From positions 2,976,001-3,040,000 of the forward strand of contig NZ_CP013417.1 of NCBI RefSeq assembly GCF_001524445.2: DNA of 64,000 nucleotides, written 5' to 3'. The translations under genes and the position numbers were made by a program. The notes beneath the pieces were generated by a model. It ran no database searches and was not told the DNA's origin. It worked only from the letters and a program-made list of their open reading frames with translations. Below are positions 1-64,000 of this stretch, in pieces (within the stretch, counting starts at the first letter, position 1; the number at the start of each line of letters is the position of its first letter). Source of the DNA: Burkholderia savannae. GTDB taxonomy: Bacteria > Pseudomonadota > Gammaproteobacteria > Burkholderiales > Burkholderiaceae.

Positions 1-87
1 CAACCGGCGCCGCGTTACACGCGCGGCGTGCTCGCGAAGTATGCGGCGCTCGCCCGCCCGGCGAACGAGGGCGCGGTGACGGGCTGA
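1..87 (+). CDS. C-terminal end of an unidentified protein (5' partial)
   Basis: The reading frame is open from base 1 and closes with TGA at 85-87, giving about 28 residues ending in GAVTG. A strong hairpin terminator follows about 50 bases later, which supports this being the true end of a rightward gene. The visible piece is too short and has no motif I recognise, so I assign no function. Only the 3' end lies in the window. Confidence 0.5.
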   Translation, partial: QPAPRYTRGVLAKYAALARPANEGAVTG

Positions 88-138
88 CGCGCGAGCGCGC
101 GCCGCCACGGCGGAACCACAAAAAGCGACAAGATGACG

Positions 139-174
139 AAGGGGGCGCGACGTACTCGCGCCCCCTTTCCTTTT
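139..174 (+). terminator. Rho-independent terminator
   Basis: A 12-bp perfect stem (139-150 with 156-167, GC-rich) with the 5-base loop CGTAC is followed by a T-rich run. It lies between the partial gene at the left edge and the cytochrome c gene. Confidence 0.8.
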
Positions 175-221
175 ATAATGCGCGCACCGCCAAGCCGGAC
201 GCTGTGCCGGCGGAGACCAGC

Positions 222-545
222 ATGAAGAGAACGACCTTGCGCCTGATGGCAATCGCGCTCGTTGCCGCGGCCGCAAATGCGCATGCGCAGCAGTCCGACG
301 GGCTCGCGCTCGCGCAACGCAAGAACTGCATGGCGTGCCATGCGATCGACAAGACGTTGATGGGGCCGTCGTTCCGCGCGATCGCCGACAAGTACGCCGC
401 GCGCGGCGACGCCGCCGGCTATCTCGCTCAGACGATCGTCAAGGGCAGCGTCGGCGTGTGGGGCGGCGTGCCGATGCCCGCGAACACGCAATTGACGAGC
501 GCCGAGGCCGGCACGCTCGCGCACTGGGTACTGACGCTCAAGTAA
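222..545 (+). CDS. Small periplasmic class I cytochrome c
   Basis: A 107-residue secreted haem protein that should carry electrons in the periplasm. The N-terminus has a signal peptide (positive MKR, hydrophobic core, likely cleavage after AHA near residue 22). The haem-binding motif CMACH is at about residues 36-40, and the Met in VPMPAN (about 85) is the likely sixth haem ligand, the pattern of the cytochrome c551/c552 group. I chose ATG 222 because GGAG at 212-215 is well spaced for it; an in-frame GTG at 204 would add residues before the signal peptide. The partner oxidase or dehydrogenase is not evident from the neighbours. Confidence 0.85.
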   Translation: MKRTTLRLMAIALVAAAANAHAQQSDGLALAQRKNCMACHAIDKTLMGPSFRAIADKYAARGDAAGYLAQTIVKGSVGVWGGVPMPANTQLTSAEAGTLAHWVLTLK

Positions 546-684
546 GCCGCATGGAAAGACAAGACGCCGACGACGGCGTCTCGCGCATGATTGCGCGATG
601 GCGGTGCACGCAGCGCGTCACCTGCGCGCCGCCTCTCACGCCCCGTGCGGCGCAGCGCGGCCGACGAGCCGCCCCGGCCCGCCG

Positions 685-1380
685 TCATGCGGCGGCGTTG
701 CCGTTGCCGTGCTCGTTGCGACGGGCGAGCGCCGCGCCGACTTCCTCCGTTACCCAGCCCGCCACCTCGGTTTCCAGCGCAAGCGCGACTTCGCGCGCGA
801 TCTGGCCGACGAGCCAGCCCGCATGGTCCTGCAACGCGTCGCGGCATCGCGCCTCGATGAGGCCGCGCCCCTCGCCCGTCAGATAGTTGGTCATCCGGCT
901 CTTCAGCCGGTCGGCGATCTGCCGCGCCTCGAGGTCCGCGGCGAGCGACGGCGCGGCATACGGCGGCGCGGCGCGCGCCGCATCGGGCGTCGACGACGGC
1001 AGTGCAGCGGGCGGCGCGAGATCCGCCGCAAAATGCGCGGCTGGCAATTCGTCGGCGTACGCCGCGGGCGCCGCATACGCGGTCGGCAGCTCGGCCGCGA
1101 GCGCATCCGGCGTCGGCACGAACGGCGGCTCGACGTGCGTCGGCGCGCGCAGCTCGTCGACGAGCCTCGGCGACGCGTCGCGCGCCGCGGGCTCGGCCGC
1201 GCGGGCCTCTTCCACGGTGCCCGCCGCACCGGCCACTGCACCGGCCACCGCATCAGCCGCCGCATCGGCCGCCGCGTCCGCCTGCACGCGCCCGGCGACG
1301 GGCGGCCGCGCGAGCGCGGGGTTGCCGGGCACGAGCACGTCGGTCAGCACGGGAATCGACGATTCGTTGGCTTCGACCAC
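685..1380 (-). CDS. DUF2486 family protein
   Basis: A 231-residue protein of unknown function that I recognise as the Burkholderia DUF2486 type commonly found beside holC. The N-terminal two thirds are low-complexity, rich in Ala, Pro, Asp and Glu. The last 75 or so residues are more ordered, with a conserved-looking stretch around RLKSRMTNYLTGEGRG followed by a predicted amphipathic helix and an AALARR end. It starts at GTG 1380 behind a good GGAGG. It lies downstream of holC on the same strand with a short gap, so co-transcription is likely. No catalytic motif is visible. Confidence 0.75.
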   Translation of the reverse strand: MVEANESSIPVLTDVLVPGNPALARPPVAGRVQADAAADAAADAVAGAVAGAAGTVEEARAAEPAARDASPRLVDELRAPTHVEPPFVPTPDALAAELPTAYAAPAAYADELPAAHFAADLAPPAALPSSTPDAARAAPPYAAPSLAADLEARQIADRLKSRMTNYLTGEGRGLIEARCRDALQDHAGWLVGQIAREVALALETEVAGWVTEEVGAALARRNEHGNGNAAA

Positions 1381-1402
1381 GGTTGTCCTCCGTCTGCGCG
1401 GG

Positions 1403-1819
1403 CTAGCCGCCCTGCTTGTGGTTGTTGAGCGCGTAGCCGCGGTCGCGGTAGAACCGGTACCGCTCGCGTCCGGCCGCGAGCTCGTCGGGCGCGTTGCCGA
1501 CCACTTCGAGCAGCCGCTCGAAGCGCGCGAACTGCGCCGGCACGTCCGCGCCCAGGTTCAGCAGGATGCCATGATGCGACGCGCGCTCGAGATCCGCGGT
1601 CAGCACGATCGGCGTGGTCGCCGCGTGCGCGTTGTCGATCGCGCAATGCGGAATGAAATCGAGCGGCGAGAACGTCCACAGCCGCTCGTCGAGCGCGCGC
1701 AGCCGCGCGGGCTCCGCGCACACGACGACGGGCTGCCCCGCCTGATACGCCTTGCGCAGCAGCCGGCACGCGTACGCGAGCGAATCGCCGACGTTGGTAT
1801 GGAAGTCGATGCGCGTCAT
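1403..1819 (-). CDS. holC: DNA polymerase III chi subunit
   Basis: A 138-residue protein, the usual length for HolC. With psi it links the clamp-loader complex to single-strand DNA-binding protein at the replication fork. Typical features are the N-terminal MTRIDFHTNV strand, the YACRLLRKAY helix, the LWTFSPLDFIPH segment and the C-terminal RYRFYRDRGY. The gene lies directly downstream of pepA, an arrangement (pepA-holC) shared with many proteobacteria including E. coli. The intervening gap is about 40 bases, so it is probably in the pepA operon. Confidence 0.92.
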   Translation of the reverse strand: MTRIDFHTNVGDSLAYACRLLRKAYQAGQPVVVCAEPARLRALDERLWTFSPLDFIPHCAIDNAHAATTPIVLTADLERASHHGILLNLGADVPAQFARFERLLEVVGNAPDELAAGRERYRFYRDRGYALNNHKQGG

Positions 1820-1862
1820 CGCTCGCCGCGCCCCGCCGCGCCGATCGTCGAACCCCGCGCCA

Positions 1863-3374
1863 TCACGCGCCGGCGCGATCGATCAGGAACTGCGCGAGCA
1901 GCGGCACGGGACGGCCCGTCGCGCCCTTCGCCGCGCCGCTCTTCCACGCGGTGCCGGCGATGTCGAGGTGCGCCCACGGGTAGTTCTCCGCGAAGCGCGA
2001 CAGGAAGCACGCGGCCGTCACGCTGCCGGCCGGACGCCCGCCGATGTTCGCGAGATCCGCGAAGTTCGACTTCAGCTGATCCTGGTATTCGTCGTCGAGC
2101 GGCAGGCGCCACGCCGGATCGCCCGCCTCGCGCGACGCGTCGAGCAGCTCGCCCGCGAGCGCGTCGTCCTTCGAGAAGAGGCCCGTGTTGTGATGGCCGA
2201 GCGCGATGATGCACGCGCCCGTCAGCGTCGCGACGTCGATCACCGCGGCGGGCTTGAAGCGCTCCGCGTACGTGAGCGCGTCGCACAGGATGAGGCGGCC
2301 TTCCGCGTCGGTGTTGAGCACCTCGATCGTCAGGCCCTTCATGCTCGTGACGATGTCGCCCGGCTTGTTCGCGTTGCCGGCCGGCATGTTCTCGCAGGTC
2401 GGCACGATCGCGACGACGTTGAGCTTCAGGCCCATTTCGGCGACCGCGCGAATCGTGCCGAGCACCGAGCCCGCGCCGCACATGTCGTACTTCATCTCGT
2501 CCATGCCCTCGCCCGGCTTGAGCGAAATGCCGCCCGAGTCGAACGTGATGCCCTTGCCGACGAGCACGACGGGCGCCGCCTTCGCGGCCGCCCCCTGGTA
2601 TTGCAGCACGATGAATTGCGGCGGCTCGACCGAGCCCTTCGCGACCGACAGGAACGAGCCCATCTTGAGCGCCTGGATCTGCTTGAGGCCAAGCACGTCG
2701 GCCTTCAGGCCCCAGTCCTTCGCGAGCTTCTTCGCGGTGTTCGCGAGATAGCTCGGCGTACAGACGTTGCCCGGCAGGTTGCCGAGATCACGCGTCAGGT
2801 CCATCCCGTTCGCGAGCGCGACGGCCTGCTTCGCGGCGACCTTCGCCGCCTTGTCGGCGGCCGGATCGACGCTGAACACGACGCGCTTGAGCGGCTGCGC
2901 GCTCGCGTCCGGCTTGCTCTTCATCTGCGTGAACTTGTACGTCTCGTTGCGCAGCGCGAGAATCGCCGCGCGCACGCCCCAGTCGGACGCGCGATCGGGC
3001 ACGGGCAGCTGCGCGAGCGTGAAAGTAATCTGGACCACTTTCGTGCCGAGGAGCGCGCGCCACGCGGCCTTGACTGCGTCGTTGTAGGCTTTCTGGCTGA
3101 AAGCATCCTGCTTGCCCAGGCCGACGAGCAGCACGCGCGACGCGCCGATGCCGGAAACCTCGTGCAAAAACAAGGTCTTGCCGAGCTTGCCGTCCATGTC
3201 GCCCGCCTTGATCACGCGAGAGACGAGCCCCTTCGTCGCTTCGTCGATGTCGAGCGCCGCGCCGGACAAGGTTTGCGCCTCGAACACGCCGAGCACGATG
3301 CAGTCGGATTTCCCCGTCAGGAAACCCTTCGCCGCGCCTTTGCTCCAATCACAGCCTTTTATGCTAAAGTCCAT
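1863..3374 (-). CDS. pepA: Cytosolic leucyl aminopeptidase (M17)
   Basis: A 503-residue M17 family aminopeptidase that removes N-terminal residues from peptides using two metal ions. The diagnostic [10 protein letters not shown] signature is present, as is the upstream metal and substrate region [16 protein letters not shown] followed by MKYDMCGAG. Length and motif order match the family. In E. coli PepA is also a DNA-binding protein (XerCD recombination, carAB control); whether that holds here cannot be seen. It is divergent from lptF, with about 120 bases between them that must hold both promoters. Confidence 0.95.
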
Positions 3375-3494
3375 CGCGCTTGTCCTCGGATAAAATCTGG
3401 GCTAAGGATGAAAGCCGCAATTATCCGCTATTTTTCCCGTGCGGCGTGAGCGCCCCCCACTCGTGCGCTGTTTCCCGCCCTCTTCGCATCAATA

Positions 3495-4592
3495 ATGATC
3501 TTCGAACGCTCCCTCCAGCGCGAGCTTGCGTACACCGCCGGCGCCGTCTTCATGGTGCTGCTCACGATCATGCTGACGTCGATGATGATTCGCATCGTCG
3601 GCTACGCCGCGTCCGGCGAGGTGAACCCGAAGGACGTGCTGGTCCTGATCGGCCTCACCGTGATCGGCTATCTCGCGATGATCCTCGTCGGCACGCTGTT
3701 CGTGTCGATCCTGTTCGTGCTCACGCGCTGGTACAAGGATTCCGAGATGGTCGTCTGGCTCGCGTCCGGCGTGAGCCTCACGCGGCTCATCAAGCCGATC
3801 GGCGTGTTCGCGACGCCGATCGTGCTCCTCATCGCCTTCTTCGCGTTCGTCGGCTGGCCGTGGTCGAACCAGCAGAGCAAGCTCATCAAGGCGCGCTTCC
3901 AGCAGCGCGACGAAGTCTCGCTCCTCGCGCCCGGCCAGTTCCGCGAGTCCGCCGCGAACAATCGCGTGTTCTTCATCGAGAAGATGTCGCCCGACCAGGC
4001 GAAGGTGCAGAACGTGTTCGTCACGACGACCGAGCACGGCAAGGTGAACGTCGTCGTGTCGCAGACGGGCCACACCGAGACGATGAAGAACGGCGACCGC
4101 TTCATCGTGCTCGAGGACGGCCGCCGCTACGACGGCGTGCCCGGCCAGCCGAACTTCAAGATCATGGAGTTCGAGCGCTACGGCGTGAAGATCCAGAGCA
4201 AGCAGATCGTCAGCCAGCCGACCACGACGGGCACCTCGACGCCCGACCTGCTGCGCAATCCGACCAACCAGAACCTCGCCGAATTCGCGTGGCGCGCGGG
4301 GCTGCCGCTCATCGCGATCAACCTGATGATCCTCGCGATCCCGCTCGCGTACCAGAACCCGCGCCGCGGCCGCACGGTGAACCTCGTGATGGCCGTGCTG
4401 ATCTACCTCACCTATTCGAATCTGCTGAACGTCGTCCAGTCGCAAATGGAACGGGGCAAGATCCCGTTCGGCGTCGGGCTCGTCGGGCTGCACGTCGTGG
4501 CCGCCGGCGTCGTCGCGTTCCTGTTCTGGCTGCGCGTGCGCAACCGGCCACTGTTCTCGCGCGCCTCGCTCGGCCGCTCGCAGGGAGCCTGA
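3495..4592 (+). CDS. lptF: LPS export ABC transporter permease LptF
   Basis: A 365-residue inner-membrane protein of the LptF/LptG (YjgP/YjgQ) family. With LptG and the ATPase LptB it extracts lipopolysaccharide from the inner membrane and feeds the LptC-A-D bridge. The N-terminus MIFERSLQRELAYTAGAVF leads into the first transmembrane segment; three membrane segments flank a beta-rich periplasmic domain (about 120-270), and three more lie at the C-terminus. lptG follows after 3 bases, so the pair is an operon and probably translationally coupled. Confidence 0.94.
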   Translation: MIFERSLQRELAYTAGAVFMVLLTIMLTSMMIRIVGYAASGEVNPKDVLVLIGLTVIGYLAMILVGTLFVSILFVLTRWYKDSEMVVWLASGVSLTRLIKPIGVFATPIVLLIAFFAFVGWPWSNQQSKLIKARFQQRDEVSLLAPGQFRESAANNRVFFIEKMSPDQAKVQNVFVTTTEHGKVNVVVSQTGHTETMKNGDRFIVLEDGRRYDGVPGQPNFKIMEFERYGVKIQSKQIVSQPTTTGTSTPDLLRNPTNQNLAEFAWRAGLPLIAINLMILAIPLAYQNPRRGRTVNLVMAVLIYLTYSNLLNVVQSQMERGKIPFGVGLVGLHVVAAGVVAFLFWLRVRNRPLFSRASLGRSQGA

Positions 4593-4595
4593 CCG

Positions 4596-5747
4596 ATGCG
4601 CCTCTACGAGAGATACTTCGCGCGGCAGATCTACGTCACGTTCATCTTCGTGCTGTTCGCGTTCTCCGGACTGTTCTTCTTCTTCGACCTGATCAGCGAG
4701 CTGAACTCGGTCGGCCACGGCAACTACAAGTTCGGCTACGCGGTGCTGCGCGTCGCGCTACAGGCGCCGTCGCGCTTCTACGAAATCATCCCGGTCGCGG
4801 CGCTGATCAGCTCGATCTACGTGTTCGCGCAGATGGCCGCGAACTCGGAATTCACGATCTTCCGCGTGTCCGGCCTCGCGACGAACCAGGCGCTGCGCTC
4901 GCTCCTGAAGATCGGCGTGCCCATCGTCATCGCGACCTATCTGATCGGCGAATTCATCGGCCCGTATTCGGATCAATTGTCCGAGCGCGTGCGGCTCGAG
5001 GCGCTCGGCTCGTCGGTGTCGACGAACTTCGCGTCGGGCGTCTGGGTGAAGGACACGCTGACCGCGCGCGACAACGGCGAGCCCGTCACGCGCTTCGTCA
5101 ACGTCGGCCAGCTGTCGCCCGATTCGACGATCCGCGACGTGCGGATCTACGAGTTCGATTCGAAGTTCAACCTGCAGAACGTGCGGATCGCGAAGAGCGG
5201 CCGCTATCAGCCGCCCGGCCACTGGCTGCTGACGGACGTCACCGACACGCAGCTCACGAACCTGCCGGGCGCCGGCGGCGGCCAGCCGGCCGATGCGCTG
5301 AACCCCGTCTACCGCGCGCAGCAGGTCACGCTGCCGCAGTATTCGCTGCGCTCGGACCTGACGCCGCAGATCCTGTCGGTGCTGCTCGTGTCGCCCGAGC
5401 GGATGTCGCTCTTCAACCTGTTCCGCTACATTCAGCACCTGAAGGAAAACCAGCAGGACACGCAGCGCTACGACATCGCGCTTTGGCGCAAGCTGCTGTA
5501 TCCGTTCGCGGTGTTCGTGATGCTCGTGCTGTCGCTGCCGTTCGCGTATCTGCACACGCGCGCGGGCGTCGTGGGCGTGAAGGTGTTCGGCGGGATCATG
5601 CTCGGGATGAGCTTCCAGCTCTTCAACACGCTGTTCTCGCACATCGGCACGTTGAACACGTGGCCCGCGCCGCTGACGGCCGCCCTGCCCGGCTGCATCT
5701 ATCTCGCGCTCGGCCTCTTCGCGCTGAAGTGGGTCGACCGGCACTGA
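4596..5747 (+). CDS. lptG: LPS export ABC transporter permease LptG
   Basis: A 383-residue partner of LptF with the same plan: N-terminal MRLYERYFARQIYVTF, three membrane segments, a periplasmic beta domain from roughly residue 130 to 270, and three C-terminal membrane helices including the PFAYLHTRAGVVGVKVFGG loop typical of the family. It completes the permease heterodimer of the LPS transporter. Its start lies 3 bases after the lptF stop. Only the small CbiX-type gene follows in the same direction. Confidence 0.94.
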   Translation: MRLYERYFARQIYVTFIFVLFAFSGLFFFFDLISELNSVGHGNYKFGYAVLRVALQAPSRFYEIIPVAALISSIYVFAQMAANSEFTIFRVSGLATNQALRSLLKIGVPIVIATYLIGEFIGPYSDQLSERVRLEALGSSVSTNFASGVWVKDTLTARDNGEPVTRFVNVGQLSPDSTIRDVRIYEFDSKFNLQNVRIAKSGRYQPPGHWLLTDVTDTQLTNLPGAGGGQPADALNPVYRAQQVTLPQYSLRSDLTPQILSVLLVSPERMSLFNLFRYIQHLKENQQDTQRYDIALWRKLLYPFAVFVMLVLSLPFAYLHTRAGVVGVKVFGGIMLGMSFQLFNTLFSHIGTLNTWPAPLTAALPGCIYLALGLFALKWVDRH

Positions 5748-5778
5748 GCGCGCGCATGCGTCGTCATCGGAGAGCGCG

Positions 5779-6174
5779 ATGAACACGATGAACAAACACG
5801 GAATCGTCCTGTTCGGCCACGGCGCGCGCGACGCGCGCTGGGCCGAGCCGTTCGAGCGCCTCGCGGCGAAGCTGCGCGCGGCGCGCGGCGCCGATGCGCC
5901 CGTCGTGCTCGCGTTTCTCGAATTGATGGAGCCGTCGCTCGTCGCCGCGACGGCCGAGCTCGCCGCGCAAGGCTGCGGCGCGATCACCGTGATCCCGGTG
6001 TTCTTCGGCCAGGGCGGCCACGTTCGCCGCGATCTGCCGCAACTGATCGACGCGTGCCGCGCCGCGCATCCGGCAATCGACATTCGCTGCGCGACGGCGG
6101 TCGGCGAGGACGATGCGGTGCTCGATGCGATCGTCGGATATTGCCTGCAGCAAAGCGCCGACCGCGCGCCCTGA
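5779..6174 (+). CDS. cbiX: CbiX/SirB-type sirohydrochlorin chelatase
   Basis: A 131-residue single-domain class II chelatase. The start GIVLFGHGARDARWAEPFERL carries the metal-binding His of the CbiX/SirB family, and the PVFFGQGGHVRRDLP motif supplies the second His. Short CbiX proteins insert Fe or Co into sirohydrochlorin. With cobA and cysI nearby, the likely job is the iron step of siroheme synthesis for sulfite reductase. GGAGAG at 5770-5775 supports ATG 5779; an in-frame ATG nine bases later is possible. It is on the opposite strand from cobA and separated from it by a decayed spacer. Confidence 0.85.
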   Translation: MNTMNKHGIVLFGHGARDARWAEPFERLAAKLRAARGADAPVVLAFLELMEPSLVAATAELAAQGCGAITVIPVFFGQGGHVRRDLPQLIDACRAAHPAIDIRCATAVGEDDAVLDAIVGYCLQQSADRAP

Positions 6175-6310
6175 CCGCCTTTCCCGTTCAGACGCGGCGA
6201 CCGACGCCACGGTGGCGGCAATGCGCCGGCCAACCTGATCACCGAGCCGCCGCATGGCGGATACCCGCAACGCCGCTTGACAGCGGGCAAGCCGCTCAAG
6301 CTCCGTTCGC

Positions 6311-6332
6311 GCATCCGAATCGATTCGGATGC
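6311..6332. repeat. 22-bp perfect palindrome
   Basis: The arms GCATCCGAATC and GATTCGGATGC are exact reverse complements with no spacer. It sits between cbiX and a nitric-oxide-reductase-like fragment. It could be a relic of a regulatory site for a lost gene; there is no direct evidence of function. Confidence 0.8.
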
Positions 6333-6400
6333 CGGCTCGACGTTCCGTTCGCCGTCGACGGACGTTGATGCGTTCGCCGCCCCCTGACGATCCCGACAGG

Positions 6401-6541
6401 ATGCGCCTGCCCGGCGACGTCGTGTTCACGATCGGCGCGCTGCTGATGGCGTGGGATTTCCTCGCGAAACTGATCGGCTGGCGGCCCGCGGCCCGCATGG
6501 CGTCGGCCGCGGCCGACATGGCGCCGAATCGGAACGAGTAG
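6401..6541 (+). pseudogene. Fragment resembling the C-terminus of quinol nitric oxide reductase (NorB/NorZ)
   Basis: From ATG 6401 the frame reads MRLPGDVVFTIGALLMAWDF, followed by about 26 more residues to TAG at 6539-6541. An RLPGD-VVF-GALLMAWDF pattern is what I recall of the last transmembrane helix of single-subunit quinol nitric oxide reductases and related haem-copper oxidases. Nothing upstream back to cbiX encodes the other dozen helices, so this is read as a remnant of a deleted gene. A small unrelated membrane ORF remains possible. The assignment is from memory of the family. Confidence 0.45.
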
Positions 6542-6676
6542 CCGGGCGAAGTCGTCGGTTGTGCGTCGCCGACGAGGCCGGCTTCTTCGCGGCCTCGCCT
6601 GCGGCCGGCGAGCGGGTGGATCATGCAGAGACTTGCGTCGCCGGGCGGAACGAAGCACCCGGCAGACGAGTCTACG

Positions 6677-6760
6677 CGCATCGCGCATCGCGCATCGCGC
6701 ATCGCGCATCGCGCATCGCGCATCGCGCATCGCGCATCGCGCATCGCGCATCGCGCATCG
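6677..6760. repeat. Heptanucleotide tandem repeat, 12 exact copies (VNTR)
   Basis: Unit CGCATCG repeated 12 times without a mismatch, in the spacer just 3' of cobA. Exact short arrays of this type are usually variable in copy number through replication slippage. It lies outside any supported gene, about 26 bases beyond the cobA stop, so copy changes should not alter a protein. Confidence 0.95.
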
Positions 6761-6786
6761 TTGCCGCGCGGCAGCCGCGACCGAGA

Positions 6787-7563
6787 TCAGGCCGCGTCGC
6801 GCATCCCGTTCTTGCGCGCATCGTCGTCCGATGCGTCGCCCGCGAGCCGCCCGCGCTCGGCGAATGCGTCGCCGATCATCAACAGGCTCGGCTGCGCCGG
6901 ATCGAGCCACGCCTGCGCCGCGCCCGCCGCCATCTCCGCGAGCGTAAGCGTGAGCGTGCGCTCGCGCGGCGTGCTGCACGCCTCGACGATCGCCACCGGC
7001 GTCGCGCGCGCGCGCCCCGCGTCGATCAACTGCTGCGCGATCCCGGGCGCGCTGTCGCGGCCCATGTAGTAGACGAGCGAATCCGCGTTCACCTGCTCGC
7101 GGATCTCGTCGCTGCCCGGCGCGCGGCTTTTCGTCGCGAACGCGACGCTGCGCGCCACGCCGCGCAGCGTCAGCGAACGCTTGAGCGCGGCGGCGCTCGC
7201 GAGCGCCGCGGTGATGCCCGGCACCACTTCGTAATCGATGCCGGCCGCTTCGAGCGCGCGCATCTCCTCGTCCGCGCGGCCGAACAGCATCGGATCGCCG
7301 CCCTTCAGCCGCACGACGACCGCGTGCTCGCGCGCCGCGTCGACGATCTGCTTGTTGATGAAGTGCTGCGCGCTCGAGCGCTGCCCGCAGCGCTTGCCGA
7401 CCGCGATCTTGCGCGCGCGCGGCGCATAGTCGAGCATCGCCGGCTCGACGAGCGCGTCGTGCAGCACGACGTCGGCGCCGGCAAGCAGGCGCGCGCCGCG
7501 CACCGTGATGAGGTCCGCCGCGCCCGGCCCTGCGCCGATCAGATACACCTTACCCATTTGCAT
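6787..7563 (-). CDS. cobA: Uroporphyrinogen-III C-methyltransferase (SUMT)
   Basis: A 258-residue SAM-dependent methylase that makes precorrin-2 from uroporphyrinogen III, the branch point to siroheme. Signature features are the start VYLIGAGPGAADLITVRG, VVRLKGGDPMLFGRADEE, the PGITAALASAA loop and VYYMGRDSAP. It has only the methylase domain; the N-terminal dehydrogenase/ferrochelatase part of enteric CysG is absent, so precorrin-2 oxidation must be encoded elsewhere. ATG 7563 is preceded by AAGGGGA. It is the last gene of the leftward cys block, where it would supply the siroheme of CysI. Confidence 0.9.
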   Translation of the reverse strand: MQMGKVYLIGAGPGAADLITVRGARLLAGADVVLHDALVEPAMLDYAPRARKIAVGKRCGQRSSAQHFINKQIVDAAREHAVVVRLKGGDPMLFGRADEEMRALEAAGIDYEVVPGITAALASAAALKRSLTLRGVARSVAFATKSRAPGSDEIREQVNADSLVYYMGRDSAPGIAQQLIDAGRARATPVAIVEACSTPRERTLTLTLAEMAAGAAQAWLDPAQPSLLMIGDAFAERGRLAGDASDDDARKNGMRDAA

Positions 7564-7616
7564 CGATCCCCTTCGTGCGCACGTGCCGGCGGGCACCGCC
7601 GATGCGGCGCGCGACG

Positions 7617-8933
7617 TCACGCGGAAAACGCACGAATCATACCCGCTGCGACCGTGTGATGGGTCGCCTCGTCGATCAACACGAACGCGCCCGTGCCCGG
7701 ATGCGCGTCGTACGTGTCGCAGACGATCGGCTTTTGCAGCGTCAGCGCGACGCGGCCGATGTCGTTCATCTTCAGGTCGTGGCGGTCGGTCGCGTGCGAC
7801 AGCGTGTGCACGTCGAGCACCTGCTTGACCGCGCCGATCTTCGCGAAGACGGTGCTCGTCGTCTGCTTCAGCAAATACTTGCGTTGCGGCGAAAGCGGCG
7901 CGTCGTCGAACCAGCAGAGATCCGCTTCGAGCTTCTTCGCCGGCTCCACGCTCTCGCCGCGCGGCACGAACGTGTCGCCGCGCGACACGTCGACGTCCTC
8001 CGCGAGGCGGATCGTCACCGTCTGGCCCGCGAACGCGCGCTCGACCGCCGCCGTGCCGCCCGGCACCGGCGCGACGATCTCGGCGATCGTCGCCGTGCGG
8101 TTCGACGGCAGCACGACGATCTCGTCGCCCACCTTCACCTCGCCCGCTTCGATGCGGCCCATGTAACCGCGGAAATCGTCGGCCGAGCTGCCGTCCTGGC
8201 GCGCGACCCACTGCACCGGGAAGCGCAGCGCGTCGTGCGCCTGCGTCTCGACGGGCAGCGCCTCGAGCACGTTCAGGAGCGGCTCGTCCGCGTACCACGG
8301 CATGCGCTCGCTCGCCGCGACGATGTTGTCGCCCTTCAGCGCCGACACCGGCACGAAGCGCACGTCGGTCAGGCCGAGCTGCTGCGCGAGCTTCACGTAC
8401 GCGTCGCGAATTTCGTTGAAGCGCGTTTCGCTGTAGTCGACGAGATCCATCTTGTTGATCGCGACGATCACGTGCTGCAGGTCGAGCAGCTTGACGATCG
8501 CGCTGTGGCGCTTGGTCTGCGGCAGCAACTGCGCGAGGCCGCCCTCGAACGTCACGCGCGTCGCGTCGATCAGGATGATCGCCGCGTGCGCCGTCGACGC
8601 GCCCGTCACCATGTTGCGCGTGTACTGCTCGTGGCCCGGCGTGTCGGCGATGATGAACTTGCGCTTCGCGGTCGCGAAATAGCGGTACGCGACGTCGATC
8701 GTGATGCCCTGCTCGCGCTCGGCTTCCAGCCCGTCGGTCAGGAGCGCGAGGTCGAGCTCGTCGCCCACCGTGCGCTTGTTCTTCGCGCGCGACAGCGCGG
8801 AAAGCTGGTCGGACAGCACGGCCTTGCTGTCGTACAGCAGGCGGCCGATCAGCGTGCTCTTGCCGTCGTCGACGCTGCCCGCGGTGATGAAGCGCAGCAC
8901 GCCGAGGTCTTCGTTGTTCTCGATGATGCTCAT
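7617..8933 (-). CDS. cysN: Sulfate adenylyltransferase GTPase subunit
   Basis: A 438-residue EF-Tu-like GTPase that drives APS formation by CysD. G1 motif GSVDDGKSTLIGRL is near residue 18, G3 is DTPGHEQYTRNMVTGAS, and G4 is NKMD. Beta-barrel domains II and III follow. There is no APS-kinase (CysC) domain fused at the C-terminus, unlike the CysNC form found in some bacteria, which fits direct reduction of APS by the neighbouring CysH. It sits 22 bases downstream of cysD. Confidence 0.95.
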   Translation of the reverse strand: MSIIENNEDLGVLRFITAGSVDDGKSTLIGRLLYDSKAVLSDQLSALSRAKNKRTVGDELDLALLTDGLEAEREQGITIDVAYRYFATAKRKFIIADTPGHEQYTRNMVTGASTAHAAIILIDATRVTFEGGLAQLLPQTKRHSAIVKLLDLQHVIVAINKMDLVDYSETRFNEIRDAYVKLAQQLGLTDVRFVPVSALKGDNIVAASERMPWYADEPLLNVLEALPVETQAHDALRFPVQWVARQDGSSADDFRGYMGRIEAGEVKVGDEIVVLPSNRTATIAEIVAPVPGGTAAVERAFAGQTVTIRLAEDVDVSRGDTFVPRGESVEPAKKLEADLCWFDDAPLSPQRKYLLKQTTSTVFAKIGAVKQVLDVHTLSHATDRHDLKMNDIGRVALTLQKPIVCDTYDAHPGTGAFVLIDEATHHTVAAGMIRAFSA

Positions 8934-8955
8934 GATGTGGATGTCCTCGCGTGCG

Positions 8956-9918
8956 TCAGAAATAGCCCTGCTTCTTGCGCTGCTCCATCGCGGCCTCGGA
9001 CGTCTGGTCGTCCATCCGGGTCGCGCCGCGCTCGGTGATCTCGGTCACGGCCGTCTCGGCGATGATCTTCTCGACGTCGTCCGCGTCGCTCTCGACCGGG
9101 CACGTGCACGAAATGTCGCCGACCGTGCGGAAGCGCACTTGAGCGATTTCGCTCGTCTCGCCCTCGCGCATCGGCGTGAGCGGCGTAACGGGCACGAGCA
9201 GGCCGTTGCGGCGCACGATCTCGCGCTGGTGCGCGTAGTAGATCGACGGCAGCTCGAGCTTCTCGCGCGCGATGTACTGCCACACGTCGAGCTCGGTCCA
9301 GTTCGAGATCGGGAACACGCGCAGGTGCTCGCCCTTGTGCAGGCGTGCGTTGTAGAGGCTCCACAGTTCCGGGCGCTGCGCCTTCGGGTCCCATTGGCCG
9401 AATTCGTCGCGGAACGAGAAGATCCGCTCCTTCGCGCGCGCTTTCTCCTCGTCGCGGCGCGCGCCGCCGATCATCGCGGTGAAACCGTGCTGCTCGATCG
9501 TCTCGAGCAGCGTGACGGCCTGCGCGGCGTTGCGCGAATCGGTTTCGCGGCGCAGCACGACGGTGCCGCGCTTGATCGAATCCTCGACATGGCCGACCAC
9601 GAGCTCGGCGCCGATCTCCTGCGCGCGGCGATCGCGGAAGTCGATCACTTCGCCGTAGTTGTGGCCCGTGTCGATGTGCACGAGCGGGAACGGCAGCGCC
9701 GTCTTGCGGTTCGCGCCGAGCCCGAACGCCTTCAGCGCGAGGTGCAGCACGACGACCGAATCCTTGCCGCCCGAGAACAGCAGCGCCGGCTTGCTGCATT
9801 CGGCGACGAGCTCGCGCAGGATGTGGATCGACTCGGCCTCGAGCCAGTCGAGATGGCCCATGCGGGCGGCGTCACCGGCGGGCGGGGCAACGGCGGATTG
9901 CTCGAGCGTCGTGCTCAT
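8956..9918 (-). CDS. cysD: Sulfate adenylyltransferase small subunit
   Basis: A 320-residue PP-loop ATP pyrophosphatase that joins ATP and sulfate to make adenosine 5'-phosphosulfate with CysN. The PP-loop is LLFSGGKDSVVVLHLA near residue 50. Other family blocks are HIDTGHNYGEVI, GGARRDEEKARAKERIFSFRD and the C-terminal EQRKKQGYF tail. ATG 9918 is preceded by a purine-rich ribosome site; a longer in-frame opening upstream lacks family similarity. It is part of the leftward cysI-DUF934-cysH-cysD-cysN-cobA block. Confidence 0.95.
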   Translation of the reverse strand: MSTTLEQSAVAPPAGDAARMGHLDWLEAESIHILRELVAECSKPALLFSGGKDSVVVLHLALKAFGLGANRKTALPFPLVHIDTGHNYGEVIDFRDRRAQEIGAELVVGHVEDSIKRGTVVLRRETDSRNAAQAVTLLETIEQHGFTAMIGGARRDEEKARAKERIFSFRDEFGQWDPKAQRPELWSLYNARLHKGEHLRVFPISNWTELDVWQYIAREKLELPSIYYAHQREIVRRNGLLVPVTPLTPMREGETSEIAQVRFRTVGDISCTCPVESDADDVEKIIAETAVTEITERGATRMDDQTSEAAMEQRKKQGYF

Positions 9919-9995
9919 GATTTCAGTCCTTCTCTCTTCCGGGTTTGGGCCGCCCGCAGTCGCGGGCGGCGCAATATCAGTATTTTGTAAGGTGC

Positions 9996-10745
9996 TCAGT
10001 GCGCGGCGCCGGCCTCGGCGCTCGCCGGAATCGGCGTGATCGAAATGTGCAGCCCGCACTCCTTCGTATCGCGCGACTCCCACCACCAGCGGCCCGCGCG
10101 GCTGTCCTCGCCGGGGCGGATCGCGCGCGTGCACGGCTCGCAGCCGATGCTCGGGTAGCCGCGCGCATGCAGCGGGTTCACCGGCACGTCAAACGCCGTA
10201 AGGTACGCCCACACGTCGCTTTCCGTCCAGTCGGCGAGCGGGTTGTACTTCGCGATCCCGCGCGCGTCGTCCTGCTCTTGCTCGTGCAGCTCCGCGCGCG
10301 TGACCGACTGCTCGCGCCGCTGGCCGGTTACCCATGCGTCGACGTCCGCGAGCGCGCGGTTCAGCGGCTCGACCTTGCGGATGTTGCAGCACGCTTTGCG
10401 CAGCTCGACGCTCTCGTAGAACGCATTCAGGCCGTGGTCGGCGACGTACGCGTCGACCGCGTCCTGCCGCGGATGGAACTGCTCGATCTCGTAGCCGTAG
10501 CGCTCGCGCACGCGCTCGATCATGTCGAGCGTCTCCGCATGCAGGCGGCCCGTGTTCAGCGAGAAGACGCCGATCGCCACGCCCTTCGACAGGATCGCGT
10601 GCGTGACGAGCATGTCTTCCGCCGCGAGGCTGCTCGCGAACTTCACCTTCGGATGGCGCTCGGCGATCTGCGCGAGCAGCGCGTCGAGCCGTTCGATCTT
10701 CGCGGCGAGCGCCGGGGGCAGCGTCGTGGCGTCGGCGGCGCTCAT
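9996..10745 (-). CDS. cysH: Assimilatory APS reductase (4Fe-4S)
   Basis: A 249-residue CysH family reductase. The cysteine pattern decides the substrate: a CC pair in RKACCNIRKVEPL and CEPC in YPSIGCEPCTRAI, plus the catalytic C-terminal KECGLH. The CC/CxxC set binds the 4Fe-4S cluster of APS reductases, which PAPS reductases lack. It should therefore reduce APS directly to sulfite, consistent with no APS kinase here. The start ATG 10745 overlaps the stop of the DUF934 gene (ATGA), so translation is probably coupled. Confidence 0.92.
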   Translation of the reverse strand: MSAADATTLPPALAAKIERLDALLAQIAERHPKVKFASSLAAEDMLVTHAILSKGVAIGVFSLNTGRLHAETLDMIERVRERYGYEIEQFHPRQDAVDAYVADHGLNAFYESVELRKACCNIRKVEPLNRALADVDAWVTGQRREQSVTRAELHEQEQDDARGIAKYNPLADWTESDVWAYLTAFDVPVNPLHARGYPSIGCEPCTRAIRPGEDSRAGRWWWESRDTKECGLHISITPIPASAEAGAAH

Positions 10746-11284
10746 GCGCTCACCTTCGCGTCGGCCGCCGCGGCGCGGCGGCGGAACAGCGGCGCCGGCT
10801 CGTCGAATGCGCCCTGGTAGCGCTGCGAGAACTCGCCGAACGCGTTCAGCGCGTCGCGGATGTCCTTGTCCGCGCGCACCGCGAACGCATCGAAGCCGCA
10901 GCGCGACATGTAGAGCAACTGGTCGCGCAGCACGTCGCCGATCGCGCGCAGCTCGCCCGTCCAGCCGTGGCGCTCGCGCAACAGGCGCGCGATGCTGTAG
11001 CCGCGGCCGTCCGCGAAACGCGGGAATTCGACGCCAATCACCGCGATGCGGTCGAAATCCGGCGCGAGGTCGGCGGGTTCGCTGTCGGGCGCGAGCCACA
11101 CGCCGAGCTCGTCCTTGCGCTTCGCGGCGACGAGCGCGTCGCGCCCGGCCTGCCACAACGCGAGCGGCACGAGCACCTTGCCGGCCGGCAGCGCGTCGAC
11201 GGCGGGCAGCGCGCCGTCTTCGGCCGCGCGCACGACTTGCCAGGCGTCGTCGGCCACTTCGCGATTCTTGATAATCAAAGCCAT
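10742..11284 (-). CDS. DUF934 family protein of the sulfate-assimilation operon
   Basis: A 180-residue protein of the DUF934 family, which regularly lies between cysI and cysH in beta- and gamma-proteobacteria. Its biochemical role is unknown; a part in electron supply to CysI has been suggested from context because such operons lack cysJ. Visible features are the start MALIIKNREV, a central VIGVEFPRFADGRGYSIARLLRER block and GDVLRDQLLYMSRCGFDAF. No clear cofactor motif is seen. It begins 22 bases after cysI and overlaps cysH by 4 bases. Confidence 0.88.
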   Translation of the reverse strand: MALIIKNREVADDAWQVVRAAEDGALPAVDALPAGKVLVPLALWQAGRDALVAAKRKDELGVWLAPDSEPADLAPDFDRIAVIGVEFPRFADGRGYSIARLLRERHGWTGELRAIGDVLRDQLLYMSRCGFDAFAVRADKDIRDALNAFGEFSQRYQGAFDEPAPLFRRRAAAADAKVSA

Positions 11285-11306
11285 CTGCTGATTCCTCTAC
11301 GCTGGG

Positions 11307-12986
11307 TTACGCGTGCGCGGTCTGGCGCGCCGCGTAGACGCGCTCCTTGAACGGCGCGATGCCGATGCGATCGTACGTGTCGATGAAGCGCTCGCCGTCG
11401 ATGCGCGACTCGACGAACGTGTCGATCAGCTTCGAGATCACGTCCGGCACTTCCTCCGCGGAGAACGACGGGCCGATCACGCGGCCGAGACGCGCGCCGC
11501 CCGCGCCGGTGCCCTGCTCGCCGCCGAGCGACACCTGGTACCACTCGGCGCCGTCCTTGTCGACGCCGAGAATGCCGATGTTGCCGACGTGGTGGTGCCC
11601 GCACGAGTTCATGCAGCCCGAGATGTTGAGCGACACGTCGCCGAGGTCGTGCACGTAGTCGAGATCGTCGAAGCGCTGCTGGATCGCGAGCGCGATCGGA
11701 ATCGACTTCGCGTTCGCGAGCGAGCAGAAATCGCCGCCCGGGCAGGCGATGATGTCGGTCAGGAGGCCGACGTTCGGCGTCGCGAAACCGGCCGCCTTCG
11801 CCTTCTCCCACACCGCGAACAGGTCACGCTTCTTCACGTTCGCGAGAATCAGGTTCTGCTCGTGCGACACGCGCAGCTCGCCGAACGAATACGCGTCGGC
11901 CCAGTCGGCGACCTGCTCCATCTGCTCGGCGCTCGCGTCGCCGGGCGCGACGCGGTGGTTCTTCAGCGACAGCGTGACGGCCGCGTAGCCCGGCACCTTG
12001 TGCGGCGCGACGTTGCGCTCGACCCAGCGCGCGAACGCGCGGTTTTCGAGCAGATGCTGCTCGAACGACGCGTCGGTGTCGGCGAGCTTCTCGTAGACGG
12101 GCGGCTCGAAGTACCGCGACACGCGCTCGAGCTCCTCCTGCGTGAGCGTCGACGGGCCGTCCTTCAGATGCTGCCACTCCTCTTCGACCTGCTGCGCGAA
12201 CTTCGCGGGCGACAGCGCCTTCACGAGGATCTTGATGCGCGCCTTGTACAGGTTGTCGCGGCGGCCGTAGCGGTTGTAGACGCGCAGCACCGCCTCGCAA
12301 TACGTGATGAGGTGCTGCCACGGCAGGTTCTCGCGGATGATCGCGCCGACGATCGGCGTGCGGCCGAGGCCGCCGCCCGCGAGGATGCTCGCGACCACTT
12401 CGCCCGCCTCGTTCCTCTTCAGGTAGACGCCGAGATCGTGGATCTGCACGGCCGCGCGGTCGGCCTTCGAGCCGGACACCGCGATCTTGAACTTGCGCGG
12501 CAGCCACGCGAATTCGGGATGAAACGTCGACCATTGGCGCAGGATCTCGGCCCACGGACGCGGATCGATCTCCTCGTCCTGCGCCACGCCCGCGAACTGG
12601 TCGGCGGTGATGTTGCGGATGCAGTTGCCCGACGTCTGGATCGCGTGCATCTGCACCGACGCGAGCTTCGCGAGGATCTCGGGCGTGTCCTCGAGCGTCA
12701 CCCAGTTGAACTGGATGTTCGAGCGCGTCGAGAAGTGGCCGTAGCCGCGGTCGTGCTCGCGCGCGATGCGGGCGAGCACGCGCAGCTGGTCGCTACGGAG
12801 ATTGCCGTACGGAATCGCGATGCGGTGCATGTACGCGTGGCGCTGCATGTACAGGCCGTTCTGCAGCCGCAGCGGACGGAACTCGTCCTCGCTCAATTCT
12901 CCTGACAAGCGGCGGCGGACCTGGTCGCGGTACTGCGCGACGCGCTCGTCGACGATCGTTTGATCGTACTGATCGTACTGGTACAT
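11307..12986 (-). CDS. cysI: Sulfite reductase hemoprotein (siroheme, 4Fe-4S)
   Basis: A 559-residue siroheme enzyme that reduces sulfite to sulfide. The cluster/siroheme ligands are visible as CPGGDFCSLANAKS and NISGCMNSCGHHHVGNIG. Both halves of the duplicated nitrite/sulfite reductase fold are present. No cysJ flavoprotein gene is next to it, so the electron donor is probably ferredoxin or a separate reductase. I chose ATG 12986 (MYQYDQYDQTIV); the upstream in-frame extension has no family character. It is first in the leftward operon and divergent from cysB. Confidence 0.93.
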   Translation of the reverse strand: MYQYDQYDQTIVDERVAQYRDQVRRRLSGELSEDEFRPLRLQNGLYMQRHAYMHRIAIPYGNLRSDQLRVLARIAREHDRGYGHFSTRSNIQFNWVTLEDTPEILAKLASVQMHAIQTSGNCIRNITADQFAGVAQDEEIDPRPWAEILRQWSTFHPEFAWLPRKFKIAVSGSKADRAAVQIHDLGVYLKRNEAGEVVASILAGGGLGRTPIVGAIIRENLPWQHLITYCEAVLRVYNRYGRRDNLYKARIKILVKALSPAKFAQQVEEEWQHLKDGPSTLTQEELERVSRYFEPPVYEKLADTDASFEQHLLENRAFARWVERNVAPHKVPGYAAVTLSLKNHRVAPGDASAEQMEQVADWADAYSFGELRVSHEQNLILANVKKRDLFAVWEKAKAAGFATPNVGLLTDIIACPGGDFCSLANAKSIPIALAIQQRFDDLDYVHDLGDVSLNISGCMNSCGHHHVGNIGILGVDKDGAEWYQVSLGGEQGTGAGGARLGRVIGPSFSAEEVPDVISKLIDTFVESRIDGERFIDTYDRIGIAPFKERVYAARQTAHA

Positions 12987-13205
12987 TCGGGGACCCCAGG
13001 GTTTGCTCGATATGACCGCGCGGCGTCCTAGCCACGCCGCGCCCGAATCCTGCACCGCCCGCGCCGAGCCGGCCATCCGCCCGGCCGGTCATTTGCAAAT
13101 GACGATTACAGATATCCATATTTGAAAAACACGGGGCAATCGTAATAAACTCGCTTTATATTTCAAACGACTAAAAAATTCTGTTGATATGCGGAAGGGT
13201 TATAA
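12987..13205. promoter_or_regulatory. Divergent cysI / cysB regulatory region
   Basis: This 219-base spacer contains an AT-rich core (about 13095-13190) unlike the flanking GC-rich genes. It must hold the cysI operon promoter and the cysB promoter. CysB-type LysR regulators bind AT-rich, weakly conserved sites, so this is the expected target for activation of cysI and autoregulation of cysB. GGAAGGG at about 13193-13199 is the cysB ribosome site. Exact operators are not resolved. Confidence 0.6.
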
Positions 13206-14147
13206 ATGAACCTGCACCAATTTCGTTTCGTGCGCGAGGCCGTCCGCCAGAATTTCAACCTCACGGAAGCCGCGAAGGCGCTGTACACGTCGCAGCCGGG
13301 GGTCTCGAAGGCCATCATCGAGCTCGAGGACGAGCTCGGCGTCGAAATCTTCACGCGCCACGGCAAGCGCGTGCGCTCGCTGACCGAGCCGGGGCGGATC
13401 ATCCTGGCGTCGGTCGAGCGGATACTCCAGGAGGTCGAAAGCCTTAAAAGGGTCGGAAAGGATTACGCCGCGCAGGACCAGGGCAACCTGACGATCGCGG
13501 CCACGCACACGCAGGCCCGCTATTCGCTGCCCGCCGCGATCGCCGAGTTCAAGAAGCGCTTCCCGAAGGTCCACCTGTCGATCCTGCAAGGCAGCCCGAC
13601 GCAGGTCGCCGAAATGGTGATCCACGATCAGGCGGATCTCGCGGTCGCGACGGAGGCGATCGCCGACTACAAGGAGCTCGTGTCGCTGCCCTGCTTCCAG
13701 TGGCATCACGCGGCCGTCGTGCCGGCCGACCACCCGCTCCTCGAGCGCAAGACGCTGTCGCTCGACGATCTCGCGCAATTCCCGCTCATCACGTACGACG
13801 ACGCGTTCGCCGGCCGCAAGAAGATCAACCAGGCGTTCGCGCTGCACCGCCTCACGCCCGACATCGTGCTCGAGGCGATCGACGCTGACGTGATCAAGAC
13901 CTACGTCGAGCTCGGGCTCGGCGTCGGCATCATGGCGGACATCGCGTTCAATCCGGAGCGCGACCGCAATCTGCGCGCGATCCCGGTCGGGCACCTGTTC
14001 GGCAGCAACGTGACGCGCGTCGCGCTCAAGCAGGGTGCGTATCTGCGCGGCTACATCTATACGCTCGTCGAGCTGCTGTCGCCGACGCTCAACCGCAAGC
14101 TCGTCGAGACCGCGCTCAAGGGCGAGGCCGAAACCTACGAGCTGTGA
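13206..14147 (+). CDS. cysB: LysR-family regulator of sulfur assimilation
   Basis: A 313-residue LysR regulator of the CysB/Cbl subgroup. The winged helix-turn-helix is in residues 1-60 (FNLTEAAKALYTSQPGVSKAIIELEDELG), followed by a periplasmic-binding-like effector domain containing the subgroup motif TIAATHTQARY near residue 95. CysB proteins sense O-acetylserine/N-acetylserine and switch on sulfate-assimilation genes when sulfur is short. Its divergent position to the cysI operon supports that role. Confidence 0.93.
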   Translation: MNLHQFRFVREAVRQNFNLTEAAKALYTSQPGVSKAIIELEDELGVEIFTRHGKRVRSLTEPGRIILASVERILQEVESLKRVGKDYAAQDQGNLTIAATHTQARYSLPAAIAEFKKRFPKVHLSILQGSPTQVAEMVIHDQADLAVATEAIADYKELVSLPCFQWHHAAVVPADHPLLERKTLSLDDLAQFPLITYDDAFAGRKKINQAFALHRLTPDIVLEAIDADVIKTYVELGLGVGIMADIAFNPERDRNLRAIPVGHLFGSNVTRVALKQGAYLRGYIYTLVELLSPTLNRKLVETALKGEAETYEL

Positions 14148-14225
14148 CGCCCGGCGCGCGGGCGGCGAAGCGCGGCGGCGCTTCGCGCTCGCGCGCCGCC
14201 TCGAACCGGCATGGAGACTTTCGGG

Positions 14226-15386
14226 ATGAAGCCAACCCGCCTGTTGCGCCGCGCGGCCGCGTGCGCCGCGCTCGCGCTCGTCAGCGCCGCGGCGCGCGCC
14301 GATCTGACGGTCGGCGTGGATCTGTCGACGACGGGCCCCGCCGCGACGATCGGCCAGACCAGCAAGAACGCGATCCTGATGTGGCCGAAAACGATCGCCG
14401 GACAGAAGCTGCGGGTGATCGTGCTCGACGACGCGTCCGACCCGGGCATCGCCGTGCGCAACATCCGCAAGCTCGTGACGGAGGACAAGGTCGACGTCGT
14501 CGTCGGGCCGAACATCACGCCGGCGGCGCTTGCCGCGCTCGATCCCGTCGCCGCCGCGCAGACGCCGATGATCACGCTGATCGGCTCCGGATCGATCGTC
14601 GAGCCGCAGCAGGGCAATCGCGTGTGGGCGTTCAAGATGGCGCAGAGCGACCGCGCGATGGCCGACGTGCTGACCCGCCACATGGCGAGCCACGGCGTGA
14701 AGACGGTCGGCTTCATCGGCTTCGCGGACAGCTACGGCGACAGCTGGCTCGACGAATTCACGCGCTTGGCCGAGCTGCGCAAGCTGAAGATCGTCGCGAC
14801 CGAGCGCTACAACCGCACTGACGCGAGCGTGACGGGCCAGGCCTTGAAGCTGATCGCGGCGAAGCCGGACGCGATCCTGATCGCGGGCGCGGGCACGCCG
14901 ACCGTGCTGCCGCAGCGCACGCTGATCGAGCGCGGCTACAAAGGGCCGATCTACCAGACGCACGGGATCGCGACGCCCGAGTTCCTGCGGCTCGGGGGCA
15001 AGGACGTCGAAGGCACGCTGTTTCCGACGCAGCCCGTCGTCGTCGCGCGCACGCTGCCCGCCGACCATCCGGCGAAGCAGGCGGCGCTCGCGTTCGTCGA
15101 CGCGTACGAGGCGAAGTATGGGCGCGACACGGTCACGCAGTTCGCGGGCGACGCGGCGGGCGTCTACCCGCGCCTCGCGGACGCGGTCAGCCGCGCGCAG
15201 AAAACCGCGCAGCCGGGCACGCCGGCATTCCGCACGGCGCTGCGCGCCGAGCTCGAACGCGCGCACGAGCTCGTCGTGCCGAACGGCATCGTCAACACGA
15301 GCGCCGCCGATCACGTCGGGCTCGACCAGCGCGCGAGCGTGATGGGGATCGTGACGCACGGTGCGTTCGTCTACCTGAGCCGTTGA
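14226..15386 (+). CDS. Branched-chain amino acid ABC transporter-type periplasmic binding protein
   Basis: A 386-residue secreted protein of the LivK-like family (periplasmic binding protein type 1). The signal peptide MKPTRLLRRAAACAALALVS ends near AARA at about residue 27. The mature start DLTVGVDLSTTGPAATIGQTSKN and the segment VVVGPNITPAALAALDPVAAAQ are typical. ATG 14226 is supported by GGAGA at 14213-14217; ATG 14211 would overlap that site. No permease or ATPase genes are adjacent, so it is an orphan binding protein whose ligand cannot be told from sequence. Confidence 0.85.
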   Translation: MKPTRLLRRAAACAALALVSAAARADLTVGVDLSTTGPAATIGQTSKNAILMWPKTIAGQKLRVIVLDDASDPGIAVRNIRKLVTEDKVDVVVGPNITPAALAALDPVAAAQTPMITLIGSGSIVEPQQGNRVWAFKMAQSDRAMADVLTRHMASHGVKTVGFIGFADSYGDSWLDEFTRLAELRKLKIVATERYNRTDASVTGQALKLIAAKPDAILIAGAGTPTVLPQRTLIERGYKGPIYQTHGIATPEFLRLGGKDVEGTLFPTQPVVVARTLPADHPAKQAALAFVDAYEAKYGRDTVTQFAGDAAGVYPRLADAVSRAQKTAQPGTPAFRTALRAELERAHELVVPNGIVNTSAADHVGLDQRASVMGIVTHGAFVYLSR

Positions 15387-15415
15387 GCCGTTGAGCCGTT
15401 GAGCCGTTGAGCCGC
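15376..15415. repeat. Octanucleotide tandem repeat, five copies
   Basis: Unit TGAGCCGT repeated five times (last copy ends in C). The stop codon of the binding-protein gene lies in the second copy. Because neighbouring copies are identical, losing or gaining one unit would leave the stop in place. Confidence 0.9.
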
Positions 15416-15444
15416 ACACCTGCGCGACGCCGTCAGCCGGATGC

Positions 15445-15473
15445 TTGCCCACATGGGGAATTTCAGTGATAAT
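15445..15473 (+). promoter_or_regulatory. Promoter of the tRNA-Leu gene
   Basis: TTGCCC at 15445-15450 and GATAAT at 15468-15473 are separated by 17 bases, a good sigma-70 arrangement. Transcription would start near 15480, about 35 bases before the mature tRNA. Confidence 0.65.
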
Positions 15474-15515
15474 CCACGTTTCCGCCGCGCGCAATCGCAT
15501 GCGCGGCGCAGGTTT

Positions 15516-15600
15516 GCCCAGGTGGTGAAATTGGTAGACGCAGGGGACTCAAAATCCCCCGCCGCAAGGCGTGCCGGTTCGATTCCGGCCCTGGGCACCA
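15516..15600 (+). tRNA. tRNA-Leu (anticodon CAA)
   Basis: An 85-nt class II tRNA: acceptor GCCCAGG pairs with CCTGGGC, D-loop AATTGGTAGA, anticodon stem GGGGA/TCCCC with loop CTCAAAA giving anticodon CAA (reads UUG). A long variable arm follows, then T-loop GGTTCGATTCC and an encoded CCA. Its 3' end is the integration site of the genomic island that begins here. Confidence 0.95.
15582..15600 (+). other. attL (tRNA-Leu 3' end)
   Basis: The sequence ATTCCGGCCCTGGGCACCA forms the end of the intact tRNA gene and matches attR except for one extra G. The island insertion therefore left the tRNA functional. Confidence 0.85.
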
Positions 15601-15608
15601 TGACATAG

Positions 15609-15627
15609 TTCCGGGAAATTCCCGGAA
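15609..15627. promoter_or_regulatory. 19-bp palindrome just inside attL
   Basis: The 9-bp arms TTCCGGGAA and TTCCCGGAA flank a single A, eight bases inside the island end. The position suits a core- or accessory-protein binding site for integration/excision, but this is an inference. Confidence 0.5.
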
Positions 15628-15632
15628 GTCCC

Positions 15633-15668
15633 AAAACCCGCGACAGCACAAGGCTTCGCGGGTTTTTT
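15633..15668 (+). terminator. Terminator after tRNA-Leu, supplied by the island
   Basis: A 10-bp stem (AAAACCCGCG with CGCGGGTTTT) is followed by more T residues. It stops tRNA transcription before the integrase; the ancestral terminator probably now lies beyond attR at 29713-29747. Confidence 0.75.
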
Positions 15669-15772
15669 CATTCCGGCAAAGTGCCGTGTGGTGCGTAGAC
15701 AGCCGGGGGCAAGCGGGGGCAACATTGGGGGCAACCGATCCGAAATTGCCTTACCTGTCAGGAGTTGCCCCC

Positions 15773-16987
15773 GTGCCATTAACCGATACAGCCATCCGGA
15801 ACGCCAAGCCTGCCGACAAGCCCGTGCGCCTGTTCGACGGAGGCGGCCTCTATCTGGAAATCGCCCCGAGCGGGGGCAAGTGGTGGCGCCTCAAATACCG
15901 ATTTGGGGGCAAGGAAAAGCGCTACTCGCTCGGCGTCTACCCGGAAGTTACATTGGCGACCGCACGGAAGAAGCGCGACGAAGCCCGTGAAAAGCTCGCT
16001 GCCGGCATCGATCCGGGTGAAGCGAAGAAGGCGGAAAAAAGAGCCAGCCTGCTCGCAGCCGCCAATTCGTTTGAGGTTGTCGCTCGCGGCTGGATGAACG
16101 AGCGGAAGACGACCGTGGAGCCAGCGCAGCATGCCAAGACGCTCGCCCGCATGGAGAACGATGTATTCCCATGGCTGGGCAAGCGCCCTATCGCTGAAAT
16201 CGACGCCCCGGAGATACTGGTCGTGCTGAAGCGCGTAGACGGGCGTGGAGCCAGATTTACCGCCCATCGCATCCGCAGCGAGATTAGCCGGGTATTCCGC
16301 TACGGCATCAAAGAGGGGCACTGCAAGGCCGATCCGGCCCGCGATCTGGTAGATGCAATCCCGCCCGCGCAGACAACACACTTTGCCTCTATCACTGAGC
16401 CGGAGAAAGTGGGTGAGATGCTTCGCGCGTTCGACGGCTTCACGGGCACGTTCCCGGTTCTCTGCGCGCTCAAGCTAGCCCCCATGCTGTTCGTTAGGCC
16501 GGGCGAGTTGCGGAAAGCAGAATGGGCACAATTCGACCTCGACAAAGGCGAATGGCGCTATTTCGTCAACAAAACGAAAACGGATCACCTTGTTCCGCTG
16601 GCCGCGCAGGCTGTCACGATTTTGCGCGAGCTTCACGCCCTGACTGGCGAAGGCGTCTACGTGTTCCCCGGTGCTCGCGACCGAAATCGGCCGATGAGCG
16701 AGGCCGCTATCAATGCAGCCCTTCGCCGGCTCGGCTACGACACTCGCACCGAGATTACCGGTCACGGCTTCCGGGCAATGGCACGGACGATCCTGCATGA
16801 AGAGCTGGAAGAAAAGCCGGAAGTGATCGAGCACCAACTAGCGCATACGGTCCCTGACAGCCTTGGGCGGGCGTACAACCGAACAAAGTTCATCAAGGCA
16901 CGACGCTCGATGATGCAACAGTGGGCGGACTACCTCGACAAGCTCAAAGCCGGGGCAGAAATCATTCCGATCGCGGCGGCAAGATAG
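15773..16987 (+). CDS. int: Tyrosine integrase (DUF4102 / P4-type)
   Basis: A 404-residue phage-type integrase that would insert and excise the island at tRNA-Leu. The N-terminal DUF4102 arm-binding domain is clear (MPLTDTAIRNAKPADKPVR, then LYLEIAPSGGKWWRLKYRF). The catalytic set is visible: Arg in VRPGELRKAEW (about 241), HGFRAMAR (about 330), the second His in HQLAH (about 353) and the Tyr in GRAYNRTKF (about 366). I chose GTG 15773 because AGGAG at 15760-15764 is well placed; the longer opening from 15686 starts too early for the family. It looks intact. Confidence 0.93.
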   Translation: MPLTDTAIRNAKPADKPVRLFDGGGLYLEIAPSGGKWWRLKYRFGGKEKRYSLGVYPEVTLATARKKRDEAREKLAAGIDPGEAKKAEKRASLLAAANSFEVVARGWMNERKTTVEPAQHAKTLARMENDVFPWLGKRPIAEIDAPEILVVLKRVDGRGARFTAHRIRSEISRVFRYGIKEGHCKADPARDLVDAIPPAQTTHFASITEPEKVGEMLRAFDGFTGTFPVLCALKLAPMLFVRPGELRKAEWAQFDLDKGEWRYFVNKTKTDHLVPLAAQAVTILRELHALTGEGVYVFPGARDRNRPMSEAAINAALRRLGYDTRTEITGHGFRAMARTILHEELEEKPEVIEHQLAHTVPDSLGRAYNRTKFIKARRSMMQQWADYLDKLKAGAEIIPIAAAR

Positions 16988-17122
16988 ACCCGTGCCGCTG
17001 CGAGTATGACCCCCTTCCGTGCGTCTCCCACCAGTAAAACAGACACGGCCTAGGCATAAGGCAAGCCGATGATTTGGCCCCTTATTATTATGTGCCCCCC
17101 CTATGTTTGCCGTCAGTAGAGA

Positions 17123-17154
17123 AAAGACGCGGGTGTGAGCCCCCGCGTCTTTGC
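17123..17154. terminator. Bidirectional terminator between int and primase
   Basis: An 11-bp stem AAAGACGCGGG/CCCGCGTCTTT (17123-17133 with 17142-17152) has A residues on one side and T residues on the other. It can end both the rightward integrase and the leftward primase transcripts. Confidence 0.7.
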
Positions 17155-17350
17155 CCTGGACGCAGGGTCCCCCGCTTTCCGGCCGCCCCGACATTTGCCG
17201 CCGGCGCAACAATGCCCGATCGGGGCGCATCGCGGACACCCCCCTCGAAAACGCGCTTCTGATGCCCGTCGAATCCCGGAGAGCCGCGCCCCGTCTGGCC
17301 TCGCGGTAGAAGCAGACGGTCGACGCCTGTCCGGTCGATGCAAAATGAGT

Positions 17351-17453
17351 TGGAGAGTTGGAGATAAACGCCTGAATCGGCCGCAAAGCCTTATGGGGTA
17401 AGGCTTCGTGTGTCTCCAAACGATTTGGAGAGCGCTGGAGATACTGGAGATAA
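17351..17453. repeat. Iteron-like repeat cluster A (consensus TGGAGATAA)
   Basis: Six matches or near matches: 17351, 17359, 17413 (opposite strand), 17426, 17436 and 17445. The last two are adjacent direct repeats. The 17413 and 17426 copies form a palindrome, TCTCCAAA-CGA-TTTGGAGA, at 17413-17431. They lie just past the 3' end of the primase gene. A matching cluster is found next to attR. P4 uses repeated sites at ori and crr for its alpha primase/helicase, which makes a replication role the leading idea. Confidence 0.65.
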
Positions 17454-17608
17454 ACCAACCCGGATTGTTACATCCCACGCAAGAGTCGCGGCAACCGCCC
17501 GCCCAGTTCCATCTGGCGCGTATCGCTCAAAGTAACTTTGACGCGCGGGCGAAAAATGCCGCGCAAAGGGATGTCCGCCACCGCCCTCCCGGACGGCAGC
17601 GGTGCAAC

Positions 17609-20488
17609 TCAGATTTCGAGTGAGAAGATGGACGGCAAGACGCGATAGACCATGAGCCGCTTTGTCATGCCGGGGATATGTTCTTGTCGATACGGACGCC
17701 CATCGCTGCGCGGCATCAACACGCCCCGCTTCATCAATGCCTTCTCGACGATCCGATGATCGTAGCCGGCACACACCTCCTTGCGAAACACGGTTGATTC
17801 GATCAGGTATTCCGTCTCGACGCTTTCCGCGTCTTCGGCGCTCATCTTCTCGCCGAACTCGGCGTAATACGCTTGATCCGACTCAATGGCGACGCTGCTC
17901 TTGTCGTGTTTCACGAGTCGTTTCCAGCCCGCACGGTGCGGCGCGTTCGGCCGATGGTCGTCCTGCGCCCGGTTCATCCACACGAAACGGTTGTCGCCGT
18001 GTGCGACGAGGAAGTGCAGCACCTGTCGCACCGCATCCGCTTCGTCTGAATTACCCGTGCCGCCGCGCAATTCGAGCCAGCCTTCGAAGCAGCGACGGGC
18101 GGCCTCGACCGCTTCGCCCTGCGGCCAGCCGGTCAGCCCGTGCGCCGTCGCTAGCTCGCCGGCCACCGCAACGAGGCAGAACCGCTTCGCGACGCGGGCA
18201 ACCTGCGAATGCGAGCCATCCGGCACCCATTGCCCGACCAGCTCGTCGACGCGCACGCGCAGATGCTCGGCCAGCTCGCCGGCCTGCGACGAGGCCCACT
18301 CGATGAACGCGGGGCCGGCCGTGCCGTAGTGCATGCCGGCGTGCCGCTCTAGATGCTCGATCAGCGCGGCCGGCGTCGGGAAGCCGTGCAGTTTCTCCAC
18401 GACGCCCATTTCGCCAACCTCGGCTGGGATCGCGGGCAAGCGCACTTCGATACCGCCTTTCATGGGTTTGTTGCCCTCGGCCATCAGCGCGGACACGCTC
18501 TTTTCGCCGTTCGACAGGAACAGCAGCCGCCACGTGAGAACCGGCTTTGCCGAGCCGCTCCGCGACGCACGGGCCTTGCCCGACTCGTTCGCGAGCATGT
18601 AGATCACATCGCCGACCAGGCGCGGCTCGACCTGCCCGATTTCATCGAGGATCAGCAGCGCGTCGCTATGCTGCGTGGCGACGGCTTCGAGCGCGTTGTC
18701 GGTCGCCTTCCAGCTCCGCACGTAATCCGGCGAGCCGAACACGGACGCGGCGATGACGCCGCCCGTCGACTTGCCTTTCGACGTCGTGCCGAGCAGGTGA
18801 AAGCCGCCCGACTGAAGCCCGGAGAAGTGCAGCAGCGGACCAGCGAAGGCGGTAGCGACGCAGAACAGCAGCCTGCTATTGCCGACGCAGTAGGCCGCGA
18901 CCTCGCGTTGCCAGTCGTCCAGCGTGCCGCGCTCTTTGAACTGGCTCTGGATCGGCGTGTCGGCCTGATAGATCAGCGCCTCTTTGCCGGTGCCGATGAC
19001 GCGATCGGGCAGCACGAACGCGCCGTGATACCAGCCGACGCGCGGCACGCAGCGCACGCGCTCGTCCGGCTGCGCCATCTGCACATAGTTCGCGATCTGC
19101 GTGCGGGCGATCTGCGTGACGCCGAGCTTCACGCCCATATCGAGCAGCATGCGGCGCAGCTCCGTGCCGTCGCCGGCAAAGAGGCCGGCCGGTACCGCCC
19201 ATCGTTTCAGGATGCCGTCGCGGTCCGTGAATTCGAGCAGGTAGCCCCACTCGCTGTTCATCTCGTTTCGCGTCTCAGCGATCACGTCGATACGCGTGCT
19301 GACCCAATGCGGCGGGAGTGGATCGCCCTGATTGTTGAAGCCGTGAAACCACACGCCCTTGTCGTCGACGACGAACCGCGACTTGCCGTCCTGCGCACGG
19401 GCCGTTTTCGGGCGCTTGGCGGGCTTCGCGGCCGCTGGAGCAACCTTGCTCTTGCCGGCATCCGACGAGCCGATCGGCGCGAGCGCAGCGCGCACGGCGG
19501 CGGCCACCGCATCCGGGCCGACGTGCGCAGCCAGGTCGTTGAAGTCGGTGCCGGCCGCCGGGCGGTTCGGACCGAAGTGTGGCACGGCGACGATACCGGC
19601 GACGGCCTCGGCCGCCGCGCGGGCCTTCGTCACGCCCGGATTGCCCTTCGTCGTGTGGTCGTCATCGGCGCACACGACGATGCTGGCGTCCGGATACTGG
19701 CCGCGCAGCGCCGTCGCCACGGCGTGCAGGTTGCCGGCGTCGAACGCGACGGCGGCCGGATAGCCCGTCGCGGCCGCGAGCGTCGCGCACGTGGCGTAAC
19801 CCTCGCCAATCAGCAGCGTGGACGGCGCGGAAGATAGCGGACCGCCGATCAGCGAGAAGCAGCCCGCCTTGCGGCCGTTCGGCAGATAGCGTTTCTGGCC
19901 GTCCGTCAGGACGAACTCCAGCGTCCACAGCTTGCCGTCCGCATCACGCGCCGGGATGACGAGTGCGCTGTCGCACGCGGCCGTGCCGATGCACAAGCCG
20001 CCGCGATAGACGCGCAGCGCGTCGACCGGGATGCGCTTGCGAACGAGATACGGATGATCGGCCGGCGCAGGCTCGGCCGCCGACCAGATCGATTCAGCGA
20101 GCGCCGACGCGGCTTGCTGTTTCTCGGTCAGCGCGGCCAGTTCGGCCGCTTCGCGGGCCGCGCGCTCGGCCTTCTGCCGCTCGCGCTCCGCTGGATCGAC
20201 CGGCTTCGCTCGATGCGCACGCGGATCGAAGCCGCCAAGCTTGGCGAGGTGAAAAAGCGTGTTGATGGTGATCTTGCCGCCCTTGAACGACTTCCACACA
20301 TCGCGTGCGTCCTTGCCGTTGTAGTTCTGCGCGCCTTGGCTCCATTCGTTCCAGAGGGCGAAGCCCTCCTCGCCAAACTCGGCCTTGAGCGCCATCCCCA
20401 CCTGACGCCACGTGTCGCGGTCGTCGGGCGGAACATAGCCGAGCGCGACTCTCGCCCGCTCGAATTCGGACATGGGTGCGTTACTCAT
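17609..20488 (-). CDS. P4 alpha-like primase/helicase (PriCT-Toprim-DUF927)
   Basis: A 959-residue replication protein. Residues about 8-80 resemble a primase C-terminal-2 module (YVPPDDRDTWRQVGMALKAE). A Toprim domain starts near 227 (LIGEGYATCATLAAATG, later IVVCADDD), as in DnaG/alpha primases. The C-terminal half is a DUF927-type helicase with Walker A GTTSKGKST near 566 and Walker B-like LLILDEIGQ. It would prime and unwind the circular excised element. It is last in the leftward chain of small genes, and both candidate iteron clusters are near the ends of the circle it would replicate. Full length, no visible lesion. Confidence 0.85.
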   Translation of the reverse strand: MSNAPMSEFERARVALGYVPPDDRDTWRQVGMALKAEFGEEGFALWNEWSQGAQNYNGKDARDVWKSFKGGKITINTLFHLAKLGGFDPRAHRAKPVDPAERERQKAERAAREAAELAALTEKQQAASALAESIWSAAEPAPADHPYLVRKRIPVDALRVYRGGLCIGTAACDSALVIPARDADGKLWTLEFVLTDGQKRYLPNGRKAGCFSLIGGPLSSAPSTLLIGEGYATCATLAAATGYPAAVAFDAGNLHAVATALRGQYPDASIVVCADDDHTTKGNPGVTKARAAAEAVAGIVAVPHFGPNRPAAGTDFNDLAAHVGPDAVAAAVRAALAPIGSSDAGKSKVAPAAAKPAKRPKTARAQDGKSRFVVDDKGVWFHGFNNQGDPLPPHWVSTRIDVIAETRNEMNSEWGYLLEFTDRDGILKRWAVPAGLFAGDGTELRRMLLDMGVKLGVTQIARTQIANYVQMAQPDERVRCVPRVGWYHGAFVLPDRVIGTGKEALIYQADTPIQSQFKERGTLDDWQREVAAYCVGNSRLLFCVATAFAGPLLHFSGLQSGGFHLLGTTSKGKSTGGVIAASVFGSPDYVRSWKATDNALEAVATQHSDALLILDEIGQVEPRLVGDVIYMLANESGKARASRSGSAKPVLTWRLLFLSNGEKSVSALMAEGNKPMKGGIEVRLPAIPAEVGEMGVVEKLHGFPTPAALIEHLERHAGMHYGTAGPAFIEWASSQAGELAEHLRVRVDELVGQWVPDGSHSQVARVAKRFCLVAVAGELATAHGLTGWPQGEAVEAARRCFEGWLELRGGTGNSDEADAVRQVLHFLVAHGDNRFVWMNRAQDDHRPNAPHRAGWKRLVKHDKSSVAIESDQAYYAEFGEKMSAEDAESVETEYLIESTVFRKEVCAGYDHRIVEKALMKRGVLMPRSDGRPYRQEHIPGMTKRLMVYRVLPSIFSLEI

Positions 20489-20599
20489 AGGTTCCCACTG
20501 GACGCGCGTCGGTCGACTGCCGATTAGTACTCCATATCGGACAAGCAGCTACCCGACGCGCGAAGAATTGAATGATTCGACGATGCCTAGCGGCGGGTC

Positions 20600-20926
20600 T
20601 TAGCCAGCCGCGCGAGGCACCGACAGAACCGCACCGCCGGCCGTGACGTCGTTGCTGTAGACGTAGCGGCCGAGCCGCGACTCGCCAAGGGCGTCGTTGG
20701 CCGCCTCCAGCGCCGCACCGATCGACGGCAGGGACGCGCGAAACAGGCTCAGCACAAGCCAGTAGTCGTCATCGGACATGGCCTTGTGTGCCGCCCATTG
20801 CAGGCTGTCCAGCAGCTCCATCGCGTCACTGATGCGCGTGCCGATGCGGTTGCCGTCCGGCCGGTTCACCTCGGCCACGAAGTGCGACGCGAGCGGTTGC
20901 ACGGCATTCTTGTTCGTCTTTGCCAT
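20600..20926 (-). CDS. Hypothetical island protein (108 aa)
   Basis: A 108-residue protein with no function I recognise. It is mostly helical by eye (AMELLDSLQWAAHKAMSDDDYWLVLSLFR) and begins MAKTNKNAVQPLASHF. It lies in the leftward gene chain between the 115-residue gene (9-base gap) and the primase (111-base gap), so it is probably co-transcribed with replication genes. No signal peptide or metal-binding motif is seen. Confidence 0.65.
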   Translation of the reverse strand: MAKTNKNAVQPLASHFVAEVNRPDGNRIGTRISDAMELLDSLQWAAHKAMSDDDYWLVLSLFRASLPSIGAALEAANDALGESRLGRYVYSNDVTAGGAVLSVPRAAG

Positions 20927-20935
20927 GACTGCCCC

Positions 20936-21283
20936 TCAGTGCGTCGTGCGCGGTTCGCGCGTGACGAGGCCGAGCGCCGCGAACAGGTGCTGTTGCACGC
21001 GCCCCATGAGGCCGGCTGCAAACGCTTGGCGGCTGATCGTCACGCGGTGCGCGTCGACGTCGCCCGCGTCCTGCATGGAGGCCTCCATGCCGCGCGCGAA
21101 CGCGGCGGCTTGATGCGCCGCGTAGTCGTGCAGCCGCACGTCGCCTTTCAGGTCAAGCCATGCGTCGGCGCAGATCGCGCCCAGGTCGACGGCGAATTGC
21201 AGCTCGATCGGTGCGCCGGTATCCAGCGGCGGGGCGTTGTCGAATCCGTCAACAACGGCGGTGCGGATGCGTTGCTCAGACAT
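20936..21283 (-). CDS. Hypothetical island protein (115 aa)
   Basis: A 115-residue soluble-looking protein, not recognised. The sequence is acidic near the N-terminus (VVDGFDNAPPLDTGAPIELQ) and helical later. Its start overlaps the end of the preceding 70-residue gene by 8 bases, and the next gene begins 9 bases after its stop, so it belongs to a tightly packed operon typical of phage satellites. Confidence 0.65.
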   Translation of the reverse strand: MSEQRIRTAVVDGFDNAPPLDTGAPIELQFAVDLGAICADAWLDLKGDVRLHDYAAHQAAAFARGMEASMQDAGDVDAHRVTISRQAFAAGLMGRVQQHLFAALGLVTREPRTTH

Positions 21284-21488
21284 GGTTCACCTCCGGCTTC
21301 GACAGGCGACGCATGCTGGCCGAGTACTGGCTCGCCACGTCGCGGCCCATTTCGACGAGCGAACGCTCGTAAGTGAACTCGTCAAGATGCTGACGAATGG
21401 CGTCGAACAAGGCTTCGAGATTGGCGAATTGATCGGCCGCACACAGGGCGATCATGGAGGATTCGTGCAGCAGGCGCTGATCAGCCAT
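21276..21488 (-). CDS. Hypothetical island protein (70 aa)
   Basis: A 70-residue protein starting MADQRLLHESSMIALCAADQ, helical and without a recognised domain. I prefer ATG 21488 over the longer opening from 21704, because the upstream extension is a different-frame overlap with the Ash-like gene and has no protein character. It overlaps the Ash-like gene by 8 bases and the next gene by 8 bases, consistent with translational coupling. Confidence 0.6.
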   Translation of the reverse strand: MADQRLLHESSMIALCAADQFANLEALFDAIRQHLDEFTYERSLVEMGRDVASQYSASMRRLSKPEVNHV

Positions 21489-21993
21489 GTCGCACCTCCG
21501 CACGGACGAGTGCAGCGATGGCGGCCAGCGCTGCACCGGTTGCATCAAGTGCGGACTGGTACGTGTCAGCCGTTGCTGCGTCGCGCAAGGCGCGTCGGAC
21601 AATCGACTGGATGACTTGGGATTGCCTGGTATGGGCGTGCGTGGACTGGCGCAAGGTGCGGCCTCCTTTGTGTGCAATTGGGAGGCCCGCCGACTCATTT
21701 CCACATGAGAGGTGGCGGGCGCAAGGCTTTTGGGGTGGAAAACCGCTCACAAAGGAAAGCGGCCCAGCCGAAGCTGGCCCATTGACCAAGGCCCGCCATG
21801 GAAGAAGGCGCGCGAAGGCGAACGCACGAAAAAAAACGGCTCGCGCCGTCGTGCGCCTTTGTGAAAGCGGGTTTCCACGCCCGGACGCTGCTGTTTCAGC
21901 GACACGCACAGGATACCGCGCGGCGCAAGACGACGCAAATCGCGACGCCCCTCGCTGCGCATTGCCGGATACAAAGTGACTTTGGGCGAGCAT
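21481..21993 (-). CDS. Ash/Icd-like (host cell-division inhibitor-like) protein
   Basis: A 170-residue ORF with the odd composition of the P4 Ash / Icd-like family. I recognise the flow SGRGNPLSQRRTTARAVFFR, then LLPWRALVNGPASAGPLSF and the CGNESAGLPIAHKG segment. In such families a short division-inhibitor product and internal starts have been described. Here an internal TTG at 21654 has a very good AAAGGAGG seven bases before it and could give a separate 57-residue C-terminal product. ATG 21993 shares a base with the preceding stop (TGATG). Family call is from memory and unsupported by search. Confidence 0.55.
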   Translation of the reverse strand: MLAQSHFVSGNAQRGASRFASSCAARYPVRVAETAASGRGNPLSQRRTTARAVFFRAFAFARLLPWRALVNGPASAGPLSFVSGFPPQKPCARHLSCGNESAGLPIAHKGGRTLRQSTHAHTRQSQVIQSIVRRALRDAATADTYQSALDATGAALAAIAALVRAEVRHG

Positions 21994-22517
21994 CAGGCAG
22001 CCTCCCCCTTGAGCACGGCCGTTGCCAGCTTGAGCTGTTCGATATCCAGTTGCGAGCTGCCCTGCGCTAGTGACTGGCCGAGCGCGACGCCTCGCAGCAT
22101 GGCGCTTACTTCCAAGCGGCGCGTCACGTCTGTGCACTGCGCATCGATGTCGTTGTAAAGCGCACGATAGGCTTTCCGCAGATGTCGATACTGTCGACGG
22201 CGATAGTTCGCCGAATCCTGTTCGGCAGTGGTGATCGCCTGGACGAACTTCTCGCAAGCGGAGCCAAGTTGCTTTGTCGTCAGACGCGGGGCTTCGAGCG
22301 CGAGTGTCGAGGCAAGCATGACGGCAATCGCAACGAGCTTGCCAGCGTCGTCGCCACGATTCCAGAAACGCCCCTCGATGTCATCGAGGATTCCGGCGAG
22401 CTTGCGGAGTCGGGCGTCGCGGCAGCGCACGAATGCAGCGTCGCGGGCCGTGACGGCCGCGCACATGGCGCGACCATAGGGACCGCCGCGATCGATCATG
22501 AGGGCGGGCGCGCTCAT
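21993..22517 (-). CDS. Hypothetical island protein (174 aa)
   Basis: A 174-residue protein, not recognised. After a short N-terminal part (MSAPALMIDRGGPYGRAM) it is mainly helical with charged and aromatic stretches such as YRRRQYRHLRKAYRALYNDI. ATG 22517 is preceded by a GGGGGAAGT ribosome site and overlaps the AlpA-type stop (ATGA). Its own stop overlaps the next start (TGATG). The upstream in-frame opening to 22712 is the shadow of the AlpA gene. Confidence 0.65.
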   Translation of the reverse strand: MSAPALMIDRGGPYGRAMCAAVTARDAAFVRCRDARLRKLAGILDDIEGRFWNRGDDAGKLVAIAVMLASTLALEAPRLTTKQLGSACEKFVQAITTAEQDSANYRRRQYRHLRKAYRALYNDIDAQCTDVTRRLEVSAMLRGVALGQSLAQGSSQLDIEQLKLATAVLKGEAA

Positions 22518-22705
22518 ACTTCCCCCCGCGTGGACTGACGGGATTCGACCCATTGCTGGACGTCTGTGGCGCGCCAGCCGACGCTCCTGGCACCCAACTG
22601 GACGGGCGCTGGAAACGTGCCTTCGCGAATCCACCGATACAGCGTTGTTTTCTTGACGCCGACAGTATCGAGGACGCCGATCAGACGAAGCAGTTTGAAA
22701 GCCAT
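22514..22705 (-). CDS. AlpA-family helix-turn-helix regulator
   Basis: A 63-residue MerR-like winged-helix protein. The pattern RLIGVLDTVGVKKTTLYRWIREGTFPAPVQLGARSVGWRATDVQQWVES is the standard AlpA/excisionase shape, except that it is split here only for display. Such proteins activate integrase or excision, or control satellite operons. It is the first gene of the leftward operon that ends in the primase, with an inverted repeat and promoter-like elements just upstream. Confidence 0.88.
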   Translation of the reverse strand: MAFKLLRLIGVLDTVGVKKTTLYRWIREGTFPAPVQLGARSVGWRATDVQQWVESRQSTRGEV

Positions 22706-23814
22706 TTTCCACCTAGAAAACGGCCTGTTCCGAGAGGGGGTACGGCGAAGGTGCTGTATAAAATCACAGCACTATCGCAAAAGCATAGGCGATGAAAATC
22801 CACGCGTGGCGCGCGTAGGGGCTTGACGCGGCGCGCCACCCCCCTTATTGTTCGCATCGACTACAGTGCTTCACTATCTTCCACAAAGATGTGATAGCTG
22901 TGTTGTTCCCTCCACGGAACAGGCTCCCAAGCCAAAAAATCGCCGGGGGTTGTGTTGGTAGCACGCCCCCGGCACCCTTCTGTCGGCTTGGCGCAGTCTG
23001 CTTGACCCAAGCTTTTCCGCATCCTCCGTCCGAAACGTACAGCCCATAAGGGCCGCAGGCGTTCGTCTGAGTGCCGACAAGGATGTAATTATAACGAAAG
23101 GGGTATGCCCCTAAAAGCACTGTTTCGGTGCTCGTCGCGTAAGCGGCTTGTGACGTGACGACGCTTTGTATCCCTTGTCGTGCGGCTTGGTTCCGTGACG
23201 TTCCGTGTGATGTCAGCGGCTGAGGACGATAGGCAGTAGCGCAATGTCGCGCTGATTGCGAGCCGCAAAGGGGATTGACCCGCATCCTAGGCTCAATCGA
23301 GTGAGAGTTTGCCGAATCGATTGATATTGACGGCAATTCGTCCTATTTCCATTGCCACCATCGCCTCCCGAGCCCATTCCTTGTCGGACTCGCCGTCGAT
23401 TATGTCTAAATTGAGATAGCCGTTGGCCCGTGTTACCGTCGCTGATACTCAGCCTCTATTAGCTAAGCTGTATAAGGCTGGACTAGATCAAGCAGACAGC
23501 GTCAGATCATCTGACTCAGTTCTGCCATGAGCCGCCGTTCACATGCGTCGGCTCTCGGACGTTCAAACGTCGGTTACACACCGTAACCCGCCATCTAATC
23601 GAATAGGCCGAACGCTTGGTCCTCAGCATTTGCGGACGCTGATGTAGTTCGACGATTGCGCCATAGAGTTTGCTCTGTCGCCTTGGCGCTTGAGGAAGTG
23701 CATGAACTGGGTGGCCGTACCGAGCTGCTCCCCGCGGTCGCATCCGGGATCCGCGTCCGGTAGCTTGGATCGGCTGGACGATGAGCCCGATCGAAAGATC
23801 GCGTGTGCCGCGTG
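22706..23814. other. 1.1-kb gene-poor island segment upstream of the AlpA operon
   Basis: No ORF here has protein character I trust. Base composition is clearly more AT-rich than the flanks. Visible structure: GTGCTGT/ACAGCAC inverted repeat at 22751-22772, a hairpin at 22806-22839, and AGGGG/CCCCT and AGCAC/GTGCT hairpins near 23100-23140. P4-type satellites make an untranslated immunity RNA (CI) from this position, so a structured leader is plausible. 23337-23814 holds nothing I can name; it may be decayed insertion-sequence material. Confidence 0.5.
22751..22772. promoter_or_regulatory. Inverted repeat upstream of the AlpA-type gene (candidate operator)
   Basis: GTGCTGT at 22751-22757 and ACAGCAC at 22766-22772 flank an AT-rich centre containing TATAAAAT, about 45 bases before the AlpA start. 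The layout suits a repressor site over a -10 region. Confidence 0.45.
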
Positions 23815-24432
23815 TCAATCGGAACCGCGCGGATGATGGCCGCGTCTAAACGTCAGCCGGCGTTCATTGACGAGCGCACGCCAATCGAGCTTCATCAGCG
23901 CGAAGACGAGGCCAAGCAAGACCAGTTGCGTGACGATGAAGTAGCCTCCGAGATACGTGCCTTCGAGTTCCGATTCCACGTCCAGCCGGGTCGACGCAAA
24001 GCGGCCGAGATGCGCCCAGATTGCATAGGTCGTTGCGCGGCCAATGAAGAACGCCGCCGCGATGATTCTGAGCGGCAACCCGGAAAGCCCGTATGCAATA
24101 AAGAGGTAGTTCGACGGCAGCGGGCTCAACGCGTAGAAGAAGAACGCGCCGGCGGTGAGCGTCCGGTGCTGTCGCAGCCAGCGCGTGGCGACGTCGATAT
24201 TGTCGCGGTCGGAATCCCGGATCCAGCGGGAGCGGACGAGCGATCTCGCGAAGGTCGCCAGGATGACACGGCCGGTCGTCGCCGCGCCGGCCGCCACAAC
24301 GGCAAAGATGAACGGATTGCCGTCGGGCAGGTTGAACCCGACCCACGACATCGCCATCCACGTGGGCGGGGCGAACGCCGGCATGAGATTCAGCAGAAGA
24401 ATCAGCACGAAGAGTACAGCCAGCGTCTGCAC
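23815..24432 (-). CDS. VTT-domain (DedA/SNARE-associated-like) membrane protein
   Basis: A 205-residue integral membrane protein. The N-terminal hydrophobic segment (VLFVLILLLNLMPAFAPPTW) and the later FYALSPLPSNYLFIAYGLSGLPLRIIAAAFFIGR block resemble the VTT/YqaA-type family, in which polar and proline residues sit in re-entrant loops. The family is tied to membrane lipid handling or transport; the substrate here is unknown. It starts at GTG 24432 with GGAG upstream. It is divergent from the metal ATPase, and an FNR-like dyad lies 62 bases before its start. Confidence 0.72.
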   Translation of the reverse strand: MQTLAVLFVLILLLNLMPAFAPPTWMAMSWVGFNLPDGNPFIFAVVAAGAATTGRVILATFARSLVRSRWIRDSDRDNIDVATRWLRQHRTLTAGAFFFYALSPLPSNYLFIAYGLSGLPLRIIAAAFFIGRATTYAIWAHLGRFASTRLDVESELEGTYLGGYFIVTQLVLLGLVFALMKLDWRALVNERRLTFRRGHHPRGSD

Positions 24433-24493
24433 GATATCGACTCCAAGCCATCCGGTGTCACGGCTCGATTTTGCTGAGGAAAGGGGCCGATGG

Positions 24494-24509
24494 CTTGACT
24501 CACGTCAAG
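24494..24509. promoter_or_regulatory. FNR-like dyad between VTT and ATPase genes
   Basis: CTTGACTCACGTCAAG is a perfect 6-bp-arm palindrome with a 4-base centre, the TTGAC-N4-GTCAA variant of an FNR/ANR/DNR box (TTGAT-N4-ATCAA). It lies 62 bases upstream of the VTT start. Confidence 0.6.
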
Positions 24510-24548
24510 CAACGCGGCGTGCCGGTCGTTCACGGGAGGCACGCCGTC

Positions 24549-24562
24549 CTGACCCATGTCAA
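24549..24562. promoter_or_regulatory. Second FNR-like dyad, upstream of the ATPase
   Basis: CTGACCCATGTCAA keeps the TGAC-N4-GTCA core, centred about 105 bases before the ATPase start. It is one base short of the full palindrome. Confidence 0.5.
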
Positions 24563-24660
24563 TGCTCAAAGCGCGGCGCTCCCTAGACTGATGCCACGCC
24601 GTCCGCCACCGAAACCGGATACCGCGAACACCACCATGCACGGCTATCGGAGCAATGGTC

Positions 24661-26952
24661 ATGTCCCGAGTCCCCTGGTCGATCGATCTCGTGATGCTGA
24701 TTCTGGCGGCCGCCACGCTCGCCGGCGGCGGCGTATGCGTGGCGTTCGGCCAGCCGTCGCTCGCGCGATTCGCCTGGCTGCTGGGGACGCTGCCGGTCCT
24801 GCTCGCGTTGACGGTCTCGCTGGTCAAGGCCGTGATGAGGCGGCAGGCCGGCATCGACGTGCTCGCGTGGCTCGCGATCGCGCTGGCGGTCGTGCTCGAC
24901 GAGACGCTTGCGGCGGCGGTGATTGCGTTGATGCTGGCGAGCGGGCGGACGCTGGAGCGGTATGCGCAGAACCGCGCGCAACGCGAGATGAGCGCCCTGC
25001 TCGGCCGCGCCCCCCGGCAGGCGACCCGTTTCGAGAACGGGGAATGGCGCTCGGTTGCGCCGGACACCCTTGTCCCCGGCGACAGGCTGCTGGTGCGGAG
25101 CGGCGAGTTCGTGCCCGTCGACGGCACATTGACCGGCGACGCGGAACTGGACGAGTCCATGCTGACGGGCGAATCGTCCACCCTGCGACGCCGTTCCGGG
25201 GAAAACGCATGCAGCGGCGTGGTCAACGCCGGCGTCCCGTTCGAAATGGTTGCCCGCACGACGGCGAGTGACAGCACGTTTGCCGGCATCGTCCGTATGG
25301 TCGAGCGTGCGCAACGCGAGCGCAGCCCGTCCGTGCGTCTCGCGGATCGCTACGCCGCATTCTTCGTGCTCGCATCGCTACTCGTCGCGGGAATCGCATG
25401 GCTGTTGACCGGTGACGTCGCACGTGCGCTTGCCGTGCTTGTCGTGGCCTCGCCGTGTCCATTGATCCTCGCCGTGCCGGTCGCCATCGTATCCGGCATG
25501 TCGCGTTGTTCGAAACGCGGCATTCTGGTCAAAGGCGGGGGTGCGCTGGAGCGTCTTGCACAAGCGACGACTCTGTTCTTCGACAAGACCGGGACGCTGA
25601 CGGGAGGACGGGCACGCATCGTTGCGATCGAGTGCGGCGCTGACGTCGCAGCGGACGATGTGTTGCGGTTGGCCGCGTCATTGGCCCAAGCGTCGGGCCA
25701 CGTCATCTCGGACGCGCTGACGGTCGCGGCGCGCGAACGTTGCATCGACCTGTCGTTGCCGTCGGCTGTCATCGAAACGGCCGGCGAAGGCGTGACGGGC
25801 CAGGTCGACAACAGGACCGTTGCGATCGGCAAGTTCGAATACGTGTCGGCATGCGCGACGAATACGCCGTGGAGCGGCGCATTCCTGGCACGCGTCGCCA
25901 GCGAGGGCGGGGCTGCCGTATTCGTCGGCGTGGATGGCGTCATGATCGGCGCGATTCAAATGGCCGACCAGGTGCGGCTGGAAACGCCGCGAGCATTGCG
26001 GTTGCTCAAACGTGAAGGCGTCGAGCGTCTCGTCATGCTGACCGGTGATCGGCACGACATTGCCGAGGCCGTCGGCGAACTGCTGGGCGTCACCGATGTT
26101 CGCGCGGAGCAGACGCCGGCGGACAAGCTTGCCGCCATCCAGGCTGCCCGGCAGGAGGGCGTGACGATCATGGTCGGTGACGGTGTGAACGACGCACCGG
26201 CGCTGGCCGCGGCCGACGTCGGCATCGCGATGGGTGCGCGGGGAGCGGCCGCGTCATCCGAAGCCGCCGACGTGGTCTTGCTGGTCGATCGGCTGGATCG
26301 ACTCGTGGATGCGATGCGTATCGCACGTCGATCGCGCCGAATCGCACTCGAGAGCGTGGTGGCCGGCATGTCGCTGTCGGTCGTCGCGATGACGATTGCG
26401 GCGGCCGGATTCCTGCAGCCGATTGCCGGCGCGGTGATTCAGGAAGTCATCGACGTCGCGGTCATCGTCAATGCGTTGCGCGTGTTGCTGGTTCGCCCGA
26501 GGCCGACGAACGCCCGGCTCGACGATGTCGACGTCGAGCAGCTCAGGCGCGAGCACACGGCATTGTCACCGTTGCTGGACCAGATCCGGGATCTCGCGGA
26601 TCGTCTGCCGGGACTATCCGGGGCCGCCATCGCCAGCGAGCTGGTCCAGATGATCGACTCGCTCGACGAACGGCTGCTGCCGCACGAACGCGCCGACGAT
26701 CGGGACGTCTACGCGCGCCTTGCCCCGCTTCTCGGCGGGGAGGACCCGCTGGCTGCGATGAGCGGCGCGCACCGGGAGATCTTCAAGATGGTCCGATCGC
26801 TCAGACAGATGGTCGCGGACCTGCCGCACGACGGCTCGAACACCATGCAGGTGCAGGCGATACAGCGCTTGTTGTACGGGCTGGAAGCGATCGTGCGCCT
26901 GCATTGCGCCCAGGAGGAGGAGTTGTTCCACGCCGTGGGTGCGGATGCGTGA
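24661..26952 (+). CDS. P1B-5-type metal-transporting ATPase with C-terminal hemerythrin domain
   Basis: A 763-residue P-type ATPase. TM metal motif SPCPL is near 262, the phosphorylated Asp in DKTGT near 307, and GDGVNDAPAL near 505. A late membrane motif QEVID near 593 replaces the usual HEG pattern. There is no N-terminal heavy-metal domain. Residues about 620-763 form a hemerythrin-like bundle with ligands in REH (629), PHE (674), AHR (702) and HCAQEEE (748). The PC-P plus QE--D motifs and a hemerythrin tail are the signature of P1B-5 ATPases, linked to Fe/Ni export and possibly O2 or redox sensing. ATG 24661 fits the GGAG; ATG 24655 is too close to it. Confidence 0.85.
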   Translation: MSRVPWSIDLVMLILAAATLAGGGVCVAFGQPSLARFAWLLGTLPVLLALTVSLVKAVMRRQAGIDVLAWLAIALAVVLDETLAAAVIALMLASGRTLERYAQNRAQREMSALLGRAPRQATRFENGEWRSVAPDTLVPGDRLLVRSGEFVPVDGTLTGDAELDESMLTGESSTLRRRSGENACSGVVNAGVPFEMVARTTASDSTFAGIVRMVERAQRERSPSVRLADRYAAFFVLASLLVAGIAWLLTGDVARALAVLVVASPCPLILAVPVAIVSGMSRCSKRGILVKGGGALERLAQATTLFFDKTGTLTGGRARIVAIECGADVAADDVLRLAASLAQASGHVISDALTVAARERCIDLSLPSAVIETAGEGVTGQVDNRTVAIGKFEYVSACATNTPWSGAFLARVASEGGAAVFVGVDGVMIGAIQMADQVRLETPRALRLLKREGVERLVMLTGDRHDIAEAVGELLGVTDVRAEQTPADKLAAIQAARQEGVTIMVGDGVNDAPALAAADVGIAMGARGAAASSEAADVVLLVDRLDRLVDAMRIARRSRRIALESVVAGMSLSVVAMTIAAAGFLQPIAGAVIQEVIDVAVIVNALRVLLVRPRPTNARLDDVDVEQLRREHTALSPLLDQIRDLADRLPGLSGAAIASELVQMIDSLDERLLPHERADDRDVYARLAPLLGGEDPLAAMSGAHREIFKMVRSLRQMVADLPHDGSNTMQVQAIQRLLYGLEAIVRLHCAQEEELFHAVGADA

Positions 26953-26964
26953 CGACGAAGCGCG

Positions 26965-27915
26965 TCACGCACGCGACGCATGTACGAGCAGGACCGGAGT
27001 TTTCGTGATGCGCGCCACGCGTCCGGCCACGGTGCCGACGAGCCAGCCCGTCACGCCTCGCCGCCCGTGAGTGCCCATGACGACCACGTCGGCATTCCAT
27101 TCGATCGCGTCGCGCACGATCAGATGGGAAACGTCCGCGCCGGTTCGATCTGCGTGAATAAGTTGCGACTGCGCATGTCTGGCCATGCCTTCGATTATGG
27201 CCGTGGCACTCTGGAGCACATGATTTCCTTCGCCGATCAATGCTTCTTCCAGTGCCCCGCCAAGGGCGAAGTCGCCCAGCATTGGGGGGCGATCAACCAC
27301 GTATATCGCACGTAATTCGGTGTCGACCCGCGAGAATGTCAACCCTGTCCGCAATGCGTCGAGTGCAATCGCGCTTCCGTCAACGGCGAACAGCATTCGC
27401 CGTGGCAGATGCTCGGCAACCGACGCGAAACCTTCCGGAACGATGAGCAGCGGGCATCCGATGAGTTTGCCGAGCGGGCCGGATACCGTCCCTTCGACCC
27501 ATCCGAGCAAGCCATGATGCTGACGTGCGCCGACGATCAGGAGTTCGGCCTGCCAGGTTTGCGCGCTGTCGGCCAGTGCATTCACGACATCCCCGCCACG
27601 TGTGGCGAGGTCGATGACTTCCGTGTCGATGACGAGATCGTCGCGATCCATTGCAGCTTTGGCGCGCAACACCGCATCAGACGCATCCCTGAGCAACTCG
27701 ACGCGCGCGGATTCGAGGAACGCCATGGTTTTCGATCCGAGCGGGACGAGCGTTCTCGGATTTTCCGCAACGCTAATGATGTGCACCGCTGCATTCGATG
27801 GGAGGAACGCTTTGGCATAGGCGAGTGCATGAGCGGATGCGCTCGAACCGTTGACCGCGATCAGCACTCGCAGCGGAGTGGGGACGGCCTGGACGGGTGA
27901 AGTGGTGGTGCTCAT
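26965..27915 (-). CDS. Tandem-domain universal stress protein
   Basis: A 316-residue protein with two UspA domains. Domain 1 (about 15-165) starts RVLIAVNGSSASAHAL and has VGARQHHGLLGWVEGTVSG; domain 2 starts RMLFAVDGSAIALDAL and ends MGTHGRRGVTGWLVGTVAGR, with the G-xx-G-x9-G-S/T type ATP-binding loop. Such proteins help cells survive growth arrest and low oxygen. ATG 27915 has GGGAGA upstream; the longer opening to 27951 reads through the ribosome site. It is convergent with the ATPase, with only 12 bases between stops, and carries its own FNR-like dyad. Confidence 0.88.
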   Translation of the reverse strand: MSTTTSPVQAVPTPLRVLIAVNGSSASAHALAYAKAFLPSNAAVHIISVAENPRTLVPLGSKTMAFLESARVELLRDASDAVLRAKAAMDRDDLVIDTEVIDLATRGGDVVNALADSAQTWQAELLIVGARQHHGLLGWVEGTVSGPLGKLIGCPLLIVPEGFASVAEHLPRRMLFAVDGSAIALDALRTGLTFSRVDTELRAIYVVDRPPMLGDFALGGALEEALIGEGNHVLQSATAIIEGMARHAQSQLIHADRTGADVSHLIVRDAIEWNADVVVMGTHGRRGVTGWLVGTVAGRVARITKTPVLLVHASRA

Positions 27916-27983
27916 GAATGTCTCCCAATGGCAACAGACGGTCTTGTACACGGCAATTTTTCGCGCGGACAGCTTTTGCCTGG

Positions 27984-27997
27984 TTGACCTTCGTCAA
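27984..27997. promoter_or_regulatory. FNR-like dyad upstream of the universal stress protein
   Basis: TTGACCTTCGTCAA is the same TTGAC-N4-GTCAA palindrome as at 24495-24508, centred about 75 bases before the Usp start. The shared site links the cargo genes into one putative regulon. Confidence 0.6.
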
Positions 27998-28113
27998 GCA
28001 CGTTCGCCATAGCGGTGCCGACACGGTTCACGTTCGACTGAATTAAGAGCACACGTTCTAAATGCGTTTGGTGACCTGCTATCGTACGAATTCGTCTGGT
28101 GATGAATTCCGGG

Positions 28114-28385
28114 TTAAATGCCGATTGCAAGCGAATCGGTCACGTTCGCGCAAGAATGGTCATAGAGACGTTCGACAATCTTTGGCATGGGCGTGCTGGT
28201 TGGAAGTGACTGGACGTCGACATACCGGAACCACTGACACAAATTGATTTCTTTGCCAGGCCGCGGATCGGATTGAGTGGGAACGTCGGCGACGAAGACC
28301 TGATGAAGCCTCGACGCCCCAACGAACTGAAAGGCGTAGGCCAGCTTCAACCTTATCAAGCCGGTTTCTTCCTCGAGTTCATGAC
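28114..28385 (-). pseudogene. C-terminal fragment of a Nudix hydrolase
   Basis: The frame contains ELEEETGLIRLKLAYAFQFV, which is the second half of a Nudix box (EExxE-E-TG) plus the strand that follows, and continues with plausible Nudix C-terminal sequence to the stop at 28114. The front half of the box (GG...E) and the N-terminal domain are missing: upstream of about 28385 the frame turns into unrelated sequence within the resolvase repeat region. It is therefore a truncated remnant, cut at or near a recombination site. Confidence 0.6.
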
Positions 28386-28488
28386 TCGACTGCCCCTTGA
28401 AGGTCGGTTGTTGTCGTTCGAATAGTGGCACCTTCCTGTCTGTCCCAGCGACCGACCAGAAGGCAATCGGCGCTCCAATCAAATGCGC

Positions 28489-28563
28489 CTGTCCAAAACC
28501 GATCCCTTTCGGACAACCCCTTTCCGCCCTGTCCAAAAATAAGGGTTGAAGTATTTTGGACAG
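28489..28563. repeat. CTGTCCAAAA repeats upstream of the serine recombinase (candidate res site)
   Basis: CTGTCCAAAA occurs directly at 28489-28498 and 28529-28538 and inverted at 28554-28563, the last two forming a dyad with 15 bases between. They sit 45-110 bases ahead of the recombinase start, where Tn3-type resolvases have their res sub-sites and autoregulate. Confidence 0.65.
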
Positions 28564-28608
28564 GCGTTTATATTCGGACATCTATTTCGTACAGATTGAG
28601 TGCCCGAT

Positions 28609-29184
28609 ATGTCCCGAACCTTCGCTTATGCCCGCGTCAGCACGTCCGACCAGACCACCGCGAACCAGTTACGCGAGATCGAGGCAGCCGGCTTCTCGGT
28701 CGACAAGCGCCGCGTCGTGTCGGAAAGCATCTCAGGGAGCGTGAGCGCCGATCAGCGGCCGGGCTTCGCAAAGTTACTTGACCGGATGGAAGAAGGCGAT
28801 GTGCTGATCGTGACGAAGCTCGATCGGCTCGGCCGCAATGGAATGGACGTGCGGGCCACGGTCGAGGGTTTGGCCGAGCGCGGTATCCGGGTTCATTGTC
28901 TCGCCTTGGGCGGCGTCGATCTGACGAGTGCGGCCGGCCGGATGACGATGCAGGTGTTGAACGCGGTGGCCGAGTTCGAACGCGATCTGCTGATCGAACG
29001 AACGCATGCCGGCATCGCTCGCGCTAAGGCAGAAGGCAAGACGATGGGACGGCCGTCCGCCCTGTCGGACCAACAGCGGGCGGAGGTGCTGCGCGAGCTG
29101 GATGCGGGGGCGAGCGTGGCCGCGCTCGCCCGACAATTCGGCACGAGCCGCCAGACAATCATGCGGGTACGCGACGCGGCGTAA
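28609..29184 (+). CDS. Serine recombinase (Tn3 resolvase / Pin-type invertase family)
   Basis: A 191-residue small serine recombinase. The catalytic Ser is in YARVSTSDQ (about residue 11), with [13 protein letters not shown] and the [19 protein letters not shown] helix of the catalytic and dimerisation domain. The C-terminal helix-turn-helix ([19 protein letters not shown]) completes a full-length protein. It would resolve or invert DNA between its own repeats. An in-frame GTG at 28600 is an alternative start. No transposase is present, so it may be a domesticated or orphan resolvase left by a Tn3-like element. Confidence 0.9.
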
Positions 29185-29210
29185 CGCCTCTCCTACCAAA
29201 TTCACTTTTC

Positions 29211-29236
29211 ACGGGCCGCAAGGCCCGTTTCTGTTT
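29211..29236 (+). terminator. Terminator of the serine recombinase
   Basis: Stem ACGGGCC/GGCCCGT (29211-29217 with 29222-29228), loop GCAA, then TTCTGTTT. Confidence 0.7.
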
Positions 29237-29338
29237 CTGCGCGCGGAGGAGTGGCGGCACGGGAGATTCTTTGCGCGCAGCGTCCCAGACGGCGGGGTAA
29301 TTCCCGAGCTGGTCGACGTGGCTCGATGCATTCGACGC

Positions 29339-29454
29339 TTATCTCCAAACTTATCTCCAGAAAAATAGGTGTGTTGGAGATACACTTGGAGATGACCAAA
29401 GCCCCGCCAGATAAGGCAGACAGGCCGAGTTGAGCCGTTATCTCCAATTCTCCA
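29339..29454. repeat. Iteron-like repeat cluster B (consensus TGGAGATAA)
   Basis: Six matches or near matches in both orientations: 29339, 29351, 29438 and 29448 on the minus strand, 29375 and 29387 on the plus strand. Several keep the full TTATCTCCA/TGGAGATAA core. In the excised circle this cluster would be roughly 2 kb from cluster A, on the other side of attP and int. Confidence 0.65.
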
Positions 29455-29601
29455 GAAAATTTCGCGTCTGGCGAGGCAAGAATGGACCTCGATCTCTTCG
29501 TATAGTGGCTGCGCCGGCAGCGCGGGGGCAACTCCGGGGGCAACTCCACAACGCCCTCCAAGCAATCCCCTTACAATACGGGCCTCACAGCGAATAATTT
29601 C

Positions 29602-29619
29602 ATTCCGGCCCTGGCACCA
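29602..29619 (+). other. attR (imperfect copy of the tRNA-Leu end)
   Basis: ATTCCGGCCCTGGCACCA matches the tRNA 3' end but has GG where the tRNA has GGG. It marks the right boundary of the island. Confidence 0.8.
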
Positions 29620-29712
29620 AACAGACATCGAAGCATCGCGCGCAGCGCGCCGATGCTCATCGCGGCGCCGGCCGCCGGCGAACACGCTTTTCGCCACCGT
29701 GCCACCGCATCG

Positions 29713-29747
29713 AGCCCCGCCTGACACCAGCAGCGCGGGGCTTTTTC
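29713..29747 (+). terminator. Core-genome terminator beyond attR
   Basis: AGCCCCGC/GCGGGGCT stem (29713-29720 with 29735-29742) followed by TTTTTC. No gene upstream on this side needs it now, so it is probably the original tRNA-Leu terminator, displaced by the island. Confidence 0.6.
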
Positions 29748-30062
29748 ATTCGGGCCCGCCGCTACTCGTTCCCGCCGCCGCTCGCGCGTGCGCCGTCGCA
29801 CTCCCGCTCGCTCCGATTCGCCCACACCGGGCGCCACCCGTCACCGGCTCGGCGGCCATCGCCCCATCCCTTCGTCACGCGTCGCACGCGACGTCTGCGC
29901 ACCGGGGGAATCTTGCGTCGCACGCAAACGTCCGAAACTGGTCCCGTTGAGCGCTGCCGGCTTCGACGCGGACGAGCCGCGCGAGCCGCTGCGGCCATCG
30001 AACGAAGACCGGACGCGCGAGCTTGCCGCAGATCTCGACGCGCTGCGCGAGACAGGGCGCGC

Positions 30063-30735
30063 ATGCAACCCGTAAACGCCAAGCTCGACGCGCGGCTGAT
30101 CGCCGCCATTGAACCGCTCGCGTGCACGCCGCGGGCGAGCGCGATCGACAAGCAACCGGCGCGCGATCGGCTTCGGCTCGGCCAAACGGGATTCGCCGGT
30201 GACGAGCAGGCCGCTCGCAAGCATCATGGCGGCCCCGACAAGGCGGTTCATCGCTACGCGTTCGATCACCAGCCGTCGTGAGCGGCCGGAATCGGCGTGC
30301 GCGACGTGCTCGCGCGGCCGAGCGCATTCGGCGAGAACCTGTCGACGCGCGGCATCATCGCGCGCGACGCACGCATCGGCGACGTCTGCACGCTCGGCGG
30401 CGCGACGCCGCAGGTGCCGCAGGTGCCGCAGTCGCGGCAGCCGCGCCGGAAGCTCAACGCACGCTTCGGGTTCCCCCAAATGTCCGCGCGCGCCCGGCAA
30501 AGCGGGCGAACGGGCTGGCGCTACCGCGTACTCGACGAAGGCTGGGGCGAGCACGACGGCGAGCTCGCGTTGCGCGAGCGGCCGCAATGGCACGCTGTCG
30601 AGCATGCTCGACGTGCCGTACCGGCGCCCGCCCGATGCGGGCACACTCGAAGCGCTGTCGCGCATCGACGCGCTGCCGCCGTCATGACGTCAGTTGTCCG
30701 AGCGACGGCTGAATGCGGGCGCGGTCGAGGACTGA
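30063..30735 (+). pseudogene. Decayed MOSC-domain (YiiM-like) molybdenum-cofactor protein
   Basis: The frame from ATG 30063 reads as a YiiM-type MOSC protein: GFAGDEQAARKHHGGPDKAVHRYAFDHQ, then PSAFGENLSTRG and SGRTGWRYRVLDEGW. Lesions: TGA at 30279-30281 where the family has Trp; a one-base frameshift near 30591; a second TGA at 30685-30687, again at an expected Trp, after which RQLSERRLNAGAVED runs to the natural-looking stop at 30733-30735. The Cys that binds the cofactor (QPCWKLN in the family, as I recall) has become QPRRKLN. Intact YiiM relatives detoxify N-hydroxylated compounds. Confidence 0.75.
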
Positions 30736-30765
30736 ACGAAGCGGCTCGACAGCTGACGCGCCCGC

Positions 30766-30802
30766 TCGACGGTCGACGGTCGACAGACGACAGACGACAG
30801 AC
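30766..30802. repeat. Compound 7-bp tandem repeat
   Basis: TCGACGG is repeated twice and then CGACAGA three times, between the MOSC pseudogene and the hydrolase. It is short but shows the same 7-bp periodicity as the large repeat at 6677-6760. Confidence 0.75.
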
Positions 30803-30859
30803 AGCAAGCAACGTGAAACGGCCACGCATCAACCGTCGCGCGCCGTCGCCCCGCCGCGC

Positions 30860-31750
30860 TCAGGCATCCGCGCAGAACGTCGAGATCGCGTGTGCAACCC
30901 GCGCCGCCGCCTCCCGCTGCGGAAAATGGCCGACGCCGTCGAGCACGGCGCGCTCGTAGCGTCCTGCGAAGAAACGCTCGCGCGACGCGGAACTGTCCGG
31001 GTGATTGCAGGTGTCCGCGCCGCCGTGCAGCACGAGCGTCGGCACGGACAAAACGGGCGCGGGATTCAGCCGCGCTTCGTCGTCCGCATAGGCGGCATCG
31101 CCGCTCGCGAAGCCCCAGCGATGCCGGTACGAATGCAGCACGACGTCCGCCCAGTCGGGCGCATCGAACGCGATCGCCGCCTCGTTGAAATCGCCCGGCG
31201 CGTACCAGCCGGCCGGCGCCCACGTGTCCCACATCGCGCGCGCGAACGCCCGGCGGTCGTCGCGCACCGCCCGCTCCCCGCGCGGCGTCGCCATGAACCA
31301 GTGATACCAGTAGTTGCGCGCCTGCTGCAGCGACAGCGGCTGATTCGGATCGTTCGTGCCGTAGCCGACCGACAGCATCACGAGATGCGACGCGGTCCGC
31401 TCGCGCAGCCCGCATGCGTTCGCCGCGGCTCGCGCGCCCCAGTCGTGTCCGACGAGCACCGGGCGCTCGAGCCGCAGCGCGTCGACGAAATCGAGCAGAT
31501 CGCGCCCGAGTGCGGCGAGCTGCCCGCTGCGCGGCGTCGCCGCGTCGCGAAAGCGGGTCGGCGCGAAGCCCCGCAGCGCGGGCGCGAGCACGCGATATCC
31601 GGCGCGGGCGAGCGCGGGCGCGACCGCTTTCCAGCATGCCGGGCTGTCCGGCCAGCCGTGCAGCAGCACGGCGGCGCGCGCGCCGCCCGGGTTCCATTCG
31701 AGATACGCGACGTCCAGCAAGGGAGTCGTCGCAAACGCATAGTCGGGCAT
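30860..31750 (-). CDS. Alpha/beta-fold hydrolase (epoxide hydrolase-like)
   Basis: A 296-residue alpha/beta hydrolase. The oxyanion segment is LLHGWPDSPACW (about 30) and the nucleophile elbow is GHDWGARAAANA (about 100), with Asp as nucleophile as in epoxide hydrolases and haloalkane dehalogenases. The acid is likely in VLHGGADTCNHP and the catalytic His in GVGHFPQREAA. It is divergent from a LysR gene, the usual arrangement for a regulated degradation enzyme. The substrate is unknown. Confidence 0.85.
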   Translation of the reverse strand: MPDYAFATTPLLDVAYLEWNPGGARAAVLLHGWPDSPACWKAVAPALARAGYRVLAPALRGFAPTRFRDAATPRSGQLAALGRDLLDFVDALRLERPVLVGHDWGARAAANACGLRERTASHLVMLSVGYGTNDPNQPLSLQQARNYWYHWFMATPRGERAVRDDRRAFARAMWDTWAPAGWYAPGDFNEAAIAFDAPDWADVVLHSYRHRWGFASGDAAYADDEARLNPAPVLSVPTLVLHGGADTCNHPDSSASRERFFAGRYERAVLDGVGHFPQREAAARVAHAISTFCADA

Positions 31751-31860
31751 CGTGGCCTCCGTCGATCGTCAGGTCACGCCGATCGTAGCCCGATCGCTCA
31801 TCACGATTCACAAAGAATCATCGTCTATTATTCGAATATCGCATTGAATGGGTTGCCCGC
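31751..31860. promoter_or_regulatory. Divergent hydrolase / LysR control region
   Basis: A 110-base spacer with an inverted repeat GATTC-N5-GAATC at 31805-31819 and nearby TATTATTCGAATATCG. A T-N11-A-like LysR site in such a position would serve both genes. Confidence 0.5.
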
Positions 31861-32754
31861 ATGGATACGCCGTCGGATTCGCCGTCGATGTCGCTCGACA
31901 TCGTGCTGCTGCGCACGTTCCTCGAAGTCGTCGAGCGTCGCGGCTTCGCGCCCGCCGCCGAGCATCTGGCGCTCACGCCGTCGGCGGTCAGCGGGCACAT
32001 CAAGCGGCTCGAGCAGGCGGCGGGCGTCGTGCTGCTCGCCCGCACGACGCGTCGCCTCGAGCTCACGCCCGCGGGCGAGACGCTCTATGCGTACGCACGC
32101 AACATCGTCGAGATGGACCGCGAAGCGCGCGCGCGGCTGCGCGGCTCGGCGCTGCACGGGCGGCTGCGCGTCGGCGCGTCCGAGGATTTCGCGAGCGCGT
32201 GGCTGCCGCAGGTGCTGCACGCGTTTCGCCGCCGGCATCCGCAAGCGGCGATCGAGCTCAAAGTCGGCATCACCGCGGATCTGCTGCGCCAGCAGACGTC
32301 GGGCCGCATCGACGTCGTGTTCGGCAAGCGCTGCCGTCGCATCGACGAAGCCGGCGAACTGCTGTGGGAGGAGCCGCTCGTGTGGGCGTGCGCGTCGGAC
32401 GCCGCGCTCGACGCGGCCGACGCGCTGCCGCTCGCGCTCTTTCCGGAGCCTTGCGTCTACCGCGAAGCGGCGATCGCCGCACTCGGCGCCGCGCTGCGGC
32501 CGTTTCGCATCGTGTTCGAAAGCGCCAGCATGGCGGGCTGCGTGTCGGCGGCGCTCGCGGGGTTCGCCGTCACCGCCGTCGCGCGCAGTCAGCTGCGCGA
32601 CGGCCTGCGCGAATGCGGACCGGGCGACGGCCTGCCCGCGCTGCCCGCCGCGCGCTTCTACGCGTTCTCGCAGCGGCCGACGCCCGCGAGCGCCGCGCTG
32701 ATCGACGCGGTGCGCGAAACCGGACGCCGCCGCCGCTTCGAGCCGGCGAATTGA
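31861..32754 (+). CDS. LysR-family transcriptional regulator
   Basis: A 297-residue LysR regulator. The winged helix-turn-helix is LLRTFLEVVERRGFAPAAEHLALTPSAVSGHIKRLEQ at about residues 15-55, again quoted here in family form only, followed by the linker helix and a substrate-binding domain starting GRLRVGASEDFASAWL near 95. It probably controls the divergent alpha/beta hydrolase; the inducer is unknown. A second LysR gene follows 209 bases downstream on the same strand. Confidence 0.9.
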   Translation: MDTPSDSPSMSLDIVLLRTFLEVVERRGFAPAAEHLALTPSAVSGHIKRLEQAAGVVLLARTTRRLELTPAGETLYAYARNIVEMDREARARLRGSALHGRLRVGASEDFASAWLPQVLHAFRRRHPQAAIELKVGITADLLRQQTSGRIDVVFGKRCRRIDEAGELLWEEPLVWACASDAALDAADALPLALFPEPCVYREAAIAALGAALRPFRIVFESASMAGCVSAALAGFAVTAVARSQLRDGLRECGPGDGLPALPAARFYAFSQRPTPASAALIDAVRETGRRRRFEPAN

Positions 32755-32963
32755 CGCATCGGCACATCGGCGCGTCCACGTCGTTCGAGACGTCCGCCTC
32801 GGCAACGAATCGCCGATACGAAGCGCGCGAGGCGGGATAAACGATCGGCAACGTACCGATGAAAATCAACGAAGATGAAAATAAGAAAATCCCGCGAATG
32901 CGAAAACAAGTCGCGGATATACTAGGATTCGTCCATTTAAAAGCTCGTCAAATCGTCCATTCC

Positions 32964-33926
32964 ATGCGCGAGGTCAATCGTTTCTCCGAGATGGCCGTCT
33001 TCGTTCAGGTAATCGAGTCGTGCGGATTTTCAGCGGCGGGACGACGGCTCGACATGACGCCGTCGGCGATCAGCAAGTTCATTCAACGGCTCGAGACGAG
33101 GCTCGGCGTGCGCCTCGTGAACCGCACGACGCGCAAGCTGCAACTCACGCCCGAAGGCGCCGCGTTTTACGAGCGGTGCGTGCGCATCCTCGAGGACATC
33201 GCCGACGCCGAGCGCGAAGCGACGCGCGGCGCGATTGCGCAAGGACGCCTGCGGATCAATTCGCACGTGCCGTTCGGCAAGCATCATCTGTTGCCGCTGT
33301 TGCCGGAGTTCCAGCGCCGCTATCCGGACATCACGCTCGACATCGTGCTGTCGGACACGGTGGTCGATCTGCTCGACGACCGCAGCGACATCGCGATCCG
33401 CGCGGGCGCGCTCGACGATTCGCGGCTCGTGACGCGCAAGCTCGGCGGCAGCCGGATGGTCGTCGTCGGCTCGCCCGCGTATTTCGAGCGCAACGGCGCG
33501 CCCGAGACTCCCGACGATCTCGATCGCCACAACCGCATCGGCCTGAGCGGCAACGCGAAGGCATGGCCGTTCGTCGTCGCGGACGGCCAGCGCCTGCTGC
33601 CGTCCGGCGGCAGCCTGCTGCTCGGCGACGGCGAGAGCATCCGCGACGCGGCCCTCTGCGGGCTCGGGCTCGCGCGGCTCGCGCGCTCTCACGTCTGCGC
33701 GGACGTCGACGCCGGGCGCCTCGTGCCGGTGCTCGAAGCGTTCAATCCCGGCGACGAGGAAGTGATCAACGCTGTGTTCGTCGGGCCGAGCGAGCATCTG
33801 CCGAAGCGCGTGCACGCGATGCTCGACTTCCTGAAAGAGCGGATACGGATCGGACCGCGCGTCGTCGGCGATCGCGGCGATGCGCCGGCGCTCGGCGCAC
33901 GCGCCGTCGTCACGCGGCTGCGCTGA
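32964..33926 (+). CDS. LysR-family transcriptional regulator
   Basis: A 320-residue LysR regulator of the PecT/DmlR-like type: MREVNRFSEMAVFVQVIESC, then the helix-turn-helix (GRRLDMTPSAISKFIQRLE), NRTTRKLQLTPEG and a substrate domain beginning GRLRINSHVPFGKHHLLP. I prefer ATG 32964; the longer opening from 32859 adds an AT-rich, lysine-rich leader not seen in the family. Its target is not obvious; the next genes are a gene-free stretch and copC-like on the opposite strand. Confidence 0.88.
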   Translation: MREVNRFSEMAVFVQVIESCGFSAAGRRLDMTPSAISKFIQRLETRLGVRLVNRTTRKLQLTPEGAAFYERCVRILEDIADAEREATRGAIAQGRLRINSHVPFGKHHLLPLLPEFQRRYPDITLDIVLSDTVVDLLDDRSDIAIRAGALDDSRLVTRKLGGSRMVVVGSPAYFERNGAPETPDDLDRHNRIGLSGNAKAWPFVVADGQRLLPSGGSLLLGDGESIRDAALCGLGLARLARSHVCADVDAGRLVPVLEAFNPGDEEVINAVFVGPSEHLPKRVHAMLDFLKERIRIGPRVVGDRGDAPALGARAVVTRLR

Positions 33927-34380
33927 GCGCGTCGCGGCAGTTGCGCTTCGTTGCGCCCCGCCGCCGCACGCCCCGCCGCGCGCGCGGCACGACGGCGTTC
34001 GGCCGCGAGACATTCGGCGACGGAAAGGATGAAGAGGCTTGCCACGCGCCGTCGGGGCGGTGAGCCGCATCGTGCGATCGTTCTTCGCGTCGCGGCGGCG
34101 GTCGTCACGTTCGTCGGCATGCGTAATGCGCGAGCGATTCTTTCGAGCGAACTTCGCTCGCTTTGCGTGATTCGCCTTGAACGAGACGGCATATTTTCAA
34201 AATCGAGCGTCATTGAATCGATCCGGCAAGACGACGACCGAGCAGATCGAATCAAATTGACCGCTTCCGCGAAAACGAAGCGCTGCCGGACGATTCCGGA
34301 CGGCGGATCGGGAACATCCGAATGCGCCCCATGCCGCCGCGCGTGCGAACGCCGCGGCGGTGCATCGCCGGGCGGCCGGC
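33927..34380. other. 454-base gene-free stretch with AT-richer patch
   Basis: No convincing ORF. About 34120-34300 is noticeably less GC-rich than its surroundings and contains a GCGAGCG/CGCTCGC inverted repeat (34130-34161). Otherwise nothing is seen. Confidence 0.5.
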
Positions 34381-34752
34381 TTATTTCACGGTGAACCTGT
34401 AGCTGCCCTGCGTGCGGTGGCCGTCGGTTGCGACCGCCACCCACTTCACCGTGTACGCGCCCGCTTGCAGCGGCTTGAGCGCGACCGACATGCGCTTGCG
34501 ATCGGTCGCGTCGACGACCGCCTTCGCGGCCTGGGCCGGCGCGCCCGCCGCGTCGACGACGACGATCGAGCTGAACGCCGGCTCGAGCGTCTCGGTGAAG
34601 TCGATCGACACGGCCTGCGGCGTGGCGACCGCCGCGTTCGCGGGCGGATCGGTCTTTTCGGGTTTCGCGTGCGCGAACGCGACGCTCGACAGCGCGAGTG
34701 CGAACGCGGCGGCGAGGCCGCGCCGCGCGGCGGAAGTCATTGTCATGGTCAT
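34381..34752 (-). CDS. CopC-like periplasmic copper-resistance domain protein
   Basis: A 123-residue exported protein. After a signal peptide (RRGLAAAFALALSSVAFA) the mature start is HAKPEKTDPPANAAV, the N-terminal His-led motif of CopC/YobA proteins. The C-terminus VAVATDGHRTQGSYRFTVK matches the conserved DGH-x-G-x-F-V end, where the His is a Cu(II) ligand. It likely binds copper in the periplasm. The copD partner is not adjacent. The start has three in-frame ATGs (34752, 34746, 34740); GAAGG favours the first. Confidence 0.85.
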   Translation of the reverse strand: MTMTMTSAARRGLAAAFALALSSVAFAHAKPEKTDPPANAAVATPQAVSIDFTETLEPAFSSIVVVDAAGAPAQAAKAVVDATDRKRMSVALKPLQAGAYTVKWVAVATDGHRTQGSYRFTVK

Positions 34753-34903
34753 AGGTTGCCTTCGTTCGAACGAGGAATGGCGGTCGCGCGAGGCGCGGCC
34801 GCGGGGCCCCGAGCTTACCAGCCCTCGCGCCCGCTTGCGCCCGAGCGCGCCGCGCGCCGTTTGCCCGATCCGCGTCCGATGCGCTTGGTACAATGCGCGC
34901 GCC

Positions 34904-35626
34904 ATGAATCTCGAAAGCATTCTGTTCACGCAAGGCTTCGGTTCGCGCCGCCAGTGCCGCGCGCTCGTCGAAGCGGGACGCGTCGCCGTCGCCGGCGCGG
35001 CGTGCACCGACGCGCACGCGCCGTTCGACACCGCCCGGCTCGTGTTCGAAGTCGACGGCGTCGCGTGGCCGTACCACGCGCGCGCGTACGTCGTCCTCAA
35101 CAAGCCGGCGGGTTACGAATGCTCGCGCGAGCCGCAACATCATGCGAGCGTCTTCAGCCTGCTGCCGCCGCAGTTCGCCGAGCGCGGCGTCCAGTGCGTC
35201 GGCCGCCTCGACCAGGACACGACCGGCCTGCTGCTGCTGTCCGACGACGGCCAGTTCGTCCACGCGTACACGTCGCCGAAGCGCAAGGTGCCGAAGACTT
35301 ATGTCGCGACGGTGCGCCACCCGCTCGACGACGCACAGCTCGACGCGCTGCGCGCGGGCGTGCTGCTGCACGGCGAATTGCAGCCGCTCGCGGCGCTCGC
35401 CGCGACGGCCCGAGGAGAACGACTCCTCGAACTGACGGTCGCCGAAGGGAAATATCACCAAGTTAAACGAATGGTCGCGGCGGCGAGCAACCGCGTCGAG
35501 GCGCTGCACCGCGCGCGCATCGGCGGCTTCGCGCTGCCGGCGGATCTCGCCGAAGGCGCGTGGCGCTGGCTGGGCGAGCACGACCTGGCCGCGTTGCGCG
35601 ACACAGCGAAAACCCTGTCAGGGTAA
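34904..35626 (+). CDS. rsuA: 16S rRNA pseudouridine-516 synthase
   Basis: A 240-residue RsuA/RluB-family enzyme. The short N-terminal S4 RNA-binding domain (GFGSRRQCRALVEAGRVAV) precedes the catalytic domain with GRLDQDTTGLLLLSDDG, whose Asp attacks uridine. YHQVKRM and the RARIGGFALP end are typical. RsuA modifies U516 of 16S rRNA during small-subunit assembly. ATG 34904 was chosen because the S4 domain begins there; the upstream in-frame opening overlaps the copC-like gene on the other strand. Confidence 0.92.
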   Translation: MNLESILFTQGFGSRRQCRALVEAGRVAVAGAACTDAHAPFDTARLVFEVDGVAWPYHARAYVVLNKPAGYECSREPQHHASVFSLLPPQFAERGVQCVGRLDQDTTGLLLLSDDGQFVHAYTSPKRKVPKTYVATVRHPLDDAQLDALRAGVLLHGELQPLAALAATARGERLLELTVAEGKYHQVKRMVAAASNRVEALHRARIGGFALPADLAEGAWRWLGEHDLAALRDTAKTLSG

Positions 35627-35743
35627 GCCCGAACGGCCGCCGTTCGGCCATCCGAGCCATGCCGCGTTGCAGCATGGCAACGTCATCAAGCCCCGCTATA
35701 CTCGATACAAAACCACAATACGTTCCAGGTTTGGGGGGACATC

Positions 35744-35932
35744 ATGACCATCAACAATCCGATCGAAATTTCGTCCGTGATCCTGGCGTTCGCCGGGCTC
35801 GGCGCGATCATCATCGGCGGGCTGCTCACCGCGATGCACCTGAAGCGCAAATATCATCCGAGTCTGATCGGTGCGCTGATCGGCGCGCTGCTGTGCTTCC
35901 TGCTGATCGAGGCGTTGCCGGCGATCACTTGA
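35744..35932 (+). CDS. Small membrane protein (62 aa), hypothetical
   Basis: A 62-residue protein with two hydrophobic segments (SVILAFAGLGAIIIGGLLTA and IGALIGALLCFLLIEALPAI) joined by the basic loop MHLKRKYHPS, a hairpin inner-membrane topology. GGGGGAC lies upstream of the ATG. I know no function. Its stop overlaps the end of the convergent epimerase-like gene by 8 bases. Confidence 0.65.
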   Translation: MTINNPIEISSVILAFAGLGAIIIGGLLTAMHLKRKYHPSLIGALIGALLCFLLIEALPAIT

Positions 35933-36953
35933 TGATCGCGCGCGGCGCGGCGACCGTGCGCAGAAAGTCGTCGACGCTCGGATAGCGCAGCGCGACGCGC
36001 AATTCGCGCTTCATCCTCGCGTTCGCGAGCCGCCGCGACTCGCGCATGAACGACAGCAGCATCGGCTCGAGTTGCCGTTCGGCTTCGGCGCGCGTGATGC
36101 GAGGCGGGCTGCGCATGCCGAACGCGCGCGCGACTCGCTCGAAGTAATCCCCCATCTTCAGCTCGGTGTCGTCGCTCGCGTGGACGACCCGCGCAGGCTT
36201 GCCGCGCGCGGCGGCGCGCAACAGGATCGACGCGAGATCGTCGGCATGGATATGGTTGGTGTAGACGTCGTCGGCCTCGACGAGGGCTGGCGTGCCCTTC
36301 TCGAGCCGCGCGAGCGGCAGCCGGTTTGCCGCGTAGATGCCCGGAATCCGCACGATGCGCGCGGACAGCGCGCCGCGCGCGGTCGCGCGGCGCAGTTGGC
36401 GTTCGGCCGACACGCGCCGTCGCGCGCGCGGATTCGCAGGCCGCACGGCACGCGTTTCGTCAACCCGCGCGCCGCCGCAATCGCCGTAAACGCCGCTCGT
36501 GCTCGCGTAGACGACGACGGGACGCGACAGGGCGTCGGTTACAATACGCGCTGCCCGAAAAGGCGGCCGAGCCGATCTGGCAGCGGCCCGCCCCGCGCGC
36601 AGCCTGCCGTACGCCGGCGCGAGCTGACGCGACGGCCGCCGCGGCGACGCGAGCGCGGCGACGAGCGCCTGCGTCCTGCGATCGGCATCGCCGGTGGCCT
36701 GAGGCGGCGCGAGATGCAGCACGACGTGCGCGACGCGCGCGATCCGCTTGAGCGTCGCGCGCTCGTCCAGATCGCCGACGACGGGCACGACGCCCGCCGC
36801 CCGCAGTTCGGCGCAGCGCGAGCGCCGGCTCGTCAGCGCGACGAGGCGCAGGTTCTGGCGCCGCGCGCGCAGCTGAGCGGCGCAGCGCATGCCGACGTCG
36901 CCGCAGCCGACGATCAATACGCGCGGCCGGCGCAGGATTCGTGTCGCAATCAT
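35925..36953 (-). CDS. NAD(P)-binding epimerase/reductase-like protein
   Basis: A 342-residue Rossmann-fold protein of the extended SDR (YeeZ/WcaG-like) type. The nucleotide-binding loop is VLIVGCGDVGMRCAAQL near residue 12 and the active-site-like region is YASTSGVYGDCGG. VYTNHIHADDLASILLRA is a common extended-SDR block. The centre (about 115-150) is Arg/Ala/Pro-rich and looks expanded. I chose ATG 36953, though no strong ribosome site is seen. Substrate unknown. It is divergent from the ferredoxin-reductase-type gene. Confidence 0.8.
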   Translation of the reverse strand: MIATRILRRPRVLIVGCGDVGMRCAAQLRARRQNLRLVALTSRRSRCAELRAAGVVPVVGDLDERATLKRIARVAHVVLHLAPPQATGDADRRTQALVAALASPRRPSRQLAPAYGRLRAGRAAARSARPPFRAARIVTDALSRPVVVYASTSGVYGDCGGARVDETRAVRPANPRARRRVSAERQLRRATARGALSARIVRIPGIYAANRLPLARLEKGTPALVEADDVYTNHIHADDLASILLRAAARGKPARVVHASDDTELKMGDYFERVARAFGMRSPPRITRAEAERQLEPMLLSFMRESRRLANARMKRELRVALRYPSVDDFLRTVAAPRAIIK

Positions 36954-37035
36954 GGTGTATCGATTGATCCGTAGGAATGCATTGTAGCCGCCGTGCGCGC
37001 GTTGCACGGTCCCCACTTTTTGTTCTCAACGACTT

Positions 37036-38067
37036 ATGGCTTTTAACGTAACCCTCAAGCAAAGCGGCCGGCAGTTCCAGGTCGAGGCCGACGAAACCGT
37101 GCTCGCGGCGGCGCTGCGTCAGAACGTCCATTTGCCCTACGGCTGCAAGAACGGCGCGTGCGGCTCGTGCAAGGGCACGGTCGTGCAAGGCCAGTTCGAG
37201 CAGGGGCCGCACTCCGCGTCGGCGCTGTCGAACGACGAGCGCACGCGCGGCCTCGCGCTCCTGTGCTGCTCGAAGCCGCAGAGCGACCTCGAAGTCGACG
37301 TGCGCGAGATCGCGGGCGTCGACGGCGTCCAGGTGAAGAAGCTGCCGTGCCGCGTCGCGGCGCTCGAGCGCCGCGCGGACGACGTGATCGTGCTGAAGCT
37401 GCAACTGCCCGCGAACGAGCGCCTGCTGTATCTCGCCGGCCAGTACATCGAGTTCATCCTCAAGGACGGCGCGCGCCGCAGCTACTCGATGGCGACCGCG
37501 CCGCACGAGGAAGGCCCGATCGAGCTGCACATCCGCCACATGCCGGGCGGCAAGTTCACCGATCACGTGTTCGGTGCGATGAAGGAGCGCGACATCCTGC
37601 GCTTCGAAGGCCCGCTCGGCACGTTCTTCCTGCGCGAGGATTCGGACAAGCCGATCGTGCTGCTCGCGTCCGGCACGGGCTTCGCGCCGATCAAGGCGAT
37701 CATCGAGCACGCGCATCACGCGAAGCTCGAGCGCCCGATGACGCTCTACTGGGGCGCGCGCCGCAAGAAGGATCTGTATCTGCTCGACATCGCCGAGCAA
37801 TGGGCGAAGGAGATCCCGAACTTCAAGTTCGTGCCGGTGCTCTCCGAGCCGGACGCGAGCGACGCGTGGACGGGCCGCACGGGCTTCGTGCACCGCGCGG
37901 TGATCGAGGATCTGCCCGATCTGTCCGGCTACCAGGTGTACGCGTGCGGCGCGCCGGTGATGGTCGAATCCGCGCAGCGCGACTTCACGCAGCACCACGG
38001 CCTGTCCGCCGACGAGTTCTACGCGGACTCGTTTACGAGCGCCGCGGACCTCGCGCACACGGTCTGA
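37036..38067 (+). CDS. Ferredoxin-NAD(P)H reductase-type protein (annotated in relatives as CDP-6-deoxy-glucoseen reductase)
   Basis: A 343-residue electron-transfer protein. The N-terminal plant-type 2Fe-2S domain has PYGCKNGACGSCKG with a fourth Cys in LLCCSKPQ. A flavin-reductase domain follows: FAD motif RSYSMATAP near 155, NAD(P) region LLASGTGFAPIKAIIEHA near 215, and the C-terminal YACGAPVMV. It passes electrons from NAD(P)H through FAD and 2Fe-2S to an unknown acceptor. Relatives carry the AscD-type sugar-reductase name, but no deoxysugar cluster is next to it, so the true partner is uncertain. Confidence 0.85.
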   Translation: MAFNVTLKQSGRQFQVEADETVLAAALRQNVHLPYGCKNGACGSCKGTVVQGQFEQGPHSASALSNDERTRGLALLCCSKPQSDLEVDVREIAGVDGVQVKKLPCRVAALERRADDVIVLKLQLPANERLLYLAGQYIEFILKDGARRSYSMATAPHEEGPIELHIRHMPGGKFTDHVFGAMKERDILRFEGPLGTFFLREDSDKPIVLLASGTGFAPIKAIIEHAHHAKLERPMTLYWGARRKKDLYLLDIAEQWAKEIPNFKFVPVLSEPDASDAWTGRTGFVHRAVIEDLPDLSGYQVYACGAPVMVESAQRDFTQHHGLSADEFYADSFTSAADLAHTV

Positions 38068-38124
38068 GCGCCGCGCGGCCCCCGGAGAGAACCGCCGCGA
38101 CATCGAATTGTCGCGTCGCAGCGG

Positions 38125-38154
38125 TTTACTTGGGGCCGCGTGATGCCTTATGCT
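38125..38154 (+). promoter_or_regulatory. Candidate promoter of the argD leader
   Basis: TTTACT at 38125-38130 and TATGCT at 38149-38154 are 18 bases apart, a moderate sigma-70 match. Initiation would fall at about 38161-38162, on the ATG of the Arg-rich leader ORF. Confidence 0.4.
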
Positions 38155-38161
38155 TGCGCAC

Positions 38162-38245
38162 ATGAACCGCTCCCAGTCCGCTCTCCGACGTCGCCGCTCG
38201 CCGCTCCGCACGGATGCCGCCGGCTCGTCACGGACTCGCGCGTAA
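38162..38245 (+). CDS. Arg-rich leader ORF (27 aa) upstream of argD, possible attenuator peptide
   Basis: A 27-residue ORF with eight Arg codons, including four in a row (CGACGTCGCCGC), ending TAA at 38243-38245. A terminator hairpin follows at 38282-38308, and the ArgD-type gene starts at 38347. That order fits amino-acid attenuation. A GCGTAAC/GTTACGC hairpin (38240-38262) overlaps the leader stop. Against it: no ribosome-binding site is visible (it would be nearly leaderless), and Arg-rich ORFs arise easily in GC-rich DNA. Confidence 0.35.
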
Positions 38246-38281
38246 CCGCTTCCCCGTTACGCACAAGCTGTTCGAACCACC

Positions 38282-38309
38282 AAGCCACGGCGTACCGTGG
38301 CTTTTTTTA
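38282..38309 (+). terminator. Hairpin terminator before argD (possible attenuator)
   Basis: AAGCCACGG/CCGTGGCTT stem (38282-38290 with 38295-38303), loop CGTA, followed by a T run. It lies 38 bases before the aminotransferase ATG. It may end upstream transcription or act as an attenuator. Confidence 0.7.
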
Positions 38310-38346
38310 TTGCCTTTTCGCCGACTGCACCCTGGAGCCTGCCGCC

Positions 38347-39531
38347 ATGCCGCTGAACGACTACCCGATCGACTCGCTGATGTACATCACGAACCGCCCC
38401 GACATCGTGTTCACGCACGGCAAGGGTTCATGGCTCTACGACCACACCGGCAAGCGCTATCTGGATTTCATCCAGGGTTGGGCGGTCAACTGTCTCGGCC
38501 ATTGCAACGACGGGCTCGTCCAGGCGCTGCAGGCCCAGGCTGAGAAGCTGCTGAACCCGTCGCCGGCGTTCTACAACGAGCCGATGGCGAAGCTCGCGGG
38601 CCTGCTCACGCAGCACAGCGTGTTCGACAAGGTGTTCTTCGCGAACAGCGGCGCCGAAGCGAACGAAGGCGCGATCAAGCTCGCGCGCAAATGGGGCCGC
38701 AAGTTCAGGAACGGCGCGTACGAGATCATCACGTTCGACCACAGCTTCCACGGGCGCACGCTCGCGACGATGTCGGCGAGCGGCAAGGCGGGCTGGGACA
38801 CGATCTATGCGCCGCAGGTGCCGGGCTTCCCGAAGGCCGAGATCAACGACATCAACTCGGTCGAGAGGCTGATCAACGACAAGACCGTCGCCGTGATGCT
38901 CGAGCCGATCCAGGGCGAAGGCGGCGTGATCCCGGCGTCGCGCGAATTCATGCAGCAGCTGCGCGCGCTGACGAAGCAGCACGGCCTCCTCCTCATCGTC
39001 GACGAAGTGCAAAGCGGCTGCGGCCGCGCGGGCACGCTGTTCGCGTACGAGCTCGCCGGCGTCGAGCCGGACATCATGACGCTCGGCAAGGGCATCGGCG
39101 GCGGCGTGCCGCTCGCCGCGCTGCTGTCGAAGGCCGACGTCGCGGTGTTCGAGGCGGGCGACCAGGGCGGCACCTACAACGGCAACCCGCTGATGACCGC
39201 GGCGGGCCATGCGGTGATCTCGCAGCTCGTCGCGCCGGGCTTCCTCGAAGGCGTGCGCGCGCGCGGCGAATACCTGAAGCGCAGGCTGCTCGAGCTGTCG
39301 GAGGAGCGCGGCTTCGAAGGCGAGCGTGGCGAAGGCCTGCTGCGCGCGCTCCTGCTCGGCAAGGACATCGGCCCGCAGATCGTCGAGAAGGCGCGCGAGA
39401 TGCAGCCGGACGGCCTGCTGCTGAACGCCGCGCGCCCGAACCTGCTGCGCTTCATGCCGGCCCTCGACGTGACGAACGACGAGATCGACCAGATGATGGC
39501 GATGCTGCGTTCGGTGCTCGACTCGCTCTGA
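38347..39531 (+). CDS. argD: Acetylornithine aminotransferase-type class III aminotransferase
   Basis: A 394-residue PLP enzyme of the ArgD/class III group. Visible blocks: [18 protein letters not shown], the SFHGRT segment, [23 protein letters not shown], and [11 protein letters not shown] holding the PLP-binding Lys near residue 245. It should transaminate N-acetylornithine with 2-oxoglutarate in arginine synthesis, possibly also related omega-amino acids. ATG 38347 begins [14 protein letters not shown]; the longer in-frame opening lies over the leader and terminator. The GNAT gene follows after 5 bases. Confidence 0.85.
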
Positions 39532-39536
39532 TCGCC

Positions 39537-39995
39537 ATGTCGACCGGAACCGTCGCGGAGAGCGTCGCGATCCGAACGTTCGAGCGCGGCGACACCAGCG
39601 CCGTGCTCGCCGTATGGCGCGACGCGTTTCCGTCGTACTCGGACGCGAGCACGCCGCACCGCGATCCGCAGCGCGCGATCGAGCTCAAGCTCGCGACGCA
39701 GCCCGAGCTGTTCTTCGTCGCGATCGCCGGCGAGCGCGTCGTCGGAACCGTGATGGCCGGCTACGACGGCCATCGCGGCTGGCTGTATTCGCTCGCCGTC
39801 GAGCCCGGCGCGCGGCGGCTCGGCGTCGGCCGCGCGCTGCTCGCGCATGCGGAGGCGGCGCTCGCCGCGCGCGGCTGCCCGAAAGTGAACCTGCACGTGC
39901 TGCCGGGCAACGACGGCGCGTGCCGGTTCTACGAAGCGCTCGGTTACCGCGCGGAAGAGCGGATCTCGTTCGGCAAGCGGCTCGCGGCGGACTGA
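39537..39995 (+). CDS. GNAT-family N-acetyltransferase (YpeA-like)
   Basis: A 152-residue acetyl-CoA-dependent acetyltransferase. The core motif A is YSLAVEPGARRLGVGRALLAHAEAAL, holding the R-x-x-G-x-G/A acetyl-CoA loop, and the end LPGNDGACRFYEALGY is the usual motif B. The acceptor is unknown. ATG 39537 lies five bases after the argD stop, so it is probably co-transcribed with the aminotransferase, but a link to arginine metabolism is not established. Confidence 0.85.
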   Translation: MSTGTVAESVAIRTFERGDTSAVLAVWRDAFPSYSDASTPHRDPQRAIELKLATQPELFFVAIAGERVVGTVMAGYDGHRGWLYSLAVEPGARRLGVGRALLAHAEAALAARGCPKVNLHVLPGNDGACRFYEALGYRAEERISFGKRLAAD

Positions 39996-40235
39996 CGTCG
40001 CAAGCGATGGCCGCGCGCCGCCAGCCCGCGCGGCATGCGTCGCCCGCCTTCGGTCGCCGCGCATCGCGCAGCATGGACCATCGCTCACGCCGGTTCGCCC
40101 GCGCCCCGGTTCGCCCGCGCTGGCCAGCCCCGTTTCGGGCCGTTTAGAGCCGATGCGAGCCGCCTCGCATCGGCGCGCCGGCTCGTGCGCGCGCCGCGCC
40201 CCCAGCCCACGCGGCGCGCCGCCGCTCGTGTCTCG

Positions 40236-40904
40236 CTACGAAATCGGCCCCGCGCCCGGCAGCGGATTGCCGAGGCTGTCCGTCGGCACGGCCTGCTGTT
40301 CGAACGCCGCGAAGTACGCGGCCCACTGCGCGCCGCCGAGATCGACGAGGAGCGCGCCGTCCTGCCACACGTCGTTGTGATCGTTCGCGTCGTCGCCCAG
40401 CTGATGCAGGAAATGCGGGCCGGCCGACCCCTGGTTCATGTGCGTGTCGTGAATGCCGTTGCCTTCGAGGTACGTGCGCCCGAACACGTACAGATCGAGG
40501 TTCTGCCGGTGCGCGGCGTCGACGAGCCGCAGCACCGACGGAATCGGCTCCGGGTGCTCGGTGCCGTCCATCACGTCGCTCATGCGCCACGCGCCCGTTT
40601 CGCTCAGGATGTCGCTGCGCACGTAGTCTAGCGCCGGCAGCGCGCTGTCGTTCGTCAGGCCGGTGTAACCTTCCGCGGCTGCGGCGAGCGTCTGCGTGAC
40701 GGGATGATGAAAATCGTAGACGAGCTTGTACTTGAGCAAGTCGTCCGCGTCGTTGGTGCCGACGTTGATCGCGACGTCCCAATCGCCGCCGGGCAGCGCG
40801 AGCGTCAGATGGACGTGATACTGCGTCTCGTTCGCGCGCCCCGCCGCCTTCAGGCCCGCAACCGCTTTGATCTTCGCTTTCACGAAACCGTAATCGAGGC
40901 TCAT
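40236..40904 (-). CDS. DUF2278 family protein (YukJ-like)
   Basis: A 222-residue protein of the DUF2278 (YukJ) family, unknown function. Recognisable parts are the start MSLDYGFVKAKIKAV, HVHLTLALPGGDWDVAINVGTND, DLYVFGRTYLEGNGIHDTHMNQG and WQDGALLVDLGG. ATG 40904 has a GGAG upstream; the longer opening from 41021 is not family-like. It stands alone between the GNAT gene (convergent) and the liv cluster terminator. Confidence 0.82.
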   Translation of the reverse strand: MSLDYGFVKAKIKAVAGLKAAGRANETQYHVHLTLALPGGDWDVAINVGTNDADDLLKYKLVYDFHHPVTQTLAAAAEGYTGLTNDSALPALDYVRSDILSETGAWRMSDVMDGTEHPEPIPSVLRLVDAAHRQNLDLYVFGRTYLEGNGIHDTHMNQGSAGPHFLHQLGDDANDHNDVWQDGALLVDLGGAQWAAYFAAFEQQAVPTDSLGNPLPGAGPIS

Positions 40905-41146
40905 GCGCGTCTCCGTTCGATGGTGGCACGCACATTGTGCCCGAGCTGCGTGTCGGTTTTCGATAGGCCGATCGGCGAGCGCGAAACAGCGCGCTTCGAA
41001 GTCGACGCGAAGGCGCGGCATCCGTGCCGCGTGCTTTGTCGATGGCTACGCGCGGCGGTCATCCCCTCGCGCGCAGCGCGGCCGCCGCCATCCGCGCACC
41101 GAGCCGGTGCACCGAACCATCCGGACACGAACCCAAAACCAAAAGA

Positions 41147-41178
41147 AAAAGCCGCCACGGCGAACCGTGACGGCTTTT
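41147..41178 (-). terminator. Terminator of the livHMGF operon
   Basis: AAAAGCCGCCACGG pairs with CCGTGACGGCTTTT (41147-41160 with 41165-41178, one mismatch), loop CGAA, with a T-rich tail on the minus strand. It lies about 45 bases past livF. Confidence 0.8.
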
Positions 41179-41224
41179 CGAGCACCGCGCCGCACGCCCC
41201 GCGCGCGGCCGGCATCGGTCACGC

Positions 41225-41941
41225 TTACTCGCCCAGATACGCGGCGCGCACCTTCGGATCGTCGAGCATCTGCTTCGCGTCGCCTTCCATCGTCACCGTG
41301 CCCGAATCCATCACGTAGCCGCGGTCGGCCGCCTGCAGCGCGAGGCGCGCGTTCTGCTCGACGAGCAGCACCGTGATGCCTTCTTTCGAGATCGTCCGCA
41401 CGACTTCGAAGATCTTCTCGACCATGATCGGCGACAGGCCCATCGACGGCTCGTCGAGCAGCAGCAGCTTCGGCTTCGACAGAATCGCGCGCGCCATCGC
41501 GAGCATCTGCTGCTCGCCGCCCGACAGCGTGCCCGCGAGCTGCGTCGCCCGCTCCTTCAGGCGCGGAAAGAAGCCGAACATCCGGTCGACGTCCTTCTTG
41601 ATCCCGTCCTTGTCGTTGCGCAGGTACGCGCCCATCTGCATGTTCTCGACGATCGACATCCGCGCGAAGATCCCGCGGCCTTCCGGCACCATCGCGAGGC
41701 CGCGCTTCAGGAGCTCGTGCGGCGGCACGCCCTTGATCGAATGGCCGTCGTACTCGATGTCGCCCGCCGAGTACGGCTTGAGGCCCGTGATCGCCTTCAT
41801 CGTCGTCGTCTTGCCCGCGCCGTTCGCGCCGATCAGCGTGACGAGCTCGCCCTGGCGGACTTCCATGTCAACGCCCTTGACGGCCTGGATGCCGCCGTAG
41901 TTGACCTGCAAGCCCTTGATTTTCAACATTGCCGATGCCAT
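41225..41941 (-). CDS. livF: Branched-chain amino acid ABC transporter ATPase LivF
   Basis: A 238-residue ATPase. Walker A GANGAGKTTTMKAI is near residue 37, the signature LSGGEQQMLAMARA near 140, and Walker B LLLLDEPSMGLSP directly after. The LivF-specific VPEGRGIFARMSI follows Walker A. It couples ATP hydrolysis to uptake of Leu/Ile/Val-type substrates with LivG and the LivHM permease. Its ATG shares one base with the livG stop (TGATG). Confidence 0.93.
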   Translation of the reverse strand: MASAMLKIKGLQVNYGGIQAVKGVDMEVRQGELVTLIGANGAGKTTTMKAITGLKPYSAGDIEYDGHSIKGVPPHELLKRGLAMVPEGRGIFARMSIVENMQMGAYLRNDKDGIKKDVDRMFGFFPRLKERATQLAGTLSGGEQQMLAMARAILSKPKLLLLDEPSMGLSPIMVEKIFEVVRTISKEGITVLLVEQNARLALQAADRGYVMDSGTVTMEGDAKQMLDDPKVRAAYLGE

Positions 41942-42714
41942 CAGTGCACCCCTGCGCCGAGATATGCCTCAATCACCTTCGGGTTCTTCTGCACGTCATG
42001 CGGCAGACCTTCGGCGATCACCTTGCCGTAATCGAGCACCGTCATCCGGTTGCACAGCCCCATCACGAGCTTCACGTCGTGCTCGATCAGGAGAATCGTC
42101 CGTCCGTCCGAACGGATCTTGTCGAGCAGACGCGTGAGCTCGACCTTCTCGGTCGCGTTCATCCCGGCCGCCGGCTCGTCGAGCGCGAGCAGCTTCGGAT
42201 CGGTCGCGAGCGCGCGCGCGATCTCCAGCCGGCGCTGGTGGCCGTACGACAGGTTGCGCGCGGTGTAGTCGGCGTACTGCAGCACGCCGACGTAGTCGAG
42301 CAGCTCGATCGCGCGCTCCTTGATCTCGCGCTCTTCCTTGCGCTCCGCGGGCGTCTGGAACACGGCGCCGAGAAGCCCGTGCTTCGTGCGCACGTGGCGC
42401 CCGACCATCACGTTCTCGAGCGCGGTCATCCCGCCGAAGAGGCGAATGTTCTGGAACGTGCGCGCGATGCCCGCCTTCGCGACCTGGTGGACCGCGGTCG
42501 GCGTGTACGTTTCGCCGTCGAGCCGGAACTCGCCGGAATCGGGCGTGTAGAGCCCCGTGATCACGTTGAAGAACGTGGTCTTGCCCGCGCCGTTCGGGCC
42601 GATCAGGCCGTAGATCTGCCCCTCCTTGATCTCGAGGCCGACGTCGGACAGCGCCTGCAGGCCGCCGAAGCGCTTGTTCACGCCTTTGACGGACAGTCGA
42701 ATTTGTTCGCTCAT
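41941..42714 (-). CDS. livG: Branched-chain amino acid ABC transporter ATPase LivG
   Basis: A 257-residue ATPase with Walker A GPNGAGKTTFFNVITG, the LivG segment ARTFQNIRLFGGMTALENV, signature LSYGHQRRLEIARAL and Walker B LLALDEPAAGMN. ATG 42714 is supported by AGGAGA; the upstream in-frame extension is spacer. It is third in the livH-M-G-F operon. Confidence 0.93.
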   Translation of the reverse strand: MSEQIRLSVKGVNKRFGGLQALSDVGLEIKEGQIYGLIGPNGAGKTTFFNVITGLYTPDSGEFRLDGETYTPTAVHQVAKAGIARTFQNIRLFGGMTALENVMVGRHVRTKHGLLGAVFQTPAERKEEREIKERAIELLDYVGVLQYADYTARNLSYGHQRRLEIARALATDPKLLALDEPAAGMNATEKVELTRLLDKIRSDGRTILLIEHDVKLVMGLCNRMTVLDYGKVIAEGLPHDVQKNPKVIEAYLGAGVH

Positions 42715-42776
42715 TACCTTTTCTCCTGTGTCGACCGGCGCTGGCGCTTCAGCGCCCGACGCCGGTCCCACGTCGT

Positions 42777-43946
42777 TTAGGCGCGCACCGGCTTCTTGCC
42801 GCCGCGCTTCGCCAGTTTCGCGATTCGGTCCTCATGCTTCGGCGCGGGCCACAGGCCTTCCGAGCGGTACAGCATGATGATCACCATCGCGAGGCCGTAC
42901 AGCGCCTGGCGGATCACTTCGGTATCGACGATGTCGTGGCCGAACAGCATGTGCTGCAGCGGGCTCATCGTCGAGCGCAGGAATTCGGGGAACACGGCGA
43001 GCAGCACCGCGCCGAGGATCACGCCCGGAATGTGGCCCATGCCGCCCAGCACGACGCACGCGAGCACCACGACCGATTCCCAGAACGTGAACGACTCCGG
43101 CGACACGAAACCCTGGAACGCGCCGAACATCGCCCCCGACAGGCCGCCGAACGACGCGCCCATCGCGAACGCGAGCAGTTTCACGTTGCGGGTGTTGATG
43201 CCCATCGCCTTCGCGGCGATCTCGTCTTCGCGGATCGCGGCCCATGCGCGGCCGATCCGCGAATGCTGCAGGCGCGTGCAGACCCAGATCACGAGCAGCG
43301 CGCAGAGCACGAACAGGTAGTAGTACATGTAGACCGACGGCAGCGAGAAGCCGAAGATCTCGTGCGTCTGCGACAGGTTGAAGCCCGCGACCCTGACGGG
43401 ATCGATGCCGGTGATCCCCTGCGGCCCGTTCGTCACGTTGACCGGGCGGTCGAGGTTGTTCATGAAGATCCGGACGATTTCGCCGAAGCCGAGCGTGACG
43501 ATCGCGAGGTAGTCGCCGCGCAGGCGCAGCGTCGGCGCGCCGAGCAGGATGCCGAAGAGCGCCGCGAGCGCCATCGCGATCGGCACGATCAGGAGGAACG
43601 GCACGTGCAGGCCGCCCGGCACCAGCTGAGCGATCCAGTCGAAGTGCGACGTCAGGTGCGGCGAGCTCAGGAGTGCCGCGGTGTACGCGCCCACCGCGTA
43701 GAACGCGATGTAGCCCAAGTCCAGCAGGCCGGCGAAGCCGACCACCACGTTCAGGCCGAGCGCGAGCATCACGTACAGCATCGCGAAGTCGAGCACGCGC
43801 ACCCAGTAGTTGCCGCCCGCCGCGCCGATGAGCAGCGGCGCCGCGATCACGAACGCCGCGGTCAGAATGCCGATGGTGGCTGTCTTCGCGGGATGACGCT
43901 CCTCGACGAGCGAAGCCGACGATTCGATCGGTTGAATGGATGTCAT
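42777..43946 (-). CDS. livM: Branched-chain amino acid ABC transporter permease LivM
   Basis: A 389-residue polytopic permease. Typical LivM blocks are LGLNVVVGFAGLLDLGYIAFYAVGAY, LRGDYLAIVTLGFGEIVRI, and the cytoplasmic RAWAAIREDEIAAKAMGIN, which docks with the ATPase. About ten membrane segments are apparent. ATG 43946 has AGGAGA in the right place; the frame extends to 43976 without family similarity. It begins 11 bases after livH. Confidence 0.92.
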   Translation of the reverse strand: MTSIQPIESSASLVEERHPAKTATIGILTAAFVIAAPLLIGAAGGNYWVRVLDFAMLYVMLALGLNVVVGFAGLLDLGYIAFYAVGAYTAALLSSPHLTSHFDWIAQLVPGGLHVPFLLIVPIAMALAALFGILLGAPTLRLRGDYLAIVTLGFGEIVRIFMNNLDRPVNVTNGPQGITGIDPVRVAGFNLSQTHEIFGFSLPSVYMYYYLFVLCALLVIWVCTRLQHSRIGRAWAAIREDEIAAKAMGINTRNVKLLAFAMGASFGGLSGAMFGAFQGFVSPESFTFWESVVVLACVVLGGMGHIPGVILGAVLLAVFPEFLRSTMSPLQHMLFGHDIVDTEVIRQALYGLAMVIIMLYRSEGLWPAPKHEDRIAKLAKRGGKKPVRA

Positions 43947-43956
43947 GTTGTTCTCC

Positions 43957-44907
43957 TTACGCGCGATCGGCGACACGTTCGCCCAACAGGCCCGACGGCC
44001 GGAACACGAGCACGATGATGAGCACGATGAACGCGAACACGTCCTGGTAATTGCTGCCGAACACCCCGCCCGTCAGATTGCCGATGTAGCCGGCGCCCAA
44101 CTGCTCGATGAGGCCGAGCAGCACGCCGCCCACCATCGCGCCGCCCAGGTTGCCGATCCCGCCCAGCACCGCGGCCGTGAACGCCTTCATGCCGGGGATG
44201 AAGCCCATGTAGAAGTGCACGTTGCCGTATTCGGACGCGATCATCACACCCGCGAGCGCCGCGAGCGCGGAGCCGATCATGAACGTCGCCGAAATCACGA
44301 AGTTCGGGTTCACGCCCATCAGGCTCGCCGTGTTCGGATTCTCGGCGATCGCGCGCATCGCGCGGCCGAGCTTCGTCTTGTGCACGAGGAGCAGCAGACC
44401 GGCCATCACGAGGAACGCGACGATGATGATCGTGATCTCGGTCATCGAAATCACCGCGCCCGGATTGTTCTCGCCCGCCTTGATCACGTTGATCGGATCG
44501 GTCGGCAGAAGCTGCGGGAACGGCAGCGGATTGCGCGACCAGATCATCATCGCGGCCGTCTGCAGCAGGATCGACACGCCGATCGCGGTGATGAGCGGCG
44601 CGAGACGCGGCGCGCGGCGCAGCGGCCGGTACGCGACGCGCTCGATCGTGAAGCCGACGCACGCGCAGACGGCCGCGGCGATCACGAGCCCGATCGTCAG
44701 CGTGGCGGCGTGGCCCAGCTCCGGGAAGTGATTCTGCAGCACCGTGATCGCGGAAAGCGCGACCATCGCGCCCACCATCAACACGTCGCCGTGCGCGAAG
44801 TTGATGATGCCGAGAATGCCGTACACCATCGTGTAGCCCAACGCGATGATGGCGTAGACACTGCCGAGCACCAGTCCGTTGAGGATCTGCTGGACGAAAA
44901 TATCCAT
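43957..44907 (-). CDS. livH: Branched-chain amino acid ABC transporter permease LivH
   Basis: A 316-residue permease, first gene of the operon. The N-terminus (IFVQQILNGLVLGSVYAIIA) and the ALGYTMVYGILGIINFAHGD block are the LivH hallmark, with the docking loop RAIAENPNTASLMGVNPN. ATG 44907 follows CAAGGAGCTTTAA. There is no livK-type binding-protein gene in the operon; the nearest candidate in the window is the orphan at 14226-15386. Confidence 0.93.
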   Translation of the reverse strand: MDIFVQQILNGLVLGSVYAIIALGYTMVYGILGIINFAHGDVLMVGAMVALSAITVLQNHFPELGHAATLTIGLVIAAAVCACVGFTIERVAYRPLRRAPRLAPLITAIGVSILLQTAAMMIWSRNPLPFPQLLPTDPINVIKAGENNPGAVISMTEITIIIVAFLVMAGLLLLVHKTKLGRAMRAIAENPNTASLMGVNPNFVISATFMIGSALAALAGVMIASEYGNVHFYMGFIPGMKAFTAAVLGGIGNLGGAMVGGVLLGLIEQLGAGYIGNLTGGVFGSNYQDVFAFIVLIIVLVFRPSGLLGERVADRA

Positions 44908-45080
44908 TTAAAGCTCCTTGGCCCGTGCTGCTGGATGAGCGCTCCGCCACGCGGATAAGCGATGGAATCGCGCCATCTCAACGACACTGCGGGTACTAAA
45001 TCAAACCGGTAAGGTGATGTCGGCCCGGCGCGGACGAAGCGGACTGTGCGACCGCGCGTCTTGCCGGGACGGATACAAAA

Positions 45081-45109
45081 ACGGCACCGCACTGAAGCCT
45101 CGGTGCCGT
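45081..45109 (-). terminator. Terminator of the 167-aa hypothetical gene
   Basis: ACGGCACCG/CGGTGCCGT stem (45081-45089 with 45101-45109); on the minus strand the stem is followed by TTTTTG. It lies 20 bases past the stop at 45129 and ahead of livH. Confidence 0.75.
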
Positions 45110-45128
45110 CGCGAGTCCCGTCTGTAGT

Positions 45129-45632
45129 TCACGACTTGAGGACGGTGTGCTTGGCCTCCTTGAAGTCGTAGAGCGTCCATGCGCCAGCCTTCGCGCCTCC
45201 GACGCGACCGCGCACGACACCGGCCATCGCCTCGGGGGCGGGCACCGGCATCGGCTGCGGCACGTCGAAAGCTTCGCTCGGGTTGGCGCGCCTCGTGGTG
45301 TCGGCGGTCGCGCGCACTGCGCCGCTTGCGATCGGCGCACGCCGGAACGCCGGCGCCGCGCGAACGGCTGCCGTGCGTCGCGCGACCAGGTCGCCCGGCG
45401 CGCCAATGCCGACGGATGCAACGACGTCGGCGCGCGCACGCTTGATCTGAGTCGGCACCGCGACGAAATTCGCCGCAGGACGCCCGGCCCCGACGACGAG
45501 GACGTCGCTCGGGGAAGCGGCGGGAGCCGCCGCGGCCTGCGCCGCCGCTCCGCCGTCGCGTCCGTCGGCGGCCGCTGCGAAGAGCGCAACCGCAGCGTCG
45601 ACGGGCCCGGCGTAAACCAACTCCAGATGCAT
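45129..45632 (-). CDS. Hypothetical protein (167 aa)
   Basis: A 167-residue protein that I do not recognise. The N-terminus MHLELVYAGPVDAAVALFAA is followed by an Ala/Pro-rich, low-complexity middle. The C-terminus GAWTLYDFKEAKHTVLKS looks more conserved-like. No signal peptide, metal motif or domain is evident. It has its own terminator and sits alone between livH and ispH. A coding role is supported by GC-rich third positions and the terminator placement. Confidence 0.55.
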   Translation of the reverse strand: MHLELVYAGPVDAAVALFAAAADGRDGGAAAQAAAAPAASPSDVLVVGAGRPAANFVAVPTQIKRARADVVASVGIGAPGDLVARRTAAVRAAPAFRRAPIASGAVRATADTTRRANPSEAFDVPQPMPVPAPEAMAGVVRGRVGGAKAGAWTLYDFKEAKHTVLKS

Positions 45633-45854
45633 CGAATAAGGTCTCCAGCGCCTTGCCAAAACCATGTTTCAAAGGCCACCAGGCCTGAAAACGGGCGCAT
45701 TGTAACTCTATTTATAGGACGACCAATATTCCTGATTCGACAGGGTTTTCCTGCATTGCAACCTTTTTTGAGCACACGATTTCGAATGATATTGCAACTC
45801 AGTTGCACCGTATCGGTGCCGAATGGTTGCTCCCGAAGAAAATACGCCCAAAAC

Positions 45855-45880
45855 AAAAGCGCGCCCTAAGGCGCGCTTTT
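45855..45880 (-). terminator. Terminator downstream of ispH
   Basis: AAAAGCGCGCC/GGCGCGCTTTT stem (45855-45865 with 45870-45880) with loop CTAA, symmetric A/T flanks. It is about 30 bases past the ispH stop. Confidence 0.8.
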
Positions 45881-45909
45881 TGCAATCCAACGGCAGTCGA
45901 AACCGGCGA

Positions 45910-46890
45910 TCAGGTGGCGGGCGACAGGTTCAAGCCGCGCGGCAGCGGGAACGACACGTTCTCCTCGATGCCGTCGAGCGCCCGCACGTTGGTCACGCCG
46001 AGCTCGCGCAAGCGCGCGATCACCGCCTGCGCGAGCACCTCGGGCGCCGACGCGCCCGCCGTCACGCCGATCCGCCGCTTGCCTGCGACCCAGGCCGGAT
46101 CGATCTGCTCGGGCGCGTCCACCATGTAGGCGGCGACGCCGCGCTTCTCGGCCACCTCGCGCAAGCGGCTCGAATTCGAGCTATTCGGGCTGCCGACGAC
46201 GATCACGACGTCGCACTGCGGCGCCATGAACTTCACCGCATCCTGACGGTTCTGCGTCGCGTAGCAGATGTCCTGCTTCTTCGGCTCGCGAATCGCGGGG
46301 AACTTCGCCTTCAGCGCGCCGATGATCTCGGCCGCGTCGTCGACCGACAGCGTCGTCTGCGTGACGAGCGCGACGCGCTCCGGATCGGGCAGCTCGAGCT
46401 TGTACACGTCCTCGACGCTCTCGACGAGATGCATCCCACGCTCGACCTGGCCCATCGTGCCTTCGACCTCCGGATGCCCCTTGTGGCCGATCATCACGAT
46501 GTCGACGCCTTCCTGGCGCATCTTCGCGACCTCGACGTGCACTTTCGTGACGAGCGGGCACGTCGCGTCGTAGATGCGCAGCCCGCGCACGGCCGCCTCG
46601 TCGCGCACCGCCTTCGACACGCCGTGCGCGCTGAAGATCACCGTGTTGCCGGACGGCACTTCCTCGAGTTCCTCGACGAAAATCGCGCCCTTCTTCTTCA
46701 GATCCTCGACGACGTACTTGTTGTGCACGATCTCGTGGCGCACGTAGATCGGCGCGCCGTGCATCGCGATCGCGCGCTCGACGATCTCGATCGCGCGATC
46801 GACGCCCGCGCAGAAGCCGCGCGGCTGGGCGAGCAGAATCTCGGCGTCGGCCGCGGCGACCCGTCCGGACAGCGTATCGGTGGTGCTCAT
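45910..46890 (-). CDS. ispH: 4-hydroxy-3-methylbut-2-enyl diphosphate reductase
   Basis: A 326-residue IspH (LytB), the last enzyme of the MEP isoprenoid pathway, making IPP and DMAPP. The three cluster cysteines are seen in [25 protein letters not shown] and [10 protein letters not shown], and substrate residues in [12 protein letters not shown]. It follows fkpB by 2 bases on the minus strand, the same fkpB-ispH order as in E. coli, so the two form an operon. Confidence 0.95.
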
Positions 46891-46892
46891 GA

Positions 46893-47348
46893 TTACAGAA
46901 TCCCGATGATTTTCACTTCAAACGTGAGCGCCTGGCCCGCGAGCGGATGATTGAAATCGAAGAGCGCGGACGTCTCGCCGATCTCCTTGAGCACGCCCGC
47001 GTAGCGGCCGCCGTCCGGCGCGTTGAACTCGATCAGGTCGCCCGGCGCGAAATCCTCGCCGACCATGCCGTTCTCGCGCAGCGTCGCGAGCGACACGCGC
47101 TGGATCATGTCCGGATTGCGCGGCCCGAACGCTTGTTCGGGCGCTAGCCGGAAGGTCGAATGGTGGCCCGCCTTCAGGCCGATCAGAATTTCCTCCAGCG
47201 ACGGCGCAAGCTGCCCCGCGCCGAGAAGGAGCGTGGCGGGCTTGTCGGAGAAGGTGTTGACGATGTCGGCGCCGTCGGCAAGGGCGAGCCGGTAATGAAG
47301 CGTGACGTGCGAACCGGGCTTCACTTCTGCAAGGTCGATGAGGCTCAT
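46893..47348 (-). CDS. fkpB: FKBP-type peptidyl-prolyl isomerase (SlpA/FkpB)
   Basis: A 151-residue FKBP of the SlyD-like/SlpA group. The FKBP core starts [18 protein letters not shown], an inserted flap domain (about 70-125) contains [11 protein letters not shown], and [17 protein letters not shown] closes the fold. It catalyses proline isomerisation and may act as a chaperone. ATG 47348 (MSLIDLAEV) was chosen; a TTG at 47363 is also open. It is directly upstream of ispH. Confidence 0.9.
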
Positions 47349-47485
47349 GTGGTACTCGTTCAATCGGCGCCCGAAAACGGCGGGCTGCGCGGCGCAAAGC
47401 CCATATTGTAAGTCACCTCGGCGGCCGAAGCGGAATGCGGACGCGATTCGCCTTGCGAGGACGCAGGATATTGGAGGTCGGCAGC

Positions 47486-48283
47486 ATGCAGTACGAGATT
47501 CTCATCGCCCGCGAGGACATCGACGGCAAGCCGGCGCGCGAGCCGCCCGTCGAGCTTCCCGTCGCACCGCCCGTCGCGCCGGCAGGCCCTCCCGCCGCGC
47601 CCGCCGCGAGCGTCCCTGCGGCGCGCCGCGGCCGCGACCTGCCGCGCGAGCGCCTGCTCGCGCGCGGGCCCGCCGCGCTGTCCGACTCGGAGCTCGTCGC
47701 GCTCCTCCTCGGCTCGGGGCTGCCCGGCCACGACGTGTTCGCGCTCGCGCGCACGCTGCTCGCGCGCTTTGGCTCGCTGCGCGCGCTGCTCGACGCGGCG
47801 CCCGACGATTTCAAGGGCCTGCGCGGGATCGGCCCCGCACGCACCGCGATCCTCGTCGCGGTAGTCGAGCTGGCGCGCCGCGCGCTCGCCGAGAGGGCCC
47901 GCGAGCGGCCGCTCGTCGATTCGCCGGGCGCGGTCGAGGATTACCTGCGGCTCCTGATCGGCACGCGGCCGCACGAAGTGTTCGTCTGCCTTTTTCTCGA
48001 CGCGCGGCATCGGCTGCTGCAATCGGAGGAAACCGCGCACGGGTCGCTCACGCGCATGGCCGTCTATCCGCGCGAAATCGTGCGGCGCGCGCTGGCGCTG
48101 AATGCGGCGGCGCTCATCGTCGCGCACAATCATCCGTCGGGCGCGGTGCGGCCGAGCGCCGCCGACAGGCGCCTGACGCGCGTGCTGCGCGACGCGCTCG
48201 CGCTCGTCGACGTGCAGCTGATCGACCACTTCGTCGTCGGCGCGAGCGACACGTTTTCGTTCGCACAGGCGGGCTGGATCTAG
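47486..48283 (+). CDS. radC: RadC-family JAB/MPN domain protein
   Basis: A 265-residue RadC homologue. An N-terminal Pro/Ala-rich extension (about 15-45) is followed by the helix-hairpin-helix-type region ([24 protein letters not shown]) and the JAMM metal site: [14 protein letters not shown] near residue 215. RadC was long linked to DNA repair but its exact role is unsettled. ATG 47486 has GGAGG upstream. It is divergent from fkpB-ispH and just upstream of rpmBG. Confidence 0.9.
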
Positions 48284-48583
48284 CGCGCCGCCGCCGGCGC
48301 GCGCCGCACGCGGCGGGCCTCCACGCAGCCGGGGCCCGCCGACGCGCGACATCCGCCCGCGAAATTGGGTTTGATTTTCCTGAAGTTTTTCTGTTAGAAT
48401 TGTCGTCTGTCTTTTTTCCAACCAGTTCTGAAGCCGCTGAAGCGGTCTCGTGGACTTGGTCGTCAGGCCAACATTCACGGATCGGAGGCGCTTTTCCCGG
48501 CACGGCCGAAGTTCACGCGGCCATGCGAGGAAGAGAACCGTCACGGCGATCGAACCCGAATTCAGCGTATTAGGAGTGCTCTC
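48284..48583 (+). promoter_or_regulatory. rpmBG upstream region with promoter
   Basis: TTGATT at 48371-48376 and TAGAAT at 48395-48400, 18 bases apart in an AT-rich patch, make a good sigma-70 promoter. About 180 bases of untranslated leader follow before rpmB, room for leader control, although no structure is clear. Confidence 0.65.
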
Positions 48584-48817
48584 ATGGCACGCGTATGCCA
48601 AGTAACTGGGAAAGCGCCGATGAGCGGCAACAACGTTTCCCACGCCAACAACAAGACGAAGCGTCGCTTCCTGCCGAATCTGCAAAACCGCCGGTTCTGG
48701 GTGGAAAGCGAAAACCGTTGGGTGCGTCTGCGCGTCTCGAACGCCGGCCTGCGCCTGATCGACAAGAACGGCATCGATTCCGTGCTCGCTGATCTGCGCG
48801 CACGCGGCGAAGCCTAA
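48584..48817 (+). CDS. rpmB: 50S ribosomal protein L28
   Basis: A 77-residue L28, the standard length. The N-terminus [32 protein letters not shown] in family terms, with [19 protein letters not shown], is diagnostic. It follows AGGAGTGC. L33 (rpmG) starts 17 bases after its stop, giving the usual rpmB-rpmG operon. Confidence 0.97.
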
Positions 48818-48834
48818 GTCCAAGGAGCACGAAC

Positions 48835-49002
48835 ATGGCGAAAGGCGCACGCGACAAGATCAAGCTCGAGTCGACCGCTGGCACGGGTCACTTCTATACG
48901 ACCACGAAGAACAAACGCAACATGCCGGAAAAGATGGAGATCATGAAGTTCGATCCCGTCGCCCGCAAGCACGTGGCGTACAAAGAAACCAAGATCAAGT
49001 AA
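48835..49002 (+). CDS. rpmG: 50S ribosomal protein L33
   Basis: A 55-residue protein beginning [20 protein letters not shown] and ending VAYKETKIK, almost the E. coli L33 pattern. It contains no cysteine, so this is the zinc-independent form. AAGGAG at 48822-48827 precedes ATG 48835. A strong terminator follows at 49034. Confidence 0.96.
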
Positions 49003-49033
49003 TTCTCCGGTTTCAAAGAGCCTGACGATGACG

Positions 49034-49060
49034 AAAAGCCCCGCAATCGCGGGGCTTTTT
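49034..49060 (+). terminator. Terminator of rpmBG
   Basis: AAAAGCCCCGC/GCGGGGCTTTT (49034-49044 with 49049-49059), loop AATC, followed by T. Confidence 0.85.
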
Positions 49061-49170
49061 GCATTGGCGCGCGCACACCCGCTTCTTCGGCGCGGTATGC
49101 TCTGCCCTTTCCGCCCGCATTGCGCATGGCGGAAAAGATAAGACGAAACGCGCAAGAAACGGAGATGCAG

Positions 49171-50772
49171 ATGAATTTCGATGTGGCGATCGTGGGCAGC
49201 GGCCTCGCCGGCTTGTCGGTCGCGCTCAATCTCGCGCAAACGCGGCGCGTCGCGCTGATCGCGAAACGCTCGTTGATGGAGGGCGCGAGCGACTACGCGC
49301 AAGGCGGCATCGCCGCGGTGCTCGATTCGGCGGACAGCGTCGAGAACCACGTGAACGACACGTTGATCGCGGGCGGCGGCTTGTGCGACGAGGCGGCCAC
49401 GCGCTACATCGTCGAGCACGGCCGCGAAGCGATCGAATGGCTGATCTCGCAAGGCGTGCCGTTCACGAAGGACGACGCCGCGGAGCTCGGCTTCCATCTG
49501 ACCCGCGAAGGCGGCCACAGCCATCGCCGCATCATCCACGCGGCCGACGCGACGGGCCACGCGGTGCTCGCGACGCTGTCCGAGCGCGCCCGCGCGCACC
49601 CGAACATCACGTTCTTCGAGGATCACCACGCGATCGATCTCATCACGTCCGATCGCCTCGGGCTGCCCGGCCTGCCGGGCCGGCGCTGCGTCGGCCTCTA
49701 CGCGCTCGACGTGAGCACCGGACAGACGATGACGATCGAGGCGCCGCACACGGTGCTCGCGACGGGCGGCGCCGGCAAAGTCTATCTGTACACGACGAAC
49801 CCCGACACCGCGACGGGCGACGGCATCGCGATGGCGTGGCGCGCGGGCGCCCGGGTCGCGAACATGGAGTTCATCCAGTTCCATCCGACGTGCCTGTTCC
49901 ATCCGTACGCGAAGTCGTTCCTCATTTCCGAGGCGGTGCGCGGCGAAGGCGGCCTCCTGAAGCTGCCGGACGGCACCCGCTTCATGCCCGCGCACGATTC
50001 GCGCGAGGAACTCGCGCCGCGCGACATCGTCGCGCGCGCGATCGACTTCGAGATCAAGAAGCGCGGAATCGACTGCGTGTATCTCGACATCAGCCACCAG
50101 CCCGAAGCGTTCCTGCGCGAGCACTTCCCGACGATCTTCGCGCGCTGCCTCGAGTTCGGCATCGACATCTCGAAGGAGCCGATCCCGGTCGTGCCGGCCG
50201 CGCATTACACGTGCGGCGGCGTCGTCACGGACCTGGCCGGACGCACCGACATCGCCGGCCTGTACGCCGTCGGCGAAACGTCCTACACCGGCCTGCACGG
50301 CGCGAATCGCCTCGCGAGCAATTCGCTCCTCGAATGCCTCGTGATCGGCCGCGCGACCGCCGACGCGATCGAAAGCGCCGGCTACGATTCGGCGACGCAC
50401 GGCCCGCTGCCCGCGTGGGACGAGAGTCGCGTCGCCGATGCGGACGAGGAAGTGGTCGTTGCGCACAACTGGGACGAACTGCGCCGCCTGATGTGGAACT
50501 ACGTCGGCATCGTGCGCACCGACAAGCGCCTCGAGCGCGCTCAGCATCGCCTGAAGCTGTTGCGCGACGAGATCCACGAGTACTACGCGCACTTCCGCGT
50601 GAGCCGCGATCTGCTCGAGCTGCGTAATCTCGTCGACGTTGCGTCGCTGATCGTCGACAGCGCGCGGGCGCGCCACGAAAGCCGCGGGCTGCACTACAGC
50701 CGCGACTGGCCGCACGCGCTGCCCAAGGCGCTGCCGACCGTGCTCACCCCGCCGCGGCGCGTGCCGAAATAA
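49171..50772 (+). CDS. nadB: L-aspartate oxidase
   Basis: A 533-residue FAD enzyme that oxidises aspartate to iminoaspartate, the first step of NAD synthesis. The dinucleotide fold is [20 protein letters not shown] at the N-terminus. Other succinate-dehydrogenase-like blocks are [38 protein letters not shown] and HYTCGGV. ATG 49171 is six bases from GGAG; ATG 49165 directly abuts it and ATG 49120 is further upstream. It converges on nadC, its pathway partner. Confidence 0.94.
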
Positions 50773-50822
50773 CGGCCCAACGGCCTGCCGCGCGCCACGA
50801 AGCGCCTCGAAACCGGCGCGAC

Positions 50823-50863
50823 AAAAAAAGGCCGCCGGCGCGCAATGCGCCGGCAGCCTTTTT
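50823..50863. terminator. Bidirectional terminator between nadB and nadC
   Basis: A long GC-rich hairpin (GCCGGCGC with GCGCCGGC plus flanking AAAAAGGC/GCCTTTTT) serves both convergent genes. Confidence 0.8.
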
Positions 50864-50912
50864 CCTCGGCCGAGCCGCACGTCCGGCGAGCCGGACGCGC
50901 GCCGCCATCACG

Positions 50913-51797
50913 TCATTCGACGATGCGCATCGAGTAGTCGGTTGCGCGCACGTCCTTCGTCAACGCGCCGATCGAGATCCGGTCGACGCCCGTCTCCGCG
51001 ATCGCGCGCACCGTGTCGAAGTTCACGCCGCCCGACACCTCGAGCACCGCACGGCCTTCGGTAACGCGCACCGCGTCGCGCATCATGTCGAGCGTGAAGT
51101 TGTCGAGCAGCACCGACTGCGCGCCGTGCGCGAGCGCCGTGCGCAGCTGATCGAGCGTCTCGACCTCGATCTGCACCGGCACGTCGGCGTTCAGCGCGAA
51201 CGCCGCGTCGAGCGCCTCGCCGACGCCGCCCGCCGCCGCGATGTGATTCTCCTTGATCAGGATGCCCGCGTAGAGCGCGAGCCGCTGGTTCGCGCCGCCG
51301 CCGACGCGCACCGCGTATTTCTGCGCGAGCCGCAGGCCCGGCAGCGTCTTGCGCGTGTCGAGAATGCGCGTGCGCGTATCCGCGATCCGGTCGACGTAGC
51401 GGCGCGTCGCGGTCGCGACGCCCGACAGCAGTTGCAGGAAATTGAGCGCGTTGCGCTCGGCCGTCAGCAGCGCGCGCGCGGGGCCGCGCAGTTCGCAGAC
51501 GATCGAATCCGCCGCCATCCGGTCGCCTTCGCGATACCGCCAGTCGATTTCTATCGACGAATCGACCGCGCGCATCACCGCAACGAACCACGGCACGCCG
51601 CACAGCACGGCCTCCTCGCGCACGATCACGCGCGCGCGGCGCGGCGCGCCGTCCGGCACGAGACGCCCGGTCTGATCGCCACTGCCGACGTCCTCGGCGA
51701 GCGTGTCGGCCACGTTGCGTGCGATCGCCGCGTCGAATGCGGCGCCGTATTCGCGCGAGATTTCCGCGAAGAGCGGCGACACTGCGTCGTTCGTCAT
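50913..51797 (-). CDS. nadC: Quinolinate phosphoribosyltransferase (decarboxylating)
   Basis: A 294-residue NadC that converts quinolinate and PRPP to nicotinate mononucleotide. Recognisable parts are [65 protein letters not shown], and the C-terminal [20 protein letters not shown]. Its ATG overlaps the nadA stop (ATGA), so the nadA-nadC pair is translationally coupled. Confidence 0.95.
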
Positions 51798-52936
51798 GCC
51801 GCCCCCACGTTCGCGAAGAGCGACTGGTCGCGCTGCAGGTCGCCGCTCGCCTGCACGCGCTGCTTGCGTCGCGCGGCGAAATCGAGCATCCGGTCGATCG
51901 GCACGCGCGCGCGCTCGGCGATCGCGGCATCGACGAAGATCTCGTTGTGGCCGCGCTCGAGCACCTCGGCCAGGTTCGACAGCGCGTTCATCGCCATCCA
52001 CGGGCAGTGCGCACAGCTCTTGCACGTTGCGCTGTTGCCGGCCGTCGGCGCCTCGATGAAGGTCTTGCCCGGCGCCGCGAGCCGCATCTTGTGCAGAATG
52101 CCGAGATCGGTCGCGACGATGAAGCGCTGCGCGTCGAGCTTCACGGCCGCGTCGATCAGCTGCGTCGTCGAACCGACGACGTCCGCGAGCGCGACGACGT
52201 TCTCCGGCGATTCGGGATGCACGAGAATCTTCGCGTCCGGATACTCGCGGCGCAGCAGATCGAGCTCGATGCCCTTGAATTCGTCGTGCACGAGGCACGA
52301 GCCCTGCCACATCAGCATGTCCGCGCCCGTCTTCTTCTGGATGTAGCCGCCCAGGTGCCGGTCCGGCGCCCAGATGATCTTCTCGCCGCGCGCATGCAGA
52401 TCGGCGACGATCTCGAGGCCGATCGACGACGTGACCATCCAGTCGGCGCGCGCCTTCACCGCGGCGCTCGTGTTCGCATAGACGACGACCGTGCGGTCCG
52501 GATGCGCGTCGCAGAACCGCGAGAATTCGTCGACCGGGCAGCCGAGATCGAGCGAGCACGTCGCGTCGAGGTCGGGCATCAGCACGCGCTTGTCCGGGCT
52601 CAGGATCTTCGCGGTTTCGCCCATGAAGCGCACGCCGGCCACGACGAGCGTGCGCGCGTCGTGATCGCGCCCGAAGCGGGCCATCTCGAGCGAATCGGCG
52701 ACGCAGCCGCCCGTCTCGTCCGCGAGTTCCTGCAGATCCGCGTCGACATAATAGTGCGCGACCAGCACGGCCTTCTCGCGTTCGAGCAACGCCTTGATCC
52801 GCGCCTTCAGCGCGTCGCGCTCGCCGGCGGCGAGCGGCTCGGGCACCTTCGCCCACGCCTCGCCTACGCCGCAGGCCGCCCCTGCCGCGAGCGGGCGGTC
52901 GTACTCGACGGGTTTGATCGCCGATTGCATCCTCAT
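51794..52936 (-). CDS. nadA: Quinolinate synthase A
   Basis: A 380-residue 4Fe-4S enzyme that condenses iminoaspartate with dihydroxyacetone phosphate. Family blocks are [32 protein letters not shown], the cysteines in [15 protein letters not shown] and [15 protein letters not shown], and [10 protein letters not shown]. With nadB and nadC it gives the complete de novo quinolinate route in this 4-kb stretch. Confidence 0.95.
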
Positions 52937-53038
52937 CTCCTATCGACCGGCGTTATCGCCTCAGCGCTTGTTCCGGTTCTGTGCAAAGCTCAGCCCTGCT
53001 GATCGGCCGCCGTCGTCGAACGGCGCGCCCAAAAGAAA

Positions 53039-53062
53039 AAACCCCGCCAGCGCGGGGTTTGT
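53039..53062 (-). terminator. Terminator of the desaturase gene
   Basis: AAACCCCGC/GCGGGGTTT stem (53039-53047 with 53052-53060), loop CAGC. On the minus strand it is followed by a T-rich run, about 40 bases past the desaturase stop. Confidence 0.75.
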
Positions 53063-53100
53063 GACGTCCTGAAATTCTAATCGATTTCGGCGCGAACGAC

Positions 53101-54297
53101 TCAGGCGTAGCGGCGCAGGCGCGTCGCGAACTCTTGCAGCGCCTTGATGCCGCTTTGCTCGGCGCGATGGCACCAGTCCTGCAGCTGCGCGAGCAGCTGT
53201 TCGCGCGACGCGTTCGAACGCTCCCAGATCGCGGCAAGTTCCGTGCGCAACTCGAAGAACGTATGCAGCTTCTGGCTGTTCGCGAAGATCTCCGGCAGCA
53301 TCCGCTTCTGCGGCTCGTCGAGGCCCGCCTCTTCCTTATGGAACCACTTGCGCGCGCCGCGCATCAGCTGATACTTCTCGCGTGCGCCGAGCTCCTTCAG
53401 GTGCACGAGCTCCTGCTTGTACGCGCGCTTGAGCGTCTTCGCGTAACGCGCCATCACTTCGTAGCGGTTCGACAGCACGGCCTGCAGCGTTTCCTGGTCG
53501 AGCACCGTCTTGCGCGCGGCGAGGCGCGGCGTCGGCGCGATCTTCTTCACCTTCGCGAGCCCGAACGCCGACATGATGCGGATGTACATCCAGCCGATGT
53601 CGAACTCGTACCACTTGTTCGACAGCTTCGCCGACGTGGCGAACGTATGGTGGTTGTTGTGCAGTTCCTCGCCGCCGATCACGATGCCCCACGGGAACAG
53701 GTTCGTGCTCGCGTCGGCCGCGTTGAAGTTGCGATAGCCCCAGAAGTGGCCGAGGCCGTTGACGACGCCCGCCGCCCAGAACGGAATCCACACCATCTGG
53801 ACCGCCCACACGGTGAGGCCGACCAAACCGAACAGCGCGACGTCGATCACCATCATCAGGCTCACGCCGAGAATCGGGTACTTCGAGTAGAGATTGCGCT
53901 CGAGCCAATCGTTCGGCGTGCCGTGGCCGTACTTGCGCATCGTCTCCTCGTTCTTCGCTTCCGCGCGATACAGCTCGGCGCCTTCGAGCAGCACCTTCCA
54001 GATGCCGCGCGTCTGCGGGCTGTGCGGATCTTCCTCGGTCTCGCACTTCGCGTGGTGCTTGCGGTGGATCGCCGCCCACTGGCCCGTCAGCATGCCCGTC
54101 GTCATCCACAGCCACAGGCGGAAGAAGTGGCTCATGATCGGATGCAGGTCGAGCGCGCGGTGCGCCTGGCAGCGGTGCAGATAGACGGTCACGCCGACGA
54201 TCGTCACGTGCGTGACGGCGAGCGTGAACAGCACGATCTGCCACCACGAGAAACGCAGAAGCCCGTTGGAAAAGAAATCGAGCAGGGAATTCAACAA
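53101..54297 (-). CDS. Membrane fatty-acid (acyl-CoA delta-9 type) desaturase with C-terminal extension
   Basis: A 398-residue di-iron membrane desaturase. Three His boxes are present: HRCQAH (about 42), HRKHH (about 80) and HNNHH (about 216), with paired membrane segments between. It would introduce a double bond into membrane acyl chains. From about residue 270 there is a long helical, Lys/Arg/Glu-rich extension that ends QLQDWCHRAEQSGIKALQEF. That end resembles what I recall of ISL3/IS66-type transposase C-termini, so the tail may be of foreign origin. It looks co-linear and intact. Confidence 0.87.
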   Translation of the reverse strand: MLNSLLDFFSNGLLRFSWWQIVLFTLAVTHVTIVGVTVYLHRCQAHRALDLHPIMSHFFRLWLWMTTGMLTGQWAAIHRKHHAKCETEEDPHSPQTRGIWKVLLEGAELYRAEAKNEETMRKYGHGTPNDWLERNLYSKYPILGVSLMMVIDVALFGLVGLTVWAVQMVWIPFWAAGVVNGLGHFWGYRNFNAADASTNLFPWGIVIGGEELHNNHHTFATSAKLSNKWYEFDIGWMYIRIMSAFGLAKVKKIAPTPRLAARKTVLDQETLQAVLSNRYEVMARYAKTLKRAYKQELVHLKELGAREKYQLMRGARKWFHKEEAGLDEPQKRMLPEIFANSQKLHTFFELRTELAAIWERSNASREQLLAQLQDWCHRAEQSGIKALQEFATRLRRYA

Positions 54298-54489
54298 GGC
54301 AGTTACCTGTGAAAGTAAGGACGCCGGCTCAAATGATCCGCGTCAAGAAAATGAAAGCATACCGCGTGATAGGACGGAATTTTACTGCATCCGTTCCAAG
54401 TCTTTGTAAAAAATGAATATTTTTTGCGGCGCCGCAATACGTGCGCGGGCGTTTTCGGGCTGCGCGGGGCGCGACGGCGCCCGGCGCGG

Positions 54490-55842
54490 CTACGCGTCCT
54501 GCCGCGGCCGATCTGCCGCGAAGCCTTCCGCGCCGGCCGCGGGCGCGATTCCGTCCGGCAGCCCGATCACGCGCACCTCCCGTTGCGGGAACGGGATCGA
54601 GATCCCGTGTGCGACAAAAAGCCGCCAGATGTTCCGGTTCACCATCGAGCGCACGCTCGCCGTTCCCTTCGCCGAGTCGGCGATCCAGAAGCCGAGCTCG
54701 AGATCGATGCCGTCCGCGCCGAAGCCGACGAGATAAGGCGTCGGCGCCGGCTCCTCGAGCACGCGGTCGATGCCCTTCGCCGCGTCGGCGAGAAGCGACA
54801 TCGCGTGCTCGACGTCCGACGTGTATGCGATCTGGACCGCGACCTTCGCGTAACCGCGCGTCAGGTACGACGACTGGTTCTGCACGACGTCGGTGATGAG
54901 CTTCTCGTTCGGGATCAGCGTCTCGTTGCCGTCGAGGCCGCGCACGACCGTGTAGCGCGTGCGGATCTGCGTGACGACGCCCTGCAGGCCGCCCACGTTG
55001 ATCGCGTCGCCGAGCCTGAGCGACCGGTCGAGCAGGATGATGAAGCCCGACACGTAGTTGCTCGCGATCTTCTGCAGGCCGAAGCCGAGCCCGACGCCGA
55101 GCGCGCCGCCGAACACGCCGAGCACCGTCACGTCGATCCCGACGAGCGACAGGCCGATCAGCACCGCCGCGAAGATGAGCAGCGCGCGCCCGACGCGCGC
55201 GAGCACGACGCGCAGGTTCGCGTCGAGCGAGCGCGCGCGCATCAGCCGCTCTTCGAGCACCGAGCCGAGCCACATCGCGACGACGAGCGTCACGCAAACC
55301 CACAGCGCGCCCGACACCACGGACAACAGCGTGAGGCGCGCGTTCGCGACGCGGAACTGGACGCTGTCGAGCCAGACGAGCACGTCGTGCTGGATGCCGA
55401 GCACCGTGAGCGCCATCGCGATCCACACGACGATCGACGCGATCTTCTCGACGATCGACAGCCACGCGTGCGTGTGGCCGTCGCGAGCGAACACGCGGCG
55501 CGCGACGAAGAACAGGATGTAGATGAGACCGATGCCGAACAGCGGCACGAGCGCGAGCTGCAGCAGCGACGTCGGCATCAGCTCGTCGAACGCCGTCTCC
55601 GCGAGCCACATGAACGCGCCCCCGACGAGCGGAAACAGCGCGCGGTTCAGGCTGAGCGCGCCCGGCCCGGGCGAGCGGCCGGCCGAGCGGCGGCGCGCGT
55701 CGATCCGCCCGCGCACATAGCGCGCGACGAGCCACGCGAGCGCGAGCGAGCCAAGAAACGCGGCCGCCTGCCAGATCATCGCAGGCTGGCCGAAGTCGTG
55801 CGCGACGGCGGCGAGCCGCCGCGTCAGGTGATTCGTGACCAT
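54490..55842 (-). CDS. MscS-family mechanosensitive channel
   Basis: A 450-residue protein with five or six predicted membrane segments and a C-terminal MscS core. The pore-lining helix region is GVFGGALGVGLGFGLQKIASN, followed by SGFIILLDRSLRLGDAINVGG and VRGLDGNETLIPNEKLIT of the cytoplasmic beta domain. It likely releases solutes on hypo-osmotic shock. It begins 15 bases after the methyltransferase stop on the same strand. Confidence 0.9.
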   Translation of the reverse strand: MVTNHLTRRLAAVAHDFGQPAMIWQAAAFLGSLALAWLVARYVRGRIDARRRSAGRSPGPGALSLNRALFPLVGGAFMWLAETAFDELMPTSLLQLALVPLFGIGLIYILFFVARRVFARDGHTHAWLSIVEKIASIVVWIAMALTVLGIQHDVLVWLDSVQFRVANARLTLLSVVSGALWVCVTLVVAMWLGSVLEERLMRARSLDANLRVVLARVGRALLIFAAVLIGLSLVGIDVTVLGVFGGALGVGLGFGLQKIASNYVSGFIILLDRSLRLGDAINVGGLQGVVTQIRTRYTVVRGLDGNETLIPNEKLITDVVQNQSSYLTRGYAKVAVQIAYTSDVEHAMSLLADAAKGIDRVLEEPAPTPYLVGFGADGIDLELGFWIADSAKGTASVRSMVNRNIWRLFVAHGISIPFPQREVRVIGLPDGIAPAAGAEGFAADRPRQDA

Positions 55843-55857
55843 GCGCGAGCCCGCCCG

Positions 55858-57120
55858 TTACTGCGCGCGCCGCTCGAGGACCGCGGCGAAGAAGCCGTCG
55901 GTCGCGTGGCGGTGCGGCCAGAGCGACAGGTAGTCGCCCGTGTCGAGCGAAATCCGCTGCTCGGCGAGCACGCGGCTCGCCGGCACGAGCGCGAACGCCG
56001 GATGCGCGGCGAGAAACTCGGCCACGATCGTCTCGTTCTCCGCCTCGAGCACGCTGCAGGTCGCGTAGACGAGCCGGCCGCCCTTCTTCACGAGGCGCGC
56101 GGCGCTCGCGAGAATCGACGCCTGCTTCGGCGCGAGCTCGGCGATCGTCTCGCGCGACTGGCGCCACTTGAGGTCGGGATTGCGGCGCAGCGTGCCGAGG
56201 CCGCTGCACGGCGCGTCGACGAGCACGCGGTCGATCTTGCCCGCGAGCCGCTTGATCTTCGCGTCGTGCTCGCTGTCGATGAGCACCGGGTTCACGTTCG
56301 ACAGGCCGCTCCTCGCGAGGCGCGGCTTGAGCTTCGCGAGGCGCTTCTCGGACACGTCGAACGCGTACAGGCGGCCCGTCGAGCGCATCATCGCGCCGAG
56401 CGCGAGCGTCTTGCCGCCCGCGCCCGCGCAGAAATCGACGACCATCTCGCCGCGCCGCGGCGCGACGAGCGAGCACAGCAACTGGCTGCCCTCGTCCTGC
56501 ACTTCGATCTGTCCCTCTTCGAACAGCTTGAGCTTCGTGAGCGCCGGCTTGCCGACGACGCGCACGCCGAACGGCGCGAACGGCGTCGCGCCCGCGTCGA
56601 TCCCGGCCGCGCGCAGGCCGTCGATCACCTGGTCGCGCGTCGCCTTCTGCACGTTCGCGCGCAGATCGAGCGGCGCCGGATAGTTGACGGCGGCCGCGAA
56701 CTGCGCGAGCTCGTCGGCGCCCATGCGCTCGGCAAGCGCCTGATGAATCCAGTCCGGCAGGTTCGTGCGCACGCGCAGCGGCAGGCTCGCCGGATCGATC
56801 TTCGCGACGTGGTCGAGCCACGCCCATTCGGCGGCCGACACGAACGGCTTGAGCGCCGAGCGGCCGGCCGTCTGCATCAGCCCGAGCAGCGCGAGCCGCC
56901 GCGCCGGCGCGCCCGTGCCGCTCTCGGCGAGGTGCGCGTACTCCATCTTCCGCCGCAGCACCGCGAACACCGCCTCGGCGATCACGCCGCGCTCGGCGTG
57001 GCCGAGCTTCGGATGCGCGCGGAAGAAACGGCTCGTCGTGACGTCGGCCGGGCCGGCGAATTTCAGGACTTCGGCGAGAAGCGCCTCGGTCTGGCCAATC
57101 AGGAATCCGTGCAGCTTCAT
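55858..57120 (-). CDS. RsmB-like SAM-dependent rRNA (cytosine-5) methyltransferase
   Basis: A 420-residue NOL1/NOP2/Sun-family methylase. SAM site VVDFCAGAGGKTLALGAMM is near 235, the catalytic-type VDAPCSGLGTLRRNPDLKWR near 305, and the second conserved Cys in LVYATCSVLEAENE near 360. The N-terminal region is not an obvious NusB domain, so it may be a paralogue rather than the true RsmB; the modified base is uncertain. It overlaps purN by 4 bases. Confidence 0.88.
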   Translation of the reverse strand: MKLHGFLIGQTEALLAEVLKFAGPADVTTSRFFRAHPKLGHAERGVIAEAVFAVLRRKMEYAHLAESGTGAPARRLALLGLMQTAGRSALKPFVSAAEWAWLDHVAKIDPASLPLRVRTNLPDWIHQALAERMGADELAQFAAAVNYPAPLDLRANVQKATRDQVIDGLRAAGIDAGATPFAPFGVRVVGKPALTKLKLFEEGQIEVQDEGSQLLCSLVAPRRGEMVVDFCAGAGGKTLALGAMMRSTGRLYAFDVSEKRLAKLKPRLARSGLSNVNPVLIDSEHDAKIKRLAGKIDRVLVDAPCSGLGTLRRNPDLKWRQSRETIAELAPKQASILASAARLVKKGGRLVYATCSVLEAENETIVAEFLAAHPAFALVPASRVLAEQRISLDTGDYLSLWPHRHATDGFFAAVLERRAQ

Positions 57121-57779
57121 ACGCCCTCGCTCGTCGACATGTCGATTGCATCCGCGAACAGCCAGCGCGCCTCGTCCGGCGCGACGACGGCGCGCCCCGC
57201 TTCGAGGCGCAGCTTCCCTTCGACGAACCAGCGCACCGCGCGCGGATACAGCGCGTGCTCGGCCGCGAGCACGCGCGCGGCGAGCGCGGCGGCGTCGTCG
57301 CCCGCGACGACGGGCACGGCCGCCTGCGCGACGATCGCGCCGCTGTCGAGCTCCGGAATCACGAAGTGGACGGAGGCGCCGTGCAGCGCGACGCCCGCGT
57401 CGAGCGCCTGCTGGTGCGTATGGATGCCCTTGAAGCTCGGCAGCAGCGACGGATGGATGTTCAGCATCCGGCCCTCATATCGGGCGACGAAGGCCGGGGT
57501 CAGAATGCGCATGAAGCCGGCGAGCGCGACGAGATCGGGGCCGAAGCGGTCGATCTCGGCGGCGAGCGCCGCATCGAAGCTGTCGCGGCTGTCGAACGCG
57601 CGGTGATCGACGACGGCCGTCGCGATGCCGTGCGACGCCGCGAATTCGAGGCCAGCGGCGCCCGGCCGGTTGGAAATGACGGCGGCAACCTCGGCAGGCC
57701 AGCCCTCGCGCGCGCAAGCGCGTACGATGGCCTCCATGTTGCTGCCGCGGCCGGAAATCAGGATGACGAGTTTTTTCAT
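57117..57779 (-). CDS. purN: Phosphoribosylglycinamide formyltransferase
   Basis: A 220-residue PurN that formylates GAR with 10-formyl-THF in purine synthesis. Motifs: N-terminal LVILISGRGSNMEAIV, the active-site LNIHPSLLPSFKGIHTHQQAL with catalytic His, and VHFVIPELDSGAIVAQAAVPV with catalytic Asp. Its stop overlaps the methyltransferase start (ATGA). It is divergent from ribF. Confidence 0.94.
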   Translation of the reverse strand: MKKLVILISGRGSNMEAIVRACAREGWPAEVAAVISNRPGAAGLEFAASHGIATAVVDHRAFDSRDSFDAALAAEIDRFGPDLVALAGFMRILTPAFVARYEGRMLNIHPSLLPSFKGIHTHQQALDAGVALHGASVHFVIPELDSGAIVAQAAVPVVAGDDAAALAARVLAAEHALYPRAVRWFVEGKLRLEAGRAVVAPDEARWLFADAIDMSTSEGV

Positions 57780-57901
57780 CCGCGGATTTTACCATTCGGC
57801 CCTGCCGTTTCCGGCATCCTGAGCCGCCTGGCCGCCCGAACGTTTATAATCTTTTGCTTTGCGGCATCCGGCCGCTCTTCCCCCACGCTGCCACCGCTAT
57901 C

Positions 57902-58894
57902 GTGAAAGTTTTCCGCGGCCTGCCCAACGCCGAAAGCCGCGCCCCGTGCGCGTTGACGATCGGCAACTTCGACGGTGTCCATCGCGGCCACCAGGCCCTG
58001 CTCGCGCGCGTGCGCGCGGCGGCGGACGCGCGCGGGCTGCCCGTGTGCGTGATGACGTTCGAGCCGCACCCGCGCGAATTCTTCAATCCGGCCAGCGCGC
58101 CGCCGCGGATCGCGATGCTGCGCGACAAGCTCGAGGCGCTGCGCGAGCACGGCGTCGAGCGCGTGGTCGTCGAGCATTTCAATCACACGTTCGCGAGCCA
58201 GTCGCCCGAGGCGTTCGTCGAGCGCACGCTCGTCCACGGGCTGCACACGCGCTGGATCATGGTCGGCGACGACTTCTGCTACGGCGCGAAGCGCGCGGGC
58301 AATTTCGCGTCGCTGAAGGCGGCGGGCGAGCGCTTCGGCTTCGAGGTCGAGCAGATGGAAACGCTCGCCGACGCCGACGGCGCGCGGATCTCGAGCTCCG
58401 GCGTGCGCGCCGCGCTCGCGGCGGGCGATCTCGACGCGGCCGCGCGCGCGCTCGGCCACGGTTACGCGATCAGCGGCCACGTCACGCACGGCCTGAAGCT
58501 CGGCCGCGACCTCGGCTTCCCGACGCTGAACCTGCCGATCGCGCACAAGCGCCCGGCGCTGTCGGGCATCTTCGTCGTCCAGGTGCACGGCATCGGGCCC
58601 GAGCCGCTGCCGGGCGTCGCGAGCCTAGGCGTGCGGCCGACCATCGACGATTCCGGCCGCGTGCTGCTCGAAGTGCACCTGCTCGACTGGCACGGCGACG
58701 CATATGGCAAGCTCGTTCGCGTCGAGTTCCTGAAGAAGCTGCGCGACGAAGCGAAATTCGTCGACCTCGAGACACTCGCGCGCGCGATCGCGCAGGACGT
58801 CGTCGACACGCGCGCGTACTTCGCCGAACACGGCCGCGCGCCGGGCAGCCGCGCGACCGGCTTCGCGACGTCCGCCACCGACCGAATTAGCTGA
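57902..58894 (+). CDS. ribF: Bifunctional riboflavin kinase / FAD synthetase
   Basis: A 330-residue RibF. The N-terminal FMN adenylyltransferase half begins VKVFRGLPN and has the nucleotide site TIGNFDGVHRGHQ and the SSSGVR loop. The C-terminal kinase half has GRDLGFPTLNLPI. It makes FMN and FAD, including the cofactors of NadB and the ferredoxin-reductase-type protein. I chose GTG 57902; an earlier in-frame ATG at 57854 adds a segment not found in the family. ileS follows 114 bases later, the common ribF-ileS-lspA order. Confidence 0.93.
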   Translation: MKVFRGLPNAESRAPCALTIGNFDGVHRGHQALLARVRAAADARGLPVCVMTFEPHPREFFNPASAPPRIAMLRDKLEALREHGVERVVVEHFNHTFASQSPEAFVERTLVHGLHTRWIMVGDDFCYGAKRAGNFASLKAAGERFGFEVEQMETLADADGARISSSGVRAALAAGDLDAAARALGHGYAISGHVTHGLKLGRDLGFPTLNLPIAHKRPALSGIFVVQVHGIGPEPLPGVASLGVRPTIDDSGRVLLEVHLLDWHGDAYGKLVRVEFLKKLRDEAKFVDLETLARAIAQDVVDTRAYFAEHGRAPGSRATGFATSATDRIS

Positions 58895-59008
58895 TCGACG
58901 CCGCGCCCGCACCGGGCGCCCCCGTCCGCCGCGCCGCCCGAAGCCGGCGCCGCGCCTCACCGATTTCACGACGCGCGAGCGTCCCCAAGATTTCACAGCG
59001 ATCCCGAC

Positions 59009-61846
59009 ATGAGCAACAAGAAAGCCGATTCGAAACCGCAGGCCAAGTATCCGGTCAACCTGCTCGACACGCCGTTCCCGATGCGTGGCGACCTCCCGAA
59101 GCGCGAGCCGCAATGGGTGAAGGACTGGGAGGCGCGCGGCGTCTACGACAAGATCCGCGCGGCGAGCGAGGGCCGCCCGAAATTCATCCTGCACGACGGC
59201 CCGCCGTACGCGAACGGCGACATCCACCTCGGCCACGCGGTCAACAAGATCCTGAAGGACATGGTCGTGAAGTCGCGCAACATGGCGGGCTTCGACGCGC
59301 CGTACGTGCCCGGCTGGGACTGCCACGGCATGCCGATCGAGATCCAGATCGAGAAGCAGTTCGGCAAGTCGCTGCCCGCCGCCGAGGTGATGGAGAAGGC
59401 GCGCGCGTACGCGACCGAGCAGATCGAGAAGCAGAAGGCGGGCTTCAAGCGTCTCGGCGTCCTCGGCGAATGGGGCAATCCGTACAAGACGATGAACTTC
59501 CTGAACGAGGCGGAGGAAATCCGCGCGCTCGGCAAGATCATCGAGAAGGGCTACGTGTACCGCGGCCTGAAGCCCGTGAACTGGTGCTTCGACTGCGGCT
59601 CGGCGCTCGCCGAGGCGGAAGTCGAATACAAGGACCGCACCGATCCGACGATCGACGTGCTGTTCGCGTTCGCGGAGCCCGAGAAGACCGCGCGCGCGTT
59701 CGGCCTGGCCGCGCTGCCGCGCGCCGACGGCGGGATCGTGATCTGGACCACGACGCCGTGGACCATTCCCGCGAACCAGGCGCTCAACCTGCATCCGGAG
59801 ATCGCCTACGCGCTCGTCGACACCGAACGCGGCCTGCTCATCCTCGCCGAGGAACGCGTCGAGGCGTGCATGAAGGACTTCGGCCTGACGGGCAACGTGA
59901 TCGCGACGGAGCACGGCGACAAGCTCGCGAACCTGCGCTTTCACCACCCGCTCGCCGCCGCGCATCCGGGCTACAAGCGCACGTCGCCCGTCTATCTCGG
60001 CGACTACGTGACGACCGACACCGGCACGGGCATCGTCCACTCGTCGCCCGCATACGGCGTCGAGGATTTCACGTCGTGCAAGGCGCACGGCATGACCGAT
60101 TCGGACATCATCAACCCGGTGATGGGCGACGGCCGCTACATCGAATCGCTGCCGCTGTTCGGCGGCCTCACGATCTGGGACGCGAATCCGAAGATCGTCG
60201 ACGCGCTGCAGGCGGCCGGCTCGCTCCTGCGCAACGAGCACTACTCGCACAGCTACATGCACTGCTGGCGACACAAGACGCCGATCATCTATCGCGCGAC
60301 GTCGCAGTGGTTCGCCGGCATGGACACGCAGCCGGCCGACGGCGGCAAGACGCTGCGCGAGACCGCGCTCGACGCGGTCGACGCGACCGCGTTCTACCCG
60401 TCGTGGGGCAAGCAGCGCCTGCACAGCATGATCGAGAACCGCCCGGACTGGACGCTGTCGCGCCAGCGTCAATGGGGCGTGCCGATGGCGTTCTTCGTCC
60501 ACAAGGAAACGGGCGAGCTGCATCCGCGCACGCTCGAGCTGCTGGAGGAAGTCGCCAAGCGCGTCGAGCAGGCGGGCATCGAGGCATGGCAGACGCTCGA
60601 CGCGCGCGAGTTGATCGGCGACGACGCGAACCTCTACGAGAAGAACCGCGACACGCTCGACGTCTGGTTCGACTCCGGCACGACGCACTGGCACGTGCTG
60701 CGCGGCTCGCACAGGGATCAACTGCAGTTCCCGGCCGATCTCTACCTCGAAGGCTCGGACCAGCACCGCGGCTGGTTCCATTCGTCGCTGTTGACCGCGT
60801 CGATGCTCGACGGCCGCGCGCCGTACAAGGGCCTGCTCACGCACGGCTTCACCGTCGACGGCGAAGGCCGCAAGATGAGCAAGTCGCTCGGCAACGGCAT
60901 CGATCCGCACGAAGTCGCGAACCGCCTCGGCGCGGAAATCATCCGCCTGTGGATCGCGTCGACCGACTATTCGGGCGAGCTCGCGATCTCCGAGGAGATT
61001 CTGAAGCGCGTGACGGAAGGCTATCGCCGGGTTCGCAACACGCTGCGCTTTCTGCTCGCGAACCTGTCGGATTTCGACTTCGCGAAGGACGCGCTGCCCG
61101 CGAGCGAATGGCTCGAGATCGACCGCTACGCGGTCGCGTTCGCCGCGCGGTTGCAGACCGAGCTGCTCGCGCACTACGAGAAGTACGAGTTCCACCCGGT
61201 CGTCGCGAAGCTGCAGACGTTCTGCTCCGAAGATCTCGGCGGCTTCTATCTCGACGTGCTGAAGGACCGCCTGTACACGAGCGCGCCGGCTTCGAACGCG
61301 CGCCGCTCCGCGCAAACGGCGCTCTACCACGTGACGCAGGGCCTGCTGCGCGTGCTCGCGCCGTTCCTGTCGTTTACGGCCGAGGAAGCGTGGCGCGTGT
61401 TCCAGCCGCAAAGCGACACGATCTTCACCGAGACCTACTACGCGTATCCGGAAATCGCGAACGCCGACGCGCTCGTCGCGAAGTGGTCGCTGCTGCGCGA
61501 CGTGCGCGGCAACGTGACGAAGGCGCTCGAGGAAGCGCGCACCGCGAACCGCATCGGCTCGTCGCTGCAGGCGCAAGTCGAAGTGCGCGCGTCGGGCGCG
61601 CGCTACGACGCGCTCGCGAGCCTCGGCGACGATCTGAAGTTCGTGCTGATCACGTCGGCGGCGACGGTCGCGAAGGTCGACGCGGAAAGCGAGGAAGGCG
61701 TCGACGTCGCGACGTCGACGTACCAGAAGTGCGAGCGCTGCTGGCACTACCGCGAGGACGTCGGCGCGCACGCCGATCATCCGACGCTTTGCGGCCGCTG
61801 CTTCTCCAACCTGTTCGAAAACGGCGAAACCCGGAGCGCTGCGTAA
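59009..61846 (+). CDS. ileS: Isoleucyl-tRNA synthetase
   Basis: A 945-residue class I synthetase. The HIGH element is in [16 protein letters not shown] (about 70), the KMSKS element in [11 protein letters not shown] (about 625), and the editing domain (CP1) lies between them ([13 protein letters not shown]). The C-terminal zinc knuckle [12 protein letters not shown]...CGRC is present. Full length. Its TAA directly abuts the lspA ATG, so lspA is translated by reinitiation. Confidence 0.97.
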
Positions 61847-62347
61847 ATGGCGAAGACCCTGTCGAAATCCTCGGGCGGCGCGCTCGCGCCGTGGCTCGGC
61901 ATCTCGCTCATCGTGATCCTGTTCGATCAGTTGACGAAGATCGCCGTGCTGAAAACGTTCGCGTACGGCGCGATGCACCAGATCACGCCGTTCTTCAACC
62001 TGACGCTGATCTACAACCGCGGCGCGGCGTTCGGCTTTCTCGCGACCGCCGGCGGCTGGCAGCGCTGGGCGTTCACGGCGCTCGGCGTAGGCGCGACGCT
62101 CGTGATCTGCTATCTGCTCAAGCGCCACGGGCATCAGCGCCTCTTCAGCCTGTCGCTCGCGCTGATTCTCGGCGGCGCGCTCGGCAACGTGATCGACCGT
62201 CTGATCTACGGTCACGTGATCGACTTCCTCGATTTCCACGTCGGCGCGTGGCACTGGCCCGCGTTCAATCTCGCCGACTCCGCGATCACGGTGGGCGCGG
62301 TGCTCCTCATCTACGACGAGCTGCGTCGCGTGCGCGGCGCGCGCTGA
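61847..62347 (+). CDS. lspA: Lipoprotein signal peptidase (signal peptidase II)
   Basis: A 166-residue inner-membrane aspartyl protease that removes lipoprotein signal peptides after lipid attachment. Four membrane segments and the conserved blocks [33 protein letters not shown] and [11 protein letters not shown] (the catalytic Asp pair) are all there. No spacer separates it from ileS. Confidence 0.96.
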
Positions 62348-62365
62348 GCGCATACACTTCGCGCA

Positions 62366-62387
62366 GGGGCCGGCGCTCGCCGGCCCC
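62366..62387 (+). terminator. GC-rich hairpin between lspA and coaBC
   Basis: GGGGCCGGC/GCCGGCCCC with loop GCTC, 18 bases after the lspA stop. There is no T run, so termination is uncertain; it may be only a pause or processing structure. Confidence 0.4.
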
Positions 62388-62408
62388 ACGTGCTTTCGGA
62401 GGCCTCAG

Positions 62409-63620
62409 TTGGCACACGCAGAACTCGCAGGAAAACATCTCGTCCTCGGCCTGACGGGCGGCATCGCCTGCTACAAGATCGCCGAGCTCACGCGCCTTCT
62501 GACGAAGGCGGGCGCGACCGTGCAGGTCGTGATGACCGACGCCGCGACGCAGTTCATCACCCCCGTCACGATGCAGGCGCTGTCCGGCCGCCCCGTCTAT
62601 TCGAGCCAGTGGGACGCGCGGATGCCGAACAACATGGCGCACATCGATCTGTCGCGCGAAGCCGACGCGATCGTGATCGCGCCCGCGTCGACCGATTTCC
62701 TCGCGAAGCTCGCGCACGGCTTCGCCGACGATCTGCTGTCGACGCTGTGCATCGCGCGCGACTGCCCGCTCCTCGTCGTGCCCGCGATGAACCGCCAGAT
62801 GTGGCAGAACCCGGCGACGCAGCGCAACGTCGCGCAATTGCGCCACGACGGCGTCGCGGTGCTCGGCCCCGATTCGGGCGCGCAGGCGTGCGGCGAAGTC
62901 GGCGACGGACGGATGCTCGAGCCCGAGGCGATCTACGAGGCGATCGTGTCGCACTTCCAGTCGAAGGTGCTCGCGCACCGCCGCGTGCTGATCACGGCCG
63001 GCCCGACGTTCGAGCCGCTCGATCCGGTGCGGGGCCTCACGAACCGCTCGAGCGGCAAGATGGGCTTCGCGATCGCGCGCGCCGCGCAGCAAGCGGGCGC
63101 CGACGTGCATCTCGTCGCGGGCCCCGTCCATCTGCCCACGCCGTGGGGCGTGTACCGCGAGGACGTGCAGACCGCGCAGCAGATGTACGACGCGGTGATG
63201 AACGCGGTGCCGGACGCCGACGTGTTCGTCGCGGTCGCCGCGGTCGCCGACTGGCGCGCCGCGCAGCCGGCCGAGCACAAGATCAAGAAGACCGCCGACC
63301 ACAAGATGCCGGCGCTCACGTTCGTCGAGAACCCGGACATCCTCGCGACCGTCGCGGCGCTGCCCGATGCGCCCTACTGCGTCGGCTTCGCGGCGGAGAG
63401 CGGCGATCTCGACGTGCACGGCGAAGAAAAGCGCGTGCGCAAGAACGTGCCGCTCCTGATCGGCAATCTCGGGCCGCTCACGTTCGGCCTCGACGACAAC
63501 GAAGTCGTGCTGTTCGAAGCCGGCGGCACGACGCGCCTGCCGCGCGCCGACAAGATGACGCTCGCGCATACGCTCGTCGCCGAGATCGCGAAGCGGCTGC
63601 CCGACACGAGCCTCATCTGA
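62409..63620 (+). CDS. coaBC: Phosphopantothenoylcysteine decarboxylase/synthetase
   Basis: A 403-residue bifunctional coenzyme A enzyme. The CoaC half starts [19 protein letters not shown] and includes PAMNRQMW and the HGFADDLLS active-site His. The CoaB half begins [20 protein letters not shown] and has AAVADWRAA. It starts at TTG 62409, six bases from GGAGG at 62398-62402, so the rare start is well supported. dut follows 65 bases later, the widespread coaBC-dut (dfp-dut) pairing. Confidence 0.95.
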
Positions 63621-63685
63621 TGCATCGCCGCGGCCGCCTCGCGCGGCCGTGCTCTCTCTCAACCTCCGTCACCGATTTTCGCCGC

Positions 63686-64000
63686 ATGAAACTCGACCTG
63701 AAGATTCTCGACGCGCGCATGCGCGATTACCTGCCGAAATACGCGACGACGGGCAGCGCGGGCCTCGACCTGCGCGCCTGCCTCGACGCGCCCGTCACGC
63801 TGAAACCGGGCGACACGGCGCTCGTGCCGACGGGCCTCGCGATCCACCTCGCCGATCCGGGCCATGCGGCGCTGATCCTGCCGCGCTCGGGCCTCGGCCA
63901 CAAGCACGGGATCGTGCTCGGCAACCTCGTCGGCCTCATCGATTCCGACTATCAGGGCGAACTGATGATCTCGACGTGGAACCGCGGCCAGACCGAGTTC
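63686..64000 (+). CDS. dut: dUTPase (3' end outside the window)
   Basis: The first 105 residues of a trimeric dUTPase. Motif 1 is in [13 protein letters not shown], motif 2 in [15 protein letters not shown], and motif 3 in [11 protein letters not shown]. The enzyme hydrolyses dUTP to dUMP, keeping uracil out of DNA. The reading frame is open at base 64000, and the C-terminal arm with motif 5 lies beyond the window. Confidence 0.95.

What the first reader, a model, noticed from the sequence alone, without database searches (positions are those of the whole stretch)
17351..29454. Two TGGAGATAA repeat clusters near opposite island ends: candidate ori and crr for the alpha-like primase
Six-member clusters at 17351-17453 and 29339-29454, each with both orientations, share the core TGGAGATAA. 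In the excised circle they would flank attP-int about 2 kb apart. Phage P4 has exactly such a split arrangement (ori and crr) recognised by its alpha primase/helicase, and an alpha-like protein is encoded beside cluster A. The repeat itself is different from the P4 iteron, so this could be a new replicon specificity. An alternative is Int or Xis arm-site binding.
Basis: partly seen in the sequence, partly recalled or inferred. Interest (0 to 1): 0.72.

Follow-up and report, generated by a model that had tools for sequence, protein, structure and literature searches.

The report
Split replication origin on Burkholderia island
A mobile DNA island in a Burkholderia chromosome carries two matching six-copy repeat clusters that look like the two halves of the island's own replication origin, one near each end, so that cutting the island out of the chromosome would bring the halves back together.

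Summary
Two six-member clusters of TGGAGA (often TGGAGATAA) at 17351-17453 and 29342-29454 hold 8 of the window's 9 near-matches. Best reading: both are iteron sites of the island's PriCT-Toprim-DUF927 primase-helicase. In 65 genomes of the genus, all 21 cluster-A patterns sit just after such a primase gene. Of 28 related islands holding both clusters, 27 use one word in both, with five words in all. Integrases are swapped freely while the word stays. A second element of the same genome carries one changed base at all 12 sites, and 14 of its 17 unique primase residues fall in the C-terminal 144, a region that models like the C-terminus of SaPIbov1 Rep. Repeat grouping and the order crr-attP-int resemble phage P4, but word and helicase family differ. 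Of 21 scored sister loci, 14 keep 10-13 iterons in one array, and int is upstream in all 14 sister loci where it was found; here int-attP lies between two six-iteron arrays. Most novel reading, untested: an origin cut by integration and restored by excision.

The parts
15516..15600 (+). tRNA-Leu (CAA), integration target; its 3' end holds the repeat ATTCCGGCCCTGG (15582-15594)
15705..15772 (.). GGGGGCAAC repeats beside int (15715+, 15727+, 15764-; 15705+ with one mismatch), inferred Int arm sites
   Evidence: inferred from their place at both island ends
15686..16987 (+). tyrosine integrase (Arm-DNA-bind_3, Phage_int_M, Phage_integrase)
17351..17453 (+). cluster A: six TGGAGA iterons, ++-+++ on the window + strand (---+-- in the primase direction), with a stem AAGCCTTA-TGGGG-TAAGGCTT (17386-17406) between them; proposed half-origin 1 (ori-like)
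17609..20488 (-). primase-helicase, 959 aa: PriCT_2, Toprim_3, DUF927, and a C-terminal domain (about residues 831-959) modelled as winged-helix-like, the proposed iteron-binding part
20600..20926 (-). small ORF, 108 aa, no family match; hit beside the primase in 21 of 23 close islands (none in I1 and L080)
20936..21283 (-). small ORF, 115 aa, no family match; hit in all 23 close islands and in 9 of 10 more distant split-type loci
22514..22705 (-). AlpA-like regulator/excisionase
28600..29184 (+). serine recombinase beside cluster B; hit in 18 of the 22 other close islands
   Evidence: no hit in I1 and in the contig-cut L066, L070, L071
29342..29454 (+). cluster B: six TGGAGA iterons, --++-- on the window + strand (++--++ in the primase direction); proposed half-origin 2 (crr-like)
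29524..29544 (+). two GGGGGCAAC repeats, inferred Int arm sites at the other end
29602..29614 (+). second repeat ATTCCGGCCCTGG (right island end)

Best explanation
Clusters A and B are the two cis-acting iteron arrays of one replicon. The C-terminal winged-helix-like domain of the island's DUF927 primase-helicase binds TGGAGA words in both arrays, six sites each. After the island is excised, A and B lie about 1.9 kb apart across attP-int, and the initiator loads there to replicate the circle, A acting as ori and B as a P4-crr-like second array. Shown by sequence: the arrays, their geometry and conservation, their association with this primase, the co-variation of the words. Inferred: that the primase is the binder, that both arrays are needed, that the circle replicates.
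Against: No binding or replication was measured. L118 (G324) breaks the rule: A reads GGTGAC, B reads TGGAGA. Six of 26 B patterns in the genus have no full-length primase close by. I3 also has the integrase least like this one (29%), so I3 by itself does not separate primase from Int; the 16 islands of point 5 do. A and the primase gene are neighbours and share ancestry. The small ORF at 20936-21283 goes with nearly all split-type loci too and is not excluded as a helper. For the more distant loci B was first sought mainly with the word of A; one search repeated this with 11 words.
Confidence: 0.86

Rival explanations
1. The clusters are arm-type or excisionase sites for Int or AlpA.
For: Cluster B lies about 150 bp from att, and the island has an AlpA-like protein.
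Against: Cluster A is about 1.75 kb from att, beyond the int gene. In 16 of the 21 other close TGGAGA islands Int is only 31-46% identical to this one, yet the word is the same. Two integrase types have their own repeats near both island ends: GGGGGCAAC here, GATACCAACAAAAATACCAACA or its last 21 bases in six others. AlpA is 94% identical between I2 and I3 although the word differs; a search with this AlpA found none in 9 of the 22 other islands.
Confidence: 0.03
2. A is the whole origin; B is a control site (copy number, handcuffing, or coupling of replication to integration) bound by the same protein.
For: In sister loci one downstream array seems to suffice. B sits beside att in the islands whose ends could be read.
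Against: 14 of 21 scored sister arrays hold 10-13 iterons, A only 6. P4's crr, which B resembles, is annotated as a cis required region for replication.
Confidence: 0.3
3. Another conserved island protein (orf 20936-21283, the serine recombinase) or a host factor reads the words.
For: orf20936 is found in all 23 close islands and 9 of 10 more distant split-type loci; the recombinase lies beside B.
Against: No recombinase hit in I1, and it is 94% identical in I3 despite the other word; orf20600 has no hit in I1 and L080. A host factor alone would not explain two words in one genome (inference).
Confidence: 0.07
4. The clusters are inherited remnants without present function.
For: B clusters without a primase exist: I4, G030, G031, G062.
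Against: 34 of 36 iteron columns of A are invariant in 21 islands against 37 of 64 spacer columns; all 12 sites carry the same change in I3.
Confidence: 0.02

Closest known systems
Phage P4 ori and crr with the alpha primase-helicase
   Same: Two iteron arrays; ori of six repeats, three-one inverted-two (---+--, 104 bp against 100 bp here); crr units ++--+ against ++--++; crr lies beside attP on the side away from int; Toprim primase part related.
   Different: Word GGTGAACA against TGGAGA; zinc ribbon, D5_N, DUF5906 and Pox_D5 against PriCT_2 and DUF927; crr is doubled in P4; P4's ori is upstream of alpha, A is downstream of the primase. If the words are aligned by likeness (GGTGAACA, TGGGAACA, TGGAGATA) the orientation signs are flipped, so the match of order depends on how the word's direction is defined.
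SaPIbov1 Rep-ori and Gram-negative PICI pri-rep-ori
   Same: DUF927 helicase (PDB 8tch, E 1.1e-18), C-terminal model matching 8tch, iterons directly downstream of the gene (PMC7581432 passages); Gram-negative PICIs have iterons after pri-rep and a pri-rep-ori shown to work in E. coli (PMC6092414 passages).
   Different: In the passages seen those origins are one locus with two iteron sets around an AT-rich region; here the sites are divided between the two ends of the island. No helper phage or packaging genes were sought or shown here.
SCC Cch replicative helicase
   Different: Other recombinases and another host (recalled); the window protein adds PriCT_2 and Toprim domains.

Membership tests
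P4 alpha replicon | six-repeat ori with grouped, partly inverted iterons | tested here: met
   up to the direction given to the word
P4 alpha replicon | second iteron array (crr) next to attP on the side away from int | tested here: met
P4 alpha replicon | type 1 repeat GGTGAACA | tested here: not met
   TGGAGA at all 12 sites; P4 letters
P4 alpha replicon | alpha domain set (zinc ribbon, Toprim, D5_N helicase, Pox_D5) | tested here: not met
   only Toprim is shared
P4 alpha replicon | both arrays required in cis for replication | not testable with these tools
   needs a replication assay
SaPI/PICI DUF927 Rep-ori | DUF927 initiator helicase | tested here: met
SaPI/PICI DUF927 Rep-ori | C-terminal domain with the fold of the SaPI Rep C-terminus | tested here: met
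SaPI/PICI DUF927 Rep-ori | iterons directly downstream of the initiator gene | tested here: met
SaPI/PICI DUF927 Rep-ori | all iterons of the origin in one locus | tested here: not met
   second array near the other island end
SaPI/PICI DUF927 Rep-ori | helper-phage induction and packaging | not testable with these tools
   none
Int arm-type sites | sites follow the integrase type | tested here: not met

The most novel reading that the evidence does not exclude
The replication origin is built around the recombination site. Many sister elements have one array of 10-13 iterons (in four exactly +++-++|--+---, two inverted halves) and int upstream. In this clade int-attP lies inside the origin, between two six-iteron halves that keep their order and inverted facing in the circle. 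Integration therefore cuts the origin in two and parks the halves 8-27 kb apart; excision rejoins them to within about 2-3 kb. This would make replication conditional on excision and protect the host from firing of the integrated copy.
Probability: 0.38. Interest if true: 0.86.

Novelty: new variant of a known kind. Interest (0 to 1): 0.73.

Why it matters
It gives a family of small integrating islands with readable origins: the iteron word can be read from the DNA, and at least five words go with related initiators, one of them changed at 12 of 12 sites within a single genome. That makes initiator-iteron recognition, incompatibility between co-resident islands, and the role of P4's crr directly testable. 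If the split-origin idea holds, it is a simple physical way to tie replication to excision. Ten paper searches in the held library listed no title or abstract start on split iteron origins in DUF927 islands or on these Burkholderia elements; they did list replication of other islands, such as SGI1 (PMC7433901, listing only). Most subscription papers, including the older P4 and SaPI origin work, are outside that library.

Tried and rejected
Int or Xis arm sites: rejected because integrases are swapped while the word stays. Resolvase, AlpA and orf20600 as reader of the word: rejected by absence or near-identity across the word change. P4 ORF106 as a relative of the two small ORFs: no meaningful similarity. 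Search of the A region in plasmid records: no match. Phage records: 4 partial relatives at 29-36% identity. Profile of the C-terminal alignment against PDB sequences: nothing significant; the fold comparison was needed. In the conservation count for cluster B rows were chosen by holding six exact iterons, so 36 of 36 invariant iteron columns is by construction; only the variable spacer (12 of 77 invariant, 15 distinct rows) informs. The fit to P4's orientation order depends on the direction given to the word, so I do not use it as statistical proof. One search used the wrong locus for I3 and was replaced; the 7-mer scan was too broad and its output was cut, but it showed the I3 cluster. Scans for a second array in the single-type loci cover only the 9.7-13.1 kb held upstream and 0.9-5.7 kb downstream. 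Two of the 34 distant places (G092, G116) were not fetched.
Full report
What was checked. The window is G000:C1:2976001-3040000 of a 7.43-Mb, three-contig genome. Its genus is Burkholderia, inferred because contigs of same-genus handles have the lengths of named Burkholderia records, for example G020:C47 and NZ_CABVPL010000047.1, both 62,398 bases. The two clusters are real and sit where stated. All 12 members share TGGAGA, 5 of them the full TGGAGATAA. Eight of the nine near-matches in the window lie in them, and none of 100 shuffles reached nine. TGGAGATAA occurs 15 times in the whole genome, 8 of them in two islands.

The island. It lies between a 13-bp repeat at the 3' end of tRNA-Leu (15582-15594) and 29602-29614, about 14.0 kb. 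It carries a tyrosine integrase; a 959-aa protein with PriCT_2, Toprim_3 and DUF927; an AlpA; a serine recombinase; and cargo. Cluster A lies between int and the 3' end of the primase gene, cluster B between the recombinase and the right att. The five exact GGGGGCAAC of the window all lie near the two island ends; they are probable Int arm sites and a different word.

Three elements in one genome. The genome has three DUF927 primases, the other two 89% and 93% identical to the window's. I1 (at tRNA-Ser) has TGGAGA clusters of the same two layouts (one B copy altered); I3 has the same layouts with TGGAGG at all 12 sites. Of 17 residues that I3 alone has against near-invariant columns in the other 22 primases, 14 are in positions 816-959. 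Three (H911Y, K916E, M919K) lie in the helix predicted at 911-920 and one (K903E) in the helix at 898-905. L065 shares much of I3's C-terminal sequence around that helix but keeps TGGAGA, which narrows the candidates. In the primase tree I3 is nested among TGGAGA elements, so TGGAGG looks derived.

The genus. A search of 65 genomes gave 23 full-length close primases (89% or more): G000's three and 20 others. All 23 have cluster A: 157-162 bp after the stop in 22, 577 bp in I1, order ---+-- in the primase direction, one site lost in L070 and in L080. Twenty have cluster B, ++--++ (five exact of six in I1), 7.0-23.8 kb upstream of the primase start; the other three reach a contig end 3.4-14.0 kb upstream. 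In cluster A of 21 islands (I1 and I3 left out), 34 of 36 iteron columns are invariant against 37 of 64 spacer columns. Pattern searches that ignore genes found 21 A patterns in 17 of 65 genomes, all 21 at these primases, and 26 B patterns in 22 of 65. Eighteen of the 26 are in islands with a full-length primase on the contig; two (G013, G029) are on short contigs with the recombinase, in genomes whose primase contig ends early; two (G002, G044) are near partial primase matches; four (I4, G030, G031, G062) have no primase hit in the DNA held. Backward-read controls gave 0 in both searches.

Who reads the word. Among the 22 other close islands, the integrase is 96-99% identical to the window's in 5, 42-46% in 15, and 31% and 29% in I1 and I3, while 21 of the 22 use TGGAGA. 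The I3 integrase is thus also the most different one, and I3 alone would not separate primase from Int; the 16 islands at 31-46% with the same word do. Searched with the window's proteins, AlpA gave no hit in 9, 37-39% in 5 and 85-94% in 8; the recombinase gave no hit in I1 and the three contig-cut islands; orf20600 gave none in I1 and L080. The constant companions are the primase and the small ORF at 20936-21283.

Wider family. In 398 genomes drawn from the family (genus included), 46 had matches at E 1e-80 or better. Of 34 places under 80% identity I fetched 32 (G092 and G116 left out). Ten of the 32, at 51-76% identity, belong to the clade of the window's primase. Across the 33 clade loci (1.31 Mb), clusters of four or more of 11 tested words occur only at positions A or B, while the 11 reversed words gave 2 clusters. 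Of 28 loci with both arrays, 27 use one word in both: TGGAGA 19, TGGAGG 1, GGGAAC 4, GGGACA 2, GGTGAC 1. The exception is L118 (A GGTGAC, B TGGAGA). L114 shows only B and L116 only A; L066, L070 and L071 show only A.

Single against split. The other 22 loci (34-44% identity) were scanned for an array after the primase: 21 have one, with 10-13 exact copies in 14 and 4-9 in 7; L141 showed none. Four (L147, L148, L150, L100) are exactly +++-++--+---, a six-iteron half and its inverted copy. Apart from a four-copy case in L153, no second array was seen in the 9.7-13.1 kb held upstream. The split group is one clade in a 41-row tree (100/100; 10 of 23 close rows, 31 of 32 others, L153 left out; L114, L116 and L118 counted as split). 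Int was found in 31 of 33 clade loci, nearest copy always downstream of the primase on the other strand, and in 14 of 22 single-type loci, always upstream. So in the circle the order is primase, A, int, attP, B: the order and inverted facing of the single array (five of six signs in the second half), with int-attP in between. Where a shared att or arm repeat could be recognised (13 of 20 close islands and L120, L122, L126, L128 of 7 others tried), A and B are about 1.7-3.2 kb apart across att and 8.2-17.8 kb apart when integrated. For the rest, I3 among them, the ends were not read; the longest integrated distance is 26.8 kb (L069).

P4. The P4 record gives ori type 1 repeats at 9310-, 9320-, 9331-, 9353+, 9396-, 9406-, crr units such as 4314+, 4323+, 4366-, 4384-, 4398+, and the order int, arms, attP, arms, crr, alpha. 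The window island has int, arms, att, arms, B in that order. Alpha and the window protein share the Toprim part. So it works like P4's ori/crr, but is not a member of the P4 alpha replicons: word and helicase family were tested and differ. That alpha binds its type 1 repeats is recalled.

Verdict. The idea of an origin split by integration and restored by excision follows from anatomy and phylogeny and has no functional test yet.

Noticed in passing
L012:2300-10000 (G000:C1 about 3972.3-3980 kb, near yidC): I4: a cluster B of TGGAGA with a SIR2-like gene, a HerA-like ATPase, a serine recombinase, an IS-like transposase and an integrase, but no DUF927 primase hit and no cluster A: a remnant, or an element that depends on another island's primase.
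   Followed up: partly
window 17385-17407 and relatives: An AAGCCTTA...TAAGGCTT stem lies between the iteron groups of A, with similar letters in many B clusters. AAAGCCTT or AAGGCTTT is found in the 400 bp after the primase (shifted for I1, L124, L132) in 21 of 23 close and 12 of 32 distant loci, against 3 of 1073 and 23 of 1458 random stretches; it stays where the iteron word changes. Function unknown.
   Followed up: partly
L118 (G324): Mismatched element: A has GGTGAC and one GTATCTCCAGCG like the TGGAGA family, B has TGGAGA; possibly a recombinant caught between two words.
   Followed up: no
G030:C2:4098709, G031:C4:239959, G062:C7:156632: Cluster B sites without a hit to the window's primase in the 27-40 kb held around them.
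   Followed up: partly
window 20936-21283 and 20600-20926: Two small ORFs without any Pfam, NCBIfam or PHROGs match beside the primase; orf20936 has hits in 32 of 33 split-clade loci and in none of the 22 single-type loci at E 1e-6, so it could be a partner in bridging the two arrays, or simply too diverged to find there.
   Followed up: partly
window 24655-27951: Cargo: a P-type ATPase with a C-terminal hemerythrin domain and a universal stress protein gene.
   Followed up: no
window about 6674-6745: A head-to-tail run of a seven-base unit (CGCGCAT in one frame), at least 8 copies, seen in the k-mer scan.
   Followed up: no
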